A stretch of 64,000 nucleotides of DNA from Ramlibacter sp. (GTDB lineage Bacteria > Pseudomonadota > Gammaproteobacteria > Burkholderiales > Burkholderiaceae_C): positions 1-64,000 of the forward strand of contig JAQZBU010000038.1 of assembly GCA_029237735.1 (NCBI GenBank), written 5' to 3'. Position 1 is the stretch's first letter, and the number at the start of each line of letters is the position of its first letter. The translations under genes were made by a program, and so were the position numbers. The notes below the pieces were generated by a model. The model saw only the letters and a program-made list of their open reading frames with translations. It was not told where the DNA came from and made no database searches. Shown here piece by piece: positions 1 to 64,000 of this stretch.

Positions 1-1
1 G

Positions 2-664
2 TCGCAGCCGCTGCGGGCCGAATTCGATGCCGACCGTGACCACAAGCGGCACGTGGCGTTGGGCAACTTCCTGCAACCGGTGCGGATGGTGTTGTCGCAT
101 GCAGGCTTGCGCATGCTGGCGGCCTGCTCCTTCCTCTTCTCCATCGTTCAGCTATCGCTGACGACGTACGTGGTGACCTTTCTCACCGACAGCCTGGCCT
201 ACGGCCTGGTCGCAGCGGGCGCGCTGCTCACGGTCTCGCAGGTGGGCGCAGTGCTCGGGCGCGTGGTGTGGGGCTATGCGTCGGACCGCTGGTTCGGCGC
301 GCGGCGCACGCTCGCGTTGCTGGCCGCGCTCATGGCGCTGTCGACGATTGCGACGGCGGCGTTGCAGCACAGTGCGCCGAATCTTCTCGTGGGCTGCGTG
401 TTGTTCATCTTCGGCGCCTGCGCGGTGGGCTGGAACGGCGTGTACCTCGCGGAGGTCGCGCGTCAGGCGCCGCCCGGCCTGGCCGGCGTGGCCACCGGCG
501 GGACGCTGGCGATCACTTTTCTCGGCGTGGTTTTGGGACCCCCGCTATTTGGCGCGGTATCCAACGCATCGGGCAGTTATCGCGCCGGTTTCGCGGCACT
601 TGCGCTGCCGCTGGCGATTTGCGCGGTTGCGTTGCTGCGAAGGCCGGGCGATCATCAGCAATGA
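2..664 (+). CDS. MFS transporter, C-terminal half (partial at left edge)
   Basis: The frame is open from base 2 into the window, so the true start lies upstream and only about 220 residues are visible. The visible part begins with a charged cytoplasmic loop (EFDADRDHKR) and continues with about six hydrophobic segments. A loop of the type GYASDRWFGARR after the second of these resembles the MFS signature G-x3-D-R-x-G-x-R-R. This is the C-terminal six-helix bundle of a major facilitator superfamily permease in the inner membrane. Substrate cannot be told from this half. A GTG at 53 is an internal codon, not a credible start. Family assignment is good; specificity is unknown. Confidence 0.8.
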   Translation, partial: SQPLRAEFDADRDHKRHVALGNFLQPVRMVLSHAGLRMLAACSFLFSIVQLSLTTYVVTFLTDSLAYGLVAAGALLTVSQVGAVLGRVVWGYASDRWFGARRTLALLAALMALSTIATAALQHSAPNLLVGCVLFIFGACAVGWNGVYLAEVARQAPPGLAGVATGGTLAITFLGVVLGPPLFGAVSNASGSYRAGFAALALPLAICAVALLRRPGDHQQ

Positions 665-810
665 TGCGGTTCTACGACGGCACCGGCCCGTAAGGTTGAC
701 GCGCACGCGCTGACGGCTTCATTGGTACTCATTTACGCTTCAGAACTCGATGGTGCGGCTGAACGCCATGGTTCAAGGCCGGACGTAGGCTGTCGCCTGC
801 TTCACCGACA

Positions 811-1533
811 ATGCGGCAAATGAAAAAACAAGGGACGGTAGTGAAGTGGGACGATGCCCGCGGCTTTGGCTTCATTCGCGCCGCAGGGTCAAGCGCCGAC
901 GTTTTCTTCCACGTGCGCGATTTTCGAGCGGCGGGCGGTTTCACACCGCGCCGGGGTTTGGCAGTCACGTTCGAAGAGATTCACGTCGGCGGCAAAGGCC
1001 CTCGGGGGATGGCGGTGCAGCCGGTCGGCGAGCACTCTGCGCCTGCACCAGCAGCCCGATCGCCCAGTCGCCGCCCAGCAAGGCGGCCTACTGGCCGGGC
1101 CGCCCCGGCGCCTCGTTCAGGATCGGTCATTGCCTTTCCGCTGATGGCGACCTACGTCACCGTTCTCGTCTGGAGCGTCTGGGCAAAGAACCTGCCGTGG
1201 TGGGTACTGCCGGCCTCCTTTGCCATCAACCTCTTCACCTTCTTCGCGTACTGGCAGGACAAGTGGGCTGCGGGCCAGGGCAACTGGCGGATCAGCGAGT
1301 CGACGCTGCATTTATGGAGCCTTGCAGGCGGCTGGCCCGGCGCCTGGTTCGCGCAACAGGTGCTGCGCCACAAGTCGAGCAAGCCGTCTTTTCGCGAAAC
1401 GTACTGGGCAACCGTCGTCCTGAACCTCGCCGCGCTGGGCGCTTCGATCTGGTGGTTGCCCGGTTGGCTGGTCAGTCAACGCGCCGATGCACCCATGGCG
1501 CTGGTCGCGCTCCTGGGTATCTTCCAGAAGTAG
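811..1533 (+). CDS. Cold-shock domain / DUF1294 membrane protein
   Basis: Residues 4-70 form a cold-shock nucleic-acid-binding domain with an RNP1-like GFGFI motif and a VFFHV RNP2-like motif. A Pro/Ala/Arg-rich linker follows at about 75-105. The C-terminal part (about 108-240) is a DUF1294 domain with three or four hydrophobic helices and the typical DKWAA and GGWPGA segments. This fusion is widespread in proteobacteria; its job is not established, although RNA binding at the membrane is implied by the architecture. ATG 820 is an equally good start, because the cold-shock domain begins there (MKKQGTVVKW). No operon partner is close by. Confidence 0.85.
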   Translation: MRQMKKQGTVVKWDDARGFGFIRAAGSSADVFFHVRDFRAAGGFTPRRGLAVTFEEIHVGGKGPRGMAVQPVGEHSAPAPAARSPSRRPARRPTGRAAPAPRSGSVIAFPLMATYVTVLVWSVWAKNLPWWVLPASFAINLFTFFAYWQDKWAAGQGNWRISESTLHLWSLAGGWPGAWFAQQVLRHKSSKPSFRETYWATVVLNLAALGASIWWLPGWLVSQRADAPMALVALLGIFQK

Positions 1534-1844
1534 GTGGAGCCACCGTCTTCGGCGTTGAGCGCCCTCACTTCATCGCGAGCGGCGGCATAGTCCGCCTTGG
1601 CTTTCGCGGCGGTAAGGCCGCTCTCAGGCATCTGCACATAGTTGCGTTGCAGCGACCATTCATCGGTGGGCGAGCGCTTCAGTGCTTCAGCCTTGATGAC
1701 GGCGCGCTGCGCGGACAGGACAGCGGGCATGGTATCGATGGTGATGTCGTCGGCATACGCGTTGCCGGCGGTCATGACGGCGGCAGCGGCAAAGGCGACG
1801 GCAGCAGTGCCCAGGCACAGGGAGGATGCGACGTTGCGGTTCAT
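1476..1844 (-). CDS. Small secreted protein, DUF4148-like, paralogue A
   Basis: A 122-residue protein with a clear Sec signal peptide (MNRNVASS, a hydrophobic Ala-rich core, then cleavage after NAYA). The mature part is short, polar and helical, starting DDITIDT. It is clearly paralogous to the product at 3150-3539: both mature proteins start ADDIT-D-T, and they share EW-LQ-N, AKA-Y--R-EV-ALNAED and a C-terminal A-MG---R. It resembles the DUF4148 class of small periplasmic proteins common in Burkholderiales, whose role is unknown. ATG 1844 was chosen because the signal peptide starts there; further upstream the frame is not protein-like. Function not recognised. Confidence 0.7.
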   Translation of the reverse strand: MNRNVASSLCLGTAAVAFAAAAVMTAGNAYADDITIDTMPAVLSAQRAVIKAEALKRSPTDEWSLQRNYVQMPESGLTAAKAKADYAAARDEVRALNAEDGGSTYFWKIPRSATSAMGASAR

Positions 1845-2034
1845 GTGTGACTCCTTCGAGCGAGGTTGCGATTCACGGCCGCTGCGGGCTTCGCTCAAAG
1901 TCCGCGTGGCTGGCCAATGAGTCGGCGCATCCTGCTGCTGCTTACAGCCGGATTTACGTTTACCCGTGAAAAAAGTCGTGCGCCACGCCGAATTCACCCG
2001 GGTGGGTGAACTTCAAGCTCGTCGGTTTTGACGG

Positions 2035-3054
2035 CTATGGCTCCCTGTACTCGAAGTTCGCGACCACGGCATCGGTCGCGCCCGGCCGCTTGATCTCCGT
2101 GCGGATGTTGTACACATTGCCGCTCGCAAACCGGAAGTAATTGCCCCAGCTCACGGCGTTGTTGGCCGCGACCGGGTTGAGCGCCTTGGTTTGCGTGCTC
2201 ATACCGTCCGAGACGCGCACCGTCACCTGTGCATCGCCTACCGGAGTCTGCGTCTTGTTGTCCGCCAGGGAAATGTTGAGGTGGTAATAGCCCTTGCCCC
2301 TGGGCACGTCCCTGGCTTGCGCGGCCCGCAGCGCATCGGCCCGCATCATGCCGAGGTAGACGTCCATTCCATCCACCACCTTGTGGTGCGGATCGGCGGC
2401 AGCTACCGGCGGCGGTGTCGGAACGGGCGGCAGGCCGTAATTGAACATGTAGAGGATGGCGCCGCGGATGTCCTCGCGGCTGAGGTCCGGCATGGCGCCG
2501 CGCGAGGGCATGCCGCCATGTCCGTGTACGGCCGAGGCCACCAATCGGTCCAGACCCTTGCCCATGCGCGGCGTCCACGCCGCGCGGTCTCCGATCTTCG
2601 GCGCCCCATCCTTGCCTGGTTGGTGGCACTTCGCGCATTGGGCCTGCACGATCGCTTCGCTGGTTCGGGCCGCGGCGGGTGAAGCGCTCAAGGGCTCTAC
2701 CCAGTTCCCGCCGGACTGGTTGACCATGTAGACGATGGCGCGCTGGATCTCGATGTCGCTCACGCCCGGGCTTCCGCCGTGGGCAGGCATCTTGCGGATG
2801 CCGGTGATGGCGTTGCTGGTCAGCGCTGTCAGGCCCTGCGAGGCGCGGGGAGCCCATGCGGCGGTATCGCCGATGCGCGGCGCGCCGTCCTTGCCCGGCA
2901 CGTGGCATCCGCCGCACACGGCATCGACCACCTCTTTGCCCAGTCGCTGCACGCGCTGGGCATCGGCAGCCGTGCTGACTGTCGAAAGTACCGCGAACAA
3001 TGCGATGGCAGGCAGCAACGCCCCTGCCCGGACGGCCCCAACTTGCGTAAGCAT
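2035..3054 (-). CDS. Secreted dihaem cytochrome c with C-terminal beta-rich domain
   Basis: A 339-residue periplasmic protein with a signal peptide (about residues 1-33). It has two tandem cytochrome-c5-like domains. The first has CGGCH and a Met ligand in KMPAHGG; the second has CAKCH and GMPSRG. Both repeat PGKDGAP-IGD--AW-PR, indicating an internal duplication. The last 110 residues contain no haem motif and look like a beta-sandwich (GYYHLNISLAD, VTVRVSDG). ATG 3054 is preceded by AAGGAG, which decides the start over the upstream in-frame codon. It probably shuttles electrons in the periplasm and may bind a ligand through the C-terminal domain; neither partner nor substrate is evident. 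It lies between the two paralogous small secreted proteins. Confidence 0.8.
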   Translation of the reverse strand: MLTQVGAVRAGALLPAIALFAVLSTVSTAADAQRVQRLGKEVVDAVCGGCHVPGKDGAPRIGDTAAWAPRASQGLTALTSNAITGIRKMPAHGGSPGVSDIEIQRAIVYMVNQSGGNWVEPLSASPAAARTSEAIVQAQCAKCHQPGKDGAPKIGDRAAWTPRMGKGLDRLVASAVHGHGGMPSRGAMPDLSREDIRGAILYMFNYGLPPVPTPPPVAAADPHHKVVDGMDVYLGMMRADALRAAQARDVPRGKGYYHLNISLADNKTQTPVGDAQVTVRVSDGMSTQTKALNPVAANNAVSWGNYFRFASGNVYNIRTEIKRPGATDAVVANFEYREP

Positions 3055-3149
3055 GGCGACTCCTTCACGTGCGGCGCAGCGCACTGCACCGTATAGAGAA
3101 GGCTACTCACACTGAGGGCCGCGGGCTTGACCTGTATCAACGATCACAT

Positions 3150-3539
3150 TCAGCGCTGCGGGCCTCCCATGATGGCGGTGTCGGCGGGGCGCGCCTTCAG
3201 CACCCATGGGGAGTTGGAGCCGCTGTCCTCCGCATTCAATGCGGCCACCTCCCGCCGCTCAATGATGTAAGCGGCCTTTGCCTGCGCGCTGGTGAAGTTG
3301 CTTTTCACCCTGGCCGCGTGGTTGTCTTGCAGCGCCCACTCGCTGGCCGCCTGCTGGACGAGCGCGGGCTGGGCTTTCACTATCGCCCGCACTTCATCGC
3401 GGCTGGCGACACTGACGAATTTCGTGGTGTCCATCGTGATGTCATCGGCCAGCGCGTCGGCCGGTGTGAAAGCAACGGTTGTGGCGGCGAGCGTCGCGAC
3501 GGCAGCGACGCCAATGGCGGACGCCAATTCGTGGTTCAT
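3150..3539 (-). CDS. Small secreted protein, DUF4148-like, paralogue B
   Basis: A 129-residue protein with a Sec signal peptide (MNHELASAIG, hydrophobic core, cleavage near DALA) and a short helical mature part. It matches the 1476-1844 product along its whole length. It is transcribed in the same direction as the dihaem cytochrome and lies upstream of it, 95 bp from the cytochrome start. The pair-plus-cytochrome layout suggests duplication of the small gene around, or together with, the cytochrome. No catalytic motif or cysteine is present. Function unknown. Confidence 0.68.
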   Translation of the reverse strand: MNHELASAIGVAAVATLAATTVAFTPADALADDITMDTTKFVSVASRDEVRAIVKAQPALVQQAASEWALQDNHAARVKSNFTSAQAKAAYIIERREVAALNAEDSGSNSPWVLKARPADTAIMGGPQR

Positions 3540-3786
3540 GTTGTCGTCTCCTGGAGCGGGGGTTGCTTTCGAGGCGTGGGTTTCGCTCGGTACCCTGCCT
3601 CGCGGGCCGCTGGTGCGGACGGCCCATGGCGAAGAGCGGTTGTGATTGATAGCGTTTGGTTACGGCTTTGCAAGCCCAGCCATAGGGAAATTTGGCAGGT
3701 CATCCGCGCGTAATCCGCGCCCGGCCTGAAGGGAGATTCAGCACAGCGTTGCCTCGCAACGCGATTTGCAGTCGGCTACAAACCAG

Positions 3787-4224
3787 TCAACACCGCAGCT
3801 CGGCAAAGCGCTTCTTGCTCGCGCTCAATGCACCGCCGGCGTTCAGAATCTCTTGCCGGTCCGGGCTCTTCATTCGCGCCTGCTCCAGCGGAATGCGCGA
3901 GTCCAGCCGCTCGCATTCCTCACGGTCCGTCTGAAGCAGCCGGGCGCGGTGGCGGCGAACCTGGAATTCAGCCGAAGTTTCACCCGGCAGGCGGCGCGTA
4001 GAGCGGGCCAACGCACGGTTCTGCTCGATCCGGTGCACGTCCACTTCCTTGGGGTTGGGCTTGCGGTGCACCGGCGCATCGTCGGTGTTGACGATGCGCT
4101 TGGAACATGGGTGCTGCGAGTATGACCTCGGCCCGCACTTGTAAACCACGACTTGCGCGCTTGCCGACGTGGCGGCGATGCACAGCATCGTGCCTGCGAT
4201 CCAGAGAATCGGTTTCAAGTTCAT
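3787..4224 (-). CDS. Secreted DUF4124-like protein
   Basis: 145 residues with an N-terminal signal peptide (MNLKPILWIAG to about ATSASA). The start of the mature protein, VVVYKCG-RSYSQHPC, resembles the DUF4124 domain found at the N terminus of many proteobacterial envelope proteins. The remainder is highly charged and probably helical (RIEQNRALARSTRR). It ends in a Cys. ATG 4224 has a purine-rich GGAGGAGGGG run directly before it. An in-frame ATG four codons upstream lies inside that ribosome-binding stretch and was rejected. Role unknown. Confidence 0.7.
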   Translation of the reverse strand: MNLKPILWIAGTMLCIAATSASAQVVVYKCGPRSYSQHPCSKRIVNTDDAPVHRKPNPKEVDVHRIEQNRALARSTRRLPGETSAEFQVRRHRARLLQTDREECERLDSRIPLEQARMKSPDRQEILNAGGALSASKKRFAELRC

Positions 4225-4333
4225 CCCCTCCTCCAACTGCTGAGCTTGATGCTACGCAGCTGCTGGGGGCAGAACCGTTGCCAATTGAAACGAAGCGTCA
4301 GCGCACAATCTGCTGGTTCCCTGATACGCGCAC

Positions 4334-4954
4334 ATGCCCGCCACTTCCTACAGCCCCGCCGCCGACCGCAACAAGCAGGTGATCCTCGACGTGCTGCGCC
4401 AGGTGCTGCCCGCGCGCGGCCACGCGCTGGAGATCGCCTCGGGCACTGGCCAGCACGTCGCCTGGTTTGCGGCCGCTCTGCCGGAGTGGACCTGGCAGCC
4501 GACGGATGCGCAGGAAAGCGCCCTGCCCTCAATCTCCGCAAGGATCGAGCAATCCGGTCTGGCCAACGTGCGCCAGCCCCGCCAACTTGACGTGCTGGCG
4601 CCACAGTGGCCGACGGACGGTGAGGCATTTGGCGAGCCCTTTGACGCGGTGTACTGCGCCAACATGCTGCATATTTCGCCGTGGGCTACCTGCGCCTGCC
4701 TGATGCAGGGATGCGCGCGACACCTTGCGCCGCGCGGTCTGCTGGTGCTGTATGGGCCTTACCTGGAAGATGACATTCCCACCGCCCCGGGCAATCTCGC
4801 CTTCGACAAGAGCCTGCGCATCCAGAACCCCCAGTGGGGCATCCGGCGGCTGGAGGACGTGAAGAAGGAGGCGGAACGCGTCGGGCTGTCCCTGCGGGAG
4901 CGGCATGCGATGCCGGCGAACAACCTGATGCTGGTGTTCGCCGCGACGCGGTGA
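4334..4954 (+). CDS. DUF938 family SAM-dependent methyltransferase
   Basis: 206 residues. The N terminus (YSPAADRNKQVILDVL) and the glycine motif LEIASGTGQHVAWFA at about residues 32-46 form the SAM-binding site of a Rossmann-fold methyltransferase. DAVYCANMLHISPW and GLLVLYGPYLEDD fit the DUF938 family, which also has the usual length of about 200 residues. Substrate is not established for the family. The gene is followed 38 bp later by the RIO-type kinase on the same strand, so the two may be co-transcribed. Confidence 0.85.
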   Translation: MPATSYSPAADRNKQVILDVLRQVLPARGHALEIASGTGQHVAWFAAALPEWTWQPTDAQESALPSISARIEQSGLANVRQPRQLDVLAPQWPTDGEAFGEPFDAVYCANMLHISPWATCACLMQGCARHLAPRGLLVLYGPYLEDDIPTAPGNLAFDKSLRIQNPQWGIRRLEDVKKEAERVGLSLRERHAMPANNLMLVFAATR

Positions 4955-4992
4955 ACCGAGCTCAGGCCGCTCCATGTGCCCGACAATACGTG

Positions 4993-5841
4993 ATGAGAAC
5001 TCCTCCCCGCCTGCAATCCCTCGTCGACGAAGGCCTGATCGACAGCGTCGTGCGCCAGCTGATGTCCGGCAAGGAAGCGATGGCCTATGTGGTGCGTTGC
5101 GGCGACCACACGCGCTGCGCCAAGGTATACAAGGAAGCCACGCAGCGCAGCTTCCGCCAGGCAGTGGACTACACCGAGAACCGCAAGGTGAAGAACACGC
5201 GCCAGGCCCGCGCGATGGCCAAGGGCACGAAATTCGGGCGCCAAGCCCAGGAAGCCGCGTGGCAAAGCGCTGAAGTGGATGCGCTGTATCGCCTGGCGGC
5301 CGCCGGCGTGCGCGTGCCCACGCCGTACAACTTCCACGACGGCGTGCTGCTGATGGAACTGGTCACGGACGCCGACGGTGACGCCGCCCCGCGCATGAAC
5401 GACGTGGCGCTCACCCCGGCCGAGGCGCGCGCACATCACGCGATGCTGTTGCTACAGGTCGTGCGTATGCTTTGCGCCGGCGTGGTGCACGGTGACCTGT
5501 CGGAAATCAACGTACTGCTGGGCGAGGATGGCCCGGTGATCATCGACTTGCCGCAGGCCATGGACGCGGCCGGCAACAACCATGCGCACCGCGTGCTGCT
5601 GCGCGACGTCGCCAACCTGCGCGGTTTCTTTGGTGGGTTCGCGCCGGAGCTGCTGCACACGCACTTCGGCCCCGAGATCTGGGATTTGTACCAGCGCGGC
5701 CTTCTCACGCCCGAAACGCCGCTGACGGGCCGTCACGAGTACGCGCACGGCGCTGTGGACCTGGGCGGCGTGCTGCGCGAGATCGACGACGCGCGGGCCG
5801 AGGAGTCGGCCCGTCGTATTCGGATGCAGGTTCCTGGCTAG
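4993..5841 (+). CDS. RIO1-family atypical serine kinase
   Basis: 282 residues. Kinase features are visible in order: a Lys in RCAKVYKEA (ATP-binding lysine of the RIO fold), a flexible-loop region KVKNTRQARAMAKGTKFG, MELVTD (hinge), VVHGDLSEINVLL (catalytic HGD-S-x-x-N loop) and VIIDLPQAMD (metal-binding D). The HGDLSEIN signature is diagnostic of RIO kinases, and bacterial members have this length. The cellular substrate is not known. ATG 4993 starts the conserved region; the frame further upstream overlaps the methyltransferase gene and is not protein-like. Confidence 0.87.
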   Translation: MRTPPRLQSLVDEGLIDSVVRQLMSGKEAMAYVVRCGDHTRCAKVYKEATQRSFRQAVDYTENRKVKNTRQARAMAKGTKFGRQAQEAAWQSAEVDALYRLAAAGVRVPTPYNFHDGVLLMELVTDADGDAAPRMNDVALTPAEARAHHAMLLLQVVRMLCAGVVHGDLSEINVLLGEDGPVIIDLPQAMDAAGNNHAHRVLLRDVANLRGFFGGFAPELLHTHFGPEIWDLYQRGLLTPETPLTGRHEYAHGAVDLGGVLREIDDARAEESARRIRMQVPG

Positions 5842-5845
5842 TTGC

Positions 5846-6049
5846 TCAGGCGCCTGACTTGCCGCTTTCGGCTTCCGTATTCGCTTCCGGCACGTCGGTG
5901 GCCGGGTTCGGTGCCTCGGGCGGCGGCGCCATCTGGGGTTTCTTGCCGGGTTGCACGGTTTGCGCGGCTCCCGGCTTCACCTCCTCATGGCGGTGTTTCT
6001 TTTCCTGCTGCACTTTCTTGTCGTGCATGATGTTTCGCTTGTCGGTCAT
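5846..6049 (-). CDS. Small hypothetical Lys/Pro-rich protein
   Basis: 67 residues, strongly hydrophilic: a Lys/His/Glu-rich first half (KKVQQEKKHRHEE) and a Pro/Ala-rich second half. No signal peptide or known domain. The start overlaps the end of csbD (6046) by an ATGA-type arrangement on the same strand, which is the main argument that it is real. It looks intrinsically disordered. No function proposed. Confidence 0.5.
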   Translation of the reverse strand: MTDKRNIMHDKKVQQEKKHRHEEVKPGAAQTVQPGKKPQMAPPPEAPNPATDVPEANTEAESGKSGA

Positions 6050-6228
6050 GAGTGCCTCGAATTCCGCAGTGCTTCCTTGACATTGCCGTAGGCGGTCTGC
6101 GCCTTGCCTTCGCCCTGTTTGGCCAGGCCCTTGGCTTCCTGGGTGGCATTGCCGGTGGCCTTGCCGACCTGCTCCTGCGCCTTGCCTGCGGTGTCCTTCA
6201 AGGCACCTTTCACTTGGTGCTTGTTCAT
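6046..6228 (-). CDS. CsbD family stress protein
   Basis: 60 residues with the CsbD pattern MNKHQVKGALKDTAGKAQEQ, followed by two further KG/AK-containing amphipathic repeats (GKATGNATQEAKGLAKQGEG). CsbD-like proteins are abundant general-stress proteins in many bacteria and their molecular role is unclear. The gene heads a two-gene unit with the 67-residue protein. A GTCCTAC heptamer lies about 110 bp upstream (6336-6342), a sequence that recurs upstream of other small stress-type genes here. Confidence 0.85.
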   Translation of the reverse strand: MNKHQVKGALKDTAGKAQEQVGKATGNATQEAKGLAKQGEGKAQTAYGNVKEALRNSRHS

Positions 6229-6370
6229 GGGATATCCTTTCTATGATGGGGGCCGGGTTGGCCCGCCTTCAAGTCATGGTGCGGCGTGGATGGGCAGCAA
6301 CACGCCGTCGGATGCGCCGTGTGATGATCTGTGCTGTCCTACGCGACGGGATCAGCAAGGCTCAGCGGCG

Positions 6371-6886
6371 CTAATTCGATCGCGCGCCCGCGCCGGCTTT
6401 CGAGCCGCCGTCCGCCAGCGGCACCTCGATCGGCGCCACCTCCACCGGCGCGACGCCGTCCTCGCGGGTGATGCCGATCTCACGCGCCGTAGAGGGCGAG
6501 AGATCGATGATGCGGCCAGGCACGTAGGGGCCGCGGTCGCGCACGGTCACCGTGGCGCTCTTGCCGGTTTCGAGGTTCGTCACGCGGGCCGTCGTGCCCA
6601 GGGGCAGCGTCTTGCTGGCGGCGTTGTCGCCACGGGGCTTCATGGGCGTGCCGTCGGCCATCTTGCGGCCCGCGAACTTGCGCGCGTAGTACGAAGCCTT
6701 GCCAACCTGTTTGCGCCCGGAGCGGTCAAGCTTGCCCTTGTGCATGTGCTTGTGCTTTGCGTTCGCCGGGGCGACTTGCTGCTGTGATTTCGGTTTGACC
6801 GCATCAGTAGCGCCACTGGCCACGCCGAGGCCAAAGGCCAGCAGGAACGTAGTGGTGCCGAGGCGGCGCAGCAGGTAATTCCTCAT
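6371..6886 (-). CDS. rlpA: RlpA-like septal ring lytic transglycosylase
   Basis: 171 residues with a signal peptide (MRNYLLRRLG to about ASGA). After a basic linker (AKHKHMHKGKLDRSG) the double-psi beta-barrel domain spans about 65-150: GKASYYARKFAGRKMADGT, TLPLGT-ARVTNLETGKS and VRDRGPYVPGRIIDLS, including the conserved catalytic-type Asp in DRGP. It lacks a C-terminal SPOR domain, so it is the short RlpA form. Such proteins act on denuded peptidoglycan. A TTG further upstream (7009) extends into the divergent glgB leader and was rejected; ATG 6886 starts a normal signal peptide. Confidence 0.85.
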   Translation of the reverse strand: MRNYLLRRLGTTTFLLAFGLGVASGATDAVKPKSQQQVAPANAKHKHMHKGKLDRSGRKQVGKASYYARKFAGRKMADGTPMKPRGDNAASKTLPLGTTARVTNLETGKSATVTVRDRGPYVPGRIIDLSPSTAREIGITREDGVAPVEVAPIEVPLADGGSKAGAGARSN

Positions 6887-7026
6887 GGTCGACAGGCAGT
6901 TTGTGCCGGGCCTGGCGCGCCGCCGGTCGGCCGCCTTCGCGAATCGCCGTAGGAATGCCCAGGCTGGGCCGTGTTGAGGCGCCCCGCCTGCCGCGCAACT
7001 GGGCCACAATGGTCGTCCAGGAATGG

Positions 7027-9267
7027 ATGCGACCGATGAGAGACACGCCCAGGCCGGCAGCCAGCACGAAGAACAAACCCTCCCCGGCCGAAGCCGAGCT
7101 CGAGCTCGCGGCGGCCCTGCGCGATGGAGTATGCGCCGACCCTTTTGGGCAGCTCGGCCCGCATGAGACCGGAGGCGATGGGCATTTCCGGCTGCGCGCC
7201 TACCTGCCCGGAAGCGCGGCCGTCACCGTCCTCGCGCGCGAAACCCACGAGCCACTGGCTGGGCTGATGGCGGTTGACCAGAGTGGCCTGTTCGCGGGCG
7301 ACGTGGTGCTGGAGCATCGCGCCGCCTACCTGCTGCAGGTGGATTCGCCGTTGGGCAGCCGGGTGACCGAAGATCCGTACCGTTTCGGCCCCTGGCTGGG
7401 CGAGACCGATGTGTGGCTGCTGAACGAAGGCCGGCACCTGCGCCCCTGGGAAAAGCTGGGGGCGCACCTGTGCACCATCGACGGCGTGGCCGGCGTCGCG
7501 TTCGCGGTGTGGGCTCCCAATGCGCGGCAGGTAAGCCTTGCCGGCGACTTCAACCTCTGGAACAGCCGCAGCCACCCAATGCGCCTGCGCCTCGAATGCG
7601 GGGTGTGGGAGATCTTCATTCCGCAGCTTGCCCCCGGGGCCTTGTACAAGTTCGACGTGCTCGGCGCCGACGGCCGGCGCCAGCTCAAGAGCGACCCCTT
7701 CGCGCTGGGTTCGGAGCTGCACCCGGGCCACGCCAGCCGCGTACTGCCGTTGCCGCCACCCGTCACAGGGCGCGCTCCCATCCGCCAGCGGGCCAACGCC
7801 CTCAGCGCGCCGATGAGCATCTACGAAGTGCACGTGGGCTCGTGGCAGCGGCCCGGCGGCGCCATGCCCGACTGGGATTACCTGGCCCAGCACCTCGTGC
7901 CGTACGTGAAGGAGATGGGCTTCACCCACATCGAGCTGATGCCCATCAACGAGCATCCGTTCTACGCTTCGTGGGGCTACCAGCCCGCCGGGCTGTTCGC
8001 CCCTACCGCGCGCTACGGCACACCCGAAGCATTCCGCGCGTTCGTCGCGGCCGCGCACAACGCGGGGCTGCAGTTGGTGCTGGACTGGGTGCCCGGCCAC
8101 TTCCCCACCGACGCGCACGGCCTGGCGCGCTTCGACGGCACGGCCCTCTACGAGCATGAGGACCCGCGCGAGGGCTTTCACCGCGACTGGAACACCCTCA
8201 TCTACAACTGGGGCCGCAACGAGGTGCGCAATTTCCTGGTGGGCAACGCGCTGTACTGGATCGAGCGCTATGGCATCGACGGGCTGCGCGTGGACGCGGT
8301 GGCCTCCATGCTCTACCGCGATTACAGCCGCAACGAGGGCGAGTGGATCGCCAACCGGCTCGGCGGCCGCGAGAACCTGGAGGCGATCGACTTCCTGCGC
8401 GAGGTGAACAAGGTCATCGGCGAGCAGGCACCCGGCACCGTGACCATGGCCGAGGAATCCACGGCTTTCCCCGGAGTGACCAAGCCGCCGTGGGCCGGCG
8501 GGCTGGGCTTCAACTACAAGTGGAACATGGGGTGGATGAACGACACCCTCGCCTATTTCGCGCTGGACCCGGTGGTGCGCAAGTACCACCACAACCAGGT
8601 TAGCTTCATGATGATGTACGCGTACAGCGAGCACTTCATCCTGCCGCTCTCGCACGACGAAGTGGTGCATGGCAAGGGCTCGCTGTACGGCCGCATGTGG
8701 GGCGACGCGTGGCAAAAGCGCGCCAACCTCAAGGCCCTGTTCGCGCTCATGTACGGGCAGCCGGGCCGCAAGCTGATGTTCATGGGCTCGGAGCTCGGCC
8801 AGCACGCCGAGTGGAACCACGACGCCGAACTCGACTGGGGCCTGCTGCAGGACGAGGGCCACGCCGGCATCCACCGCCTGGTGCGCGACCTGAACCACCT
8901 CTATCGCAGCCGCCCCGCCATGCACGAGCGCGACGACGAGCCCGCGGGCTTCTCGTGGACGGAGGTGAACGACAGCGCGCATTCGGTCTTCGGTTTCCTG
9001 CGCAACGGCCACGCGCCGGGCCGGCACATGCTGGTGGCCTGCAACTTCACGCCGGTGCCGCGCCATGGCTACCGCATGGGCGTGCCCATCGGCGGCGTGT
9101 GGCGCGAGTGCCTCAACACCGACTCGGCCCATTACGCGGGCAGCGGCATCGGCAACCTCGGCGCAGTGCAGGCGGAGGCGGTGCCGGTGCATGGAATGCC
9201 GATGTCGCTGAACCTGACCTTGCCGCCGCTGGCCGTGCTGTGGTTCGAGCCGGAGGCGCCTGCATGA
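7027..9267 (+). CDS. glgB: 1,4-alpha-glucan branching enzyme
   Basis: About 746 residues. It makes alpha-1,6 branches in glycogen. Two N-terminal carbohydrate-binding modules (CBM48; VWAPNARQVSLAGDFN) precede the GH13 barrel. Catalytic residues are visible in GIDGLRVDAVASM (nucleophile Asp), TMAEESTAFPGV (acid/base Glu) and LSHDEVVHGKGS (third Asp). Length matches the E. coli type. The start is uncertain: ATGs at 7009, 7027 and 7036 are all in frame; 7027 has AGGA four bases upstream. It opens a six-gene glycogen operon and overlaps glgX by ATGA. Confidence 0.95.
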   Translation: MRPMRDTPRPAASTKNKPSPAEAELELAAALRDGVCADPFGQLGPHETGGDGHFRLRAYLPGSAAVTVLARETHEPLAGLMAVDQSGLFAGDVVLEHRAAYLLQVDSPLGSRVTEDPYRFGPWLGETDVWLLNEGRHLRPWEKLGAHLCTIDGVAGVAFAVWAPNARQVSLAGDFNLWNSRSHPMRLRLECGVWEIFIPQLAPGALYKFDVLGADGRRQLKSDPFALGSELHPGHASRVLPLPPPVTGRAPIRQRANALSAPMSIYEVHVGSWQRPGGAMPDWDYLAQHLVPYVKEMGFTHIELMPINEHPFYASWGYQPAGLFAPTARYGTPEAFRAFVAAAHNAGLQLVLDWVPGHFPTDAHGLARFDGTALYEHEDPREGFHRDWNTLIYNWGRNEVRNFLVGNALYWIERYGIDGLRVDAVASMLYRDYSRNEGEWIANRLGGRENLEAIDFLREVNKVIGEQAPGTVTMAEESTAFPGVTKPPWAGGLGFNYKWNMGWMNDTLAYFALDPVVRKYHHNQVSFMMMYAYSEHFILPLSHDEVVHGKGSLYGRMWGDAWQKRANLKALFALMYGQPGRKLMFMGSELGQHAEWNHDAELDWGLLQDEGHAGIHRLVRDLNHLYRSRPAMHERDDEPAGFSWTEVNDSAHSVFGFLRNGHAPGRHMLVACNFTPVPRHGYRMGVPIGGVWRECLNTDSAHYAGSGIGNLGAVQAEAVPVHGMPMSLNLTLPPLAVLWFEPEAPA

Positions 9268-11369
9268 CAGCCGGTGCTTGCATGCGGGGGCAACCCTGGC
9301 CGATGGGCGCCACGCCCATGGCGTGGCAAGGGCGCCCGGGCGTGAACCTTGCGGTGTTTTCGCGTCACGCAACGGCGGTGCATTGGTGCCTGTTCGACGC
9401 GGCCGGCCATGAAACACACCGAGTGCCGCTACCCGCCTGCACGGACGGCATCTGGCACGGCTTCCTGCCCGATATGGAGGTGGGCCAGCTCTACGGATTG
9501 CGCGCCGAGGGGCCTTGGCAGCCCGCAGCTGGCCATCGCTTCAACGCCGCCAGGCTTCTGATCGACCCTTACGCTCGTGAGCTGGTGGGGAGCGCGGCAA
9601 GCCTGTCGACGGAGGTGGATGGGCAAGCGCACCCTGACCCGCACGACAACGCCGCCCGCATACCGAAGGCGCGCGTCATCGACCTGCAGCGCGAACTGGC
9701 CGCCGGCGCGGCCGTTCCGCCGGCGCCGCCGATCCTGCGTGAACACCTCGTGATCTACGAGGCGCATGTCAAAGGGCTTACCCGCCTCCACCCGCACGTG
9801 CCGGAGCACATGCGCGGCAACTACACCGGCCTGGCCAGCGCGCCGATGCTGGCACATTACAAGCGGCTGGGCATCACCACGCTGTGCCTGCTGCCCGTGT
9901 ACCAGCACATCGAAGAGAAGCACCTGCTCGACCTGGGGCTGGTCAACTACTGGGGCTACAACACGCTGGGCTTCTTCATTCCCGACCCCCGCTACGCCAC
10001 CGATGCGGCCAACCCGCAGGCCGTGCGCGACGAGTTCCGCGCCATGGTGGGCGAGCTGCACGTCAATGGCATCGAGGTAGTGCTCGACGTGGTCTACAAC
10101 CATACGGCCGAAGGCGGCGCCGGCGGGCCCACCCTCAGCTGGCGCGGACTGGACAACGCTTCCAGCTACGCGCTGGATCGCGAGGGCAACTACCTCAACT
10201 TTACCGGCTGCGGCAACTCGGTCAACATGGGCGAGGCCCGCATGGTGCGTTTCGTGATGGACAGCCTGCGCTGGTGGGTGCAGGCCTTCGGCGTGGACGG
10301 CTTTCGCTTCGACCTTGCGGCAACACTGGGACGCGACCCGGCATTGAATCACCACTTCAACGCGGGTTCAGCCTTGCTCACCGCGATCGCACAAGACCCG
10401 GTTCTCTCGCGCGTGAGGCTGATCGCCGAGCCGTGGGACGTCGCGCCGGGTGGCTACCAGGTGGGCGCCTTCCCGCTGTGCTGGCAGGAGTGGAACGACC
10501 GCTTCCGCGACACGGCGCGCATGTACTGGCTGGAGCACGAATGCACCCCGGGCCAGCTGGCGCGGCGCATGACCGGCTCGGACGACCTGTTCGCCGACGA
10601 TGGGCGCAGCCCGCTCGCGAGCATCAACATGATCACGGCGCACGACGGGTTCACACTTGCCGACCTGACTGCCTACCGCTATCGCCACAACCAGGCCAAC
10701 GGCGAGGGCAATCGCGACGGCCATGATCACAACCACAGCGCCAATGGCGGTGTCGAGGGACCCAGCCACGACCCGCTGGTGCTGCGCAAACGCACGGCGT
10801 GGCGTCGCGCGCTGCTTGCCACGCTGTTCCTGGCGCAAGGCACGCCGCAACTGCTGGCAGGCGATGAGCTGGGCAACAGCCAGCAGGGAAACAATAACGC
10901 GTACTGCCAGGACAACGCGATCGGCTGGGTGGATTGGCGTGATCTGGAGTTCGTTTCGCTCGTGTCCGATCTCACCGCGCTGCGAAGGCAATATCCCGCG
11001 TTCCGCCATCCTCGCTGGTTCCGCGGCCACCCCTTCCACGAACCGGGCCACCCGTTCACGCCGGGCGGCGACATTGCGTGGCTGCGCCCGGACGGCGTCG
11101 CGATGTCTGACGCGGACTGGGACGACCCGTGGGATCGCAGCTTCGCCTACGTGATCGAAGTCGGCGAAGGCGGCGCGCCTGCCACCGAGCGGGTGATGGT
11201 GCTGATGCATCCGGCGCACTCGACGCTGCCCTTCGTGCTGCCCGAGGGGACATGGCGCGCGGCCCTCGACACCTCGGCGCCGCAGAGGGCCGTGCAACAG
11301 GCGCCGGGTGGCAGCTACGAGCTGGCCGGGCCGGCGGTGTGTGTGCTGGTTCAAGACGTCGAGCCATGA
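9264..11369 (+). CDS. glgX: Glycogen debranching enzyme (isoamylase type)
   Basis: 701 residues, GH13 family. It hydrolyses alpha-1,6 branches of phosphorylase-limited glycogen. CBM48 lies at about 20-100 and the catalytic barrel at about 170-560. Catalytic residues are in GVDGFRFDLAATLGRD (nucleophile), RLIAEPWDVAPGGYQ (Glu) and MITAHDGFTLADL (Asp). The GYNTLGFFIPDPRYA segment is typical of GlgX. The ATG overlaps the glgB stop and its own stop overlaps the malQ start, so translation of the three is probably coupled. Confidence 0.95.
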   Translation: MTAGACMRGQPWPMGATPMAWQGRPGVNLAVFSRHATAVHWCLFDAAGHETHRVPLPACTDGIWHGFLPDMEVGQLYGLRAEGPWQPAAGHRFNAARLLIDPYARELVGSAASLSTEVDGQAHPDPHDNAARIPKARVIDLQRELAAGAAVPPAPPILREHLVIYEAHVKGLTRLHPHVPEHMRGNYTGLASAPMLAHYKRLGITTLCLLPVYQHIEEKHLLDLGLVNYWGYNTLGFFIPDPRYATDAANPQAVRDEFRAMVGELHVNGIEVVLDVVYNHTAEGGAGGPTLSWRGLDNASSYALDREGNYLNFTGCGNSVNMGEARMVRFVMDSLRWWVQAFGVDGFRFDLAATLGRDPALNHHFNAGSALLTAIAQDPVLSRVRLIAEPWDVAPGGYQVGAFPLCWQEWNDRFRDTARMYWLEHECTPGQLARRMTGSDDLFADDGRSPLASINMITAHDGFTLADLTAYRYRHNQANGEGNRDGHDHNHSANGGVEGPSHDPLVLRKRTAWRRALLATLFLAQGTPQLLAGDELGNSQQGNNNAYCQDNAIGWVDWRDLEFVSLVSDLTALRRQYPAFRHPRWFRGHPFHEPGHPFTPGGDIAWLRPDGVAMSDADWDDPWDRSFAYVIEVGEGGAPATERVMVLMHPAHSTLPFVLPEGTWRAALDTSAPQRAVQQAPGGSYELAGPAVCVLVQDVEP

Positions 11370-12871
11370 CAACGGCCACGCCCTCCCTGTTCGACGTGCG
11401 ACGCAGCGGCGTGCTGCTGCACCCCACCTCGCTGCCCGGCCCGCATGGCTGCGGTGACTTTGGCGCCGAGGCGCATCACTTCATCGATTGGCTCCGAACC
11501 GCTGGTCAGACGCTGTGGCAAGTGCTGCCGCTCAACCCGGTCGGAGCCGGCAACTCGCCTTATCAGAGCGTTTCCGTGTTCGCGGGCAATCCGCTGCTGG
11601 TGGACCTGGCACTTCTGGTGGAGCGCGGCTGGCTGGACCACCCGCCGCCGCAAGACTTTGAGCGTTCGCGAGTGGACTACGCCCGTGTTGCGCCCGCGCG
11701 CATGGCCTTGTTGCGCGAGGCGTGGACCGGGTTCGTGGAGACCGCACGTGACGTGGACGAAGAAGAACTCGCCGAGTTCCGCGAGCAGCACGCGCACTGG
11801 CTGGACGACTACGCTCTTTTCATGGCGCTGCACGAGCGGCACGGCGGGCCCTGGACCCGCTGGCCTTCGGAATTCGCCCGCCGCGATACTGCTGCACTCG
11901 ATCGCCTGCGCACCGAAATAACCGGTGAAATCGGCTTCTGGTGCTTCGTGCAATGGCAGTTCATGCAGCAGTGGGACCGCGTGCGCCGCCATGCGCGCGA
12001 GCGCGGTGTGCACATCGTTGGTGACGCGCCGATCTTCGTCGCGCACCACTCGGTGGACGTCTGGGCCAACGCGGGGCAGTACCTGCTGGATTCCCGGGGC
12101 GAACCCACCGTGGTCGCGGGCGTGCCGCCCGACTACTTCAGCGCCACCGGCCAGCGCTGGGGCAACCCGCTTTACGACTGGCCCGCCATGAAGGCAGATG
12201 GCTATGCGTGGTGGAAGCGCCGCCTCGCGCATTTGATGCGTTGTTTCGACGCGGTGCGGCTCGACCACTTCCGCGGCTTCGAGGCGTATTGGGAAGTACC
12301 CGCCGACGAAGAGCATGCGATCAATGGGCAGTGGCGCTCGGGGCCCGGCCTCGACTTCTTCGACGCGCTGCATGCAGGGCTTGGGCCGATCGCGCTGATC
12401 GCGGAAGACCTGGGGGTGATCACGCCTGCGGTGACCGAGCTGCGCACCGCCTGCGGCTTTCCCGGCATGCGCATATTGCAGTTCGCGTTCGGCGACACCT
12501 CGGACAATCCGTACCTGCCGCACAACTACGAGCGGCGCACGGTGGCCTACACCGGCACGCACGACAACGACACGACCGTGGGCTGGTGGGAGCAGCTTGC
12601 GCCCGCCGAGCGCGACAACGCGCGCCGCTACCTGGGCCCGGAGGCGGACCGGCAGGTCCACTGGGCGATGATCCGCGCCGTGTCCCAGTCGGTCGCCAAC
12701 ACGGCGGTGTACCCGTTCCAGGATGTGCTGGGCCTCTCCGGCGCGCATCGCATGAACGTGCCCGGCCGCGGTCATTCGTGCTGGGAGTGGCGCTTCGGGT
12801 GGCAGCAGGTGGGCGATGCGCCCGCTGCCCAGCTGGCCGCCATCACCCGGGCGCATGGACGCAGTCCATGA
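11366..12871 (+). CDS. malQ: 4-alpha-glucanotransferase (amylomaltase)
   Basis: 501 residues, GH77. It disproportionates maltodextrins released during glycogen turnover. Conserved elements: GVLLHPTSLPGPHGCGDFG at the N terminus, QVLPLNPVGAGNSPYQ, GDAPIFVAHHSVDVWAN, CFDAVRLDHFRGFEAYW (nucleophile Asp), IAEDLGVITPAV (Glu) and AYTGTHDNDTTVGW (Asp). Its ATG overlaps the glgX stop. A 56-bp gap follows before glgC, the only real gap in the operon and a possible site for an internal promoter. Confidence 0.95.
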   Translation: MTTATPSLFDVRRSGVLLHPTSLPGPHGCGDFGAEAHHFIDWLRTAGQTLWQVLPLNPVGAGNSPYQSVSVFAGNPLLVDLALLVERGWLDHPPPQDFERSRVDYARVAPARMALLREAWTGFVETARDVDEEELAEFREQHAHWLDDYALFMALHERHGGPWTRWPSEFARRDTAALDRLRTEITGEIGFWCFVQWQFMQQWDRVRRHARERGVHIVGDAPIFVAHHSVDVWANAGQYLLDSRGEPTVVAGVPPDYFSATGQRWGNPLYDWPAMKADGYAWWKRRLAHLMRCFDAVRLDHFRGFEAYWEVPADEEHAINGQWRSGPGLDFFDALHAGLGPIALIAEDLGVITPAVTELRTACGFPGMRILQFAFGDTSDNPYLPHNYERRTVAYTGTHDNDTTVGWWEQLAPAERDNARRYLGPEADRQVHWAMIRAVSQSVANTAVYPFQDVLGLSGAHRMNVPGRGHSCWEWRFGWQQVGDAPAAQLAAITRAHGRSP

Positions 12872-12927
12872 GATGAGCATTGCAAATCCCACCTGAGCAT
12901 TCCCAATAGCTAGAAAATGAGTGAACC

Positions 12928-14214
12928 ATGGACACGCAGAACCCGCTCCAGCTTGCCCGAAGGACCATCGGCCTGGTATTGGCCGGCGGCCGCGGGTCGC
13001 GCCTTGCGCACCTGACCGATCGGCGAGCAAAGCCGGCCGTGTACTTCGGCGGCAAGTTCCGCATCATCGATTTCGCGATGTCCAACTGCCTGAATTCCGG
13101 GGTGCGGCGCATCGGCGTGCTCACGCAGTACAAGTCGCACAGCCTGCTGCGCCACCTGCAGCGCGGCTGGTCGTTCCTGCGCAATGAATTCAACGAGTTC
13201 ATCGACCTGCTACCTGCGCAACAGCGCATGGATGAGCACTGGTGGTACCGCGGCACGGCCGACGCCGTGTACCAGAACCTCGACATCTTGATGGCGCACA
13301 ACCCCAAGTACCTCCTGGTGCTGGCGGGCGACCACGTCTACAAGATGGACTACGCGAAGCTGATCGCCGACCACGTGGCGATGGATGCGCGCTGCACGGT
13401 GGCCTGCATCGAGGTGCCGGTGGAGGAGGCCACTGCGTTCGGCGTGATGCACGTCGACCCGCAGCGGCGCATTTTGCAGTTCCTCGAAAAGCCCGCGCAG
13501 CCGCCCTCCATGCCGGGCAAGCCGGATGTCGCGCTGGCGAGCATGGGCGTTTACGTGTTCGACGCCGACTACCTGTACGAGGCGCTGAAGCAGGACAGCG
13601 AGAACCCCGCATCGAACCACGACTTCGGCAAGGACATCATCCCTTCCATGGTGGCGCTGGGCCAGGCGATGGCACACCCGTTCGAGCTCTCCTGCGTGCG
13701 CAGCACGGAGGAAGCCACCGCCTACTGGCGCGACGTGGGGACGGTGGACGCCTATTGGCAAGCCAACCTCGATCTGACGGACCCGCTGCCCGAGCTGGAT
13801 ATGTACGACGCCGAGTGGCCGATCTGGACCTACCAGGAGCAGTTGCCGCCGGCCAAGTTCGTGCACGACGAGGAAGGCGGGCGGCGCGGCCACGCGGTGG
13901 ATTCGCTGGTCTCGGGCGGGTGCATCATCTCGGGCGCGCGCGTGCGGCGTTCGGTGCTGTTTTCCAGCGTGCACATCCATTCCTATGCGTCGGTGGAAGA
14001 GTCGGTGCTGCTGCCGCAAGTGGACGTCGGTGAGCGCTGCGAGCTGCGCCGCGTCGTGGTGGACAAGGGTTGCCGCATCCCCGCGGGCATGCGCATCGGT
14101 TTCGATGACGAAGAAGATGCGCGCCGCTTCCACCGCACCGAACGGGGCGTGGTGCTGGTCACACTGGACATGCTGCAGGCTCTCGAAACGCCGGCCGGGT
14201 CGGACCCGGCATGA
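12928..14214 (+). CDS. glgC: Glucose-1-phosphate adenylyltransferase
   Basis: 428 residues. It makes ADP-glucose from ATP and glucose-1-phosphate, the committed step of bacterial glycogen synthesis. The nucleotide-binding signature [20 protein letters not shown], then [20 protein letters not shown], is at residues about 14-55. GTADAVYQN and [13 protein letters not shown] follow, and a left-handed beta-helix domain makes up the last 130 residues ([19 protein letters not shown]). Length and motifs match allosteric GlgC enzymes. It overlaps glgA by ATGA. Confidence 0.95.
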
Positions 14215-15707
14215 GAATCCTCTACGTTTGCACCGAACTCTTTCCGCTGCTCAAGACGGGGGGCCTGGGCGACGTCAGCGGCGCGCTGCCGCCCGCGCTG
14301 CGCGAGGCGGGCTGCGACGTGCGGGTGCTGCTGCCAGGCTTCACCGCCATCCGCGACGGCATCGGCCCGAGCCAACTGCCGCACGGCGGGCCGATCCCGC
14401 TGCCCCCGCGCTACGGGCCCGACCTGGCAAGCCATGGCCTGCCACCCTCGCCGCCGCTGGTGCAGGGGACGTTGCCTGGCAGCGGCCTTGCAGCTTATGT
14501 GCTGGACGTGCCCGCCTTCTTCAACCGGCCGGGCAACCCTTACACCGACGGGCGCGGCGACAACGCGGTGCGCTTCGGGTTGCTCGGGTGGGCCGCCGCA
14601 TGCCTGGGGCACGGGCTCGATCCGCACTGGCAACCCGACGTCGTGCACTGCAACGACTGGCACACTGGTCTCGCGCCGGTGTACCTACGCCAGATGGCCA
14701 TGCCGGGCCCGCCGCGCGCGGCGACGGTGTTCACCGTCCACAACCTCGCCTACCAGGGCACCTTCCCGCCTTCGGCCTTCCCGCGGCTGGGCTTGCCCGA
14801 TTACCTGTTCGGAATCCACGGCATAGAGTTCTGGGGCCAGGTGTCGTTCATGAAAGCCGGCCTGCAGTCCGCCGACCGCATCACCACCGTGAGCCCCACC
14901 TATGCGCGCGAGATCCTCGACCCGCTGCAGGGCTGCGGCCTGGATGGCCTGCTGCGCGCGCGCGCGGGCGTCGTGTCGGGCATCCTCAACGGCGTGGACT
15001 ACAAGGTATGGAGCCCTGCCAACGATGGCGTCCTGGCCGAACCCTATGACATCGATTCGCTGGAGAACAAGGCCAAGGCCAAGGCGGAGCTCCAACGAAA
15101 GCTGGGACTGGATCTGCGCCCGGATGCGATGCTGTTCGGCGTGGTGAGCCGCCTCACCGAGCAGAAGGGCCTGAACCTGGTCGAGGCCATCGCGGACGAG
15201 CTGGTGCACATGGGCGGCCAGCTGGCGGTGCTCGGCACCGGCGACGCGCCGCTGGAGCACGCCTTCCTGCTCGCAGCGGGTCGGAACCCGGGGCAGATCG
15301 CGGTTGACATCGGTTATGACGAAACCCTCGCCCATTCGATCATCGCCGGCGCCGACGTGATCCTCGTGCCCTCCCGCTTCGAGCCTTGCGGCCTCACCCA
15401 GCTGTATGGCCTGCGCTATGGCACCTTGCCGCTCGTACACCGCGTCGGCGGCCTGGCCGACACCGTGGTCGACGCCACGCCGCAAAACCTGGAAGCCGGG
15501 CGGGCCACGGGCATCGCTTTCGACGAGTTCAGCGCGAAGGGCTTGCGCACCGCGCTGCGGCGGGCGTTCGAGCTGCGATCGCATCCGCGGGATTGGCGCC
15601 AAGTGCAGCAGGCCGGCATGCGGCAGCGGTTCGACTGGCGGGTAGCGGCCGACCAATATGCCGCGCTGTACCGTTCCATCATGCCCCACGCGGCGCCAAT
15701 TGCATGA
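14211..15707 (+). CDS. glgA: Glycogen synthase (ADP-glucose dependent)
   Basis: 498 residues, GT5 family with two Rossmann domains. It elongates alpha-1,4 glucan from ADP-glucose. The N-terminal ADP-glucose-binding motif [16 protein letters not shown] is at about residues 15-30. The C-terminal GT-B motifs are [15 protein letters not shown] and [20 protein letters not shown], the latter with the conserved EPCG catalytic region. Translationally coupled to glgC upstream and glgP downstream by ATGA overlaps. Confidence 0.95.
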
Positions 15708-18181
15708 GAATTTCCATCGTGAACGCACAAGACAATCTCTCCGAAGAACCCGTCCCCACCAACACGGTAGACGCCCTGCGCCATTCCATCCTAGAACGGC
15801 TGACCTATTCCGTCGGCAAGGATCTCGAATCGGCCACGCAGCGCGACTGGATGTTCGCCGTCTTCCACGCCGTGCGCGATCGCACCGTGAAACGCTGGCG
15901 CGAAACCATCCAGCACGCCCGCGAGAAGAATGCCAAGCGCGTGTACTACCTGTCGATGGAATACCTCACCGGCCGCGCGCTGGTAAACGCACTGCTGGCC
16001 ACCGACCTGTACGAGGTCGTCAAGCAGGCATGCACGCAACTCGGCGCGGATTTCGACGCGTTGATCGAAGTCGAGCCGGACCCTGCGCTGGGCAACGGCG
16101 GCCTGGGGCGGCTGGCCGCCTGTTTCATGGATTCCATCGCGACCATCGGCCTGCCCGGCATGGGCTACGGCATCCGCTACGAGTACGGCATGTTCAGGCA
16201 ACGCATCGTGAACGGGCGCCAGATCGAGGAGCCCGACTACTGGCTGGTGGACGGCAACCCGTGGGAGTTCATGCGGCCCGAGCTGTGCTACCCGGTGCAC
16301 TTCGGCGGTCAGCTCATCACCGACGAGAACGACGCGGTGCACTGGTGGGACACCGAGGAAGTAATCGCCGTGGCTTACGACAACGGCGTTCCCGGCTACG
16401 GCCTGGAGAGCGTCGCCACGATGCGGCTGTGGGCCGCGCGCGCCAGCAAGGCGATCAACCTCGAGGCTTTCAACCGCGGCGACTACATGGGCGCGGTGGA
16501 GGCGAAGAACCGCTCCGAGAACGTGTCGCGCGTGCTGTACCCCGAGGACAGCACCGATCACGGAAAGGAGCTGCGGCTGCGCCAGGAGTATTTCTTCGTC
16601 AGCGCCTCGATGCAGGACATCCTGCACCGCTATTTGCGCAAACACGGCGATTTCGGTGCGCTCGCGGACAAAGTGGCCATCCACCTGAACGACACGCACC
16701 CGGCGCTGGCCATCCCTGAGCTGATGCGGCTCTTGATCGACGATCATCGCCTGCCGTGGGACGAGGCCTGGTCGCTTTGCACGCGAATCTTTTCGTACAC
16801 CAACCACACGCTGATGGCCGAGGCGCTGGAGACCTGGCCGGTGGACGTGATGGGCCGCCTGCTGCCGCGCCACCTGCGCATCATCTTCGACATCAATTCC
16901 CGATTCCTCGCGAGCGTGCACGCGAAATTTCCGGACGACCCGGGCCTGCTCGGACGCGTCTCGCTGATTGACGAGAACGGGCCGCGCCGCGTGCGCATGG
17001 CCTACCTCTCGGTGCTCGCCAGCCACAAGGTCAACGGCGTGTCGCGCCTGCACAGCGAACTGATCGTAAAAACCATCTTCGCGGATTTCGCGCGCATCTT
17101 CCCCGATCGCTTCTGCAACAAGACCAACGGCATCACGCCGCGGCGTTGGCTCGGCCAGGCCAATCCGCCGCTGGCGACGCTGATCGACAGCCGCATCGGC
17201 CCCGGCTGGCGCCGCCACCTGGGGGAGCTCGCGCAACTTCGTCCGCTGGCCGACGATGCGGAGTTCAAGAGCGCTTTCCGCCTTGCCAAGCAGCAGAACA
17301 AGTTGCGGCTGGCAAAGCACATCACCGAGCGCCTGCATGGCCCCAGGCTGGACCCGCAGGGCCTGTTCGACGTGCAGGTCAAGCGCATGCACGAGTACAA
17401 GCGGCAGCTGCTGAACGTGCTTCACGTCATCACGCGCTACCACCGCATCCTCAGCCAGCCGCAGGCCAACTGGGTGCCACGCACGGTTATCTTCGCGGGC
17501 AAGGCGGCCTCGGCCTACTACATGGCCAAGCTGGTGATCCAGTTGATCAACGACGTGGCCCGCGTCGTCAACGCCAACAAGGTCGTGGGCGACCGGCTGA
17601 AGGTCGTCTTCCTGCCGGACTACCGCGTGTCGCTGGCGGAAATCATCATTCCGGCGGCAGACCTTTCCGAACAGATATCGACCGCGGGCACCGAAGCGTC
17701 GGGCACCGGCAACATGAAGCTGGCGTTGAACGGGGCGCTCACTATCGGCACCTGGGACGGCGCGAACATCGAGATCGCCGAGCAGGTAGGGTTGGACAAC
17801 ATCTTCATCTTCGGCAACCGCACCGAGCAAGTGGAGGCACTGCGCGCGAACGGCTACGACCCCAAGCGCTACTACCACGAGAACTTCGACCTGAAGTACG
17901 CGATCGACCGCCTGGCCGACGGCGCGTTCTCGCCCGACGAACCGGGCCGCTACTCGGACATCGTGAAGACCCTGCTCGAGTCCGACTATTACCTGTTGCT
18001 GGCGGACTATGCCGATTACGTCGCCACGCAGGAGAAGGTGGACGACCTGTACCGCGCGCCAACGGACTGGACACGGCGCAGCATCCTCAACGTGGCGGGC
18101 ATGGGCATGTTCTCTTCGGACCGGACCATCGAGGAATACGCATCGGATATTTGGGGCGTTGCGCCGCTGGGGGCGCGTTAG
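15704..18181 (+). CDS. glgP: Glycogen phosphorylase
   Basis: 825 residues, GT35. It releases glucose-1-phosphate from glycogen by phosphorolysis. The pyridoxal-phosphate lysine lies in EASGTGNMKLALNGALTIGT. Other family blocks: EPDPALGNGGLGRLAACF, GYGIRYEYGMF, HLNDTHPALAIPELMR, CNKTNGITPRRWL and QVKRMHEYKRQLLN. Length is as usual for bacterial GlgP. It is the last gene of the glycogen operon; its coding end is followed by the two long palindromes before the convergent GTPase gene. Confidence 0.96.
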   Translation: MRISIVNAQDNLSEEPVPTNTVDALRHSILERLTYSVGKDLESATQRDWMFAVFHAVRDRTVKRWRETIQHAREKNAKRVYYLSMEYLTGRALVNALLATDLYEVVKQACTQLGADFDALIEVEPDPALGNGGLGRLAACFMDSIATIGLPGMGYGIRYEYGMFRQRIVNGRQIEEPDYWLVDGNPWEFMRPELCYPVHFGGQLITDENDAVHWWDTEEVIAVAYDNGVPGYGLESVATMRLWAARASKAINLEAFNRGDYMGAVEAKNRSENVSRVLYPEDSTDHGKELRLRQEYFFVSASMQDILHRYLRKHGDFGALADKVAIHLNDTHPALAIPELMRLLIDDHRLPWDEAWSLCTRIFSYTNHTLMAEALETWPVDVMGRLLPRHLRIIFDINSRFLASVHAKFPDDPGLLGRVSLIDENGPRRVRMAYLSVLASHKVNGVSRLHSELIVKTIFADFARIFPDRFCNKTNGITPRRWLGQANPPLATLIDSRIGPGWRRHLGELAQLRPLADDAEFKSAFRLAKQQNKLRLAKHITERLHGPRLDPQGLFDVQVKRMHEYKRQLLNVLHVITRYHRILSQPQANWVPRTVIFAGKAASAYYMAKLVIQLINDVARVVNANKVVGDRLKVVFLPDYRVSLAEIIIPAADLSEQISTAGTEASGTGNMKLALNGALTIGTWDGANIEIAEQVGLDNIFIFGNRTEQVEALRANGYDPKRYYHENFDLKYAIDRLADGAFSPDEPGRYSDIVKTLLESDYYLLLADYADYVATQEKVDDLYRAPTDWTRRSILNVAGMGMFSSDRTIEEYASDIWGVAPLGAR

Positions 18182-18257
18182 GCTGTTTCTCGTTCGCGCG
18201 GAGCCTGTCGAAGCCTTTGTGCCACGCTGAGTCTGTTCGCACGCCTGCACCTCGCGA

Positions 18258-18455
18258 GCAAATTCGCGTGCGGGTGGGCCATGCCGCGCGACGATGCGTC
18301 CGGCTTCGCCGGCAAACCTGCGATGAGTGGTTTTGCGCTCGCATCTCGCAACTCACTGCGCGCATGAATTGAAGCGCTTCGCGCCGAGCGCAAAACCACT
18401 CATCGCAGGCGCATCGTCTGATTGCGCGGCATGGCCCACCCGCACGCGAATTTGC
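18258..18455. repeat. Long imperfect palindrome 1 (about 198 bp)
   Basis: Outer arms: GCAAATTCGCGTGCGGGTGG at 18258-18277, continued by GCCATGCCGCG to 18288, is the exact reverse complement of 18425-18455. Inner arms: CCTGCGATGAGTGGTTTTGC (18317-18336) and its complement at 18390-18409. The whole could fold into a long interrupted hairpin. It lies between the convergent 3' ends of glgP and the RbgA-like GTPase gene. There is no open frame worth calling. It may be a bidirectional terminator or a non-autonomous mobile element. Confidence 0.8.
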
Positions 18456-18507
18456 TGCCAACACTGTAGGCACGCCACCGGTGGAATACCAACCACTCTC
18501 GCGGCGC

Positions 18508-18728
18508 GGCAGGCGGTACCCGGCGGCGGCGATTTCTGTGGCGGCGAAGCGGCTTGGCCTGGGGGCGGGCGCGAAGCGCTACGTTACTGACTCGCCGTGG
18601 CTGTTTGAACGGAGAGCCCGAAGGGCGCGTAGTGAGTTCCACGGCGCCGTCCCCAGGCCGAGACGCTTCGCGAAGTCGTAGCAACGCTGCGACCGCCACA
18701 GTATGAGCCGCTGCCGGGTACCGCCTGA
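18508..18728. repeat. Long imperfect palindrome 2 (about 220 bp)
   Basis: A second interrupted inverted repeat directly after the first. The outer arm CAGGCGGTACCCGGC near 18508-18522 pairs with GCCGGGTACCGCCTG ending near 18728 (one mismatch is tolerated further in). An inner arm GAAGCGGCTTGGCCTGGGGG (about 18546-18565) pairs with the complementary stretch around 18645-18665 with a few mismatches. Together with palindrome 1 it fills the 564-bp gap 18182-18745; no gene is visible there. Sequence near its right end (GCGAGCGCCCGC) recurs in the gap at 35.4 kb. Confidence 0.7.
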
Positions 18729-18745
18729 CGCGACGCGAGCGCCCG

Positions 18746-19663
18746 CTACCCAGCCTTGGCCTTTGTCCTCGCCTCTTTCTTCGCAAGTCGCTGCGCATCG
18801 AGCAGCTGCCCCGCCGCCAGCCACTGCGCGAATTCTTGCGGCGTTTCCAGCGTGATGCGGCCCAGCGTCGCCGCGCGAAACTCGGTGATCACGATCTCGG
18901 CGGCCTTCTGGATATTGATCTTGCCTTTGCCGAGCAAGGCGCCGCGCTGGCGGCCTATGGACTCGAGTACCTCTTCGTCTTTCATCGCCGCCACGCCGGC
19001 CAATTTGTAGCGGGTCTCCAGCAAAGCCGGGTAGTCTCGGCGCAGGTAATCCAGCAATTCCAGCGCCACTTCTTCCTCGTCGTAGGCGTTGCGGCCGATC
19101 GCGCCGCTCGCGGCGAGGTTGTAGCCGCTGCGCGCGACGATGATGCGCGGCCAGAGCAGGCCGGGCGTGTCGTACAGGTAGAAGTCGTCCGCCAGCGTGA
19201 TGCGCTGCTCCAGCTTGGTAATGCCGGCCTCGTCGCCGGTCTTGGCGTGGCGCTTGTTGGTCAGCGTGTTGATCAGGGTGGATTTGCCGACGTTGGGCAC
19301 GCCGCAGATCAGCACGCGCATAGGTTTTGCCATGCCACCGCGCCCAGGCGCCAACGCGTGGCACGCTGGCGCGAGGCGCTGCGTTGGCGCGGCGTCGCTG
19401 GCCTGCAACGAGATGGCGCGGGTGCCGGGAATGGCGTTGTAGTGATCGAGCCAGAGCTGCGTGCGGGCGGGGTCGGCGATGTCCTGCTTGTTGAGGATCT
19501 TCAGTGTCGGCTTGTGCCCGGTGAGCTCGGCCAGCAGCGGGTTGGCGCTGGAGCCGGGCAGCCGCGCGTCCAGAACCTCGATCACGACGTCGATGTCCTT
19601 GATGCGCTCAGCGATGGCCTTGCGCGTAAGGTTCATGTGCCCCGGAAACCACTGGATTGCCAT
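18746..19663 (-). CDS. ylqF: YlqF/RbgA-like ribosome biogenesis GTPase
   Basis: 305 residues, circularly permuted GTPase. The G4 motif NKQD (about 58-61) comes before G1 GVPNVGKST (about 120-128) and G3 DTPG, which is the permuted order of the YlqF/YawG family. The N terminus, IQWFPGHMNLTRKAI, is the family hallmark, and the last 40 residues are a basic helical tail (KKEARTKAKAG). RbgA in Bacillus assists late 50S subunit assembly; the same role is likely here. It is convergent with glgP. Confidence 0.92.
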   Translation of the reverse strand: MAIQWFPGHMNLTRKAIAERIKDIDVVIEVLDARLPGSSANPLLAELTGHKPTLKILNKQDIADPARTQLWLDHYNAIPGTRAISLQASDAAPTQRLAPACHALAPGRGGMAKPMRVLICGVPNVGKSTLINTLTNKRHAKTGDEAGITKLEQRITLADDFYLYDTPGLLWPRIIVARSGYNLAASGAIGRNAYDEEEVALELLDYLRRDYPALLETRYKLAGVAAMKDEEVLESIGRQRGALLGKGKINIQKAAEIVITEFRAATLGRITLETPQEFAQWLAAGQLLDAQRLAKKEARTKAKAG

Positions 19664-19762
19664 GACGCATTATCGGTGCGCCCCGGCTGCGGCCGGGCAG
19701 CTCATCCACGACGCCGCGGCGCCCATGCCCGACAATGGCCCCATGATCAACCGCGCCCGGCC

Positions 19763-20281
19763 ATGAAGTATGTGACGTCCTCACGCCGGCAGGTCGTCAT
19801 GGCCACACTCCTGGCCCTGGCCGTCCTGGGCGCGGCCATGCGCTACTTCGCGTCCAACCCGTCCCTGGCCCGCGACATCGGCACGCTGCTGCTCGTGCTT
19901 TGGCTGCCCGCAGTGGGAAATTTGGTCGCTTTTGCCGTGCGCCAATGGCACTTGCGCGCGCGGCGGCGCCCGGATTTCGATGGGGCACAGGCCTTTTCAC
20001 CGCAGCTGGTCGTGCGCATCACCTCCGTCGGGGCACAAGCTTTGGCCGGCGCGACAGACTCGCGCCGCTGCACGATCGCCATCGGCAAAGAAGGGTTCAC
20101 GGCGCGCACGGCGGCTCCGCTGGCGCAGCTCCTGGCCGAAGGCGGCCTGCCGCGGGATCTGCCCCTGGAGTTGCTGCGGCCCGGACTGGCGCTGCCCCGG
20201 CTTGCGGCCGGCACGTCGTTTCAGCTATTGGCGGGCAATGTCGCCGTGGCCGATGGCAAGGTACTGCAACACGGCGCCTGA
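19763..20281 (+). CDS. Hypothetical two-helix membrane protein
   Basis: 172 residues. Two hydrophobic segments lie near the N terminus (about 11-28 and 38-58), separated by a short loop, and are followed by a basic stretch (RQWHLRARRRPDF) and a soluble C-terminal region of about 100 residues without cysteines or recognised motifs. The positively charged loop after the second helix suggests a cytoplasmic C terminus. It lies between the GTPase and a sensor kinase. Not recognised. Confidence 0.55.
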   Translation: MKYVTSSRRQVVMATLLALAVLGAAMRYFASNPSLARDIGTLLLVLWLPAVGNLVAFAVRQWHLRARRRPDFDGAQAFSPQLVVRITSVGAQALAGATDSRRCTIAIGKEGFTARTAAPLAQLLAEGGLPRDLPLELLRPGLALPRLAAGTSFQLLAGNVAVADGKVLQHGA

Positions 20282-20321
20282 CTAGCCCGCGCGTCAGCGC
20301 AGCGATTAGGATGTCGGCTGG

Positions 20322-22556
20322 ATGCCACTCCTGACCCCGAAATTCAACCCGCGGGCGCGGCCGTTGCGCATGCGGCTGCTGCTGCTTGCCGCCAGCGGCC
20401 TGCTGCCCCTGGTGATGGTGCTGGTCTGGGGCTTGAACCACCTGCTCGAGGAGCGGCGCGCCGCTGCGGAGACCTCCGTGCTGGAGCTGTCGCGGGCCCT
20501 GTCCACCGCTGTCGACGCGGAACTGCGCTCCGTGATGACGCTGCTGCAGCACATGAGCAACTCCGACGGACTCGAGCGCGCTGACCTGCGTGATTTTCAA
20601 GAGACCGCCGAGCGCACCGTGGAGCAGCTGGGCTGGAACTACATCGCACTGTCAGATTCGGAAGGCCGCGTCCTGCTGCGTACGAACGAACCTTTCGGCA
20701 AGGCGAGCCGTTCGTTGGTAGAGCCCGACAGCATGGCTCGCGCGATCGAGACGCGCCAGCCGGTGGTCAGCGGGGTGATTGAATGGCCACGCGCTCCTTC
20801 CACCGCCTTCACCGTACGCGTTCCCGTGATGCGCGGCGACCAGCTGGTCTACGTGCTTTCGGCCTGCCTGCCCACGGACAAGATCCTCGCGGTGCTGAAA
20901 CTCCAGAACATCCCTTCGGGATCGGTCACGGGCGTGTTCGACCGATCGAGCCGGCGGGTCGCTCGCTCGCCCCCCTCCGCCACGGCCCAGCCCACCCCCA
21001 GCATGCAAGCCCTGCTGGACCGCGGTGAGGATCAGGGCGCCGGGCGCACCTACACCGTCGAAGGCGTCGAAAGTCATACGGGCTTCACGCGCGTGCCGAG
21101 CTCGGGCTGGGTCGTCGCGGTCGGCATTTCCATGGAAGAAACGAATGTGGCGCTACGGGCGCTGCTGCAGGCCGTGGCGGTGGGACTCGCCGCTTCGCTC
21201 GCGCTGGCCGTGGTGCTGGCATGGGTGTTGTCGCGGCGCGTGCTGGCGCCGATCGAGGCGTTGAAGGAGGGAGCCGCCGCACTGGGGCGTGGAGCGCCGG
21301 TGCACCTTCCGCCCCTGGACATCGTGGAGCTGGACGATGTCGCGATCGCGCTCACCACCGCCGCCGCGGACCGTGACCGCGCGGCGGCGCGCATCGGCGA
21401 AGCCCTGCGCACGGCGGAAGAGGCCAATCGCAGCAAGGACCAGTTCCTTGCGATGCTCGGCCACGAGCTGCGCAATCCGCTGGCGCCCATCGCGACAGCG
21501 GTGCAGTTGATGGCGCTCAAGGGAGACGACAAGACCGCGCAGGAGCGCCGCATCATCGAGCGCCAGTTGTTCCACGTGACGAGGTTGGTGGACGACCTGC
21601 TGGATGTGTCCCGCATCACCAGCGGGCGCCTTGCCATCCGCCGCGAACCGGTGCCACTGGCCCAGGTGCTGACGCAGGTGGTCGATGCCATCCAGCAGTC
21701 GGTGTACCAGCACACGTTGGCGCTGCAGTTGGCGCCGGGCGTTGACGACGCGTGGGTAGCGGGTGATGAGGTGCGCCTCGTCCAGGTCTTCAACAACCTG
21801 CTCGTGAACGCAATCAAGTTCACGCCGGCTGGCGGCACCATCCGCGTCAGCGCCAGCATGCAGGACGATCAGGTGCGAGTGGACGTGCAGGATTCCGGCA
21901 TGGGCATCACCCAGCCTGAGCTCGCGCGCATCTTCGATCTGTTCTACCAGGCCCCCCAGAGTTCCGATCGCGCGCGCGGGGGGCTGGGGCTGGGGTTGGC
22001 CATCGTCAAGAGCCTGGTCGAGATGCATGGCGGCAGCGTCAGCGCGGCCAGCGAGGGCCCGGGCCATGGCACCTGCGTGAGCGTGGTGCTGCCTCTGTGC
22101 GAAGTTCCCGCGGCCAGCGTCCTGCCCGAGGAAAGCGAGTCGGCGCGCGGCGCCGCGCGCATCCTGGTGGTAGACGATAACGAGGACGCGGCCGACACCT
22201 GCGCGACCCTGCTGGAGATCCATGGCTACGAAGTACGCGTGGCCTACACGCCGCAAGCCGCGCTGGAAATGCTGGACGGGTTCACGCCCGACGTGGCGAT
22301 TCTGGATATCGGCCTGCCCGGCATGAGCGGCTACACGCTGGCAGGCCGGATGCAGGCGCCGCCATTCCACTATCGCGGGCGGCTGGTAGCGCTCACGGGC
22401 TACGGACAGGCGGCAGACATGGCCGCGTCGAAGGCGGCGGGATTCGACGCCCACCTGACCAAGCCGGTGAGCCCCGCGGATCTTCTCGACCTGGTTGCTC
22501 TGTACGCGCAGCAGGTGGCCGACAGCTTCAGCTCTTCAGCCGGTAACCCGTCTTGA
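20322..22556 (+). CDS. Hybrid sensor histidine kinase / response regulator (Cache-HAMP)
   Basis: 744 residues. Order: membrane helix (about 17-38), periplasmic Cache-like sensor (about 40-270), second helix (about 285-305), HAMP, HisKA with the phospho-accepting His at about 381 in [14 protein letters not shown], HATPase_c (N box [12 protein letters not shown], then DSGMGI and [11 protein letters not shown]), and a receiver domain with its Asp at about 661 in [10 protein letters not shown] and Lys in HLTKPV. It senses an unknown extracytoplasmic ligand. No separate partner regulator is adjacent. Its 3' end overlaps the end of the convergent ABC permease gene by 29 bp. Confidence 0.92.
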
Positions 22557-23289
22557 AGATCCAGGCGACACCGCCCAGGCACAGAAACATGAAGAGCAGC
22601 GTCATGCCCAGGCTGATACCCACGCCCACGTCCGAGATGCCATAGAAGCTCCAACGGAAGCCGCTCACCAGGTAAACCACGGGGTTGAAGAGCGTCACCT
22701 TCTGCCAGAACGGCGGGAGCATGTCGATGGAATAGAAGCTGCCGCCCAGGAAGGTGAGCGGCGTGATGATCAGCGTGGGGATGAACTGCAGCTTCTCGAA
22801 ACCGTCGGCCCAGATGCCGATGATGAACCCGAGCAGGCTGAACGTGAGCGCGGTGAGCACCAGAAAGAGCAGCATCCACCCGGGGTGCATGATCTGCATC
22901 GGCACGAAGAGCGCGGCCGTTGCCATGATGACCAGGCCCAGCACGATCGACTTGGTCGCCGCCGCGCCGACATAGCTGATGACGATCTCCAGCGTCGACA
23001 CCGGCGCTGACAGCAGCTCGTAGATCGTGCCCGTGAACTTCGGGAAGTAGATGCCGAACGAGGCGTTGGAGATGCTCTGCGTGAGCAGCGACAGCATCAC
23101 CAGGCCGGGCACGATGAAAGCGCCGTAGCTCACGCCGCCGACTTCCGGGATGCGCGAGCCGATGGCCGAGCCGAACACCACGAAGTAGAGCGACGTGGAC
23201 ACCACCGGCGAGATGATGCTTTGCACCAGCGTGCGCAAGGTACGCGCCATCTCGAACCGGTAGATCGCGCGGATGGCGTGGAAATTCAT
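22528..23289 (-). CDS. ABC-2 type transporter permease
   Basis: 253 residues with six hydrophobic segments. The N-terminal region ([19 protein letters not shown]) and the central [15 protein letters not shown] segment match the ABC-2/NodJ-type export permeases. It is the membrane half of an exporter whose ATPase gene lies directly upstream and overlaps it by ATGA. Substrate unknown; the family moves polysaccharides, drugs and lipids. It ends within the 3' end of the convergent sensor kinase. Confidence 0.9.
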
Positions 23290-24218
23290 TGCTGGCTTTC
23301 CCTCACCAGGCTGACGAAGATATCCTCCAGCGAGCTCTGGCTGGTTCGCAGGTCCTTGAAGGCCACGCCGGACGCATCCAGCGCCTGCAGCAGCGCGGCG
23401 ATCCCGGAGTGTTCGTCTTTCGCGTCGTAGGTATAGACCAGCTCGTTGCCGCCGCTCGAGAGCTCCAGTGGCAGCGCGGCGAGCGCGCCAGGAATGCCGT
23501 CCAGCGGGTGCGCGAGTTGCAGGGCGAGTTGCTTCTTGCCCAGCTTGCGCATCAGCTCGACCTTGTCTTCCACCAGGATGATCTCGCCCTTGTTGATCAC
23601 GCCGATGCGATCGGCCATCTCCTCAGCCTCATCGATGTAGTGCGTGGTGAGGATGATCGTGACGCCGGTCTCGCGCAGCGCCCGCACCAGCTGCCACATG
23701 CCCTCGCGAAGCGTCACGTCAACCCCGGCCGTCGGTTCGTCCAGGAAGAGCAGTTGCGGCTCGTGCGACAGTGCCTTGGCGATGAGCAGGCGGCGCTTCA
23801 TGCCACCGGAGAGCGTACGGATCTGGTTGTCCTTCTTGTCCCACAGCGACAGGTCCCGCAGCACCTTCTCGACGTGGGCGGGGCTGGCGGATTTTCCGAA
23901 GAGCCCCCGGCTGAAAGTGACCGTGTTCCAGACGGTTTCGAACGCGTCGGTGGTGAGCTCCTGCGGGACCAGGCCGATGAGTGACCGCGCCGCCCGGTAG
24001 TCGGCGGCGATGTCATGGCCATCCACCAGCACCCTGCCGGCGGTGGCATTGACGATGCCGCATACGATGCTGATCAGCGTGGTCTTGCCCGCGCCGTTGG
24101 GGCCCAGCAGGGCGAAGATTTCGCCCTTGCGTATCTCGAGGTTTACGTTCCTGAGGGCGCGAAAGCCGCTGGCGTAGGTCTTGTCGAGGCCTGTAATCGA
24201 AAGTATGGGAGCCGGCAT
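23286..24218 (-). CDS. ABC transporter ATP-binding protein (ABC-2 exporter)
   Basis: 310 residues. Walker [10 protein letters not shown] at about residues 39-47, Q-loop VPQE, signature LSGGMKRRL, Walker [13 protein letters not shown] and the H-loop TTHY are all present. The C-terminal 80 residues form the extra domain typical of the CcmA/NodI drug and polysaccharide exporter class. ATG 24218 begins the conserved region; the frame upstream is antisense to another gene. Operon with the permease at 22528-23289. Confidence 0.93.
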
Positions 24219-24316
24219 GTAGGGCGCGACGATACCCGATTTTGCGGATACGGGCGGGGTGGCGACCGGATCGTCTCCTACAGCGGTGTTCCCGGGCGAA
24301 TGCCAGATTCTTACCC

Positions 24317-24970
24317 ATGACAACCCTGGAAGCCGTTCTGTTGGCGTGTGCCCTTGCGGCATCCCTCGCGCTGCAGCCCTGGCGCATGTTGCGGGGCGGC
24401 CGCGCCCTGCCACCGCTGGCAACGCCGCTGCTGGCCTGGCTGGTCCTGCTGCCCTGGCTGTGGGCCTGGCCGGTGGACGCTGGCCTGCCCGTGCCCCTGC
24501 AGTGGTCGGGCGCCGCACTGGCCGTGTTGATGCTTGGCTGGCCGCTGGCGATCCCGGTGCTGGCCCTGGCGGGCGCAAGCACGATGCTCACCACGGGCGC
24601 ATCGATCGAGGACGCGATTTCCGCCGCAGTCTGGTACGGCGCGCTGCCGGCAACGGCCGTGCTGCTGCTCGGCCACGCGGTGAGGCGCGCGTTCGGCACG
24701 CACCCGCTCGCCTACATCGTCGGGCGTGCCTATGCGGTCCCCCTGGCCGCGGTTTTTTGCTGCGTGGTGATGTCGGCATGGGCGGGCGGCGGCGTTGCCG
24801 GAGCCGGCGACGCTACAGCCGTGGTTGTGGCCTTCCTCATGGCAATGGGCGAAGCCGCATGGACATGCGCGGTGGCGTCCCTGCTTGTTGCGTGGCAGCC
24901 CGGGTGGCTCGCCACCTGGTCCGACGAGCGCTATCTGACCTCGCCCAAATCCCCACCGCGGCGCGCCTGA
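24317..24970 (+). CDS. CbiM-like membrane protein (possible ECF transporter S component)
   Basis: 217 residues with about six hydrophobic segments. Segments such as [14 protein letters not shown] and YIVGRAY resemble short CbiM-type energy-coupling-factor proteins found in beta- and gammaproteobacteria, which are annotated as possible metal or cobalamin transport components. No ECF ATPase or T-component gene lies nearby, and the N-terminal metal-binding His typical of true CbiM (MHI) is absent. The assignment is therefore tentative. The gene is divergent from the ABC exporter and followed by the DUF2062 gene. Confidence 0.5.
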
Positions 24971-25032
24971 CGCAGTCGGCGCACAATAGAAAAAGAGAAA
25001 GGTCCTCCTCGGGTGAAGGGCCTGAATTTCCC

Positions 25033-25557
25033 ATGAAGCGCTGGTTTCCCACACGTGAAAAACTGGTGCGGTCACGCTGGCTCAGCCCGCTGGCCCACCA
25101 CTTCCATGACGATCGCCTGTGGCAGATGGACCGCGGCAGCATCGCGCGCGGCGTTGCGATCGGCCTGTTTTTCGGGCTGCTACTGCCGTTGGCGCAATTC
25201 CTTTTTGCGGTTGCCTTCGCGATCTGGCTGCGCGGGCATGTGGCAGTGGCAGCGGCCGCAACCTTCGTCACCAACCCGCTTACGTTCGCGCCTCTGTACT
25301 GGCTGGCGCACCGCATCGGCAGTGCCTTGCTCGGGCAGTCACGCACGCAGGCCGCAGCGGACGCCGCGATGGTCGAGGCGCAGGCCCATGCGACGGCTGC
25401 CTCGCAAGGCTGGTTCAGCGCGACATGGGAAGCGGTGGTCAACGCCGGCGCTCCGCTGATGGTCGGACTGGCCGTGATGGCAGTGATCGGGGCGTTGATC
25501 GGGTTCGTCCTGGTGTGGCTGCTCTGGCGCCCCAAGCGAGGCGCGGATGCTGGATAG
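25033..25557 (+). CDS. DUF2062 membrane protein
   Basis: 174 residues. The N terminus has the DUF2062 pattern: basic start, then DDRLWQMDRGSIARGVAIGLFFGLL. VTNPLTFAPLYWLAHRIG follows, and a second pair of membrane helices lies at the C terminus (about 140-168). The family is a common inner-membrane protein of unknown role, sometimes found with glycosyltransferases. ATG 25033 begins the family's usual N terminus. Confidence 0.85.
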   Translation: MKRWFPTREKLVRSRWLSPLAHHFHDDRLWQMDRGSIARGVAIGLFFGLLLPLAQFLFAVAFAIWLRGHVAVAAAATFVTNPLTFAPLYWLAHRIGSALLGQSRTQAAADAAMVEAQAHATAASQGWFSATWEAVVNAGAPLMVGLAVMAVIGALIGFVLVWLLWRPKRGADAG

Positions 25558-25624
25558 CGCGCGCCGGCCCCCGGAACCTTCCGCGGCGCCAGACAATCCA
25601 TCCTGCTCCTTTACTTGCCTACAC

Positions 25625-26092
25625 ATGCTCAACACACTCAAAGATCTTTTCGACAGTTTCGCGGCGCCGGCCGCAACGCGGTCGCGCGAGGACAGCGACC
25701 ACGCGGTACGACTGGCCGCTGCCGTTTTGCTGGTGGAGGTGGCCCGCGCGGAGCCGGCCAGCACGCCGGCCGAGGGCCAGGCCATCCTGGCCGCCCTGCA
25801 AAAGCGATTCAGCTTTGCGAATGATGAACTGGCCCGCCTGATGGAGCTGGCGCAAGCGGAGGCGAAGGATGCCTACGACTACCACCGTTTCACGAGCGTG
25901 CTGAACGAGCGGTTCACGCAGCCCCAGAAGATCGCGCTGGTGGAGGCGATGTGGCATGTGGCGTATGCCGACGAGCACCTCGACGCCAACGAGAACCACA
26001 TCATCAGCAAGGTGGCAGGCCTGCTGCACGTGACGCACGGTGAATACATCGCCGCGAAGCTGCGCGCCAAGGAAGCGACGGGCCTGGATTGA
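25625..26092 (+). CDS. TerB-like tellurite-resistance family protein
   Basis: 155 residues, all-helical and soluble. Acidic residues at TerB metal-binding-like positions are seen in MWHVAYADEHLDANENHIISKVA and in the matching N-terminal repeat (AVLLVEVARAEPASTPAEGQ), the duplicated four-helix pattern of TerB/DUF533 proteins. The family is linked to stress and phage or tellurite responses, but isolated copies have no known role. No ter operon is present here. Confidence 0.8.
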   Translation: MLNTLKDLFDSFAAPAATRSREDSDHAVRLAAAVLLVEVARAEPASTPAEGQAILAALQKRFSFANDELARLMELAQAEAKDAYDYHRFTSVLNERFTQPQKIALVEAMWHVAYADEHLDANENHIISKVAGLLHVTHGEYIAAKLRAKEATGLD

Positions 26093-26187
26093 ATCGCGGC
26101 GCCCCAGCCGGACAATATCCGTCAGCGTCCTACAAACGGCAGAGCCGGCCCGGTGCGAAATAGAACCAACCGAAAAGGAGCTACGAC

Positions 26188-26406
26188 ATGACCCAGCAAG
26201 CCATCATCCGGGGCGAAGTGTGCTTTCGTGCCGGCGACGGCGTGATGATGCCGATCCCCCCTGGCCCCGTCGAGATCGAGGTGGCCGATGACAGCGTCAC
26301 GCTCGGCTGGACCGCCGACGACGGCAGCCTCGGCTCCACGGCGATCACCCGCGACGAATACGACCGCTATGTGAAGGAAGGCAACATCCGCGTCACCGGT
26401 GCCTGA
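26188..26406 (+). CDS. Small hypothetical protein
   Basis: 72 residues, acidic and probably beta-rich (GEVCFRAGDGVMMPIPPG, then VEIEVADDSVTLGW). A good AAAAGGAG ribosome-binding site lies just before the ATG. A GTCCTAC heptamer lies at 26127-26133, about 55 bp upstream. No domain recognised; codon use and the RBS support a real gene. Confidence 0.6.
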   Translation: MTQQAIIRGEVCFRAGDGVMMPIPPGPVEIEVADDSVTLGWTADDGSLGSTAITRDEYDRYVKEGNIRVTGA

Positions 26407-26568
26407 GCCGTAGACGACAATCAGTTTCAAATACGAGGCTTTGTCCTACAGCTTTCGGCGTCTCGTGGCGCCCGAAAGCGTCAACCCGCACGGTCGAGCC
26501 CGCGTTGTTTGGTGGCAGCCCAACCCGGGCAGCTTTCAACTCTTCAATTGTCTGGAAAGATCGATCCC

Positions 26569-26955
26569 ATGAATAAGCTTCTCGCCATCCTGGCCGCCAC
26601 GTTCTTCGCGGCTTCCTCCTTCGCCGCTTCGCACACCGGCGCCCCCATGACGGCTGCTTCGGGCGCCACGCCTGCCGCGTCGGCGGCCGTCGCCAAGGAA
26701 ATGAAGGCCGATGCCAAGGCCGACGAAAAGGCCGCCAAGGCCAAGGCAGCCGCCGACAAGAAGAAGGCCAAGGCAGACGCCAAGGCTGCCAAGAAGGCCG
26801 CGGACGCTGAAAAGAAGGCCGAAAAGGCCGCCGCTGGAGCCAAGGCCACCAAGACCAAGGCTGAGGCCGAAGCCACGAAGGACAAGGCTGTCGCCGGCGC
26901 CAAAGCCGACGAGAAGAAGGCTGAAGTCAAGGCCGACGCCGCCACCAAGAAGTAA
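26569..26955 (+). CDS. Secreted Lys/Ala-rich repetitive protein
   Basis: 128 residues. A signal peptide (MNKLLAILAATFFAASSFAA) precedes a low-complexity mature protein made almost only of Ala, Lys, Glu and Asp (repeats such as AKADAKAAKKA and AEKKAEKAAA), similar in composition to histone-H1-like or LEA-like proteins but destined for the periplasm. It is likely a long charged helix or disordered. GTCCTAC at 26443-26449 lies about 120 bp upstream and a strong terminator follows. Role unknown; envelope stress protection is a guess. Confidence 0.7.
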   Translation: MNKLLAILAATFFAASSFAASHTGAPMTAASGATPAASAAVAKEMKADAKADEKAAKAKAAADKKKAKADAKAAKKAADAEKKAEKAAAGAKATKTKAEAEATKDKAVAGAKADEKKAEVKADAATKK

Positions 26956-26972
26956 TCCGGCACAACAGCCCT

Positions 26973-27005
26973 GAATGCCCGCTTCGGCGGGCATTCGTGT
27001 TTTTG
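26973..27005 (+). terminator. Rho-independent terminator
   Basis: A perfect 10-bp stem, GAATGCCCGC-TTCG-GCGGGCATTC, with a stable UUCG-type loop, followed by GTGTTTTT. It lies 18 bp after the Lys/Ala-rich protein gene and 8 bp before the end of the convergent small gene, so it probably ends transcription of the former. Confidence 0.9.
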
Positions 27006-27012
27006 GGCGCGG

Positions 27013-27228
27013 TCAGCGAGGGTGGGAAGACTCGCCGGGTGACTCGGGCTTGTCCCGCTCAGCCGTCATCTCGTCGGCCATGGGGAAGTTCTTGAACGGC
27101 TGAGCCATCGCGAGATCCCGGGTGGCGAGCCTTCGGGCCCACATCTCGCACGCGATGTCTTCGTCGTCCCGGTCGTCGAAACGTGCGGCCCAGACTTCGG
27201 AAAGAGATTCGGATTTAACGGTGGACAT
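27013..27228 (-). CDS. Small hypothetical acidic protein
   Basis: 71 residues, hydrophilic: WAARFDDRDDEDIACEMWARR in the middle, then a Pro/Glu/Ser-rich tail. ATG 27228 has GGAGCT nine bases upstream. GTCCTAC (reading on this strand) lies about 55 bp upstream (27284-27290). No recognised domain, no signal peptide. Confidence 0.5.
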   Translation of the reverse strand: MSTVKSESLSEVWAARFDDRDDEDIACEMWARRLATRDLAMAQPFKNFPMADEMTAERDKPESPGESSHPR

Positions 27229-27437
27229 GTTAGCTCCATGTATTGCTTGCGACGAATAGTAGGCAAGCGATGGGCAAGTGCGCGTAGGACCGAATCGCCA
27301 GAATCCTTCATCCAAATCGACACGCGCGCCCGCTGCGCAGGGCTTCGAGAAGCTCTCGTACGTGCCGGCTCAGCGCGCGCCTACATGATCGGGGTGGACG
27401 TCACCCTAGCATCGTCCTTTTTTCAAAGGGAGATGAT

Positions 27438-27695
27438 GTGACCATTCTCGGAACAATCCTCATCGGTTTCATCGTTGGGCTCATCGCGCGCGCCTTGAAG
27501 CCGGGCGATGACAAGCTCGGCCTCATCATGACCACACTGCTGGGTATCGCTGGCGCGTTCGTTGCGCGCTACGTCGGAATGGCGATGGGGCTCTATACCG
27601 AAGGCGAGGCCGCTGGGTGGATCGCCTCGGTGCTCGGCGCCATCGTGCTGCTCTTCATCTACGGCCTGGTGCGGGGCCGTTCCAACCGCGTGTGA
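27438..27695 (+). CDS. GlsB/YeaQ/YmgE family membrane protein
   Basis: 85 residues, three membrane helices. ILGTILIGFIVGLIARALKPG and the Gly-rich continuation (GIAGAFVARYVG, GAIVLLFIYGLVRGR) are typical of the transglycosylase-associated family, small inner-membrane stress proteins of unclear function. The start is a GTG preceded by AAAGGGAGATGAT. It converges on the following minus-strand gene with a 10-bp gap. Confidence 0.9.
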   Translation: MTILGTILIGFIVGLIARALKPGDDKLGLIMTTLLGIAGAFVARYVGMAMGLYTEGEAAGWIASVLGAIVLLFIYGLVRGRSNRV

Positions 27696-27705
27696 TCGCG
27701 GTCTA

Positions 27706-28011
27706 CTACTTCGCGGCGTTGCGCTTGCGGGTAGCAGCCGCCTTCCTGGCTGAAGCCGACCGTTCCTCGGCCGAGCGTGAGGCCGAAGCGCGACCGCCGA
27801 GCATGCCGCCCTTCTTCGAGGGGCCTGTGTCCATCGCCTTGCCCCGGCCGGACCCGCTCTTCTTGCCACCCCCTGTTTCCTTGTTCACCGTGGCCCAGGC
27901 GCGGCTCTCGGCTTCTTCCTTGCTAACGCCGCGCTTCTCGTAGCCTTCCTCGATGTGCTCGGCCTGGCGTTTCTGCTTGTCCGTGTAGGCGGATTTGTCA
28001 CCACGTGGCAT
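27706..28011 (-). CDS. Small KGG/plasmid-stabilisation-like stress protein
   Basis: 101 residues, highly basic and charged. The N-terminal part (PRGDKSAYTDKQKRQAEHIE, then EGYEKRGVSKEEAESRAWATVN) matches a family often labelled plasmid stabilisation protein or KGG-like, common on Burkholderiales and rhizobial chromosomes. The C-terminal half is a Lys/Ser/Ala-rich tail. There is no evidence that it stabilises a plasmid here. ATG 28011 was preferred over the codon four residues upstream because it begins the family pattern. Confidence 0.65.
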   Translation of the reverse strand: MPRGDKSAYTDKQKRQAEHIEEGYEKRGVSKEEAESRAWATVNKETGGGKKSGSGRGKAMDTGPSKKGGMLGGRASASRSAEERSASARKAAATRKRNAAK

Positions 28012-28089
28012 GTCGACCTCCATGAGTTGGATGATGGTGGCGCGACTCTAGGAGGGCACGCCCCGCATCGGTGTCGGATAAACACGCTC

Positions 28090-28944
28090 TCAGTCGTCCG
28101 TGTATCCGTACAACCTGGCCGGATTGGCGGCGAACAGTTGAAGGCGAAACGAGGGCTGGGGCAACCAGTCGAAGAGGCGATCCACCCATTCGGCCGCGTG
28201 CACTGTCTCGCGCAAATCGGTGTGGGGCCAGTCGCTGCCCCAGAGCAATCGTTCGGGGTTCGCGGCAGCCAGCGCACGCACCACTGGCTTCAACGCGCTC
28301 TCTTCCACGCCAAGGCGATACGCTCCGGACAGCTTGATCCAGCAGCGGCCTTGCTCGAGCATGGAAAGCAGTTCCTGCGGGATGCCGCCCGGTGGGGGGA
28401 ATCCGAAATGATCGATGACGATCGGCAATGCGATGCGGTCGGCCAGCGCCTGCAGAGGTGCGACGCCGTCCCGCGCCAGATTGACCTGCAGCACCATGTG
28501 CCAGCCCCGATCGGCCACGCGGCGCGCGAGTGCCACTGCTTGCTCGACCGACAGGACAGCCGGATTGACCAGGTTGAGCCGGAAACCCTTCACGCCGAGC
28601 TCATCCATGCGGGCCAATGCGTTTTCATCGACCAGGGGCGACGGCACCACCACGCCGCGAAATGCGGGTCCCCCCGCTTCCAGTGCATTGAGCAGCGCAC
28701 GGTTATCGGTGCCGTACACACTGGGTTGCACCAGCACGGCCCGTTCGACTCCCAATGCCCGCATCAGCTCGCGATACTGCACCAGCGAACAGGGGTGCGG
28801 CGTGTAACCGCGGCCCGGCCAAAGCGGATAGGCGGCCGGGTCACCGAAGACATGCAGGTGGGTGTCGCAAGCCTTGGCGGGCAGTCGCACCTCGGGTGCG
28901 CGCGGCTTTTCGGGCGGTGCCGCGCAGTCAGGTTCGGGATTCAT
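28090..28944 (-). CDS. Amidohydrolase family protein (TIM-barrel, lactonase type)
   Basis: 284 residues. CDTHLHVFGD near the N terminus is the H-x-H metal motif of the amidohydrolase_2 family (2-pyrone-4,6-dicarboxylate lactonase, 4-sulfomuconolactone hydrolase and relatives). VIDHFGFPPPGG and LLWGSDWPHTDL supply the further His and Asp residues. Its start overlaps the end of the IlvD/Edd dehydratase gene by 17 bp, so it probably acts in the same catabolic pathway, opening a sugar lactone. Exact substrate unknown. Confidence 0.85.
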   Translation of the reverse strand: MNPEPDCAAPPEKPRAPEVRLPAKACDTHLHVFGDPAAYPLWPGRGYTPHPCSLVQYRELMRALGVERAVLVQPSVYGTDNRALLNALEAGGPAFRGVVVPSPLVDENALARMDELGVKGFRLNLVNPAVLSVEQAVALARRVADRGWHMVLQVNLARDGVAPLQALADRIALPIVIDHFGFPPPGGIPQELLSMLEQGRCWIKLSGAYRLGVEESALKPVVRALAAANPERLLWGSDWPHTDLRETVHAAEWVDRLFDWLPQPSFRLQLFAANPARLYGYTDD

Positions 28945-30649
28945 GCCCGGGGACCAGGAAGTCGAAGTCGCAGCCTTCGTCGGCCTGCAGCACGCTGCGG
29001 TGGAACAGCGCCGCGTAGCCCCGCTCGGGGGCAGGCGCCGGGCCGCTTGCCGGTGTGGTGGCGAGGTCTGCGCGACGGCGGTCAAGCACAGCGGGTTCCA
29101 CGAGCAGCTCGATGCGGCCATTGGGCACGTCGAGCGAGATCGAATCGCCATTGCGCACCAGAGCGAGCGGTCCGCCCGCGGCTGCTTCGGGTGTGATGTG
29201 CAGGACGATCGTGCCGAACGCCGTTCCACTCATGCGCGCATCGGAGATCCGCACCATGTCCTTCACGCCCTGGGTGGCAAGCTTGCGGGGAATCGGCAGG
29301 TAGCCGGCCTCTGGCATGCCCGGCGCGCCGATCGGCCCGGCGTTGCGCAACACCAGTACGTCGGCGGCTGTGACGTCGAGCGCGGGGTCGTCGATGCGCA
29401 GCGTCAGGTCTTCCACCGACTCGAACACCACAGCGCGGCCCGTGTGCGTCATCAGCGCGGCGGACGCCGCAGACTGCTTGATGATCGCACCACGCGGGGC
29501 GAGGTTGCCGTGCAGCACCGCCATGCTGCCGCGCGGGCTGATGGGCGCCGATCGGGGACGAATGACAGTCTGGCCTTTCACCATCTCCGCGCCGTCGGCG
29601 TAGTCGCGCAGCGTGCCGCCGGTGACGGTGGGCGCGTCCAGGTCGAGGAAATCGCCCAGCTCGCGCAGCAGGCGCGGCATGGCGCCGGCCCAATGGAAAT
29701 GCTCCATGTAGTGGTCGCCGGAGGGCTTCAGGTCTACCAGCACGGGCACCTCGCGGCCCAGCCGGTCGAACTCCGCCAGGTCGAGCTTGATGCCGCAGCG
29801 GCCCGCCGCGGCCGTGAGATGAATCAGGCCGTTGGTCGAGCCGCCCAGCGCCTGCAGCACGACCATCGCATTGCGAAAGGAAGCGGGCGTCATCAATGCC
29901 GTGGCGCACGGGGCTTGCGCCGTTGCGAGTGCGACGGCCTCTTTGCCGGTGGCTTCGGCACAGCGAAGGCGATCTGCGTGCGTAGCCGGGATGGAAGCGG
30001 AGCCCGGCAGCGCCAAACCCATCGCCTCGACCAGGCAGGCCATCGTGCTGGCCGTTCCCATCACCATGCAGGTGCCGGCCGTGGGCGCGAGGCGCTCGTT
30101 GATCGCCTCGATCTCGCCGGCGCCGATGCGGCCACCGCGGAAGTCGCTCCACAGCCGCCGGCAATCGGTGCAAGCGCCCAGCTGCTCACCCTGATAGTTA
30201 CCCACGAGCATGGGGCCGACGGGGATGAGGATGGTGGGCACGTCGGCCGAAGCAGCGGCCATCATCTGCGCGGGAATGGTCTTGTCACAGCCACCGATCA
30301 GCACCACCGAATCCATCGGTTGCGCGCGGATCATCTCCTCGGTGTCCATCGCCATCAGGTTGCGCAGGAACATGCTGGTGGGATGCGCGAACGACTCGTG
30401 AATCGAGATGGTCGGGAACTCCATCGGCAGGCCGCCCGCGAGCATCACACCGCGCTTGATCGCTTCCACAAGCTTGGGCACGTTTCCATGGCAGGCGTTG
30501 TAGTCGCTGAAGGTGTTGGCGATGCCCACCAGCGGCCGGTTCAACGCATCGTCCGACAGGCCCATCGCCTTGACGAACGCCTTGCGCAGGAAGAGCGAGA
30601 AGTCGGGATCGCCGTAGGAGGTGAGGCCCTTGCGCATGCCTTGTGTCAT
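28928..30649 (-). CDS. IlvD/Edd family dehydratase (sugar-acid type)
   Basis: 573 residues. Cys residues expected to bind the Fe-S cluster are in IGGCDKTIPAQ, LGACTDCRR and TAGTCMVMGTASTMACL. The N terminus (TSYGDPDFSLFLRKAF) and length match the sugar-acid dehydratase branch (arabonate, galactonate, xylonate) rather than branched-chain IlvD. With the overlapping amidohydrolase and the divergent DapA-family gene it makes a plausible lactone - sugar acid - 2-keto-3-deoxy acid route. Biosynthetic IlvD is the alternative, less likely given the neighbours. Confidence 0.85.
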   Translation of the reverse strand: MTQGMRKGLTSYGDPDFSLFLRKAFVKAMGLSDDALNRPLVGIANTFSDYNACHGNVPKLVEAIKRGVMLAGGLPMEFPTISIHESFAHPTSMFLRNLMAMDTEEMIRAQPMDSVVLIGGCDKTIPAQMMAAASADVPTILIPVGPMLVGNYQGEQLGACTDCRRLWSDFRGGRIGAGEIEAINERLAPTAGTCMVMGTASTMACLVEAMGLALPGSASIPATHADRLRCAEATGKEAVALATAQAPCATALMTPASFRNAMVVLQALGGSTNGLIHLTAAAGRCGIKLDLAEFDRLGREVPVLVDLKPSGDHYMEHFHWAGAMPRLLRELGDFLDLDAPTVTGGTLRDYADGAEMVKGQTVIRPRSAPISPRGSMAVLHGNLAPRGAIIKQSAASAALMTHTGRAVVFESVEDLTLRIDDPALDVTAADVLVLRNAGPIGAPGMPEAGYLPIPRKLATQGVKDMVRISDARMSGTAFGTIVLHITPEAAAGGPLALVRNGDSISLDVPNGRIELLVEPAVLDRRRADLATTPASGPAPAPERGYAALFHRSVLQADEGCDFDFLVPGHESRT

Positions 30650-30742
30650 GTCGTTCTTTCATGGAGCCCGTCTAGGGAAACGGGCGGGTTGCACTGCGTC
30701 TATTATTGGGCGTTCCCGAGCACCCATAGCCCAAGGAAAACC

Positions 30743-31681
30743 ATGCTGTTGACTTCCGATGTACGGGGCGTGCTGCCCATCGCCCCCACCCCCTTTTTCG
30801 ACGACGGGAAAATCGACACCGCGTCGATCGACCGGCTGATGGACTTCTACCTGTCCATCGGCGCCACCGGAGTTACCGTGCTGGGCCAGCTAGGCGAGGC
30901 GCCCAAGCTCGAGCACACCGAATCCGTCGCGATCGCCAAGCAGGTGATCGCTCGTTTCGGCAAGCTGCCCGTGGTGGTCGGCGTGTCCGCGCCGGGCTTC
31001 GCCGCCATGAGGGCGCTGACGCAAGAAGTGATGGACGCGGGTGCCGCGGGCGTCATGATCGCGCCGCCCAACACCTTGCGCACCGACGACCAGATCGTCG
31101 GCTACTACAAGCAGGCCGCCGACGCGATCGGCGCGGACGTGCCCTTCGTGTTGCAGGACTACCCGCTCACGTTCACGGTGCAGATGACGCCGGGCGTCAT
31201 ACGCCGGATCGTCATGGACCTGCCGTCGTGCGTGATGCTCAAGCACGAGGATTGGCCCGGTCTGGAAAAAATCTCCCTGCTGCGCGGCTTCGAGCGCGAC
31301 GGCTCGATGCGCCACATCTCCATCCTCTGCGGCAACAATGGGCTGTTTCTCGATTACGAGATGGAGCGAGGCGCCGACGGCGCGAACACCGGCTACGCAT
31401 TCCCCGACATGCTGTGCGACATGGTGCGCCTTGCCGCGGCCGGCCAGCGCGAAGCGGCGCACGACCTGTTCGACGCACACCTACCCTTGCTGCGCTACGA
31501 GCAGCAACCGGGCGTCGGCCTTGCGGTGCGCAAGTACATCATGATGCGGCGCGGCCTGCTAACAAGTGCCGCGCAGCGCAAGCCTGCCGCGCCATTGACT
31601 GTGGCGGCCCGCGAGGAAGTGGAACATCTGCTGGCGCGCCTGGCGCGACACGATTCGCGGGCGAAGTTGGCTGCGGTGTAG
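30743..31681 (+). CDS. DapA/dihydrodipicolinate synthase family protein
   Basis: 312 residues, TIM barrel. The Schiff-base Lys lies in SCVMLKHEDWPG and the Tyr in FVLQDYPLTF. GVLPIAPTPFFDDGKID is the usual N terminus. Family members cleave or dehydrate 2-keto-3-deoxy sugar acids, among other reactions. The gene is divergent from the dehydratase across a 93-bp shared promoter region, which argues for a sugar-acid aldolase or dehydratase rather than lysine biosynthesis. The RBS is AAGGAAAA, six bases before ATG 30743. Confidence 0.85.
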   Translation: MLLTSDVRGVLPIAPTPFFDDGKIDTASIDRLMDFYLSIGATGVTVLGQLGEAPKLEHTESVAIAKQVIARFGKLPVVVGVSAPGFAAMRALTQEVMDAGAAGVMIAPPNTLRTDDQIVGYYKQAADAIGADVPFVLQDYPLTFTVQMTPGVIRRIVMDLPSCVMLKHEDWPGLEKISLLRGFERDGSMRHISILCGNNGLFLDYEMERGADGANTGYAFPDMLCDMVRLAAAGQREAAHDLFDAHLPLLRYEQQPGVGLAVRKYIMMRRGLLTSAAQRKPAAPLTVAAREEVEHLLARLARHDSRAKLAAV

Positions 31682-31818
31682 CGCCTGCCGGGACGCGAAG
31701 CGCCCGCCAACAACTTTGCGAGACGCAACCGTGCAAGCCCGACACGGCTGTCACCTTGCGCCCCGTCAAGGAACGTGACGTCGCCCGCGCCTACAGTCAA
31801 CCGCATGAGGCAACTCCC

Positions 31819-32712
31819 ATGCTGATCCTCGCCCTCCCCGGCGCGGGCCGCCTTGCGGCGCTGCTCGCCGCCGAGCTCGACGCCGACTGGAGCGAACTCG
31901 CGCTGCACCGCTTCCCCGACGGCGAATCGCTGGTGCGCATCGACACGCCCGTGAAGGGCCGCTACGTGGTGCTGGCCGCGAACCTGCGCCACCCCGACGA
32001 GAAGACGCTGCCCCTCGTGTTCGCCGCCGACGCCGCACGCGATCTAGGCGCGGCGCAGGTTGGCCTGGTCGCGCCCTACCTGCCGTACATGCGGCAGGAC
32101 CGGCGCTTCAATCCAGGCGAGGCCGTCACTTCGCGCAGCTTCGCCCGCGTGTTGTCCTCCTGCTTCGACTTCCTGGTGACGGTCGATCCGCACCTGCACC
32201 GCTGGCACAGCCTTGCCGAGCTGTACCCCATCCGCACCGCGGCCGTCGCCTCGGCGCCGGCCATCGCGCGCTGGCTGCGCCGTCATGCCAGCAACGCACT
32301 CCTGGTCGGCCCCGATGCCGAGAGCGAGCAATGGGTGGCCGAAGTCGCCGGCCTCGCCGACGTGCCCTGGACGGTGATGGCCAAGACCCGGCGCGGCGAC
32401 CGCGACGTAGGTGTCAAGCTTGCTGCCCGCGGCCCGTGGCCGGGGCGCGTGCCGGTGTTGCTGGACGACATCGTGTCCACCGGCGGGACGCTGCTGGCCG
32501 CCACCGCCGCCCTGCGCGCGGCGGGCCTGCCGCCGCCCGCTTGCATTGCGGTGCACGCCTTGTTCGACGCCGATGCGCTGTGGCGCCTGATGGAAGCCGG
32601 GGTGCGCCAGGTCATCACTTGCGACAGCGTTCCCCACCTCACCAATGCCATCGCCCTCACACCGCTCATCGCCAGTGCGGTGCGCTCGATGGCCGCAAAG
32701 AGATCCCCATGA
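31819..32712 (+). CDS. Ribose-phosphate pyrophosphokinase-like protein
   Basis: 297 residues, similar to PRPP synthase but of the shorter, divergent type. HRFPDGESLVRI, LVAPYLPYMRQDRRFNPGEA (ATP site) and TVDPHLHRWHSL are present. The PRPP-binding loop is VLLDDIVSTGGTLLA. It could make phosphoribosyl pyrophosphate or act as a phosphoribosyltransferase-like paralogue; the true essential prs gene is usually longer (about 315 residues). It overlaps the next gene by ATGA. Confidence 0.8.
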   Translation: MLILALPGAGRLAALLAAELDADWSELALHRFPDGESLVRIDTPVKGRYVVLAANLRHPDEKTLPLVFAADAARDLGAAQVGLVAPYLPYMRQDRRFNPGEAVTSRSFARVLSSCFDFLVTVDPHLHRWHSLAELYPIRTAAVASAPAIARWLRRHASNALLVGPDAESEQWVAEVAGLADVPWTVMAKTRRGDRDVGVKLAARGPWPGRVPVLLDDIVSTGGTLLAATAALRAAGLPPPACIAVHALFDADALWRLMEAGVRQVITCDSVPHLTNAIALTPLIASAVRSMAAKRSP

Positions 32713-33302
32713 CGCCAAAGAACATCCTCCTCATCCAGGGCCATCCCGACACGATTGCACCGCATCTGTGCCACACACTCGCCGACGCGTACGCCGAGGG
32801 GGCGCGGCAGGCGGGCCACGACGTGCGGACGACGAACGTTGCCGCGCTCGACTTCCCGATCCTGCGCAGCCAGCAGGCCTGGGAAGAGGCCGAACTGCCG
32901 CCCGCGCTTCGGCAGGCGCAGGACGACATGCTATGGGCGGGGCACATCGTGCTGTTCTTCCCCTTGTGGCTAGGCGACATGCCCGCGCTGCTCAAGGGCT
33001 TCCTCGAACAGGTCATGCGCCCTGGCTTCGCTTTCGGGCGCGAGAGCGGCAGCTCGCCGTTCACCCAGAAGAAACTCAAGGGCCGCTCCGCGCGTGTTGT
33101 CGTCACCATGGGCATGCCCTCGCTCGTGTACCGCTGGTATTTCCGGGCTCACAGTGTCAAGTCGCTGGAGCGCAGCATCCTGGGTTTTGTCGGCATCGCG
33201 CCCGTGCATGAAACGCTGGTGGGCATGGTCGGCGATATGAAGCCGGACGCCGCCGCCGAATGGATGGGCAAGTTACGGCGGCTGGGCCGTGAGGCAGACT
33301 GA
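32709..33302 (+). CDS. Flavodoxin-like NAD(P)H oxidoreductase
   Basis: 197 residues. The N terminus, NILLIQGHPDT, and the central segment WAGHIVLFFPLWLGDMPALLKG are the KefF/NQO-type flavin-binding features of NAD(P)H:quinone reductases. VVVTMGMPSLVYRWYF follows as in the family. The start codon overlaps the stop of the PRPP-synthase-like gene, so the two are co-translated although no metabolic link is obvious. The real substrate is unknown. Confidence 0.85.
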   Translation: MTPKNILLIQGHPDTIAPHLCHTLADAYAEGARQAGHDVRTTNVAALDFPILRSQQAWEEAELPPALRQAQDDMLWAGHIVLFFPLWLGDMPALLKGFLEQVMRPGFAFGRESGSSPFTQKKLKGRSARVVVTMGMPSLVYRWYFRAHSVKSLERSILGFVGIAPVHETLVGMVGDMKPDAAAEWMGKLRRLGREAD

Positions 33303-33406
33303 AGCGCGGCCGCAACGCAGCTGTAGGATAACGCCGCTTATGCCCCCAAAGGCGTCGGTGCATCGCCATAATCGCCGAGGAGATACATACCCAAAGCAGC
33401 CCGACC

Positions 33407-35329
33407 TTGCCCGCAGCCACGCCTACCCTGAGCCCAACCTCCGCCGCGCATGCGGCGCTGGATGACCGCTTCCAGATGCTGATCGAGGGTGTCGTCGATT
33501 ACGGCATCTTCTTGCTCGACCCGGACGGCCACGTGATGTCCTGGAACAGCGGCGCCGAGCGACTCAAGGGCTATCGGCGCGACGAGATCATAGGTAAACA
33601 TTTCTCCATCTTCTACCCGCCCGAGGCCAACGCGACCGGCTGGCCACAGGAAGAACTGCGGCGTGCGCGTGAGGGGGGCCGCTTCGAGGACGAGGGCTGG
33701 CGCGTGCGCAAGGACGGCACACTGTTCTGGGCCAACGTGATCATCACCGCCGCGCATGGGGCCGACGGAACGCTGACGGGCTACGTCAAGATCACCCGGG
33801 ACCTCACCGAACGCCGCCGCCACGAAGAGGAATTGCGCGAGAGCGAGGAGCGCTTCCGGTTGCTGGTCGAGAGCGTGCGTGACTATGCGATCTTCATGCT
33901 CGATACGGAGGGCATCGTGCGCAGCTGGAACGCCGGCGCGCAGGCGCTCAAGGGCTACACCGCCGGCGAGATCATCGGGCGTCACTTCAGCTCGTTCTAC
34001 ACGCCGCAGGACCAGCAGGAGTGCAAGCCGGACACCGAGCTGCGAACCGCGCGCGCCAATGGCCGGGTGGAAGACGAAGGCTGGCGCGTGCGAAAGGACG
34101 GCACGCTGTTCTGGGCCAACGTGGTCATCACCGCCGTATATGGCGCGAGCGGAGATTTGCTCGGCTACGCGAAGGTCACGCGCGACATGACGCAGCGCCG
34201 CCGCCTGGAAGAGCTGGAGCGCTCCAGCCAGCGGATGAACGAGTTCCTCGCAATGCTCGCGCACGAGCTGCGCAACCCGCTCGCGCCGATGCGCAACGCC
34301 ATCACGGTGATGCAGCTCGAGCCGATCGCCAGCGCCGCGTTGCGCGATTGCCGCGACATCCTCGATCGCCAGCTCACCCACGTGACCCGGCTGGTCGACG
34401 ACCTGCTGGACGTCGGCCGCTTGGCCACCGGCAAGATCAAGCTGCGCCGGCAGCTGTACCGCGTGGACGAGATCGTGGCCCGCAGCGTCGAGACGGTGCG
34501 TCCCATGATTCAGGCCCGCGGCCACGCATTCGAGGTCGACCAGCCGCCAGCGGCCGTGCATGTCAACGCGGACGCGACCCGCCTTTCCCAGGTGCTGCAA
34601 AACCTGCTGTTGAACGCGGCGAAATTTACCCCCGACGGCGGGCGGATCGGCCTCGACGTTGCCACCGAAGGCGGCTTCGTGGCGATCTCGGTCACCGACA
34701 ACGGACGTGGGATCGACGCAGCTGACCTCGAACGCGTCTTCGGCCTCTTCGTGCAGGGCGACAACGGCACACCGAACGAAAGCGGCCTGGGCATCGGCCT
34801 CACGCTCGCACGGTCGCTTACGGAAATGCACGGCGGAAGGCTGGATGCGACGAGCCCGGGGCGCGGAATGGGAACCACTTTCACGGTGCGCCTGCCGCTG
34901 GTCAACATGACTTCAGACGGCGACGACGCACCGCAAGCCGAGCGCGGCCCATCGACGGGACGTCGGGTGCTGGTGGTGGACGACAACCGCGATGCCGCCG
35001 ACAGCACCATCACCATCCTGCGGCTGCTGGGCCACCAGGCCGAGTGCGCCTACAACGGCCGCGAGGCGCTGGAAGCGGCGCGGCGATTCCCGGCGGACGT
35101 TGTGCTGCTTGATCTCGCGATGCCGGACATGGATGGCTTCGAAACCCTCAAGCTGCTGCGCGGGCTACCGGGCCTCGAGAACGTCTACGCCATCGCAATG
35201 ACCGGCTACGGCAGCGGCGACGATCGGCGGCGCACGACATCAGCCGGTTTCAACGCGCATCTCACCAAGCCCGTGGAGCTGGGTGCCCTGATCGCGTTGC
35301 TGAATGAAGTCAAGCCGGCAGGGACGTGA
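33407..35329 (+). CDS. Hybrid histidine kinase with two tandem PAS domains
   Basis: 640 residues, no membrane helix, so cytosolic. Two nearly duplicate PAS/PAC units lie at about 20-140 and 145-265 and share GWRVRKDGTLFWANV almost exactly. They are followed by HisKA with His at about 286 ([15 protein letters not shown]), HATPase_c (NLLLNAAKFTP, DNGRGI, GLGIGLTLARS) and a receiver domain with Asp at about 569 (VVLLDLAMPD). The start is uncertain: the TTG at 33407 is the first usable codon before the first PAS domain, with a GAGGAG about 25 bp upstream, and the next in-frame ATG would cut into the domain. Confidence 0.88.
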   Translation: MPAATPTLSPTSAAHAALDDRFQMLIEGVVDYGIFLLDPDGHVMSWNSGAERLKGYRRDEIIGKHFSIFYPPEANATGWPQEELRRAREGGRFEDEGWRVRKDGTLFWANVIITAAHGADGTLTGYVKITRDLTERRRHEEELRESEERFRLLVESVRDYAIFMLDTEGIVRSWNAGAQALKGYTAGEIIGRHFSSFYTPQDQQECKPDTELRTARANGRVEDEGWRVRKDGTLFWANVVITAVYGASGDLLGYAKVTRDMTQRRRLEELERSSQRMNEFLAMLAHELRNPLAPMRNAITVMQLEPIASAALRDCRDILDRQLTHVTRLVDDLLDVGRLATGKIKLRRQLYRVDEIVARSVETVRPMIQARGHAFEVDQPPAAVHVNADATRLSQVLQNLLLNAAKFTPDGGRIGLDVATEGGFVAISVTDNGRGIDAADLERVFGLFVQGDNGTPNESGLGIGLTLARSLTEMHGGRLDATSPGRGMGTTFTVRLPLVNMTSDGDDAPQAERGPSTGRRVLVVDDNRDAADSTITILRLLGHQAECAYNGREALEAARRFPADVVLLDLAMPDMDGFETLKLLRGLPGLENVYAIAMTGYGSGDDRRRTTSAGFNAHLTKPVELGALIALLNEVKPAGT

Positions 35330-35344
35330 CTGTCGGACGTTTGT

Positions 35345-35465
35345 GTGCCTCGACATCGCGGGCAAATCCGCGTGCGGGTAGGCTGGGGTACCCTTCACTC
35401 GACTACCTCGCCTGCAAATCCGCGTGCGGCGCCTGCCGCGCCGCGAGCGCCCGCCACCCGCTCCG
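35345..35465. repeat. Intergenic repeat related to the 18.3-kb palindromes
   Basis: The gap between the convergent kinase and PBP1a genes contains GCAAATCCGCGTGCGG twice (35362-35377 and 35414-35429), one base different from GCAAATTCGCGTGCGG in palindrome 1 near 18.26 kb. GCGAGCGCCCGC also recurs from the end of palindrome 2. This indicates a dispersed intergenic element, again placed between two convergent 3' ends. No gene is visible in this gap. Confidence 0.65.
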
Positions 35466-35508
35466 CCCGCCTGACGCGACCAGTTTCCCCCACGTGGCCC
35501 ACTGAGGC

Positions 35509-38037
35509 TCACTGTGGAAGCGTCTCGTCACCCTGCGGCGGCGCAACGACAGCGGGCCCGGCACCTAACTCACCTGTTTGCGGCGCCAGCACGGGCCGCT
35601 CCCTTGCCAGCGAAGGCGGCGTCGGCTCACGAGGCGTGACGATAATCTGTCCCTGACGATCGACGCGCAGTGTCACCGGTCCGCGCGGCTGCTCATACAC
35701 CCGCGGAGACTCGGACCGCTGGATTTCGGGCACGCGCTGGAACGAGGGCGGCAACTCGGGCCGCGCCACAACGGCTGGCTCCGGCATCGACGGGGGCATC
35801 ATGCCGGGCGGATGAATCGAGACGGCGGGCGGGATGGCGGTGGCCGGCGGCGGCACGGCGACACCTTCCGGCCATGGCTGCGGCACAGTCGCCTCCGGAG
35901 CGGGATGTCCGAACATCGCGCTGAACCAGTCGCTCATGCTGTTTGGCGTGTCCGGGATGCGAGGCGCGGCGAATTTCGCCTTGGCGTCGATCGCCTTGGC
36001 CTTGAGCGTCTGCTGGAAGAAGTCTCCGACGATGTTGAGTGCATTGTGTGCGCCCTGCCCCCACGCATTGCCGCGCATCGTGACGCGGTTGTCGTTGAAG
36101 CCCACCCACGCGCCCCCCACCAGCTGCGGGTGCATGAGGATGAACCAGCCATCGGTATTGGACTGCGTGGTGCCGGTCTTGCCCGCCACGTCGCCCCGGA
36201 TACCGAAGCGGCTTCGCACCCCGGCGCCCGTGCCGCGATCCACCACGCCGCGCATCACGTCGAGCAGCGTCTCGGCCGCCTGCACGGACAGCCCCCGCTC
36301 GGGCGCGCGCGGCTGAAACGCCTCTAGCACGCGATGGCTCCTGTCCTCGATGCGCGTGACCAGCATCGGCTCGATGTAGCTGCCGCCGTTGGCGATCGAG
36401 CCGAAAGCACTGACCATTTCCTTGAGCGTGACCGGGCTCGTGCCCAGCGCGAGTGAAGGCACCTGGTCCAGCTTGCTCTGCCGCACCCCCATGTCCCAGG
36501 CCACCTTGGCGACGCGCGCCGGGCCGATGCGCTGCACCAGCTGGCTGGTGATCGAGTTCTTCGACAAGGCCAGGCCGTCGCGCAAGGTCATGGGCAGGCC
36601 AGTCGGCTCGCCCACATCGCCAGGCGTCCATACCGTACGCTCGTCGATGCGGATTTCCACCGGCTGGTCGATCAGGTATTCCGACGGGCTGATGCCCTGC
36701 TCGAACGCGGCGCCATACACGAATGGCTTGAAGGTCGAGCCCGGCTGCCGCCGCGCCTGCGCGACGTGATCGAACTTGTCCTCTTCGAAACCGCGGCTGC
36801 CGATCCAGGCCTTCACATGGCCGTTGACGGGGTTGAGCGCGAGGAAACCCGCCTGCAGGCGCGTCTTGTCTTCCCAGAGCTTCTGCATGAAGTCCGCATC
36901 CGCCAGCACCTGCTTCACAGCGAGATCGTCGGCTAGCCCGCTCTGACGCGCGGCCTGGTATTGGGCGGTCTCGCGCACGAAAGCCTCGGCAAGCGCCTTG
37001 TGCGCCTTCCAGCCCGCGCCGCGCTTGTACGTCCCGTCAGCTGACGTCTGGAGTTTGTCGGCCTGACGCTTGACGGCCTCTTCGGCACGGGCCTGCAGGC
37101 CCGAATCGAGTGTGGTGTGCACGACCAGGCCATCGGCGTAGATGTTGTAGCCCTTGCGGTCGGCCCATTCGATCAGCCAGCGGCGCAACTGCTGCGTCAC
37201 GTGGGGCGCGGAGCCGAAGTCCTCGCCTTGTCGCTCGAAATCCAGTTCAAGCGGCTGCTTCCTGAGTTGCTCCAGGTTTGCGGCCTCGAGCTTGCCGTGA
37301 CGCACCATCTGGGCCAGCACGATGTTGCGCCGCTGCAGTGAACGCTCGGGGTTCTGCACCGGGTTGTAGTAGCTCGTGCCCTTGAGCATGCCGATCAGGG
37401 TGGCGCTTTCCAGCACTTCGAGATCGCCGGCCGACTTGTCGAAATAGGTGCGCGCCGCCATCTCGATGCCGTACGCGTTGTAGAGGAAGGGAACGGTGTT
37501 GAGGTAGATCTCCAGGATCTCGTTCTTGGAGTACACCGATTCGATCTTGATCGCCGTGATGGCCTCCTTGATCTTGCGCTCAATCGTCGGTGCGCGCCCG
37601 ATCTCTTCAGGATAAAGGTTGCGCGCAAGCTGCTGCGTGATGGTCGAGCCGCCCTGCATCTTGCCGCGCGCGGTCTGAAATGCCGCAGCCAACGTGCGCC
37701 GCACGTCGACGCCGCGGTGCTGGAAGAACCGCTGGTCCTCCGTGGCGATCAGTGCGGCCAGCACGTGCGGCGATATCGCGTCGAGCTTGACCCACTCGCG
37801 GTTCGTGCGCTTGAACACGGCCAGCTCCTTGCCGTCGGCCGACAGCACGACCGTCGGCTGCTCGACCTTGAAGTTCCTGATGTCGTCGATGGCGGGGGTG
37901 GAGGGAATGAGCGCCAACACGTAAGCGACGGCCAGCAACGGCAGCGCCACGAGGGCAAGGAACGGATGGCGTCGCAGCCAGCCCCAGAGGCGGCGCAAGA
38001 AGCCGGAAACAGCAGAGGTAACGGGGGCCGGATTCAC
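35509..38037 (-). CDS. mrcA: Penicillin-binding protein 1A (transglycosylase/transpeptidase)
   Basis: 842 residues, class A PBP. One N-terminal membrane helix (about 25-45). GT51 domain with EDQRFFQHRGVD, GGSTITQQLARNLY and KEAITAIKIE. The transpeptidase domain has SxxK in QPGSTFKPF, SxN in LSKNSI and the KTG triad in AGKTGTTQSN. An OB-like insert lies between them. The last 150 residues are a Pro-rich low-complexity tail, longer than in E. coli. The start is GTG 38037. It polymerises and cross-links peptidoglycan. A GTAGGAC heptamer lies about 35 bp upstream. Confidence 0.93.
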   Translation of the reverse strand: MNPAPVTSAVSGFLRRLWGWLRRHPFLALVALPLLAVAYVLALIPSTPAIDDIRNFKVEQPTVVLSADGKELAVFKRTNREWVKLDAISPHVLAALIATEDQRFFQHRGVDVRRTLAAAFQTARGKMQGGSTITQQLARNLYPEEIGRAPTIERKIKEAITAIKIESVYSKNEILEIYLNTVPFLYNAYGIEMAARTYFDKSAGDLEVLESATLIGMLKGTSYYNPVQNPERSLQRRNIVLAQMVRHGKLEAANLEQLRKQPLELDFERQGEDFGSAPHVTQQLRRWLIEWADRKGYNIYADGLVVHTTLDSGLQARAEEAVKRQADKLQTSADGTYKRGAGWKAHKALAEAFVRETAQYQAARQSGLADDLAVKQVLADADFMQKLWEDKTRLQAGFLALNPVNGHVKAWIGSRGFEEDKFDHVAQARRQPGSTFKPFVYGAAFEQGISPSEYLIDQPVEIRIDERTVWTPGDVGEPTGLPMTLRDGLALSKNSITSQLVQRIGPARVAKVAWDMGVRQSKLDQVPSLALGTSPVTLKEMVSAFGSIANGGSYIEPMLVTRIEDRSHRVLEAFQPRAPERGLSVQAAETLLDVMRGVVDRGTGAGVRSRFGIRGDVAGKTGTTQSNTDGWFILMHPQLVGGAWVGFNDNRVTMRGNAWGQGAHNALNIVGDFFQQTLKAKAIDAKAKFAAPRIPDTPNSMSDWFSAMFGHPAPEATVPQPWPEGVAVPPPATAIPPAVSIHPPGMMPPSMPEPAVVARPELPPSFQRVPEIQRSESPRVYEQPRGPVTLRVDRQGQIIVTPREPTPPSLARERPVLAPQTGELGAGPAVVAPPQGDETLPQ

Positions 38038-38165
38038 CCGCGCATCTTCAGCGGTGCGCTACGCTGGTGCTGTAGGACAGTTGCGCGATGGGCAATGCCG
38101 TTTGGCGCGTGAAAGGCAGTGGGGGGTACATAGCCCGTTGAATTGACAGCTGGGGTGACTTGAAA

Positions 38166-38185
38166 CCATAATGGTTCCATTATGG
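38166..38185. promoter_or_regulatory. Palindromic operator of the toxin-antitoxin pair
   Basis: CCATAATGG-TT-CCATTATGG is a perfect inverted repeat of two 9-bp arms around a 2-bp spacer, 15 bp before the antitoxin start. Antitoxins of this ribbon-helix-helix class bind such palindromes to repress their own operon. An ATG inside the right arm (38182) is thereby explained and is not the start. Confidence 0.85.
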
Positions 38186-38199
38186 AAGGATCGCAACAA

Positions 38200-38445
38200 A
38201 TGCCTGCGACATTAACGCTGAAGAATATTCCTGACGCCGTTTATGACCGGCTGAAGTTTTCGGCCGAGGCGCACCGGCGCAGCATGAACAGTGAGGCGAT
38301 CGTGTGCCTGGAAGCGGTGCTGCTGCCTACGAGGCAGACGACTGCCGAGCGCCTGGCGCGTGCGCGTGAGCTCCGGAACGCCCTGCCGAAGGGAAAGTTC
38401 GGAGCGCGCGACATTGACGCGATGAAGCGCGAAGGCCGCTCATGA
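38200..38445 (+). CDS. FitA/VapB-like antitoxin (ribbon-helix-helix)
   Basis: 81 residues. The N-terminal TLTLKNIPDAVYDRLKFSAE and HRRSMNSEAIVCLE are the beta-strand and two helices of an Arc/FitA-type DNA-binding domain. The C-terminal tail (RARELRNALPKGKFGARD) would wrap the toxin. It binds and neutralises the adjacent PIN toxin and represses the operon. ATG 38200 was chosen because GAAGGA precedes it and the upstream ATG is part of the operator. It overlaps the toxin start by ATGA. Confidence 0.9.
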   Translation: MPATLTLKNIPDAVYDRLKFSAEAHRRSMNSEAIVCLEAVLLPTRQTTAERLARARELRNALPKGKFGARDIDAMKREGRS

Positions 38446-38837
38446 TCGTGGTGGATACGAATGTGCTCGCTTACCTCTATCTCCCCGGCGAGCATACGGC
38501 CCGCGCCGAGGCGCTGCTTGAACGAGAGCCGGAATGGATGGCACCGGTTCTCTGGCGCAGCGAATTCCGCAACATTCTCGCCGGCTATATGAGACGTGGG
38601 ACGCTGACCTTTGACCAGGCGTGCAACATTCAGGATGAGGCGGAAAGCCTGCTCGCGGGTTGCGAGTACGAGGTCGATTCGCGCACTGTCATCGAGCTGG
38701 TGCGTGACAGCGATTGCTCGGCATACGACTGTGAATTCGTCGCCTTGGCTGTCAAGCTCGACACCAAGCTGGTCACTATGGACAAGAAGCTGTTGCGAGC
38801 ATTCCCGAGGCGCGCCGCGACCCTTGCCGCAGACTGA
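38442..38837 (+). CDS. FitB/VapC-like PIN-domain toxin
   Basis: 131 residues. PIN-domain acidic residues: D5 (MIVVDTNVLAYL), a Glu in LWRSEFRNIL, and C-terminal acidic residues in SAYDCEFVALA and LVTMDKKLL. It is a likely Mg-dependent RNase that blocks translation when free of antitoxin. All catalytic acids are present, so the toxin looks active. It ends 10 bp from the end of the convergent chimeric kinase gene, next to the presumed deletion scar. Confidence 0.9.
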   Translation: MIVVDTNVLAYLYLPGEHTARAEALLEREPEWMAPVLWRSEFRNILAGYMRRGTLTFDQACNIQDEAESLLAGCEYEVDSRTVIELVRDSDCSAYDCEFVALAVKLDTKLVTMDKKLLRAFPRRAATLAAD

Positions 38838-38847
38838 TCGCGAAGCT

Positions 38848-39108
38848 CTAGAACTTCACGTCCAGGCTCACGCCGATCACCCTGCGGGACTCCGGGCCCA
38901 CGAACTGCATAAACGAGCGGGTATCGCCGGTTGCGAAGGCGATGAGGTTGCCGATTCGGTACGTCGGGCTGAACTTGTCGAACAGGTTTCGGGCGTAGAG
39001 AGTCAGCCCCACCTTGTCGTCGGCAGTTCGTATGCCAAACCGGGCGCCGACAATGGTAGTTGCAGGCAGGTTGCGAGCGGGATCGGTTCGATCGAACACC
39101 TTCTCGGA
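38848..39108 (-). pseudogene. TonB-dependent receptor C-terminal remnant fused to kinase
   Basis: The last 86 codons of the kinase gene encode the final beta-strands of an outer-membrane TonB-dependent receptor: VGLTLYARNLFDKFSPTYR, then SRRVIGVSLDVKF ending in the obligatory C-terminal Phe. Such a sequence has no place in a cytosolic kinase. A deletion that joined two co-oriented genes in frame is the simplest explanation. The exact junction is near SEKVFDRT and is inferred from where kinase-family similarity appears to stop. Confidence 0.75.
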
Positions 39109-42100
39109 CGTGTAGAGTTGAGCGTTGGCCAGCGACACGGCCAGCTGCCCGGCGATGAGCATCACTGCGTCCAACCGCTGTGCGTTGAAGGCGGCCCGGC
39201 CGAGCCGGTTTTCCAGAAGGAGCATGCCGCGCGCGGGCCCCTGGCTGGTGAGGGGGACCAGCAACAGCGAGCACACGGGCACGCCGGCAAAGTACGGGTC
39301 GCGCGCGAACCGGTCGTCCCCGGCTGCGTCGTCGACGATGAGGGCTTCACCGGTGCGCTCCGCATACGCGAAGGCCGACCGCGGCAACAATCCATGTTGC
39401 GTGGCCTGCGCCACGGGCATCGATGGCCCTGCGTGCGACAGCAGCCACCACTGTCCTTCGTTGCACGACAGCACCAGGACTTTGGTAGCGCCGCTCAAGG
39501 AAGCCAGCACTTTGCTGACGCGGGCGATGAGCCGCTCCAGGCTGGTTTCAGAACTCAGGGCCTGGGACGCCCGCAGCACGCCCACAAGATCCAGTGAGTC
39601 CGAAGAGACACCGCCGCTGCCCTTGATGGTGTGGCCAACGCTGCTGCCAAGTTGCGAGGACAGGCTGCGGGCCGGAGCCTGCAGAAAGGGGTGCTCGCGC
39701 TGCATGTGATCCACCTTGGCCGTCGCGCCCCACGCCTGGTACTGGTCACGCGCCTTGCCCAACAAGGCGCGGCCCGCGCCCACCAGCCCGCGGGCCAGGT
39801 TGAACAAGCCCGCACGTTCGGTGATCAGGGCCCGGTGCCATGGCCGCTGGCGGGCCTCGGCTTCGAGCACGGCCGAATCGAAGTTGGCGGCTGCCTTCCA
39901 CAGGTCGCCGAGCGCCCATGCCTGCTCTGCCTCCACCAGCCGCAACAGGTGCAGGAAGTTGTAGGGCTGGTCGGCCGCGCGGCTTGCGAGCCAGCTGCGG
40001 GAAGACTCCATCTCGCCAATCAGCGGCTCCGATTCGGCTGCGGAAGGATCGCCCTGCTGAAGTTGCCATGCCCGGGCCAGCGCGACGAACAAATGAACGT
40101 GCATCACCCTGTACAGGCTGTTGTCGGCACGCTCAGCCTCGGCCATCTCGGCAACGACAGGGACGTGTCGTGCGAGTCCGGCGACGTCACCCCACATCAG
40201 CGATTGAAATGCCCGGAAATGGTCGAGCGCGAGCTGGACGTGGGACAGGTGGCCCATCGTTGCCATGAACGCCTGTTCGTTGAACTGCTCATCGTCAAAG
40301 CTGTTCGGGGCTTTGGTTTGTCCCCGCAGGAGGCGCAGCATTTGTTGTTCGCACGTGTGCAGCGCGTCGGCGAGGATGTTGCCGGTGCGTCGACTCAGGA
40401 CGCGGGCCTTTTCAATTTCGGCATCGCAAGTTTCGATGTCAGGCGCGATTTCCAGCAGGTAGAAGTGTTTGGGAATGTCGAGAAAGCATGCAAAGGAAGC
40501 GTCTTCGCCGCAAGCCCGGAAGACCTCCGCGCCGTGTATTGCATGCTCCAACGCTTTTTCAAGCGGCTCGAACCAAGGACTCACGCCCATAGCAAACGCA
40601 GTTCGCGATGCCGCGGTGCGCACTTCAAACCCACATGTTTCCCCGACCGCAATGACATGGCGTGTGATGTCGTAGGCAGTCCGGTAGTCCCGACGCCGGC
40701 TGATCAGCATGCTGCCAAAATTGCAGAGGCAGCCCATCAGGTCCGCAGCCGGGCCGTGTTCGGCCCACAGGCGCTGGGCCTCCAGGAGTACCCACGCGGA
40801 CGCGTTCCAGTCCCAGGAGTGGTAGGCCGAACCGTGCAGTCGGCCCAGCAGCCTGTAGATGCCCAGCAAGCGTCGGTCCGGCGGCTGCACTCGCGACGAA
40901 AGATCCAGCTGGCTTTCCTGCCTGACCCATTCACCCAGTGCATCCAGCCGCTGCTCCCTGTCCGGATCGCTGAAGTCCGGTGGCACGTGCAGCCCCAGTT
41001 GGGTCAGCAGGCGCACGCCCAGCGCCATGGCCTCATTCATGCGTCCATGCATGGTGAGACCGCGCATCTGCAGGCAGGTCGGCTCTACAAGATCGAGTGG
41101 GTCTTCCGTGCTCGCCTGGATCTTCGCGTAAAGGGGCCCGGCTTCGTCCACACCGCCCAGGCTGTACAGGGCGCGATGGCGCGCCACGTCGATCGCGCGG
41201 CGCAGCGCCGCGTCGCCAAGCTCGTCGATGGCCGCCAGCAACCTGTCTGCGGCCGCCAGGTAGCGCTCGGCGAGCATGTAGGTCGCCGCGCTTGCCAGCG
41301 CTTGCGCCAACGTGTGGAATAACTGCGCGGCGCGGCGCTGCTCTTCGATTTGATCGAGAAGACCTACGCACGCCAGGTACTGCTGGGCCGCCTCGCCCCC
41401 GAAGCCCGGCGCGCTCTCCAGTCGCCGCGCCATCGCCAGGTGGCGCTGGCCGCGCTGCGAATCGTCCATCGCGCCCAGCATCGCCTGTTGCACCCGGTCA
41501 TGCCGAAAGCGCACGCTGTCCTGTCCGATAGCCGTGTCTGCCACCAGCAGCCCGTCTTCCAGCGGGGGACGCAACCGCGCCCGCAGTTCATCATCACGGA
41601 GCCCAACGGCGACGCAAAGCAGTTTGCATTCCACCGCACTGCCCAGACAGCTCATGAACTCCAGCAGTTCACGCGAGGCCGCAGGCAGTCGGCTGATGCG
41701 CGCGGCCAGCAGGTCCACCACGTTGCCACGGCCAATGAAGCGGCGCACTTTGTCTTCGTCCCACTGCCAGCCCGACTCTCCCAGGCGGAGGACTGCGTCA
41801 CCGCGCAACGCGTTGATCATCTCGACCGTGTCGAATGGGTTGCCACCCGTGAGCACGTTCAAGGCTTTGGCCAACTCACGGGCTGGCCCGGACGCAAGCC
41901 GCAGCATCTGCCCGGTCAATTCACCCAGGCCGTCCAGGTCGAGGTTCCCAACCGCGATCTGCGAGGGCGGCGGGGTTTGCTGTTGCCACCGCGCAAGCAT
42001 CGAGGCGAGAACATGATCGGCCTCGACCTCGTCGGACCGATAGGAGCCCACCAGTAGCAAGCCTCTCAACTCGGGGGCTACCATCATGGCTTCGAAAACC

Positions 42101-43503
42101 CGCAATGAAAAAGCCCCTGCCCATTGCAGGTCGTCCACCACGACGACCAGTGGACACTCCGGGGAAGCTATCGCCCCAATCAAGTCCAGCATGGCTTGCT
42201 GAAGTCGCAGCTCGGCCTGCCGGGGGTCATCCACCTCCGACACGTCGTCATGCGGCCCCAAGAGCAACGCAAATTCCGGTGACGCCCGGGTGACCAGCGC
42301 CGCATTGCGGCCCACTCTGTGCAGGATGCGCTGGCGCTGGGCTGCCACCGCGTCCCCGGACTGGGCGAGCAGCAGGCGGCCCAACGCCCGCAAAGCCTGC
42401 GTCAGGGCGCCCACGGCGGTGCTGTCCCTCTGGTATTGGTCGAATTTGCCCTGGACGAACCAGCCGCCGGCCTTGGCCACAACGGGCCGGAGTTCGTTGA
42501 TCAGGGCGCTCTTGCCCACGCCCGCAGGGCCGTCGATCAGCACCGTGCGCCGCGTCGTATGCATCGCATCGGCAAAAGCTTCCAGCAACATCGTCCGCTC
42601 GGCATCACGGCCTACCAGTTGCGCGGGCGCCGCCAGGCGTGCCGCGAAATCGCGCTCGCCCAGCGCAAAGACGTCGCCCCGTCCTTGTTCGAGCTCGCCG
42701 CGCAGCCGCTGCAGATCGTGCAATAGGCCCTCCGCACTCTGGTAGCGCCGCTCCGGTGCTTTGGCCAAAAGTCGCACGATGATGTCCGACAGCCCACGGG
42801 GCACACGTGCATCGACTTGCCATGGCGCCACGGGCTCACTCACCAGGTGGTCGTGAATGAGCTGCAGCACATCGGCTTGCTCGAACGGAGGACGGCCCGC
42901 GGCCATCTCGTAGAGGGTGGCACCCAGCGCATACAGGCCGGACCGCTGGTCCACCGCACGGCCGGTGCGGCCGGTCTGCTCTGGCGCCATATAGCTCAGA
43001 GTGCCGACAAGCTGCCCCTCCGGCTCAACCGGCAGATGGTGTGCGGCGAGCACCGCCAGGTCAAAGTCGATCAACACGGCCTGGTGCGCCGACGACACCA
43101 GGATGTTCGCTGGATTGATATCCCGATGGATGACCCCCGCCCGATGAACCTCGGCCAGGGTGCGTGCCAGCTGGCAGGCCAGCGACAGGACCGTGTCGGT
43201 GTCGCACTTGCCCGCGTCCAGCACCCGCGCAAGGGTGATTTCGCCGCAATCCCGCAGGGCCAGAACGCCTGCCCCATGTGCGCCCTGGGCCAGTTGCGCG
43301 ACACCCTCGATGCCTGCGAGCCGCGTCAGCAGGTCTTTCTCGTTGCGCAGCCGCTGCGTCGCATGAGGACCTAAGTATTCCTTCCAAATCAGGCCGCCTG
43401 CACCCGAGGCCCCTCCGAAACGAACGATGCGTGTCGACGGGCTTTCATAAAGAGCCTCTCTGGATTGCGCACCGTCGGTGACCGTATCAGACGAAATGGG
43501 CAT
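38848..43503 (-). CDS. Chimeric Ser/Thr kinase - AAA ATPase - GAF protein with TonB-receptor tail
   Basis: 1551 residues. Order: Ser/Thr kinase domain (about 30-290; VIHRDINPANILV, LIDFDLAV in place of DFG, APEQTGRT), AAA/STAND ATPase (Walker A GPAGVGKSALIN at about 350; VVVVDDLQWAG), a long helical TPR-like region (about 680-1260), and GAF (about 1300-1465). In this family a HisKA-HATPase histidine kinase normally follows. Here it is absent; the protein switches after ANAQLYTS to about 86 residues that match a TonB-dependent receptor C terminus. The frame is continuous. Signalling through histidine phosphorylation is therefore probably lost, while the Ser/Thr kinase could still be active. 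Confidence 0.85.
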   Translation of the reverse strand: MPISSDTVTDGAQSREALYESPSTRIVRFGGASGAGGLIWKEYLGPHATQRLRNEKDLLTRLAGIEGVAQLAQGAHGAGVLALRDCGEITLARVLDAGKCDTDTVLSLACQLARTLAEVHRAGVIHRDINPANILVSSAHQAVLIDFDLAVLAAHHLPVEPEGQLVGTLSYMAPEQTGRTGRAVDQRSGLYALGATLYEMAAGRPPFEQADVLQLIHDHLVSEPVAPWQVDARVPRGLSDIIVRLLAKAPERRYQSAEGLLHDLQRLRGELEQGRGDVFALGERDFAARLAAPAQLVGRDAERTMLLEAFADAMHTTRRTVLIDGPAGVGKSALINELRPVVAKAGGWFVQGKFDQYQRDSTAVGALTQALRALGRLLLAQSGDAVAAQRQRILHRVGRNAALVTRASPEFALLLGPHDDVSEVDDPRQAELRLQQAMLDLIGAIASPECPLVVVVDDLQWAGAFSLRVFEAMMVAPELRGLLLVGSYRSDEVEADHVLASMLARWQQQTPPPSQIAVGNLDLDGLGELTGQMLRLASGPARELAKALNVLTGGNPFDTVEMINALRGDAVLRLGESGWQWDEDKVRRFIGRGNVVDLLAARISRLPAASRELLEFMSCLGSAVECKLLCVAVGLRDDELRARLRPPLEDGLLVADTAIGQDSVRFRHDRVQQAMLGAMDDSQRGQRHLAMARRLESAPGFGGEAAQQYLACVGLLDQIEEQRRAAQLFHTLAQALASAATYMLAERYLAAADRLLAAIDELGDAALRRAIDVARHRALYSLGGVDEAGPLYAKIQASTEDPLDLVEPTCLQMRGLTMHGRMNEAMALGVRLLTQLGLHVPPDFSDPDREQRLDALGEWVRQESQLDLSSRVQPPDRRLLGIYRLLGRLHGSAYHSWDWNASAWVLLEAQRLWAEHGPAADLMGCLCNFGSMLISRRRDYRTAYDITRHVIAVGETCGFEVRTAASRTAFAMGVSPWFEPLEKALEHAIHGAEVFRACGEDASFACFLDIPKHFYLLEIAPDIETCDAEIEKARVLSRRTGNILADALHTCEQQMLRLLRGQTKAPNSFDDEQFNEQAFMATMGHLSHVQLALDHFRAFQSLMWGDVAGLARHVPVVAEMAEAERADNSLYRVMHVHLFVALARAWQLQQGDPSAAESEPLIGEMESSRSWLASRAADQPYNFLHLLRLVEAEQAWALGDLWKAAANFDSAVLEAEARQRPWHRALITERAGLFNLARGLVGAGRALLGKARDQYQAWGATAKVDHMQREHPFLQAPARSLSSQLGSSVGHTIKGSGGVSSDSLDLVGVLRASQALSSETSLERLIARVSKVLASLSGATKVLVLSCNEGQWWLLSHAGPSMPVAQATQHGLLPRSAFAYAERTGEALIVDDAAGDDRFARDPYFAGVPVCSLLLVPLTSQGPARGMLLLENRLGRAAFNAQRLDAVMLIAGQLAVSLANAQLYTSEKVFDRTDPARNLPATTIVGARFGIRTADDKVGLTLYARNLFDKFSPTYRIGNLIAFATGDTRSFMQFVGPESRRVIGVSLDVKF

Positions 43504-43605
43504 TCCAGGGTGGATTAGGTGAGGCCTCCCCAGATTACTCCAGCTGGACGGGAACCGCAATCGGCCCAAACGCGATCGGCCCAAACGCGATGCTCTACAA
43601 GTCCC

Positions 43606-43977
43606 TTACCCGTGCGGCTCCCGCCACGGCTGCGGTCCCTCGCGCGCCGAAAGGTGCGCATGCCCCGGCAGGTGCGCCCGCAGCGTGTGCAGCTCGCGCT
43701 CCAGCTCGTCGATGCGGTTCAGGTACCCCAGCAGCAATGCCACCGCGAAGAGGTCCAGGTCGAAGTCGCGGTACAGGCGTGCGGCCTTGCGCAGGGAAGC
43801 GACGCACGCGCCGCTGAAGTGCGGCTCAGCCTCAGACTCGTCCAGCGGCGCCAGCGCGCCGTATTCAACCAGCTCGGCGAGTTGCTCCGGGCTCATGCCG
43901 CAGGTGCTGGACAGCTCCGCCGCCGTCAGCGTCACACGCGAATCCAGCCAGGTCACTTGCACTGATTGCGTGCTCAC
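43606..43977 (-). CDS. cbpM: Chaperone modulator CbpM
   Basis: 123 residues, MerR-like winged-helix fold: LTAAELSSTCGMSPEQLAEL, then GALAPL, and a C-terminal coiled coil (YLNRIDELERELHTLRAHL). CbpM binds and inhibits the CbpA co-chaperone in E. coli. The start is GTG 43977, which overlaps the cbpA stop (GTGA) with GGGAGG upstream, so it is translationally coupled to cbpA as in the known operon. Confidence 0.88.
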   Translation of the reverse strand: MSTQSVQVTWLDSRVTLTAAELSSTCGMSPEQLAELVEYGALAPLDESEAEPHFSGACVASLRKAARLYRDFDLDLFAVALLLGYLNRIDELERELHTLRAHLPGHAHLSAREGPQPWREPHG

Positions 43978-44885
43978 GATGCCTCCCCGGCCGCGACCGC
44001 GCGGGGATCGAAGCGCGACGCAGCCGCCATTTCCTTGAACAGCTCCCGCTCGCGGTCGGTCAACGCGGCGGGCACATCGATGTGGACGACGGCGTAAAGG
44101 TCGCCGTGGCCACCCCGGCCGTTGGACAGGCCGCGCCCGCGCAGCCTCAGCTTGCGGCCAGAGCGGGTGCCCGGCGGCACCGTCAGCAGCACCGGGCCTT
44201 CCAGGGTGGGAACTTCGATCTCGGCGCCAAGTGCTGCTTCCCACGGCGCCAGCGCGAGGTCGAAGTAAAGGTCGTGGCGATCAGCCCTGAACACCGGGTG
44301 CGGCGCAAGCGTGATGTGCAGGTAGATGTCGCCGTCGGTCCCGCCGTTGCGGCCCTTGCCGCCCTTGCCGCGCAGCCGCAGCTTCTGGCCCTCGCTCACG
44401 CCGGGCGGGATGGTGACTTCCAACGTTCGGTCGCCCCCCGCGTCCGCGAGGTTCAGGCTGAGCGTCGCGCCGCGGTGGGCGTCTTCCAGGCTGATCCGCA
44501 CCGCGCTTTCATAGTCGCGGCCGTGAACCGGCATGGGGGCGTGGTGGCCGCCACGATGCCGGCGGCCCAGCGCGTCAAGCAGGTCGGCAAGGTCGATGTC
44601 CTCGAAGCCCTGCGCGTCCGATGCATATTGATGGGCCCATCCGGGTGGCGGGCGGAACTCCTGGCCTGCGGGCCGCTTGCCAAGCTCGTCGTAGGCGGCG
44701 CGCTTTTCCGGGTCCTTCAGCGTGGCGTAGGCCTCGCCGATTTCCTTGAACTTTGCCTCGGCCCCAGTCGATTTGGAAACGTCGGGATGGTGCTGCCGCG
44801 CGAGCTTGCGGTAGGCCTTCTTGATCTGTTCGGCGTCCGCGTCACGCGGCACGCCGAGAGCGGCGTAATAGTCCTTGAATTTCAT
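43974..44885 (-). CDS. cbpA: DnaJ-class co-chaperone CbpA
   Basis: 303 residues. J domain at 1-70 with the HPD motif (KLARQHHPDVSKS), a short Gly/Pro linker, then two DnaJ C-terminal substrate-binding domains (VTIPPGVSEGQKLRLRGKG, VPPGTRSGRKLRLRGRG). It lacks the zinc-finger of DnaJ, as CbpA does. It stimulates DnaK and binds curved DNA in E. coli. It lies directly downstream of the frameshifted fnr gene, 27 bp apart. Confidence 0.93.
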   Translation of the reverse strand: MKFKDYYAALGVPRDADAEQIKKAYRKLARQHHPDVSKSTGAEAKFKEIGEAYATLKDPEKRAAYDELGKRPAGQEFRPPPGWAHQYASDAQGFEDIDLADLLDALGRRHRGGHHAPMPVHGRDYESAVRISLEDAHRGATLSLNLADAGGDRTLEVTIPPGVSEGQKLRLRGKGGKGRNGGTDGDIYLHITLAPHPVFRADRHDLYFDLALAPWEAALGAEIEVPTLEGPVLLTVPPGTRSGRKLRLRGRGLSNGRGGHGDLYAVVHIDVPAALTDRERELFKEMAAASRFDPRAVAAGEAS

Positions 44886-44912
44886 GGATCAACGCCGGGT
44901 TGCGAGTGCCTT

Positions 44913-45699
44913 TCAGTGAACCTGCACCTCGATACGACGCTTCAGGCCGTCCATGTCGATGATGCGAACGTGGCGCTTGTCCACTTCCAGGAAACGCTGG
45001 GCCTGGAAAGCGGAGAAGGTGCGGCTCACGGTTTCGAGTTTCATGCCCAGGTAGCTGCCGATTTCGGCGCGGCTCATGCGAAGGTGAAATTCTCGCTCCG
45101 AGTAGCCGCGGGCGGCGTAACGTTGCGAAAGGTTCACCAGGAAGGCGGCCAGGCGCTCTTCCGCGTTCATGCTGCCCAGCAGCATCATCAGGCTGTGCTC
45201 GCGCATGATCTCGCGGCTCATCAGGCGGGTGATGATGTGCTGCATGCCGATTGGCCGCGAGGTCCGTCAAATGGCTGTAGGGGATCGCGCAAATTTCGGT
45301 GTCCTCGAGCGCCATGGTGGCGCTGGCGTGGTGGCCCTGGGCCGCGCCGTCCAGGCCAACCAGCTCGCCGGCGATGTGGAAGCCGCTGACCTGCTCACGG
45401 CCGTCGGCCAGCATCAGGCTGGACTTGAGCGTGCCGGCCCGAACGGCGTAGATGAACTGGAACTTGTCGCCTTCACGGTAGAGCGTCTGGCCGGCCAGCA
45501 CGCGGCGCCGCCCGAACATCAGGCTGTCCAGCCGCTCCACGTCCGGAGTGTTCATGCCGCAAGGCAGGCACAGGTCGCGCAGGTGGCAGCTCGAGCACGA
45601 TGTCTTGAGCGGCGCGACGGGCGCCAGTTGCCGCGTATGGACGACCGGCATGATGTGCACGGTGCGGGCGGCGGGTTGGGTGGCGGCGGCTGCGGTCAT
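44913..45699 (-). pseudogene. fnr: FNR-type oxygen-sensing regulator, frameshifted
   Basis: The first part (45699 to about 45252) encodes the FNR sensor half: the N-terminal cluster CSSCHLRDLC, a cyclic-nucleotide-binding fold (GQTLYREGDKFQFIYAVRAG) and the fourth Cys in TEICAIPYSHL. The reading frame then changes, and the second half continues from about 45251 in another frame (ATG 45245) with the dimer helix and the DNA-binding helix (SRAEIGSYLGMKLETVSRTF, with the E-xx-SR of FNR/ANR). Two bases missing, or one extra, near AATCGGCATG would explain it. As read, no full-length FNR is made. An indel error in the sequence is the main alternative. Confidence 0.85.
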
Positions 45700-45717
45700 G
45701 GTGGTTCCCCTAAAAAT

Positions 45718-46104
45718 TTAATGCGTGTGTTGCGATGCGGTCTGGATCGCGGGTACGAGTTGGTCGAATTCGGTGGTCTTGTCCAGGAAGCGGCACGCGC
45801 CTTCGGCGAGGTAGCGCTTGCGGTAGGCTGCGCCGGAGTTGTTGGAAAAGACGATGAAGGCAATGCCGGGGTCGGCCAGGCGCACGGCGCGCAGCACTTC
45901 CAGGCCCGATCCGCCTTCCAGCTGAATGTCGAGCACGACGACGTCGGGATGGACGGCCAGGATGCCCTGGATGGAGCTTTGGGGGCTCACGGCCTCGCCG
46001 ACGATCGACATGGCCTTGGCGGACAACATGGCGGCGACTCGCTCGCGGATCATTGCCGAGTCATCGGCCAGGAAAACCTTAACGGGGAGATTGCTCTGTG
46101 GCAT
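45718..46104 (-). CDS. Single-domain response regulator (receiver only)
   Basis: 128 residues, a CheY-like receiver and nothing else. It has the acidic pair in VFLADDSAMI, the phospho-acceptor Asp in VVVLDIQLEGG, Thr/Ser and Lys positions (IVFSNN, LDKTTEF). No kinase is adjacent. It lies just upstream of fnr on the same strand, 18 bp apart, and could feed a phosphorelay. ATG 46104 starts just before the first strand. Confidence 0.88.
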   Translation of the reverse strand: MPQSNLPVKVFLADDSAMIRERVAAMLSAKAMSIVGEAVSPQSSIQGILAVHPDVVVLDIQLEGGSGLEVLRAVRLADPGIAFIVFSNNSGAAYRKRYLAEGACRFLDKTTEFDQLVPAIQTASQHTH

Positions 46105-46201
46105 GGATGTACTGTCGTCGTTCCGGGCCTTCGGGGATATCGGCGCAGGCTGAATCAGCGGCTCAGCGGAATCCGGTTCGCGGCTACGGGAATGCCGAGG
46201 C

Positions 46202-46223
46202 GGCCTAGGAATAGTCCTAGGCC
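46202..46223. terminator. Perfect stem-loop after the yeeE pair
   Basis: GGCCTAGGA-ATAG-TCCTAGGCC: a 9-bp perfect stem with a 4-base loop, 6 bp after the last stop of the YeeE/YedE pair and about 100 bp before the receiver gene start. No T-run follows on the minus strand, so it is either a stem-loop that ends or stabilises the transporter mRNA, or an operator for the receiver-fnr unit. Confidence 0.5.
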
Positions 46224-46229
46224 CGGGAA

Positions 46230-46835
46230 TCAGGCTTGTGCCCCGGCGACCGCCTGCTGGGCGGACACCGTCCCGCCGCCGCGGCGCTCGAACCACGAAC
46301 CGGCCAGGAACACGGCTACGAGGCTCGCCGCGAGCACCGCGAGGACCAGCGGCTCGGAAACGCCCCAGACCTCGGTGAACGTGTCGCCATCGACGATGCC
46401 GCCCATGGCCATCATCGAGCGCATGGCGGGCCCGTAGACGACGGCGAACAGCGCCGTCCCCGCCAGTACGCCGCCCACGAACACCAGGGCGTCGATGCGC
46501 CCCGAAACCATGCCGACCACCGAGGTGCCGGGACAATAGCCGCCCACGGCAAAGCCGGCGCCCACCAAGGCGCCGCCAACGGCGGAAGCCATCATCAGAG
46601 CCTGCGGCACGGCGATGGTGTCGGGCGCCATCAGGCCGGCGGCGCGCAACAGCCACAAGCCGATGGCCGCGACCACGATCGCCGTGAACATGACCTTGAA
46701 TACGGCCCAGTCGGTCAACCTGAACTGCGCGCTCAGCTTCACCGGGCTGCCGAAGCCCGCGTTCTCCAGCACATAGCCGAAAAGGGCACCGCATGCCAGG
46801 CCCGAGGCCATGGCGCTCATCGTGATGGAGCTCAT
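46230..46835 (-). CDS. YeeE/YedE family transporter half, second subunit
   Basis: 201 residues with about five membrane helices. The conserved cysteine motif GGYCPGTSVVG marks one half of a YeeE/YedE (PmpA/PmpB, TsuA-like) transporter. Such proteins import thiosulfate or related sulfur species in the inner membrane. It begins 1 bp from the stop of the partner half, so the pair is a two-gene version of what 55696-56835 encodes as one chain. An N-terminal residue shift is possible (MSSITM or MSAMAS). Confidence 0.85.
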   Translation of the reverse strand: MSSITMSAMASGLACGALFGYVLENAGFGSPVKLSAQFRLTDWAVFKVMFTAIVVAAIGLWLLRAAGLMAPDTIAVPQALMMASAVGGALVGAGFAVGGYCPGTSVVGMVSGRIDALVFVGGVLAGTALFAVVYGPAMRSMMAMGGIVDGDTFTEVWGVSEPLVLAVLAASLVAVFLAGSWFERRGGGTVSAQQAVAGAQA

Positions 46836-46836
46836 G

Positions 46837-47367
46837 TCATACCCCCTTGACCAGCCGGCTGACTACGAGGCCCGTCGCAAAGAAAAGGGCCAGGAACACG
46901 AATGCCGAAATACCCAGCGCCGCTGAGCCCGACAACCCCAGGCCGCTGGTGCATCCGCCCGCCACGCGGGCGCCGAAGCCGGCCAGCACCCCGCCGAGCA
47001 GCGCCTTGAGAAGGCGCGGCGCGGCGCCGACGCTGCGCGCGCCGTCAAGCTGCACCCGAAAGCGCCCGGCCATGAAGGCGGCCACCGCCGCGCCCAAGGC
47101 GAGACCCAGGATTTCCCACGTGATCCACGATCCCATCGGGTTGCCGTCGGCAACGACCGGGCCGAGATAGGCGTTGGCGCGCGTCGCCTCAGGCGCGATC
47201 GCGAGGCCGGTGCCGGCAACCACGTGCGTTGCGGCGCCGCTGGCTCCGAGGCCATGGTTCGTGAGAAAGAACGTGAGGAGCAATACCAGCCCGAGCGCGA
47301 TGCCCGAAACCAGGGGAGGCCAGAAGGCCTTGACGGCGCCATCGCCGCCGGATGTGGGAGTGCGCAT
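46837..47367 (-). CDS. YeeE/YedE family transporter half, first subunit
   Basis: 176 residues, about four or five membrane helices, with the motif ARVAGGCTSGLGLSGSAAL, the Cys-containing signature of the family. It is expected to form the sulfur-species channel together with the 46230-46835 product. ATG 47367 is preferred over the upstream frame opening at 47421, since the polar leader is not conserved. Transcription runs from the 47.37-47.56 kb divergent region that also serves the octahaem cytochrome genes. Confidence 0.85.
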   Translation of the reverse strand: MRTPTSGGDGAVKAFWPPLVSGIALGLVLLLTFFLTNHGLGASGAATHVVAGTGLAIAPEATRANAYLGPVVADGNPMGSWITWEILGLALGAAVAAFMAGRFRVQLDGARSVGAAPRLLKALLGGVLAGFGARVAGGCTSGLGLSGSAALGISAFVFLALFFATGLVVSRLVKGV

Positions 47368-47454
47368 CGTGAACCGCCTTTCATGCAACCCGGAAACAAC
47401 CCGGTGACGGGACGCCACCACAGTGCTTCCGCTGGTCTTGAATGCATTTTGACC

Positions 47455-47474
47455 ATACTCCCCAGGGTATACCC
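47455..47474. promoter_or_regulatory. Candidate palindromic operator (TACCC/GGGTA type)
   Basis: ATACTCCCCAGGGTATACCC contains a near-palindrome (ATAC-N-CCC / GGGTAT) and an overlapping perfect palindrome GGGTATACCC. It lies between the divergent yeeE pair and octahaem cytochrome genes. Similar TACCC-spacer-GGGTA-like sites occur in the other two divergent regions of the sulfur island. The regulator is unknown. Confidence 0.55.
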
Positions 47475-47487
47475 TGATCTACATCAA
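47474..47487. promoter_or_regulatory. FNR-box-like site
   Basis: CTGATCTACATCAA matches the FNR/ANR consensus TTGAT-N4-ATCAA with one mismatch. It is about 70 bp before the octahaem cytochrome start, so low-oxygen activation of that operon, the yeeE pair, or both is plausible. It abuts the palindrome at 47455-47474. Confidence 0.6.
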
Positions 47488-47555
47488 TACTTGTTTGTGC
47501 AGTGCAACCAGAATCGGCTCGAAGCCTTCGGAAATAGTCAACGAGAGGTCGATAT

Positions 47556-49181
47556 ATGACTGCAACAAGAGATCGGTGGGCGCGGATGGCCGCGCTGGCG
47601 GCATGGCTGGCAATCGGCGCGGCCGGACTGGCGTGGGGCGCAGAGGAAGCCAAGCCGCTGAAGCTCAACACCACGGCGGATCATTCCAGGTTCAAGGAGC
47701 TGCAACGCGAGTTCAAGACCGGCCCCGAGCTGACGCGCGCCTGCCTGTCCTGCCACACGGAGGCCGCCGGCCAGATCCACCGCACCAAGCACTGGAAGTG
47801 GGAATACCTCAATCCCGACACCGGCCAGACACTCGGCAAGAAGACCATCGTCAACAACTTCTGCATCTCGATCGCCTCCAACCAGGCGTCGTGCACCAGT
47901 TGCCACGTGGGCTATGGATGGAAGGACGCGAAGTTCGACTTCAGCTCGCAGGAGAACGTGGACTGCGTCGTGTGCCACGACACCACCGGCAACTATCGCA
48001 AACCGCCCGGCCTGGCCGGCAATGTCGTGACGGCGGATACCGAGTTTCCCCCGGGGTCGGGCAAGATCATCAAGGGCATCGACCTCACGAAGATCGCGCA
48101 GAAGGTCGGCAAGTCAAGCCGGGACACCTGCGGCGCGTGCCACTTCAACGGCGGCGGCGGCGACGGCGTCAAGCACGGCGACCTGGACAGCTCGATGGCG
48201 GCCCCTGACAAGGAACTCGACGTGCACATGGACGCCGCGGGCCTGGACTTCACGTGCGCCACCTGCCACAAGACCTCCAGCCACGATGTCGCCGGCAGCC
48301 GCTACAGCCCCACGGCCAAGGACGCGAAGGGGGCGCACCTGCGCGGCGCCACCGCAAGCGGCAACCCGGCCACCTGCGTGTCGTGCCACGGCACCGGCCC
48401 GCACAAGAGCGAGGCACGCCTGAACGAGCATGCCGCCAAGGTGGCTTGCCAGACCTGCCACATCCCCTCCTTCGCGCGCGGGGGCGTCGCCACCAAGATG
48501 AGCTGGGACTGGTCGACCGCGGGCCAGCGCGACGCGAAAGGCCAGCCCATCACGCGCAAGGACGCCAAGGGACGCATTACCTACGAATCCCGCAAGGGCG
48601 ACTTCACGCTGGCCGAGAACGTGACGCCCGAGTACGCGTGGTTCAACGGCGAGGTGAAGTACACGCTGCTCACGGACAAGATCGAGAAATCCAGCCAGCC
48701 AACGCGCATCAACACGCTGGGCGGTAGCGCGGCGGATGGCAAGTCGATGATCTGGCCGATGAAGGTGTTCCGCGGCTCGCAGCCGTACGACGCCGTCAAC
48801 AAGACGCTGATCACGCCGCACACCGCCGGCAACGACGACACGGGGTTCTGGAAGAACCTGGACTGGGACAAAGCCATCCCGGTCGGCATGAGCGATTCGG
48901 GCGCGCCCTACTCCGGCAAGTTCGACTTCATCAAGACGGAGATGTCCTGGCCCATCACGCACATGGTCGCGCCGAAGGAAAAGGCGCTCGGATGCGCCGA
49001 CTGCCACGCGGCCAATGGCCGGCTCGCCGGGATCGAGGGTGTGTACCTGCCGGGGCGCGACGCCAACGCATGGGTGGACCGGGCAGGCTGGGCACTGGCG
49101 TTGCTCGTGCTGGCCGCCACGGCAGCGCACGGCGCGAAGCGCTTTATTTCACGTGGCAATCGGCAAGGAGGCCGGCAATGA
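47556..49181 (+). CDS. Octahaem c-type cytochrome, tetrathionate reductase (OTR) family
   Basis: 541 residues. A signal peptide (about 1-29) and eight CxxCH motifs in order: CLSCH, CTSCH, CVVCH, CGACH, CATCH, CVSCH, CQTCH, CADCH, with the first at about residue 63 and the last at about 482. This haem number and the N-terminal segment TGPELTRACLSCHTEA fit the periplasmic octahaem tetrathionate reductase family, enzymes that also reduce nitrite and hydroxylamine in vitro. A C-terminal membrane helix (GWALALLVLAATAAHG) anchors it. The ATG of the cytochrome b gene overlaps its stop, so the two form a complex or at least one unit. Confidence 0.92.
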   Translation: MTATRDRWARMAALAAWLAIGAAGLAWGAEEAKPLKLNTTADHSRFKELQREFKTGPELTRACLSCHTEAAGQIHRTKHWKWEYLNPDTGQTLGKKTIVNNFCISIASNQASCTSCHVGYGWKDAKFDFSSQENVDCVVCHDTTGNYRKPPGLAGNVVTADTEFPPGSGKIIKGIDLTKIAQKVGKSSRDTCGACHFNGGGGDGVKHGDLDSSMAAPDKELDVHMDAAGLDFTCATCHKTSSHDVAGSRYSPTAKDAKGAHLRGATASGNPATCVSCHGTGPHKSEARLNEHAAKVACQTCHIPSFARGGVATKMSWDWSTAGQRDAKGQPITRKDAKGRITYESRKGDFTLAENVTPEYAWFNGEVKYTLLTDKIEKSSQPTRINTLGGSAADGKSMIWPMKVFRGSQPYDAVNKTLITPHTAGNDDTGFWKNLDWDKAIPVGMSDSGAPYSGKFDFIKTEMSWPITHMVAPKEKALGCADCHAANGRLAGIEGVYLPGRDANAWVDRAGWALALLVLAATAAHGAKRFISRGNRQGGRQ

Positions 49182-49774
49182 CACAACGGGTCTATCTCTT
49201 CAAGGCGTTCGAGCGCTTCTGGCACTGGTCGCAGGCCGCGCTGGTGATCTTCATGCTGCTCACCGGTTTCGAGATTCACGGCACGTACTCGATCTTCGGC
49301 TTCAGGAACGCGGTGGATTACCACACGATCGCCGCCTGGACGCTGGTGGGCTTGTGGGTGTTCGCCATCTTCTGGCACGCCACGACGGGCGAGTGGCGCC
49401 ACTACATTCCCACCACGGACCGGATCCACGCGATCATGCACTTCTACTCGTCGGGCATCTTCCACGGCGAGCCGCATCCTTTCAAGCCCACGCCGCTGCA
49501 AAAGCACAACCCGCTGCAGCGGCTGACGTACCTCGCCATCCTGACTCTCCTCAGTCCCCTGCTCTGGGTCACAGGGTGGCTGTCGCTGTTCCACGCGCAG
49601 TGGACGGCCTGGGGCCTGGGTGCCTTGCGACTCGAATGGGTGGCCGTGGCGCACACGGCCGGGGCCTTCCTGATGCTGGCTTTCCTCATTTCCCATCTCT
49701 ACCTGGCCACCACCGGCCCCCGGCTCACCTCGCAGGTCAGGGCCATGGTCACCGGCTGGGAAGAAGCCCACTGA
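49178..49774 (+). CDS. Membrane cytochrome b (thiosulfate-reductase/hydrogenase type)
   Basis: 198 residues, four membrane helices with His residues placed as haem-b ligands (RFWHWSQAAL, VDYHTIAAWTL, HTAGAFLMLAFLISHLYL). It resembles the di-haem cytochrome b of hydrogenase, formate dehydrogenase and PhsC-type enzymes. It should pass electrons between quinol and the octahaem cytochrome. ATGA overlap with the upstream gene; the monohaem cytochrome follows after 33 bp. Confidence 0.88.
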   Translation: MTQRVYLFKAFERFWHWSQAALVIFMLLTGFEIHGTYSIFGFRNAVDYHTIAAWTLVGLWVFAIFWHATTGEWRHYIPTTDRIHAIMHFYSSGIFHGEPHPFKPTPLQKHNPLQRLTYLAILTLLSPLLWVTGWLSLFHAQWTAWGLGALRLEWVAVAHTAGAFLMLAFLISHLYLATTGPRLTSQVRAMVTGWEEAH

Positions 49775-49807
49775 CCTCACCTTTTTGTTTTTCTTCAGGA
49801 GTAATCC

Positions 49808-50203
49808 ATGACACAAGCCAAGACACTCATTAACGTCGCGGCATTGATCGTCCTGCTGGGCGCCACGTCAGCGGCGAACGCCTATGACGCCGACTGGAAG
49901 CGCGGCCGCGTCTACTATCGCAGCGTTTGCACGACCTGCCACACCGCATCGCCGGTGGGCTCGATCAACCCCAGCACGCGAACCAAGGCCGACTGGGCCT
50001 CCTACATGATGCTGGATAAGCACGCCAAGGGTAAGGACGCGGTGAGCAAGTACGTGAGCACAGCTTACCGCGCAAGCATCAAGTCAACCAACAAGGCCGC
50101 CGAGAAATTCGCGGCCACGCCGGACAAGGAACTGTCGGAGGACATCAAGGCCTTCCTGGTGCGCGGCGCAAAGGACGGCGAGGCACCGGCCACCTGCAGC
50201 TGA
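49808..50203 (+). CDS. Secreted monohaem cytochrome c
   Basis: 131 residues. Signal peptide cleaved near SAANA. One haem motif, CTTCH, at about 41-45. The pattern WKRGRVYYRSVCTTCHTASP and the C-terminal SEDIKAFLVRGAKDGEAPATCS suggest a small class-I-like cytochrome. It completes the octahaem-cytochrome b-cytochrome c unit as a soluble electron carrier. A possible terminator follows. Confidence 0.85.
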   Translation: MTQAKTLINVAALIVLLGATSAANAYDADWKRGRVYYRSVCTTCHTASPVGSINPSTRTKADWASYMMLDKHAKGKDAVSKYVSTAYRASIKSTNKAAEKFAATPDKELSEDIKAFLVRGAKDGEAPATCS

Positions 50204-50219
50204 GCAGGCCATGAACTTC

Positions 50220-50243
50220 TGAGGGCAGCAGACCAGGCCCTCA
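50220..50243. terminator. Possible bidirectional terminator
   Basis: TGAGGGC and GCCCTCA pair across a 10-base loop in the 37-bp gap between the convergent cytochrome c and soeC genes, overlapping the soeC stop codon. No T-run is present, so this is a weak call based on position and symmetry. Confidence 0.4.
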
Positions 50244-51176
50244 AGGTGTGCTTGCCGCGTACAGATTCTGCGGATGCCGCGCATCGGCGAAGAAGATCCA
50301 GCGCTCAGCCAGCAGGCCGGTGAGCTGGACCAGGCCGATGGCGGCCAGGCCGGCGGTGCCGATACGGCCCTGCGTGGCGGACAGCACCGCGATGGGGACG
50401 AGGAAGCCCAGCAGCACTCCTGTCCAGCGCATGCCGAGCACGAACGATGCCGTGCGGCCATGCGAGAACTCGCGGTCGTTGAAGGTGCGGGACATCAGGC
50501 CTTGCGACGAGCGCACGATGCGCGGATGGCGCACCCCGATCGCGGTCTGCAGCGTCGCCCCGCCCTCCAGCGTGGCGTTGCGCCACAGCTGGCCACTCCG
50601 CGTGATGACGCCCACGATGGTCGCGGCCAGCGCGAGCCAGGCCAGGGCAGGCATCACCGCCGGCGCCGTGGCCGCCGCGAGCGCGGCGCCGAACGCAGCG
50701 CCCGACGCCAATCCCAGCACGGTGAAATTGAGCGGCGTGAGGGGTGTCGCCCATTCACGGATGGTCTTCACCGCCGCATAGATCATGCCGGTGCAAAGGT
50801 ACAGCGCCAGAGCGAGCGCCGACGCGACCGCACCCAGCGCGAGCGAAGGCGCGCCCAGCCAGTGCGCCAGGCCCCAGAGCGACACGACCGCCATGAACAC
50901 CGGCAGCACGATGACCTCGCGCGACAGCCATGAGGTGCGCCACCGCGCCGCGGCGCGCCACCCGCGCAACGGATGACCCAGGTGGAACGCCGCGGCGACC
51001 AGGCCCGCGCCGCACAGGGCGAGCACGAGCGCCGCACCGGACACGAACAGTGCCGGGGTCACCGGAACAGCCAGCCCCCATTGCAGGGCCAGCTGAACGC
51101 CGAACAGCACCAGCAGCACGCCCTGCCCCGCCCCGGCGAGGGTGGTGAACAGAACCATGGAAAGCGGCGGTCTCAT
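50241..51176 (-). CDS. soeC: Sulfite dehydrogenase membrane anchor SoeC
   Basis: 311 residues, about eight membrane helices, DmsC/NrfD-like quinone-linked anchor. GAGLVAAAFHLGHPLRGW and the later SHGRTASFVLGMRW are typical of SoeC/DmsC. It carries electrons from SoeAB to the quinone pool at the cytoplasmic face. Its length matches A. vinosum SoeC (about 320). ATG 51176 is preferred to a TTG two codons upstream. It follows soeB with a 2-bp gap. Confidence 0.88.
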   Translation of the reverse strand: MRPPLSMVLFTTLAGAGQGVLLVLFGVQLALQWGLAVPVTPALFVSGAALVLALCGAGLVAAAFHLGHPLRGWRAAARWRTSWLSREVIVLPVFMAVVSLWGLAHWLGAPSLALGAVASALALALYLCTGMIYAAVKTIREWATPLTPLNFTVLGLASGAAFGAALAAATAPAVMPALAWLALAATIVGVITRSGQLWRNATLEGGATLQTAIGVRHPRIVRSSQGLMSRTFNDREFSHGRTASFVLGMRWTGVLLGFLVPIAVLSATQGRIGTAGLAAIGLVQLTGLLAERWIFFADARHPQNLYAASTP

Positions 51177-51178
51177 CG

Positions 51179-51907
51179 TCAATGCTCCCAGTCGGCGTCC
51201 AGCGGCTCGCCCTGTGCATGGTCTGGCTCGCGGCCGTCGACGCGCAACGGGTTGTATTCGCGCACGAGCTGCCGCGGGTCGGTGCGGTTCTCGCTTTTTC
51301 GCCGCGGCAGGTAGTGGTTGGCAGGCCGGGTGCCGGCTTCCGGCATCAGGGTGTAGCCGCCGCGATCGCGGATCGCGACCGACACCTCAGCCTGCGGATC
51401 GTGGACGTCGCCGAAGAGGCGCGCGCGAGTCGGGCAAGCCAGCACGCAGGCCGGCTTGCGCTCTGCCTCGGGCAGGGCCTGGTCGTGGATGCGATCGACG
51501 CAGAGCGTGCACTTGGTCATCACCTTGCGCTTCTCGTCGAGTTCGCGCACGCCATAGGGGCAGGCCCAGGTGCAGTAGTTGCAGCCGATGCACTTGTCGT
51601 GGTCGACCAGGACGATGCCGTCCTCCTTGCGCTTGTAGCTGGCGCCCGTGGGGCAAACGGGCACGCACGGCGGGTCTTCGCAATGCAGGCAGCTCTTGGG
51701 AAAATGCACCGTCTGGGTATGAGGGAACTCGCCGACCTCGAAGGTCAACACGCGGTTGAAAAAGGTGCCGGAAGGGTCAGCGCCATACGGGTTCTCGTCC
51801 ACCAGGGGTCCCGCGCTGCCGGATGTATTCCACTGCTTGCAGCTGGTCACGCACGCGTGGCAGCCGACGCAGACATTCAGGTCGATGACCAAGGCCAGTT
51901 GGGTCAC
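51179..51907 (-). CDS. soeB: Sulfite dehydrogenase iron-sulfur subunit SoeB
   Basis: 242 residues with four ferredoxin-like clusters: CVGCHACVTSC, CLHCEDPPCVPVC, CIGCNYCTWAC and CTLC plus CVLAC, as in DmsB-type subunits. It relays electrons from SoeA to SoeC. The start is GTG 51907, which overlaps the soeA stop (GTGA). The C-terminal 50 residues are a polar tail. Confidence 0.93.
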   Translation of the reverse strand: MTQLALVIDLNVCVGCHACVTSCKQWNTSGSAGPLVDENPYGADPSGTFFNRVLTFEVGEFPHTQTVHFPKSCLHCEDPPCVPVCPTGASYKRKEDGIVLVDHDKCIGCNYCTWACPYGVRELDEKRKVMTKCTLCVDRIHDQALPEAERKPACVLACPTRARLFGDVHDPQAEVSVAIRDRGGYTLMPEAGTRPANHYLPRRKSENRTDPRQLVREYNPLRVDGREPDHAQGEPLDADWEH

Positions 51908-54810
51908 GGCTTGCCTCCCGCGAACCAGGCTCGCCATCGCGACCCGAAGGGCCGCACGCCCGGCAACACCGGCACGCTGTCGAACTGCGGCCACGATTGC
52001 CGGGGCTCATCGGGTGCTGCCTTGCGGATGCGCACCCGCACGTCGTACCAGCCGGCCTGGCCGGTTACCGGGTCCGAGTTGGAGACACGCGCCCCGTTCC
52101 CCGCCGGAAGCTCCTCGCTGATCAGGTGATTGAGCAGAAAGCCCTTCTCCGATTCATTCGCGTCGTCGGACAGGCCCCACGCGCCCTTGGCCTTGCCGAT
52201 CGCATTCCAGGTCCACACCGTGCCGGGCTCCACGGCCTCGCTGAACCGGCACACGCAACGCACCTTGCCCCAGGCCGACTCGACCCAGATCCACTCGCCA
52301 TCGCCGATGCCCTGCGCGTGCGCCGCCTTCGGGTTCACGTACAACTCGTTGTGCGGGTGGATCTGGCGCAGCCAGGCATTCTGCGAGTCCCAGGAGTGGT
52401 ACATCGCCATGGGCCGCTGCGTCACTGCGGACAGCGGGTATTTGTCAAGGTCGCTGCCCTGCACTTCCAGCGGCGGGTACCAGAAGGGCAGCGGATCGAA
52501 ATACTGCGACACGCGCTCTCGCAGGCGCTCGGGTGGCTGCCGCCCGGCCGTCTTGCCTTGCGCGGCCAGGCGAAAGCGCTGGACGAATTCCGAATAGATG
52601 TGGATGACGATCGGGTCGCAGTCGCGCCGCAGGCCCACGGATTGCGACCACTCGAGATAGCCTCGGTTCCAGTTGCGCATGTAGCGATGGCCGGGCGGCA
52701 TCGTGTGGTGATGCACGCAGTTGTTGGTGGCGTACATCTCCCACTGTTTCGGGTTGGGCTCGCCGCGCAGCGACTGGCTGCCGTCCTTGCCGCGCCAGCC
52801 CGTAAGAAAGCCGATGCCCGAGCCTGGCGCGGTCTGGTAGTTGACGATGAAATCCGGATAGTCGCGATACTTGCGCGCGCCGTCGGGCTGCGTGAAGGCG
52901 GGAAATTTCAGTCGCGACGCAAGCTCGATCAGCACTTCCTGGAATGGCTTGCACTGGCCCAGCGGGGGCAACACCGGCACGCGCACCGAGTCGCAGGGCC
53001 CGTCGTACTCACTGATAGGCCGGTCCAGCATCGACATCACGTCGTGCCGCTCGAGATAGGTGGTGTCCGGCAAGATCAGGTCCGCGAACGCGGTCATCTC
53101 CGACTGGAAGGTGTCGCACACCACCAGGAACGGAATTTTGTATTCACCATGAGCGCCCTTGTCCGCGAGCATGCGCCGCACCTCGCTCGTGTTCATGCTC
53201 GAGTTCCACGCCATGTTCGCCATGAAGAGCAGCAGCGTGTCGATGCGATACGGGTCGCCGCGCCAGGCGTTGGTGATCACGTTGTGCATCAGCCCGTGTG
53301 CGGACAGCGGGTATTCCCACGAAAAGCCCTTGTCGATGCGCACCGGCTCGCCGGCCGCGTCTACGAACAAGTCCTCGGGCGACTCCAGCCAGCCCAGCGG
53401 TGCGCCGTCCAGCGGCGTGTTGGGTTTGACTGCTTCTGGCGTCTTCGGCGGCCGTGCGTTCGGCGGCACGGCGCGCGGGTACGGCGCCTTGTGCCTGAAG
53501 CCACCGGGGCGGTCTATCGTACCCAGCAGCGACATCAGGATCGCCAGCGCGCGGATGGTCTGGAAGCCGTTACTGTGTGCGGCCAGGCCACGCATCGCGT
53601 GGAAGGCGACCGGGTTGCCCGTGACGCTCTTGTGCTCCTTACCCCACCAGTCGGTCCACGCGATCGGGAGTTCGATCGTCTGGTCGCGCGCCGTCATCCC
53701 CATCTCGTGGGCGAGGCGGCGGATCGTCGCCGCCGGGATGCCCGTGATTTCTTCGGCCCACTCCGGCGTGCAGCTGCGCACGCGCTCTTCCAGCAGCTGG
53801 AACGCGGGCTTCACGCGCGTGCCGTCCGGCATCTCGAAGCTGCCCAGCAAGGCCGGGTCGGCGCCCTCCGTGTGGTCGGCCACCGGCCGGCCCGTGATAC
53901 GGTCCCACCAGAGGAAGTTGTGCGGCCGCAGCGGGTTGATCACGTCCCCGTCGGCGTTGCGCATCATCAGCCCGAATTCGTCGGCAGCATCGTCCTGGTT
54001 CACCAGCTGGCCGGCGTTGCTGTAGCGCGCCAGGAAGTCGCGGTCGTACAGACCCAACGCCACCAGCTCGTGGATGATCGCCAGCAGCAGCGCACCATCG
54101 GTGCCCGGTCGGATCGGCACCCACTCGTCGGCGACGGCCGCGTAACCGGTGCGCACCGGATTGATAGCGACGAACCGTCCGCCGTTGCGCTTGAACTTCG
54201 AGATCGCGGTCTTCAGCGGGTTGCTGTGGTGGTCCTCGGCGGTGCCGATCATCACGAACAGCCGGGCGCGATCGAGGTCGGGCCCGCCGAATTCCCAGAA
54301 CGAGCCGCCGATCGTGTAGATCATCCCCGCGGCCATGTTGACCGAGCAGAAGCCTCCGTGCGCAGCGTAGTTGGGCGTGCCGAACTGCCGCGCGAACAGG
54401 CCCGTCAGCGCCTGCATCTGGTCGCGGCCGGTAAAGAGGGCGAACTTCTTCGGGTCGGTGGCCCGAATTTGCGCGAGGCGCTGCTCGAGGATGGCGAATG
54501 CCTCGTCCCAGCCGATGGGCTCGAACTCGCCGGCGCCGCGCTCGCTGCCCGGCTTGCGCCGCAGCGGCTGGGTGAGCCGCGCCGGCGAATACTGCTTCAT
54601 GATCCCCGACGATCCCTTGGCGCAAATGGCGCCCTGGTTCAGCGGGTGATCGGGGTTGCCCTCGATGTAACGCACCTGCGGTCCGTCGCCACTGTCGCGC
54701 AGGTGCACGCGGATGCCGCAGCGGCACGCGCACATGTAGCAGGTGGTGGTCTTCACCTCGGTCTTCGCACTCGCGAGCGGTGCGGCAGTGGGATCGTGCA
54801 ACGGTTTCAT
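51904..54810 (-). CDS. soeA: Sulfite dehydrogenase molybdopterin subunit SoeA
   Basis: 968 residues, DMSO-reductase family. The N-terminal [4Fe-4S] site is CYMCACRCGIRV with a later Cys in GAICAKGSSG. A Mo-bis-MGD enzyme without a Tat signal, so cytoplasmic, like SoeA of Allochromatium vinosum, whose length is about the same. It oxidises sulfite directly to sulfate, completing sulfur oxidation after DsrAB. Other molybdoenzymes of this clade (polysulfide or thiosulfate reductases) are alternatives, but the dsr, tusA and dsrE2 neighbours support SoeA. Confidence 0.85.
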   Translation of the reverse strand: MKPLHDPTAAPLASAKTEVKTTTCYMCACRCGIRVHLRDSGDGPQVRYIEGNPDHPLNQGAICAKGSSGIMKQYSPARLTQPLRRKPGSERGAGEFEPIGWDEAFAILEQRLAQIRATDPKKFALFTGRDQMQALTGLFARQFGTPNYAAHGGFCSVNMAAGMIYTIGGSFWEFGGPDLDRARLFVMIGTAEDHHSNPLKTAISKFKRNGGRFVAINPVRTGYAAVADEWVPIRPGTDGALLLAIIHELVALGLYDRDFLARYSNAGQLVNQDDAADEFGLMMRNADGDVINPLRPHNFLWWDRITGRPVADHTEGADPALLGSFEMPDGTRVKPAFQLLEERVRSCTPEWAEEITGIPAATIRRLAHEMGMTARDQTIELPIAWTDWWGKEHKSVTGNPVAFHAMRGLAAHSNGFQTIRALAILMSLLGTIDRPGGFRHKAPYPRAVPPNARPPKTPEAVKPNTPLDGAPLGWLESPEDLFVDAAGEPVRIDKGFSWEYPLSAHGLMHNVITNAWRGDPYRIDTLLLFMANMAWNSSMNTSEVRRMLADKGAHGEYKIPFLVVCDTFQSEMTAFADLILPDTTYLERHDVMSMLDRPISEYDGPCDSVRVPVLPPLGQCKPFQEVLIELASRLKFPAFTQPDGARKYRDYPDFIVNYQTAPGSGIGFLTGWRGKDGSQSLRGEPNPKQWEMYATNNCVHHHTMPPGHRYMRNWNRGYLEWSQSVGLRRDCDPIVIHIYSEFVQRFRLAAQGKTAGRQPPERLRERVSQYFDPLPFWYPPLEVQGSDLDKYPLSAVTQRPMAMYHSWDSQNAWLRQIHPHNELYVNPKAAHAQGIGDGEWIWVESAWGKVRCVCRFSEAVEPGTVWTWNAIGKAKGAWGLSDDANESEKGFLLNHLISEELPAGNGARVSNSDPVTGQAGWYDVRVRIRKAAPDEPRQSWPQFDSVPVLPGVRPFGSRWRAWFAGGKP

Positions 54811-54869
54811 CAGACCCGATCCTGCGGCAGCAACGCCGGTCGCGGCACTACCCGCATGGGCTATCGGCG

Positions 54870-54887
54870 ATTACCCATTCCGGTAAT
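54870..54887. promoter_or_regulatory. Candidate operator between soeABC and tusA
   Basis: ATTACC-CATTCC-GGTAAT is a perfect inverted repeat of 6-bp arms. Its core, TACCCATTCCGGTA at 54872-54885, closely resembles TACCCCATCCGGGTA at 62407-62421 upstream of dsrA. It sits in the 150-bp divergent region that must hold promoters for both soeABC and tusA-dsrE2-yeeE. Confidence 0.6.
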
Positions 54888-54960
54888 AGACGCTTTCGCC
54901 GCCTTCCCCGCTAATACGTATCGAATACGCGGCGACCGTCATCGCGCAACAGGAGACAAC

Positions 54961-55188
54961 ATGCATTTCGACAAGGAGTTCGACGCATCGGGGCTGGCCT
55001 GCCCGATGCCGATCGTCAAGACCAAAAAGGCGCTGGGCGACCTGGCCGCGGGCCAGGTGTTGCGGGTAGTGGCCACCGACCCCGGCTCCGTGTGCGACAT
55101 GGACGCGTTCGCCGAGCAGGCCGGCCACACGCTGCTCCTTTCCACCACCGAGAACAGCAAGTACGTGTTCTTCCTGCGCAAGGGCTGA
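54961..55188 (+). CDS. tusA: TusA family sulfur-carrier protein
   Basis: 75 residues. GLACPMPIVKTKKAL carries the sulfane-sulfur-binding Cys (about residue 14) and the CPMP signature. TusA delivers sulfur to DsrEFH/DsrC in sulfur oxidisers. The RBS AGGAGA precedes ATG 54961. It starts a three-gene unit with dsrE2 (9-bp gap) and yeeE, the classic tusA-dsrE2 arrangement. Confidence 0.95.
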   Translation: MHFDKEFDASGLACPMPIVKTKKALGDLAAGQVLRVVATDPGSVCDMDAFAEQAGHTLLLSTTENSKYVFFLRKG

Positions 55189-55197
55189 GGAACTCAC

Positions 55198-55668
55198 ATG
55201 GCAACCAAAAAGATGGCGATCATCGCGACCAAGGGCGCGTTGGACATGGCCTACCCGCCGCTGATCCTCGCGTCCACCGCGGCCACGCTCGGCTGGGAAG
55301 TGCAGGTGTTCTTCACCTTCTACGGACTGCAGCTGCTGCGCAAGGACCTGAGCGGCATCGCCATCAGCCCCCTGGCCAACCCTGCCATGCCGATGCCGGT
55401 GCCGATGCCGGTGGTTGTGTCGATGCTGCCCGGCATGGAGGCGATGGCCACGTCGATGATGAAGGCCAAGATGAAGAAAAAGGGCGTGGCTTCGCTCACC
55501 GAGTTGCGCTCGGTGTGCCAGGAAGCCGACGTGAAGTTCATCGCCTGCCAGATGACGGTGGACTTGTTCGATTTCAGCAAGGACGATTTCATCGAGGGCA
55601 TCGATTACGGCGGCGCCGCGACCTTCATGAAGTTCGCGGGCGAAACCGACGTCTGCCTGTTCATCTGA
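55198..55668 (+). CDS. dsrE2: DsrE2-type sulfur-transfer protein
   Basis: 156 residues of the DsrE/DsrF/DrsH fold. MAIIATKGALDMAYPPLILA starts the Rossmann-like core. A conserved Cys is in KFIACQMTVDLFDF, and a hydrophobic Met/Pro segment in the middle (PAMPMPVPMPVVVSML) is typical of membrane-associated DsrE2. It is expected to hand persulfide sulfur to TusA. It lies between tusA and yeeE. Confidence 0.9.
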   Translation: MATKKMAIIATKGALDMAYPPLILASTAATLGWEVQVFFTFYGLQLLRKDLSGIAISPLANPAMPMPVPMPVVVSMLPGMEAMATSMMKAKMKKKGVASLTELRSVCQEADVKFIACQMTVDLFDFSKDDFIEGIDYGGAATFMKFAGETDVCLFI

Positions 55669-55695
55669 TCGGCCGGGCATAGGACGGGAGTTCAC

Positions 55696-56835
55696 ATGGC
55701 AACCACGGCGCTCGACCCCTACACCCTGGTCGTCGGCGGCGGCTTCGCGCTGGCATTCGCCTTCGGGCTGGTTGCCGCGCGGACCAACTTCTGCACCATG
55801 GGTGCGCTCTCCGACATCGTGAACATGGGCCATTGGAGCCGCATGCGCATGTGGCTGCTGGCCATCGCGGTGGCGATCGCCGGCACATCCCTGCTCGCCT
55901 ACACGGGCCAGGTTGACCTCTCGAAGTCGGTTCCCCAGCGGCCGGTGATCGCGTGGCTGTCGCTGCTGGTCGGCGGCGGCGTGTTCGGCGTGGGCATGAC
56001 GCTCGCCGGCGGCTGCGCCAACAAGAACCTTCTGCGCCTGGGCGGCGGCAGCGCCCGCTCGCTGGTCGTGCTGGTGTTCCTGGCGATCGCCTCGTACATG
56101 ACACTCAAAGGACTGTTCGGGCAGTGGCGCGCCACGCTGCTGGACCCGGTGCGAATTGACCTCGCTGCTTACGGATGGACGGACGCCGGCCTGGCCACCG
56201 CCTTGGCGAAAGCCACGGGCATCCCGCCCAAAACGGCACTGACCGCGGTAGCCACGGCCGTTTGCCTGGTACTGGCCGTCTTCGTGTTCAGGGACCGACG
56301 CTTTCGCGCCAACACCGCGCAGGTCGCCGGCGGCATTATCCTGGGCACGCTCGTGGCCGCCGGCTGGTACCTGACCGGGCATCTTGGCTACGGCGAGAAT
56401 CCCGATACGCTGGAAACCGTGTACTTCGCCACCAACACCCGCACGCTGGAATCGCTGAGCTTCGTCGGGCCGCTGGCCTACCTCCTCGAACTGCTGATGC
56501 TGTGGACCGACAAGTCGCTGCGCGTCTCCTTCGGCATCGTCACGGTGCTGGGCGTGGTGGCCGGATCGGCGGTGCATGCGTTGTCGACCGGTCATTTCCG
56601 CTGGGAAGGCTTTGCCTCGCTCACCGACATGCGCAACCAGCTGGTCGGCGCGGTGATGATGGGCTTCGGTGGCGTCACCGCCATGGGCTGCACCATCGGA
56701 CAAGGCCTGACCGGCGTCTCCACCCTGTCGATCGGTTCGCTGCTCGCTGTCACCGGCATCGTGGGCGGCTCCCTGGCGACACTGCGCTTCATCGCCTGGC
56801 GGGCCGAGCGAGAGCCGGTGCTGTCGACTGCGTAG
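55696..56835 (+). CDS. YeeE/YedE (TsuA-like) sulfur-species transporter, full length
   Basis: 379 residues, about nine membrane helices. Cys motifs NFCTMG, GGCANKN and GCTIGQG are in the order and spacing of TsuA-like thiosulfate transporters (three conserved cysteines). It probably imports thiosulfate or another sulfur species for the TusA/DsrE2 route. It follows dsrE2 by 27 bp. This is a second, single-chain copy in addition to the split pair at 46.2-47.4 kb. Confidence 0.9.
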   Translation: MATTALDPYTLVVGGGFALAFAFGLVAARTNFCTMGALSDIVNMGHWSRMRMWLLAIAVAIAGTSLLAYTGQVDLSKSVPQRPVIAWLSLLVGGGVFGVGMTLAGGCANKNLLRLGGGSARSLVVLVFLAIASYMTLKGLFGQWRATLLDPVRIDLAAYGWTDAGLATALAKATGIPPKTALTAVATAVCLVLAVFVFRDRRFRANTAQVAGGIILGTLVAAGWYLTGHLGYGENPDTLETVYFATNTRTLESLSFVGPLAYLLELLMLWTDKSLRVSFGIVTVLGVVAGSAVHALSTGHFRWEGFASLTDMRNQLVGAVMMGFGGVTAMGCTIGQGLTGVSTLSIGSLLAVTGIVGGSLATLRFIAWRAEREPVLSTA

Positions 56836-56928
56836 CGGCCTGGGCCAGCATGCGCAGTGTGCCGGCGGCGGGCGTGGACGGCGAGTGGTGAATCACCAAC
56901 CAACGCAGGACTCCGGCCAGGCCAGGAG

Positions 56929-57092
56929 TCTGCGCGGCAGAGGGCCTGTCATCCCGGACTTGGTCCGGGATCCATCGTGGTGACTCATCGGCAGAGCCCG
57001 AAGGTAACGACGTGAGCTTCTGATGGTAGATTGACGCGCCACGATGGATGCCGGGTCAAGCCCGGCATGACAACTACGCTCTGCCGCGCAGA
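56929..57092. repeat. MITE-like inverted repeat (164 bp)
   Basis: Terminal arms TCTGCGCGGCAGAG and CTCTGCCGCGCAGA frame two inner hairpins: ATCCCGGAC-TTG-GTCCGGGAT and TGCCGGG-TCAA-GCCCGGCA, with CCATCGTGG and CCACGATGG also pairing. The whole is a nested palindrome of the kind found as dispersed non-autonomous elements in proteobacterial genomes. It lies between yeeE and the convergent nine-gene cluster and could end transcription from both sides. The region 56836-57095 holds no gene. Confidence 0.8.
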
Positions 57093-57095
57093 GGC

Positions 57096-57536
57096 CTACA
57101 AGTCCCTCGGTCGCACCCGTCGGCGCGGCTCCCACGCGGCCAGCGCGGCAACCAGTGAAGCCCAGGGCAGGTCAGTCAAGCTGCCATGCCGCTCCATCGC
57201 CTTACCCACCATTCGATGCACGTCTGGTTCAGCGGGCGCAAGTTCATGTCGCAGGGCCACGAGGCCGCCGCATTGCAGGCGCAGGCTCTGGACGTGCGTG
57301 AGCGGGCGCGAGGGCGGAGGCAATTTCAGCGCGAAGCGTGCGCGCTCATGGAGCAGCGCCGCCAGCGTGCCGCAGTTGATGCGAGCCACCGGTGACGTGC
57401 ACTCGAGCAGGTCGCGCTCGCCAATCGAACGCCTGTGAACGAGCTCGCAGTTGGCCGTGTGGGCCTGCAGGGCTTTGGCGAAGACGCAGGCGTGCCCGGT
57501 TTCGCAACAGCCCGTGAATCCCGTGACCTCGTCCAT
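57096..57536 (-). CDS. Unrecognised Cys-rich protein, last gene of the dsr-linked cluster
   Basis: 146 residues. Seven cysteines, mostly in the first half (C10, C11, C17, C30, C46, C55, C89), in a GCCETGHAC and NCELVHRR context that could bind a metal or Fe-S cluster. No signal peptide. It is the promoter-distal gene of a nine-gene minus-strand run (62332 to 57096). Not recognised; the Cys pattern and co-location with redox genes suggest a redox role. Confidence 0.6.
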   Translation of the reverse strand: MDEVTGFTGCCETGHACVFAKALQAHTANCELVHRRSIGERDLLECTSPVARINCGTLAALLHERARFALKLPPPSRPLTHVQSLRLQCGGLVALRHELAPAEPDVHRMVGKAMERHGSLTDLPWASLVAALAAWEPRRRVRPRDL

Positions 57537-57549
57537 GGCCCGCCTCGTA

Positions 57550-57768
57550 TCAGTCGTCGCCGTCCGGAGGTGCTTCGCGCACCTGCAGCAGCATGTCTTC
57601 GGCGGCCAGTGGGTTGTCCGCGAACATCACCTTGATGCGGTCACCGGGCCGTCCGGCCTGCGCAGCCCGCAGGGACTTGGCGTGCACCGATGCTTCCTTG
57701 AAAGCGGGGAACTCGGCCAACTTCTCGAGCTGGGCGAAGGGCTTCACTGCGAACACGTAATAGGGCAT
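57550..57768 (-). CDS. Unrecognised small protein (72 aa)
   Basis: 72 residues, starting MPYYVFAVKPFAQLEKL and containing an amphipathic helix and a strand-like IKVMFADNPLAAED. No Cys. It resembles small ferredoxin-like alpha-beta proteins annotated only as hypothetical. ATG 57768 lies eight bases after the stop of the S24-like gene. Conserved placement inside the cluster is its main support. Confidence 0.55.
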   Translation of the reverse strand: MPYYVFAVKPFAQLEKLAEFPAFKEASVHAKSLRAAQAGRPGDRIKVMFADNPLAAEDMLLQVREAPPDGDD

Positions 57769-57776
57769 GGTTGGCT

Positions 57777-58142
57777 TCAGACGTAATGTTTGGTCAAGCT
57801 GCGCCGGCCGGGCACGGCCTTCTGGATGACGACGCCGTGCACCGCCGATAAATCCGGCAGCGACAGATCCACCAGGCCGGCGCGCGGGTTGAGCGCACGC
57901 AGGCACCAGCCCTCGCCGCGCCGCGCCAGCTGGCGGAAGATCCACTCGCTGCGCAGTTGCGCCAGCACGAAGCTGCCGTCCTTCAGTGCACCATCCGGCT
58001 CGACGATGATCATGTCGCCCTCGTTGAATTCGGGCGCCATGTCGTCGCCGAGCACGCGCAGGGCGAAGGATTCGCCGCCGCTGCAGCCCGCGTCCTCCTG
58101 GTCGGCGCCGGCCGGCGCGGGGGTGTTAAAGCCACAAGTCAT
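57777..58142 (-). CDS. LexA/S24-fold protein lacking the Ser-Lys dyad
   Basis: 121 residues. The S24 peptidase fold is recognisable from LRVLGDDMAPEFNEGDMIIVEPD and FVLAQLRSEWIFRQLARRG. In LexA the first motif carries the catalytic Ser (SGxSM), but here it reads GDDM; the Lys position in the second motif is Arg (IFRQL). The N-terminal HTH is absent. It therefore cannot self-cleave as LexA does and is probably a binding or sensing domain. It overlaps the 2Fe-2S reductase gene by ATGA. Confidence 0.7.
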   Translation of the reverse strand: MTCGFNTPAPAGADQEDAGCSGGESFALRVLGDDMAPEFNEGDMIIVEPDGALKDGSFVLAQLRSEWIFRQLARRGEGWCLRALNPRAGLVDLSLPDLSAVHGVVIQKAVPGRRSLTKHYV

Positions 58143-59614
58143 TCGAAGGCCTCCACGTGGATTTGCGCCATAGGCACGCCCGAGCCGGCGAGCTCGGCCA
58201 CCAGCGTCTCCGCAAAGCGCTGCGGCCCCGCGATGTAGAACGCGCAGTCGATATCGAACAGGTCGGCGCGCATCGCGGCGGCGATCTGCAGCGCGCCGGC
58301 CACTTCGTCGCTGTCGGTGGACAGCGTGTATTCGAATGGGTCCAGCGCCTCGGACCAGGCGCGGCACTGGTTGGCCATGAAGTGGCCGTCCGGCCGCGTG
58401 GCCAGCCAAAACAGGGAGACCGAGGGCGCCGCATCGAGCGACAGCGCGTGTTCGATCAGGCTCTTGACCGGTGCGAAGCCCGTGTCGCAGGCAGCAAACA
58501 CCAGCGGCAGGCTGCCTTCGGCGAGCGAGAACTGCCCGTGCGGTCCCCAGATCGTGACGGGATCGCCGACCGTGAGCGCCCCGCCGAAAAGGCGCGCGGC
58601 CAGCGGGTCCGCGTCGTCGCGCGGTACGAAGAAATGCAGGTTGCGGTCGTCGCAGGGGCAACTCGCCACGGCCAGCTGCGTGCGCACGCCATCGCCCGCG
58701 TCCAGGCCCAACGTGACCGACTGGCCCGCAAGAAAGCGAAGGCGCTGGCTGCGCGGCGTCTGCAGGTGCAGCAGCATCGTGTCCTGCGCCAGCGGGCGGA
58801 TCGCGCGCACAGCGGCCACGATCTGCTGCTGCGGGATATCGGCCGGGCCTGCCGCTTCCAGCGTTTCAAGCGTGAGCTCGCTGCTCGCGGCCGTATGAGC
58901 ACAGGCCAGCACGTAACCCTGCGCCCGCTCGGTCTCGGAGAGCGCGTAGTCGGTGTGATGGATGCGGGCCACTTCGCCGGACGTCACCCGCACCTTGCAC
59001 ATGCCGCAGGTGCCGTTGCCGCAACCGTAGTTCAGGTGCAGGCCCGCCCGGACACCCGCCTGCAGTAGCGAGTCGTGTCCTTCCACGGCGAATTGGTGTC
59101 CGGTGGGCCGTACGGTCACAAGCGCCGTCATTACTTTAAGCAAGTCGTCCATGATGTCGAGTGCATCCGCGGGTTCAGTGGCCAGCACACTTGCAAGGCC
59201 GTCGTCGAGGCGGCGCTGCAGGTCGTCGAGCGCGCCGGCATCGGCCTGCGGCTGTCCGCGCAGTTCGAGCATGCGGTCCCGCAGCGCGATCACCAGCGCG
59301 TGGTAGCGCTGCAGGTGGTGGCGCACGTCGGCCAGTTCCTGGCTCTGGCGGAACATGCGCTGGGCCAGCACCTCCTGGCTGGGCAGCAGCCGCTCGCGCA
59401 CACGGCGGCCAAAGGATTCGTCGCGGATCTGCGCGACCCGCTCGGCCATGCCCGACACCTCGAGCTTCGCCTGCGGGTAGAGCGCCAGCAGCGCCTCCGT
59501 CGACACCAGGCCGTCGGTCAGTTCGATCTCGCCCAGGCGCACGCGTTGCTGGAGCACGCCCCGCGGCACCTCCACCAACTGCGCGGCGCGCCAGATCGTT
59601 ACCCATTGCGCCAC
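58139..59614 (-). CDS. 2Fe-2S ferredoxin / FAD-NAD(P) reductase with extra N-terminal domain
   Basis: 491 residues. About 1-150 is an unusual helical region (VTIWRAAQLVEVPRGVLQQR, reminiscent of a helix-turn-helix or MerR-like start, then a long coiled helix). A plant-type 2Fe-2S ferredoxin domain follows (CGNGTCGMC, later Cys in YVLACAHT), then FAD- and NAD-binding domains (RFLAGQSVTLGL, VFAACDTGFAPVKSLIEHAL). It is a soluble electron-transfer reductase, typically serving an oxygenase; the TauD-like gene beside it does not need one, so the partner is unclear. Confidence 0.8.
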   Translation of the reverse strand: MAQWVTIWRAAQLVEVPRGVLQQRVRLGEIELTDGLVSTEALLALYPQAKLEVSGMAERVAQIRDESFGRRVRERLLPSQEVLAQRMFRQSQELADVRHHLQRYHALVIALRDRMLELRGQPQADAGALDDLQRRLDDGLASVLATEPADALDIMDDLLKVMTALVTVRPTGHQFAVEGHDSLLQAGVRAGLHLNYGCGNGTCGMCKVRVTSGEVARIHHTDYALSETERAQGYVLACAHTAASSELTLETLEAAGPADIPQQQIVAAVRAIRPLAQDTMLLHLQTPRSQRLRFLAGQSVTLGLDAGDGVRTQLAVASCPCDDRNLHFFVPRDDADPLAARLFGGALTVGDPVTIWGPHGQFSLAEGSLPLVFAACDTGFAPVKSLIEHALSLDAAPSVSLFWLATRPDGHFMANQCRAWSEALDPFEYTLSTDSDEVAGALQIAAAMRADLFDIDCAFYIAGPQRFAETLVAELAGSGVPMAQIHVEAFE

Positions 59615-60534
59615 GGCTCCTCCTCGGGCGCGACCCGGTCCAGGAAGCGGGCGCGCAGCAGCAGGCGCGGCTGCAGCGAGTTATCGTGGAACGCGCTGCG
59701 ATCGTGCAGCACGTTGTGGCCGACCACGCCCATGCCTGCCTGCAGGCGCACGCGGAACATACCGGGAAAGCCCGGGTCGCACAGCAGCGCTTCGAGCCGG
59801 GCGACGGCGGCGCGCGTCGGCGCATCGTTTTTCCACTCGATGGAACGGGTGCGCGCCGTGTAGCGCATGTGCATCCCGCCATCCGCATCCACGGCAAACA
59901 CCGGCCCGGTTTGCGCCGCCCGCGCGACGCCATTCTCGTCGGTGCGCTCGGGAATAGTCATCGCATCGGGCTGCATGAGCGCGCGCACGTGGGCCGGCGA
60001 GATGTCTCGCAGCGCGATGTAGGCCAGTTCGTGGTCGAGCAGCGTATTGTCTCCGCCGCGCATGGCGGGGCGGACGCAGTGCAGGATCATCCCGCGGATG
60101 CGCCGCTGCTGCGGGTGGTAATAGCCATCCGTATGCCAGCGGATCGGCAGGTCGGTGTAGGGAATGAACCCGCCGTGGCCGTCGGCCTGGCCGGAGACGG
60201 TGATGCGCGAGATGCCATCCTCGTCAGCCAGCCAGTTCGCGTCGAGCCGGCGCAGGCCAAGCTGCGCGCCCAGGAGTCGCGGAAGCGCGCGGTCGTCCAC
60301 GCCGTGCGCGGAGCGGTACAGCGCAAAGCCGCAGCGCTCGATTCGCCTCTGCAAGGCTTTCAGTTCGGCGGGAGCCAGTTCTCGCGCATCGCCCACATCG
60401 ACCATCAGCTCCTCGATGCGGGCAGGGCGGCACGCAAGCTTCCAGTCGCGCCAGCGGCGATAGGTCACGGCGTCCTCGAGGTCGAACGGGCTGGCCGCAA
60501 GGCGGCAGTGGCGTTCCGGTGCTGCGACTTCCAT
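59599..60534 (-). CDS. TauD/TfdA-family Fe(II)/2-oxoglutarate-dependent dioxygenase
   Basis: 311 residues. The metal-binding H-x-D is in PIRWHTDGYYHP and the distal His in GHNVLHDRSAF; Arg residues for 2-oxoglutarate lie further on (RLLLRARFLD). It belongs to the TauD/gamma-butyrobetaine-hydroxylase superfamily; taurine or other sulfonate oxidation would suit a sulfur cluster but is not shown. It overlaps the downstream reductase gene by 16 bp. Confidence 0.82.
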   Translation of the reverse strand: MEVAAPERHCRLAASPFDLEDAVTYRRWRDWKLACRPARIEELMVDVGDARELAPAELKALQRRIERCGFALYRSAHGVDDRALPRLLGAQLGLRRLDANWLADEDGISRITVSGQADGHGGFIPYTDLPIRWHTDGYYHPQQRRIRGMILHCVRPAMRGGDNTLLDHELAYIALRDISPAHVRALMQPDAMTIPERTDENGVARAAQTGPVFAVDADGGMHMRYTARTRSIEWKNDAPTRAAVARLEALLCDPGFPGMFRVRLQAGMGVVGHNVLHDRSAFHDNSLQPRLLLRARFLDRVAPEEEPWRNG

Positions 60535-60537
60535 GTG

Positions 60538-61191
60538 TCAGTCTCCCGTAGTTCCACTGCGCCGCGCGCGCCGCGCCGCGGGCTCGAACAGGTCGCGCAT
60601 GCTCCGCTGCACCATCGCGACGGCCTCAGGCGCCTCCGCGGCCATGACCTGGTCGAGCACCCATCGGCGGTCCTTCTCCGGCAGCGCTGGCTCCAGCCGC
60701 CGGCCGAGGTATCGCAGGAAGCCGAAGTCGGGATTGAAGCCGGTGTCACCGGCGGGAAGGCTTGGGTCCGCGCCGAACTCGGCGTAGTGGCTCGTGACCT
60801 CGTTGATGAGATCGATAAAGGTGTCGGCGTGCGAGGGCTCGCCGGGGGCGGTCGGCCCCAGCAGGTCATCTTCGTTGTCCTGCAGGATGCGCGCGAGGTG
60901 ATGCACCAGGGCAGCAGTGAAGGCCAGCCGCTGCGTGGCGTCCAGCCGTGCATGGGCGATCCGGTCCGTCACCGCGACCAGGAACACCAGCACCTCACGC
61001 AGGAAGGCGAAGTACGGCGTGCCGACTTCCACGTCGAACCCGGCGCGGCGCATGCGGTCCAGCGTGTGGCGCGCCACACGCCACACGATGAAGGCCATCG
61101 CGCTGGCTTGCTGCTCCGCGCTCTTCGCGGGCCCGGCGCGGAACCACTGGCTCTTCAAGCGCGGCGTGGGAGGCGGTGTGTGGACACGCAT
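60538..61191 (-). CDS. Unrecognised helical protein in the dsr-linked cluster
   Basis: 217 residues, predicted mainly alpha-helical and soluble. Notable segments: RVARHTLDRMRRAGFDVEVG, YFAFLREVLVFLVAVTDRIA, HHLARILQDNEDDLLG. No cysteines, no signal peptide, no known motif. It begins 18 bp after the DsrC-like gene and ends 3 bp before the dioxygenase, so it is part of the same unit. Not recognised. Confidence 0.6.
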   Translation of the reverse strand: MRVHTPPPTPRLKSQWFRAGPAKSAEQQASAMAFIVWRVARHTLDRMRRAGFDVEVGTPYFAFLREVLVFLVAVTDRIAHARLDATQRLAFTAALVHHLARILQDNEDDLLGPTAPGEPSHADTFIDLINEVTSHYAEFGADPSLPAGDTGFNPDFGFLRYLGRRLEPALPEKDRRWVLDQVMAAEAPEAVAMVQRSMRDLFEPAARRARRSGTTGD

Positions 61192-61209
61192 GGTGCGGCC
61201 TTCCGCGGA

Positions 61210-61539
61210 TCAGTAGCCGCCCTTGCCCAGCGGCTGCGGCAAGCCCGCGATCTTTGCGCCCTGCTTGGCGGGCCCGAGGGGGCACAGGTCGTACAGCGCC
61301 TTGCTGTCGCAGCCGGGCAGCACGGAGGCCATGTCCTTGAGCATGACGCGGAAGTTGGGCGTGTGGCCGTGCTCGCGGTACTGTTCGCGCATGTAATTGA
61401 CGATCGCCCAATGACCGTCGGTCAGTTCGATGCCTTCGGCGGCCGCGATGACCCGCACCACCTCGTCACGCCAATCGGGCTCCAGCAGGTAGCCCTGGTC
61501 GTCGGTCTCCAGTTCCTGCCCGTCGACGATGTAGCTCAT
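61210..61539 (-). CDS. DsrC/TusE-family protein lacking both catalytic cysteines (RspA-like)
   Basis: 109 residues, clear DsrC/TusE fold: IVDGQELETDDQGYLLE, WAIVNYMREQYREHGHTP and the C-terminal arm GPAKQGAKIAGLPQPLGKGGY (read in two parts, ending at 61210). In DsrC the arm is GPAKQACRFAGLPKPTGCV; here CysB is Ala (about 95) and penultimate CysA is Lys (about 106). The only cysteines are 77 and 86, at non-canonical positions. DsrC-family members without the two cysteines have been called RspA and are thought to be regulatory. It cannot carry sulfur as DsrC does. Confidence 0.88.
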   Translation of the reverse strand: MSYIVDGQELETDDQGYLLEPDWRDEVVRVIAAAEGIELTDGHWAIVNYMREQYREHGHTPNFRVMLKDMASVLPGCDSKALYDLCPLGPAKQGAKIAGLPQPLGKGGY

Positions 61540-61567
61540 GGAAGCAAGCTCCTGGTGTGTGATGAAA

Positions 61568-62112
61568 TCATTCGGGTGCGCCCACGGCGGCGGCGGACTT
61601 GTGCCCGACGAACAGGCCGCAGCCCAGGCGCCGGTGGCCGCCGACACCGGCCTCCAGCATGGTCAGTGAGTGCTGGGGTGATAGGCCGTCCAGCATCAGG
61701 CTGTAGCCCGCCAGCCGACCACCCTCCAGCCGGTGGCGCAGGCCGCAGATCGCGCGGCACTGCACACCGAGGCTTTCCAGCTCGGTGTTCACTGCCTGCA
61801 TGAAGAGAATCTCGTCATCGCCGCCGGCGACCACATGCGCGAACAGCGTGGCGTGGTGCCGCAGTTCGCGCTGCTGCGCGGCGCCCACTCGCAAGCGGTG
61901 TCCGGCAAGGGACAGCTCGGACGCGAAACCATCGCGTCATTGCCACCATTGCGCACGAGGTTGAGCCGGTGCACGCCCGCCATGGGCGAGTCCGCCAGCC
62001 ACGGCAGCGCGCGATCCAGCGCCTCGGCCAAGGCGAATCGGTAATCGCCGGGCAACGTATCGCCCTCCACCGGGAAGGCCACGTCGATCATGGTTGCGGG
62101 GCGCGCGTTCAC
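61568..62112 (-). pseudogene. Cas6/Cmx6-like protein, frameshifted
   Basis: N-terminal half (GTG 62112, AGGAG upstream): IDVAFPVEGDTLPGDYRFAL, then HRLNLVRNGG. C-terminal half in another frame: LAGHRLRVGAAQQRE, then the Gly-rich RNA-binding-type loop GVGGHRRLGCGLFVGHK. Joined by one inserted base near 61937 (…NGGND-RDGF…) they form one protein of about 180 residues of the type I-MYXAN Cas6/Cmx6 family. No CRISPR array or other cas gene is in the window. As read, the protein is truncated; an indel error is the alternative. Confidence 0.75.
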
Positions 62113-62116
62113 GGTG

Positions 62117-62332
62117 CTACTCCTGCGGCTGCGAGCCGGCCCACGCCAGCAGGGCCTGGCCCCATTCGCGCGCGGTGATCGGGTCGATGTCGAACACGGT
62201 GAAGCGGCTGCCTTCGCGGATGCGGGTGCGCAGCAGGCTCATGCCGCCGGCGTCATGGTCGAGCTGTTGCAGCTCGATCTCCTGCCGGCCCAGGGGCGCG
62301 CGCAACTTGGCAATGGATTTCAGGCTTGTCAT
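62117..62332 (-). CDS. Unrecognised small protein, first gene of the dsr-linked cluster
   Basis: 71 residues: MTSLKSIAKLRAPLGRQEIE, then RTRIREGSRFTVFDIDPITA and a Trp-rich helical end. No Cys or signal peptide. It opens the nine-gene minus-strand run and is separated from the Cas6-like gene by 4 bp. ATG 62332 begins the conserved-looking part; the upstream extension crosses the regulatory palindromes and was rejected. Confidence 0.6.
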   Translation of the reverse strand: MTSLKSIAKLRAPLGRQEIELQQLDHDAGGMSLLRTRIREGSRFTVFDIDPITAREWGQALLAWAGSQPQE

Positions 62333-62381
62333 CCGGGGCTTTCCAAGCTGGCATTGAGCGCGAGCAGGCGCCATCGCGTCC

Positions 62382-62421
62382 ATACCCGGTACGGGTGGCC
62401 GTCGAATACCCCATCCGGGTA
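62382..62421. promoter_or_regulatory. Two TACCC/GGGTA operator-like sites upstream of dsrA
   Basis: Two sites in the 182-bp divergent region: ATACCCGGTACGGGTGG at 62382-62398 and TACCCCATCCGGGTA at 62407-62421. The second closely matches TACCCATTCCGGTA upstream of soeA/tusA. They are 95-130 bp before dsrA and 50-90 bp before the minus-strand cluster, so they could regulate both. Confidence 0.6.
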
Positions 62422-62514
62422 GTGCCCTCCCAATCAACGAGGGTGATAGCGCGGGCGTCGCTGCAAGGCGACCATTCGCCCATTCCAGCGCTCACTGACC
62501 CAGGAGACAAGCCC

Positions 62515-63810
62515 ATGGCCAAGAAGCCCTACGACACGCCGATGCTCGACCAGCTGGAGAGCGGCCCCTGGCCGAGCTTCGTCACCGGCCTGAAGCGGCT
62601 GGCCAAGGACAGCGACTACATGGCCGACCTGATGGGCCAGCTCGAGACCTCGTACCGCACTAAGAAGGGCTACTGGAAGGGCGGCACGGTCGGCGTCTTC
62701 GGCTACGGCGGCGGCGTGATTCCGCGCTTCACCGAGCTGAAGGATGAAAACGACAAGCCGGTCTTTCCCGACGCGGCCGAGTTCCACACCCTGCGCGTGC
62801 AGCCGCCGCCGGGCATGCACTACACCAGCGACGTGCTGCGCAAGATGTGCGACATCTGGGAGGAGCACGGCTCGGGCCTGATCGCCTTCCACGGCCAGTC
62901 GGGCGACATCATGTTCCAGGGCGCCAAGAGCGACAAGGTGCAGGACGCCTTCGACGCGCTCAACGAGCTGGGCTTCGACCTGGGCGGCGCGGGACCGGCG
63001 GTGCGCACATCGATGAGCTGCGTGGGCGCCGCGCGCTGCGAGCAGAGCTGCTACGACGAGGGCCGCGCCCACCGCACGGTGATCAACACCTTCGTGGATG
63101 ACATTCACCGACCCGCCCTGCCCTACAAGTTCAAGTTCAAGTTCTCGGGCTGCCCGAACGATTGCATGAACTCCATCCAGCGCGCCGACATGGCCGTGAT
63201 CGGCACTTGGCGCGACAACATGCGCTCTGACGAAACACTGGCGCGCAAGTGGTTCGACAAGCACGGCATGAACGAGCTGGTGAACGACGTCGTCACCCGC
63301 TGCCCCACCAAGGCCATCATGCTCAAGGAAGTCAAGGACCTGAAGGACGGCCCGAAGAAGACCTGCGTGAAGCTGAGCGACACGCACGGGCTGGAGATCG
63401 ACAACGGCGACTGCGTCCGCTGCATGCACTGCATCAACGTCATGACCGGCGCCCTGGCCCATGGCACGGACACCGGCGCGACCATCCTGATCGGCGGCAA
63501 GCGCACGCTCAAGATCGGCGACCTGATGGGCACGGTGGTAGTGCCGTTCATGCCGCTGAAAACCGACGAGGACTTCGCGGCGCTGGTCGACCTGGGCCAG
63601 CGGGTGATCGACTTCTTCGCCGAGAACGCACTGGAGCACGAGCGCACCGGCGAAATGATCGAGCGCATCGGCCTGGTGAATTTCCTGGAAGGCGTCGGTA
63701 TCGAGATCGACCCGAACATGGTGTCCACGCCCCGGACCAATCCCTACGTCCGCACCGATGGGTGGGACGACGAAGTGGCACGCATCAACGCCAAGAAGGC
63801 CGCGGCCTGA
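62515..63810 (+). CDS. dsrA: Dissimilatory sulfite reductase alpha subunit
   Basis: 431 residues. Sirohaem-[4Fe-4S] ligands lie in SMSCVGAARCEQSCYDEG (C169, C175) and FSGCPNDCMN (C213, C217). A ferredoxin domain uses C284, C300, C303 and C306 (GDCVRCMHC). Length and spacing match A. vinosum DsrA. With soeABC, tusA and dsrE2 nearby, the reverse, sulfur-oxidising role is expected. RBS CAGGAG, nine bases before ATG 62515. dsrB follows after 25 bp. Confidence 0.95.
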   Translation: MAKKPYDTPMLDQLESGPWPSFVTGLKRLAKDSDYMADLMGQLETSYRTKKGYWKGGTVGVFGYGGGVIPRFTELKDENDKPVFPDAAEFHTLRVQPPPGMHYTSDVLRKMCDIWEEHGSGLIAFHGQSGDIMFQGAKSDKVQDAFDALNELGFDLGGAGPAVRTSMSCVGAARCEQSCYDEGRAHRTVINTFVDDIHRPALPYKFKFKFSGCPNDCMNSIQRADMAVIGTWRDNMRSDETLARKWFDKHGMNELVNDVVTRCPTKAIMLKEVKDLKDGPKKTCVKLSDTHGLEIDNGDCVRCMHCINVMTGALAHGTDTGATILIGGKRTLKIGDLMGTVVVPFMPLKTDEDFAALVDLGQRVIDFFAENALEHERTGEMIERIGLVNFLEGVGIEIDPNMVSTPRTNPYVRTDGWDDEVARINAKKAAA

Positions 63811-63835
63811 CACCGCATACCGAAGGACAAGCGAC

Positions 63836-64000
63836 ATGGCCCAAGCTCACCGCACCCCCATCGAAAGCGGCTGCCCGGACAACAAGCAGTACATGCATCC
63901 GGCGCTGCTGAAGAACTACGGCAACTGGCGCTACCACGACCGGCCCCGGCCCGGCGTGCTGCACCATGTCTCGCACACCGGTGACGAAGTCTGGTCGGTG
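63836..64000 (+). CDS. dsrB: Dissimilatory sulfite reductase beta subunit (partial at right edge)
   Basis: The first 55 codons only; the gene runs past the window. RTPIESGCPDNKQYMHPALL and GNWRYHDRPRPGVLHH are typical of the DsrB N terminus. It would form the alpha2beta2 enzyme with DsrA. The rest of the dsr operon (dsrEFH, dsrC, dsrMKJOP) is presumably beyond 64 kb. Confidence 0.93.
   Translation, partial: MAQAHRTPIESGCPDNKQYMHPALLKNYGNWRYHDRPRPGVLHHVSHTGDEVWSV

Follow-up and report, generated by a model that had tools for sequence, protein, structure and literature searches.

A nine-gene cluster divergent from dsrA

The window, a stretch of 64,000 nucleotides from Ramlibacter sp., carries nine adjacent minus-strand genes (57096–62332) that are divergent from dsrA (ATG at 62515). 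Counted outward from dsrA, the order is g9, g8, g7, g6, g5, g4, g3, g2 and g1 (Table 1). The contiguous arrangement described by the first-pass annotation is confirmed, neighbouring genes being either 3–28 bp apart or overlapping by 4 or 16 bp. A scan of positions 56800–62600 for minus-strand signals gave no terminator-like site and a single promoter-like site, at 59160, against an expectation of 0.4. An inverted repeat that looks like an intergenic repeat element, its two 41-nt arms separated by 44 nt, lies directly downstream of g1 (56947–57072).

Table 1. Features of the cluster and of the neighbouring promoter regions (window positions).
Feature	Position	Strand	Remark
g1: Cys-rich protein, 146 aa	57096..57536	-	found in 14/20 family loci
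g2: small protein, 72 aa	57550..57768	-	found in 17/20 family loci
g3: S24/LexA-fold protein without Ser-Lys dyad	57777..58142	-	Pfam 56.4 bits, cut-off 23.3
g4: MerR-like wHTH (predicted fold), helical linker, 2Fe-2S ferredoxin, FAD/NAD reductase	58139..59614	-	
g5: TauD-type Fe(II)/2-oxoglutarate dioxygenase	59599..60534	-	Pfam 66.6 bits, cut-off 27
g6: all-helical protein, 217 aa	60538..61191	-	AF2 pLDDT 90.1
g7: DsrC-like protein, ends KGGY	61210..61539	-	Pfam DsrC 109.8 bits
g8: Cas6/Cmx6-like gene, frameshifted in contig	61568..62091	-	PF09559 halves, two frames
g9: DUF6967 (PF22295), 71 aa	62117..62332	-	Pfam 102.6 bits, cut-off 27
Shared divergent promoter region, g9 to dsrA, 182 bp	62333..62514		
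Operator-like site 1, TACCCGGTACGGGT	62383..62396		dsrA-g9 promoter region
Operator-like site 2, TACCCCATCCGGGTA	62407..62421		24 bp from site 1
dsrA, first gene of dsr operon	62515..63810	+	TIGR02064 508.8 bits
Operator-like site before tusA, divergent to 968-aa soeA-like gene	54849..54863		in matching 21-base stretch 54844-54864
Second dyad before tusA, TACCCATTCCGGTA	54872..54885		23 bp further, read by eye

Four of the proteins had been listed as unrecognised. This holds for g6, g2 and g1, for which nothing was matched in Pfam up to E 1 or in NCBIfam below E 0.05, but not for g9, which belongs to the DUF6967 family. DUF6967 occurs in 7 of 274 genomes of the class, among them two dsrA-negative ones (G106 and G223) with matches above the cut-off; inspection by eye of the displayed stretches revealed a DsrE-like gene nearby in one of them (L081), and no dsr gene was recognised. 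The predicted model of g6 is all-helical. Its best fold match is the cytochrome b assembly chaperone Cbp3/UQCC1 (pdb entry 6rwt), which it does not match in sequence, and the score is not decisive for a helical bundle; the Foldseek search alone returned nothing below E 0.16, and the sequence profile of g6 matched none of the solved structures. For g1, relatives in two other loci with a Cas6-like gene (L215 and L257) share cysteines and the motif LQCGGL; the L125 row of this alignment was in the wrong frame and was excluded.

The assignment of g5 as a TauD-type dioxygenase is borne out by its Pfam score and by the HxD...H metal ligands and the 2-oxoglutarate-binding arginine, which are kept as H134, D136, H277 and R290 in an alignment of 55 sequences. 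Its nearest NCBIfam families, all far below cut-off, are trimethyllysine, aminoethylphosphonate and butyrobetaine dioxygenases. Likewise, g3 is an S24-fold protein (PF00717) lacking its catalytic residues, as proposed: Asp replaces Ser, and there is no Lys at the aligned place (alignment of 7, judged by eye).

Like members of the DsrC/TusE family, g7 scores above the cut-offs of both Pfam DsrC and TIGR03342 (98.4 bits). Unlike them, it has no cysteine at either of the two conserved, functional C-terminal positions that mark a DsrC sulfur carrier, and ends in KGGY instead. This end is conserved in 50 of 52 minus-strand DsrC-like homologues, the window copy included. The earlier description of g7 as a DsrC-like protein without its cysteines is correct for the C-terminal pair only, since two other cysteines are present. 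Cysteine-free DsrC/TusE paralogues have been called RspA. Outside the window, on the downstream side of the dsr operon, lies a third gene of the DsrC family (G000:C14:75494-75796 in locus L002).

The Cas6/Cmx6-like gene g8 was recognised correctly as to family but is not intact, being split over two frames in the contig. Its halves match PF09559 separately, at 61945–62109 and 61580–61924 (38.9 and 99.4 bits), and reach 31.2 and 75.8 bits against TIGR02807, for which the equivalog cut-off is 98.85. The frameshift may be genuine, or it may stem from faulty assembly. Among 19 relatives, 18 have the gene in one reading frame; the 19th (L306) has no match to the N-terminal half. Three intact relatives were tested and all pass the cut-off of TIGR02807, the type I-MYXAN Cas6/Cmx6 family, including the sister copy in G280 (127.2 bits). 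The profile of the class members also matches a type I-B Cas6 (8fcj_B) at 3.8e-24. A histidine, which we take to be the catalytic residue, is aligned in 63 of 65 Cas6-like sequences; the window copy has Tyr at this place, as do L308 and L314 (by eye). In contrast to CRISPR-associated Cas6, the g8 family is coupled to dsrA, and no array or other cas gene was seen in the window region: none of the 20 largest repeat families at positions 54000–64000 is CRISPR-like, and defence models matched nothing apart from Cas6 among eight window proteins and the sister Cas6. A CRISPR or defence reading was dropped for want of an array or further matches in this region.

The protein g4 is indeed a 2Fe-2S reductase with an added domain, and this addition is N-terminal. 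Residues of about 2–50 are predicted to adopt a MerR-like winged helix-turn-helix fold, followed by a helical linker, a 2Fe-2S ferredoxin domain (166–241) and an FAD/NAD reductase. On weak fold evidence, g4 would thus join a MerR-type domain to a 2Fe-2S flavin reductase. As in SoxR and other regulators of the MerR superfamily, a putative wHTH-like N-terminus, by predicted fold, and a 2Fe-2S domain would be combined in one protein, here encoded near palindromes. The differences from this superfamily are the fused Fer2-type ferredoxin domain and the FAD/NAD reductase; DNA binding by g4 is putative. Among 264 loci outside the family none gave the g4 N-terminus; the matches there were all to reductases that lack this domain.

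Coupling of the cluster to dsr

Among 220 genomes of the family, dsrA (called at E < 1e-30) and the g4 N-terminus (E < 1e-50) were each detected in 19, and the two sets of 19 genomes are the same; g4 also gave four weak matches (near E 1e-4) in genomes without dsrA, which the count leaves out. According to the first-pass annotation, an equal frequency of the genes in genomes without dsr would speak against a functional link. The frequencies are far from equal: the g4 N-terminus is present in 19/19 dsrA-positive and 0/201 dsrA-negative genomes of the family, and at the level of the class the Cas6-like gene is present in 87/94 and 4/180, respectively.

The gene order is common to 20 family loci (the window, G280, G525 and 17 others), and since it recurs in this way the cluster is more than a chance arrangement. 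Twelve of these loci gave the complete set. Taken singly, g3, g4, g5, g6, g9 and g8 (at least one half of it) were detected in all 20, g7 and g2 in 17 each and g1 in 14. Only one of 12 relatives from the same genus (G280) has g6, so the cluster is not found throughout the genus of the window. A five-gene core, g9-g8-g7-g6-g5 without g4–g1, is present in two other genomes of the same order. The cluster is inherited together with dsr.

The class sample comprised 274 genomes, with dsrA above cut-off in 87 and fragmentary in another 7. The Cas6-like profile was matched in 91 genomes, 87 of them dsrA-positive, and g6 in 90, of which 85 are dsrA-positive; these counts ignore kinship, although the sampling was even. 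In the four Cas6-like-positive but dsrA-negative genomes (G067, G093, G127 and G186) the gene lies near a contig end, with a TauD-type gene in between. Conversely, five dsrA-positive genomes have neither the Cas6-like gene nor g6 (G070, G079, G207, G211 and G238). As far as these data go, G207, which is 99% complete, is a true exception to the coupling. Both genes are retained even where linkage is lost: in G109, on one contig, dsrA is located at 487 kb, the Cas6-like gene at 529 kb and g6 at 63 kb.

Clustering of open reading frames from 87 fetched class loci (83 with dsrA) gave the usual divergent order as a TauD-type protein (54 loci), one of 64 aa (50), in many cases one of 235 aa (25), the Cas6-like protein (61), the DsrC-like protein (52 minus-strand copies) and a 68-aa protein (29), with g6 some kb further away in 26 of the 87. 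The 235-aa family is located between the 64-aa gene and the Cas6-like gene (L044, L066, L118 and others); the members tested match neither Pfam nor NCBIfam. Two more Fe(II)/2-oxoglutarate-type proteins (clusters c12 and c17, named by eye) and a 114-aa family also recur near dsr in the class loci L043–L130, 2–10 kb past the Cas6-like gene. A scan of named genomes yielded 318 stretches encoding Cas6-like relatives; among the best 80 of these 318, 59 loci have dsrA, including records of Thiothrix, Thiohalobacter and Sulfuricaulis, and many of the 21 loci without dsrA are short contigs. Judging by these names, the class is probably Gammaproteobacteria.

Outside the class, neither a Cas6-like protein nor g6 was found in the 48 dsrA-positive genomes of the phylum sample. 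Four of nine fetched dsrA loci (L270, L272, L273 and L274), all without Cas6-like and g6 genes, nevertheless have a TauD-type gene together with a small S64 or DUF6967 gene divergent from dsrA. Because these genes persist there, the cluster is likely to be layered in age: the TauD-type and small proteins are oldest, followed by the Cas6-like protein, the DsrC-like protein and g6 in the class, and then by g4–g1 in the family. The expectation that the whole set would recur in unrelated sulfur oxidisers found no support. Among the compared loci the nine-gene set was seen in this family alone, the five-gene core extends to the two further genomes of the order, and the class shares the TauD-type, Cas6-like and DsrC-like genes, with g6 further off.

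Palindromes before dsrA and tusA

In the family the operator-like palindrome combines TACCC with CGGGT(A). The window has two such sites before dsrA and two similar ones at 54844–54885, in the divergent promoter that separates the soeA-like gene from tusA-dsrE2. Over 20 family gaps, 44 TACCC/GGGTA half-sites were observed, compared with a mean of 9.4 and at most 21 in letter shuffles; the full palindrome, by the pattern used, is missing in 7 of these gaps. Before tusA, TACCC-N4-GGG[CTG]T is found in 12 of the 13 family loci showing this gene (mean of 0.01 in dinucleotide shuffles), and there are 29 matches on both strands in the 404 kb of the window and the family loci.

The class has a related form. 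Of 56 divergent gaps, 32 contain TAYCC-N2-8-GGRTA (a mean of 0.5 and at most 5 in letter shuffles), and TAYCC-N6-GGRTA occurs within 350 bp before dsrA in 42 of 80 loci, with three sites elsewhere in 1.38 Mb. In 37 whole genomes, which had been chosen for a site of this type in the dsrA promoter, TAYCCC-N4-GGGRTA was counted 49 times (31 genomes) compared with 8 times for the reversed control; 29 of the 49 sites are the dsrA promoter itself. The class form is missing from nine loci outside the class, and it has no match in the window or in L267–L269. All patterns were derived from the very promoters used for counting, so that controls taken from other parts of the DNA carry more weight than the shuffles.

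Related palindromes precede both dsrA and tusA, which points to one putative regulator for the dsr and tus genes. Two candidates for the binding protein were considered. The case for g7 is weakened, as three of the 20 family loci lack g7 and keep a site; g4 is unlikely to be a class-wide binder because its N-terminus is absent from the 264 loci outside the family. A non-exhaustive literature search on dsr control found no title on a dedicated dsr regulator. Two observations favour a control of Dsr, as the first-pass annotation suggested: the operator-like sites, present both in the promoter region shared with dsrA and upstream of tusA, and, to a lesser degree, the MerR-like fold predicted for the N-terminus of g4.

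Possible functions of the cluster

The cluster had been put forward as an undescribed system. As such it is known, because an rDsr-associated gene cluster (rDAGC) has already been named in print by Kato et al. 2015 (PMC4643136), citing Watanabe et al. 2014. The literature searches led to this paper alone as one that names it. Like our cluster, rDAGC is located upstream of dsr in dsr-bearing sulfur oxidisers, and a role in dsr regulation was suggested for it. The family studied here differs by adding g4, g3, g2 and g1 in fixed order, a comparison made with the citing description of rDAGC rather than with its gene list. The composition, the strict coupling to dsr, the architecture of g4 and the palindrome appear to be new; we did not meet them in the open literature as far as it was accessible.

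Several explanations have to be weighed. It is improbable, in our judgement, that the Cas6-like protein is a repurposed endoribonuclease which cuts dsr mRNA hairpins and thereby sets the levels of transcript segments. The intact relatives that pass the equivalog cut-off and the widely aligned histidine would fit such an enzyme, and strong hairpins (z < -2) are present in 52% of 67 dsrA-dsrB gaps and 72% of 64 dsrC-dsrM gaps, compared with 11% of 46 for dsrH-dsrC. In Allochromatium vinosum grown on sulfide, moreover, dsrEFH and dsrC transcripts exceed those of dsrA (PMC3397948). Hairpins are also found in other gaps, however (dsrB-dsrE, 53% of 15; dsrK-dsrL, 28% of 47), as for terminators or stabilisers, and the window copy is broken and has Tyr for His. 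Unlike Cas6 repeats, the hairpins within one genome are no more alike than those of different genomes (4.72 versus 4.63 nt, 47 genomes). Processing of common dsr hairpins by Cas6 was rejected on this ground, as the hairpins of a genome, though real, have no sequence in common. In the class loci L043–L130 strong hairpins recur in the same two gaps, dsrA-dsrB and dsrC-dsrM, with differing sequences.

We give still less credence to sulfonate catabolism, in which the TauD-type enzyme would free sulfite from an organosulfonate to feed a sulfite-oxidising Soe system. The family membership of g5 and the soeA-like and tusA genes about 2–5 kb from g1 are consistent with this idea; the distant substrate families nearest to g5 and the lack of a transporter among the nine genes argue against it, and it would leave the link between dsrA and the other genes unexplained. 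Least probable is that the genes merely travel with dsr without serving it, or are a CRISPR remnant. Joint inheritance and the presence of a Cas6 relative would agree with hitch-hiking, but g6 and the Cas6-like gene are retained in dsrA-positive genomes even when unlinked, as in G109, and the repeat and defence searches of the window region described above revealed neither a CRISPR-like array nor a defence match besides Cas6. A maturation or assembly operon with an unlinked regulator is a more serious alternative, albeit a somewhat unlikely one. Here, g6 would act as a chaperone, the dioxygenase would modify a Dsr protein or cofactor, the reductase would supply electrons, and g3 and g7 would hold partners.

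Most likely, the cluster is a dsr-bound accessory operon with regulatory and maintaining roles. Quite possibly, the nine genes form one divergent operon, a family-specific extended form of rDAGC, and its chief task is to control and maintain reverse Dsr. The palindromes would be bound by a regulator whose gene lies within the cluster or accompanies it, and which would set dsr and tus expression jointly. In this family g4 is the best candidate: its MerR-like domain would sit on the DNA, and the 2Fe-2S cluster and flavin would read the redox state, comparable to a SoxR with a built-in reductase. In the DsrC relay, g7, a paralogue without the functional cysteines, may act as a non-catalytic partner. 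Where intact, the Cas6-like protein could serve as an RNA-binding helper; g6 could be an assembly factor, and g5 could hydroxylate a substrate or protein of the Dsr pathway. It is conceivable, if rather doubtful, that g4 represents the first of a new type of regulator, in which a MerR-like DNA-binding domain is joined to a 2Fe-2S ferredoxin and to an NAD(P)H-flavin reductase of its own. Such a reader of the electron state would switch Dsr and tusA-dsrE2 via the paired TACCC/GGGTA palindromes, with the remaining cluster as the accessory kit of this regulon.

A large part of sulfur oxidation in the environment runs through the reverse Dsr pathway. Confirmation of the palindrome and of its binder would make control of dsr directly testable in cultured sulfur oxidisers. 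The Cas6 relative and the helical g6 family, which accompany dsrA nearly one-to-one in the class, would be useful genome markers and new parts of a pathway that is otherwise well studied.
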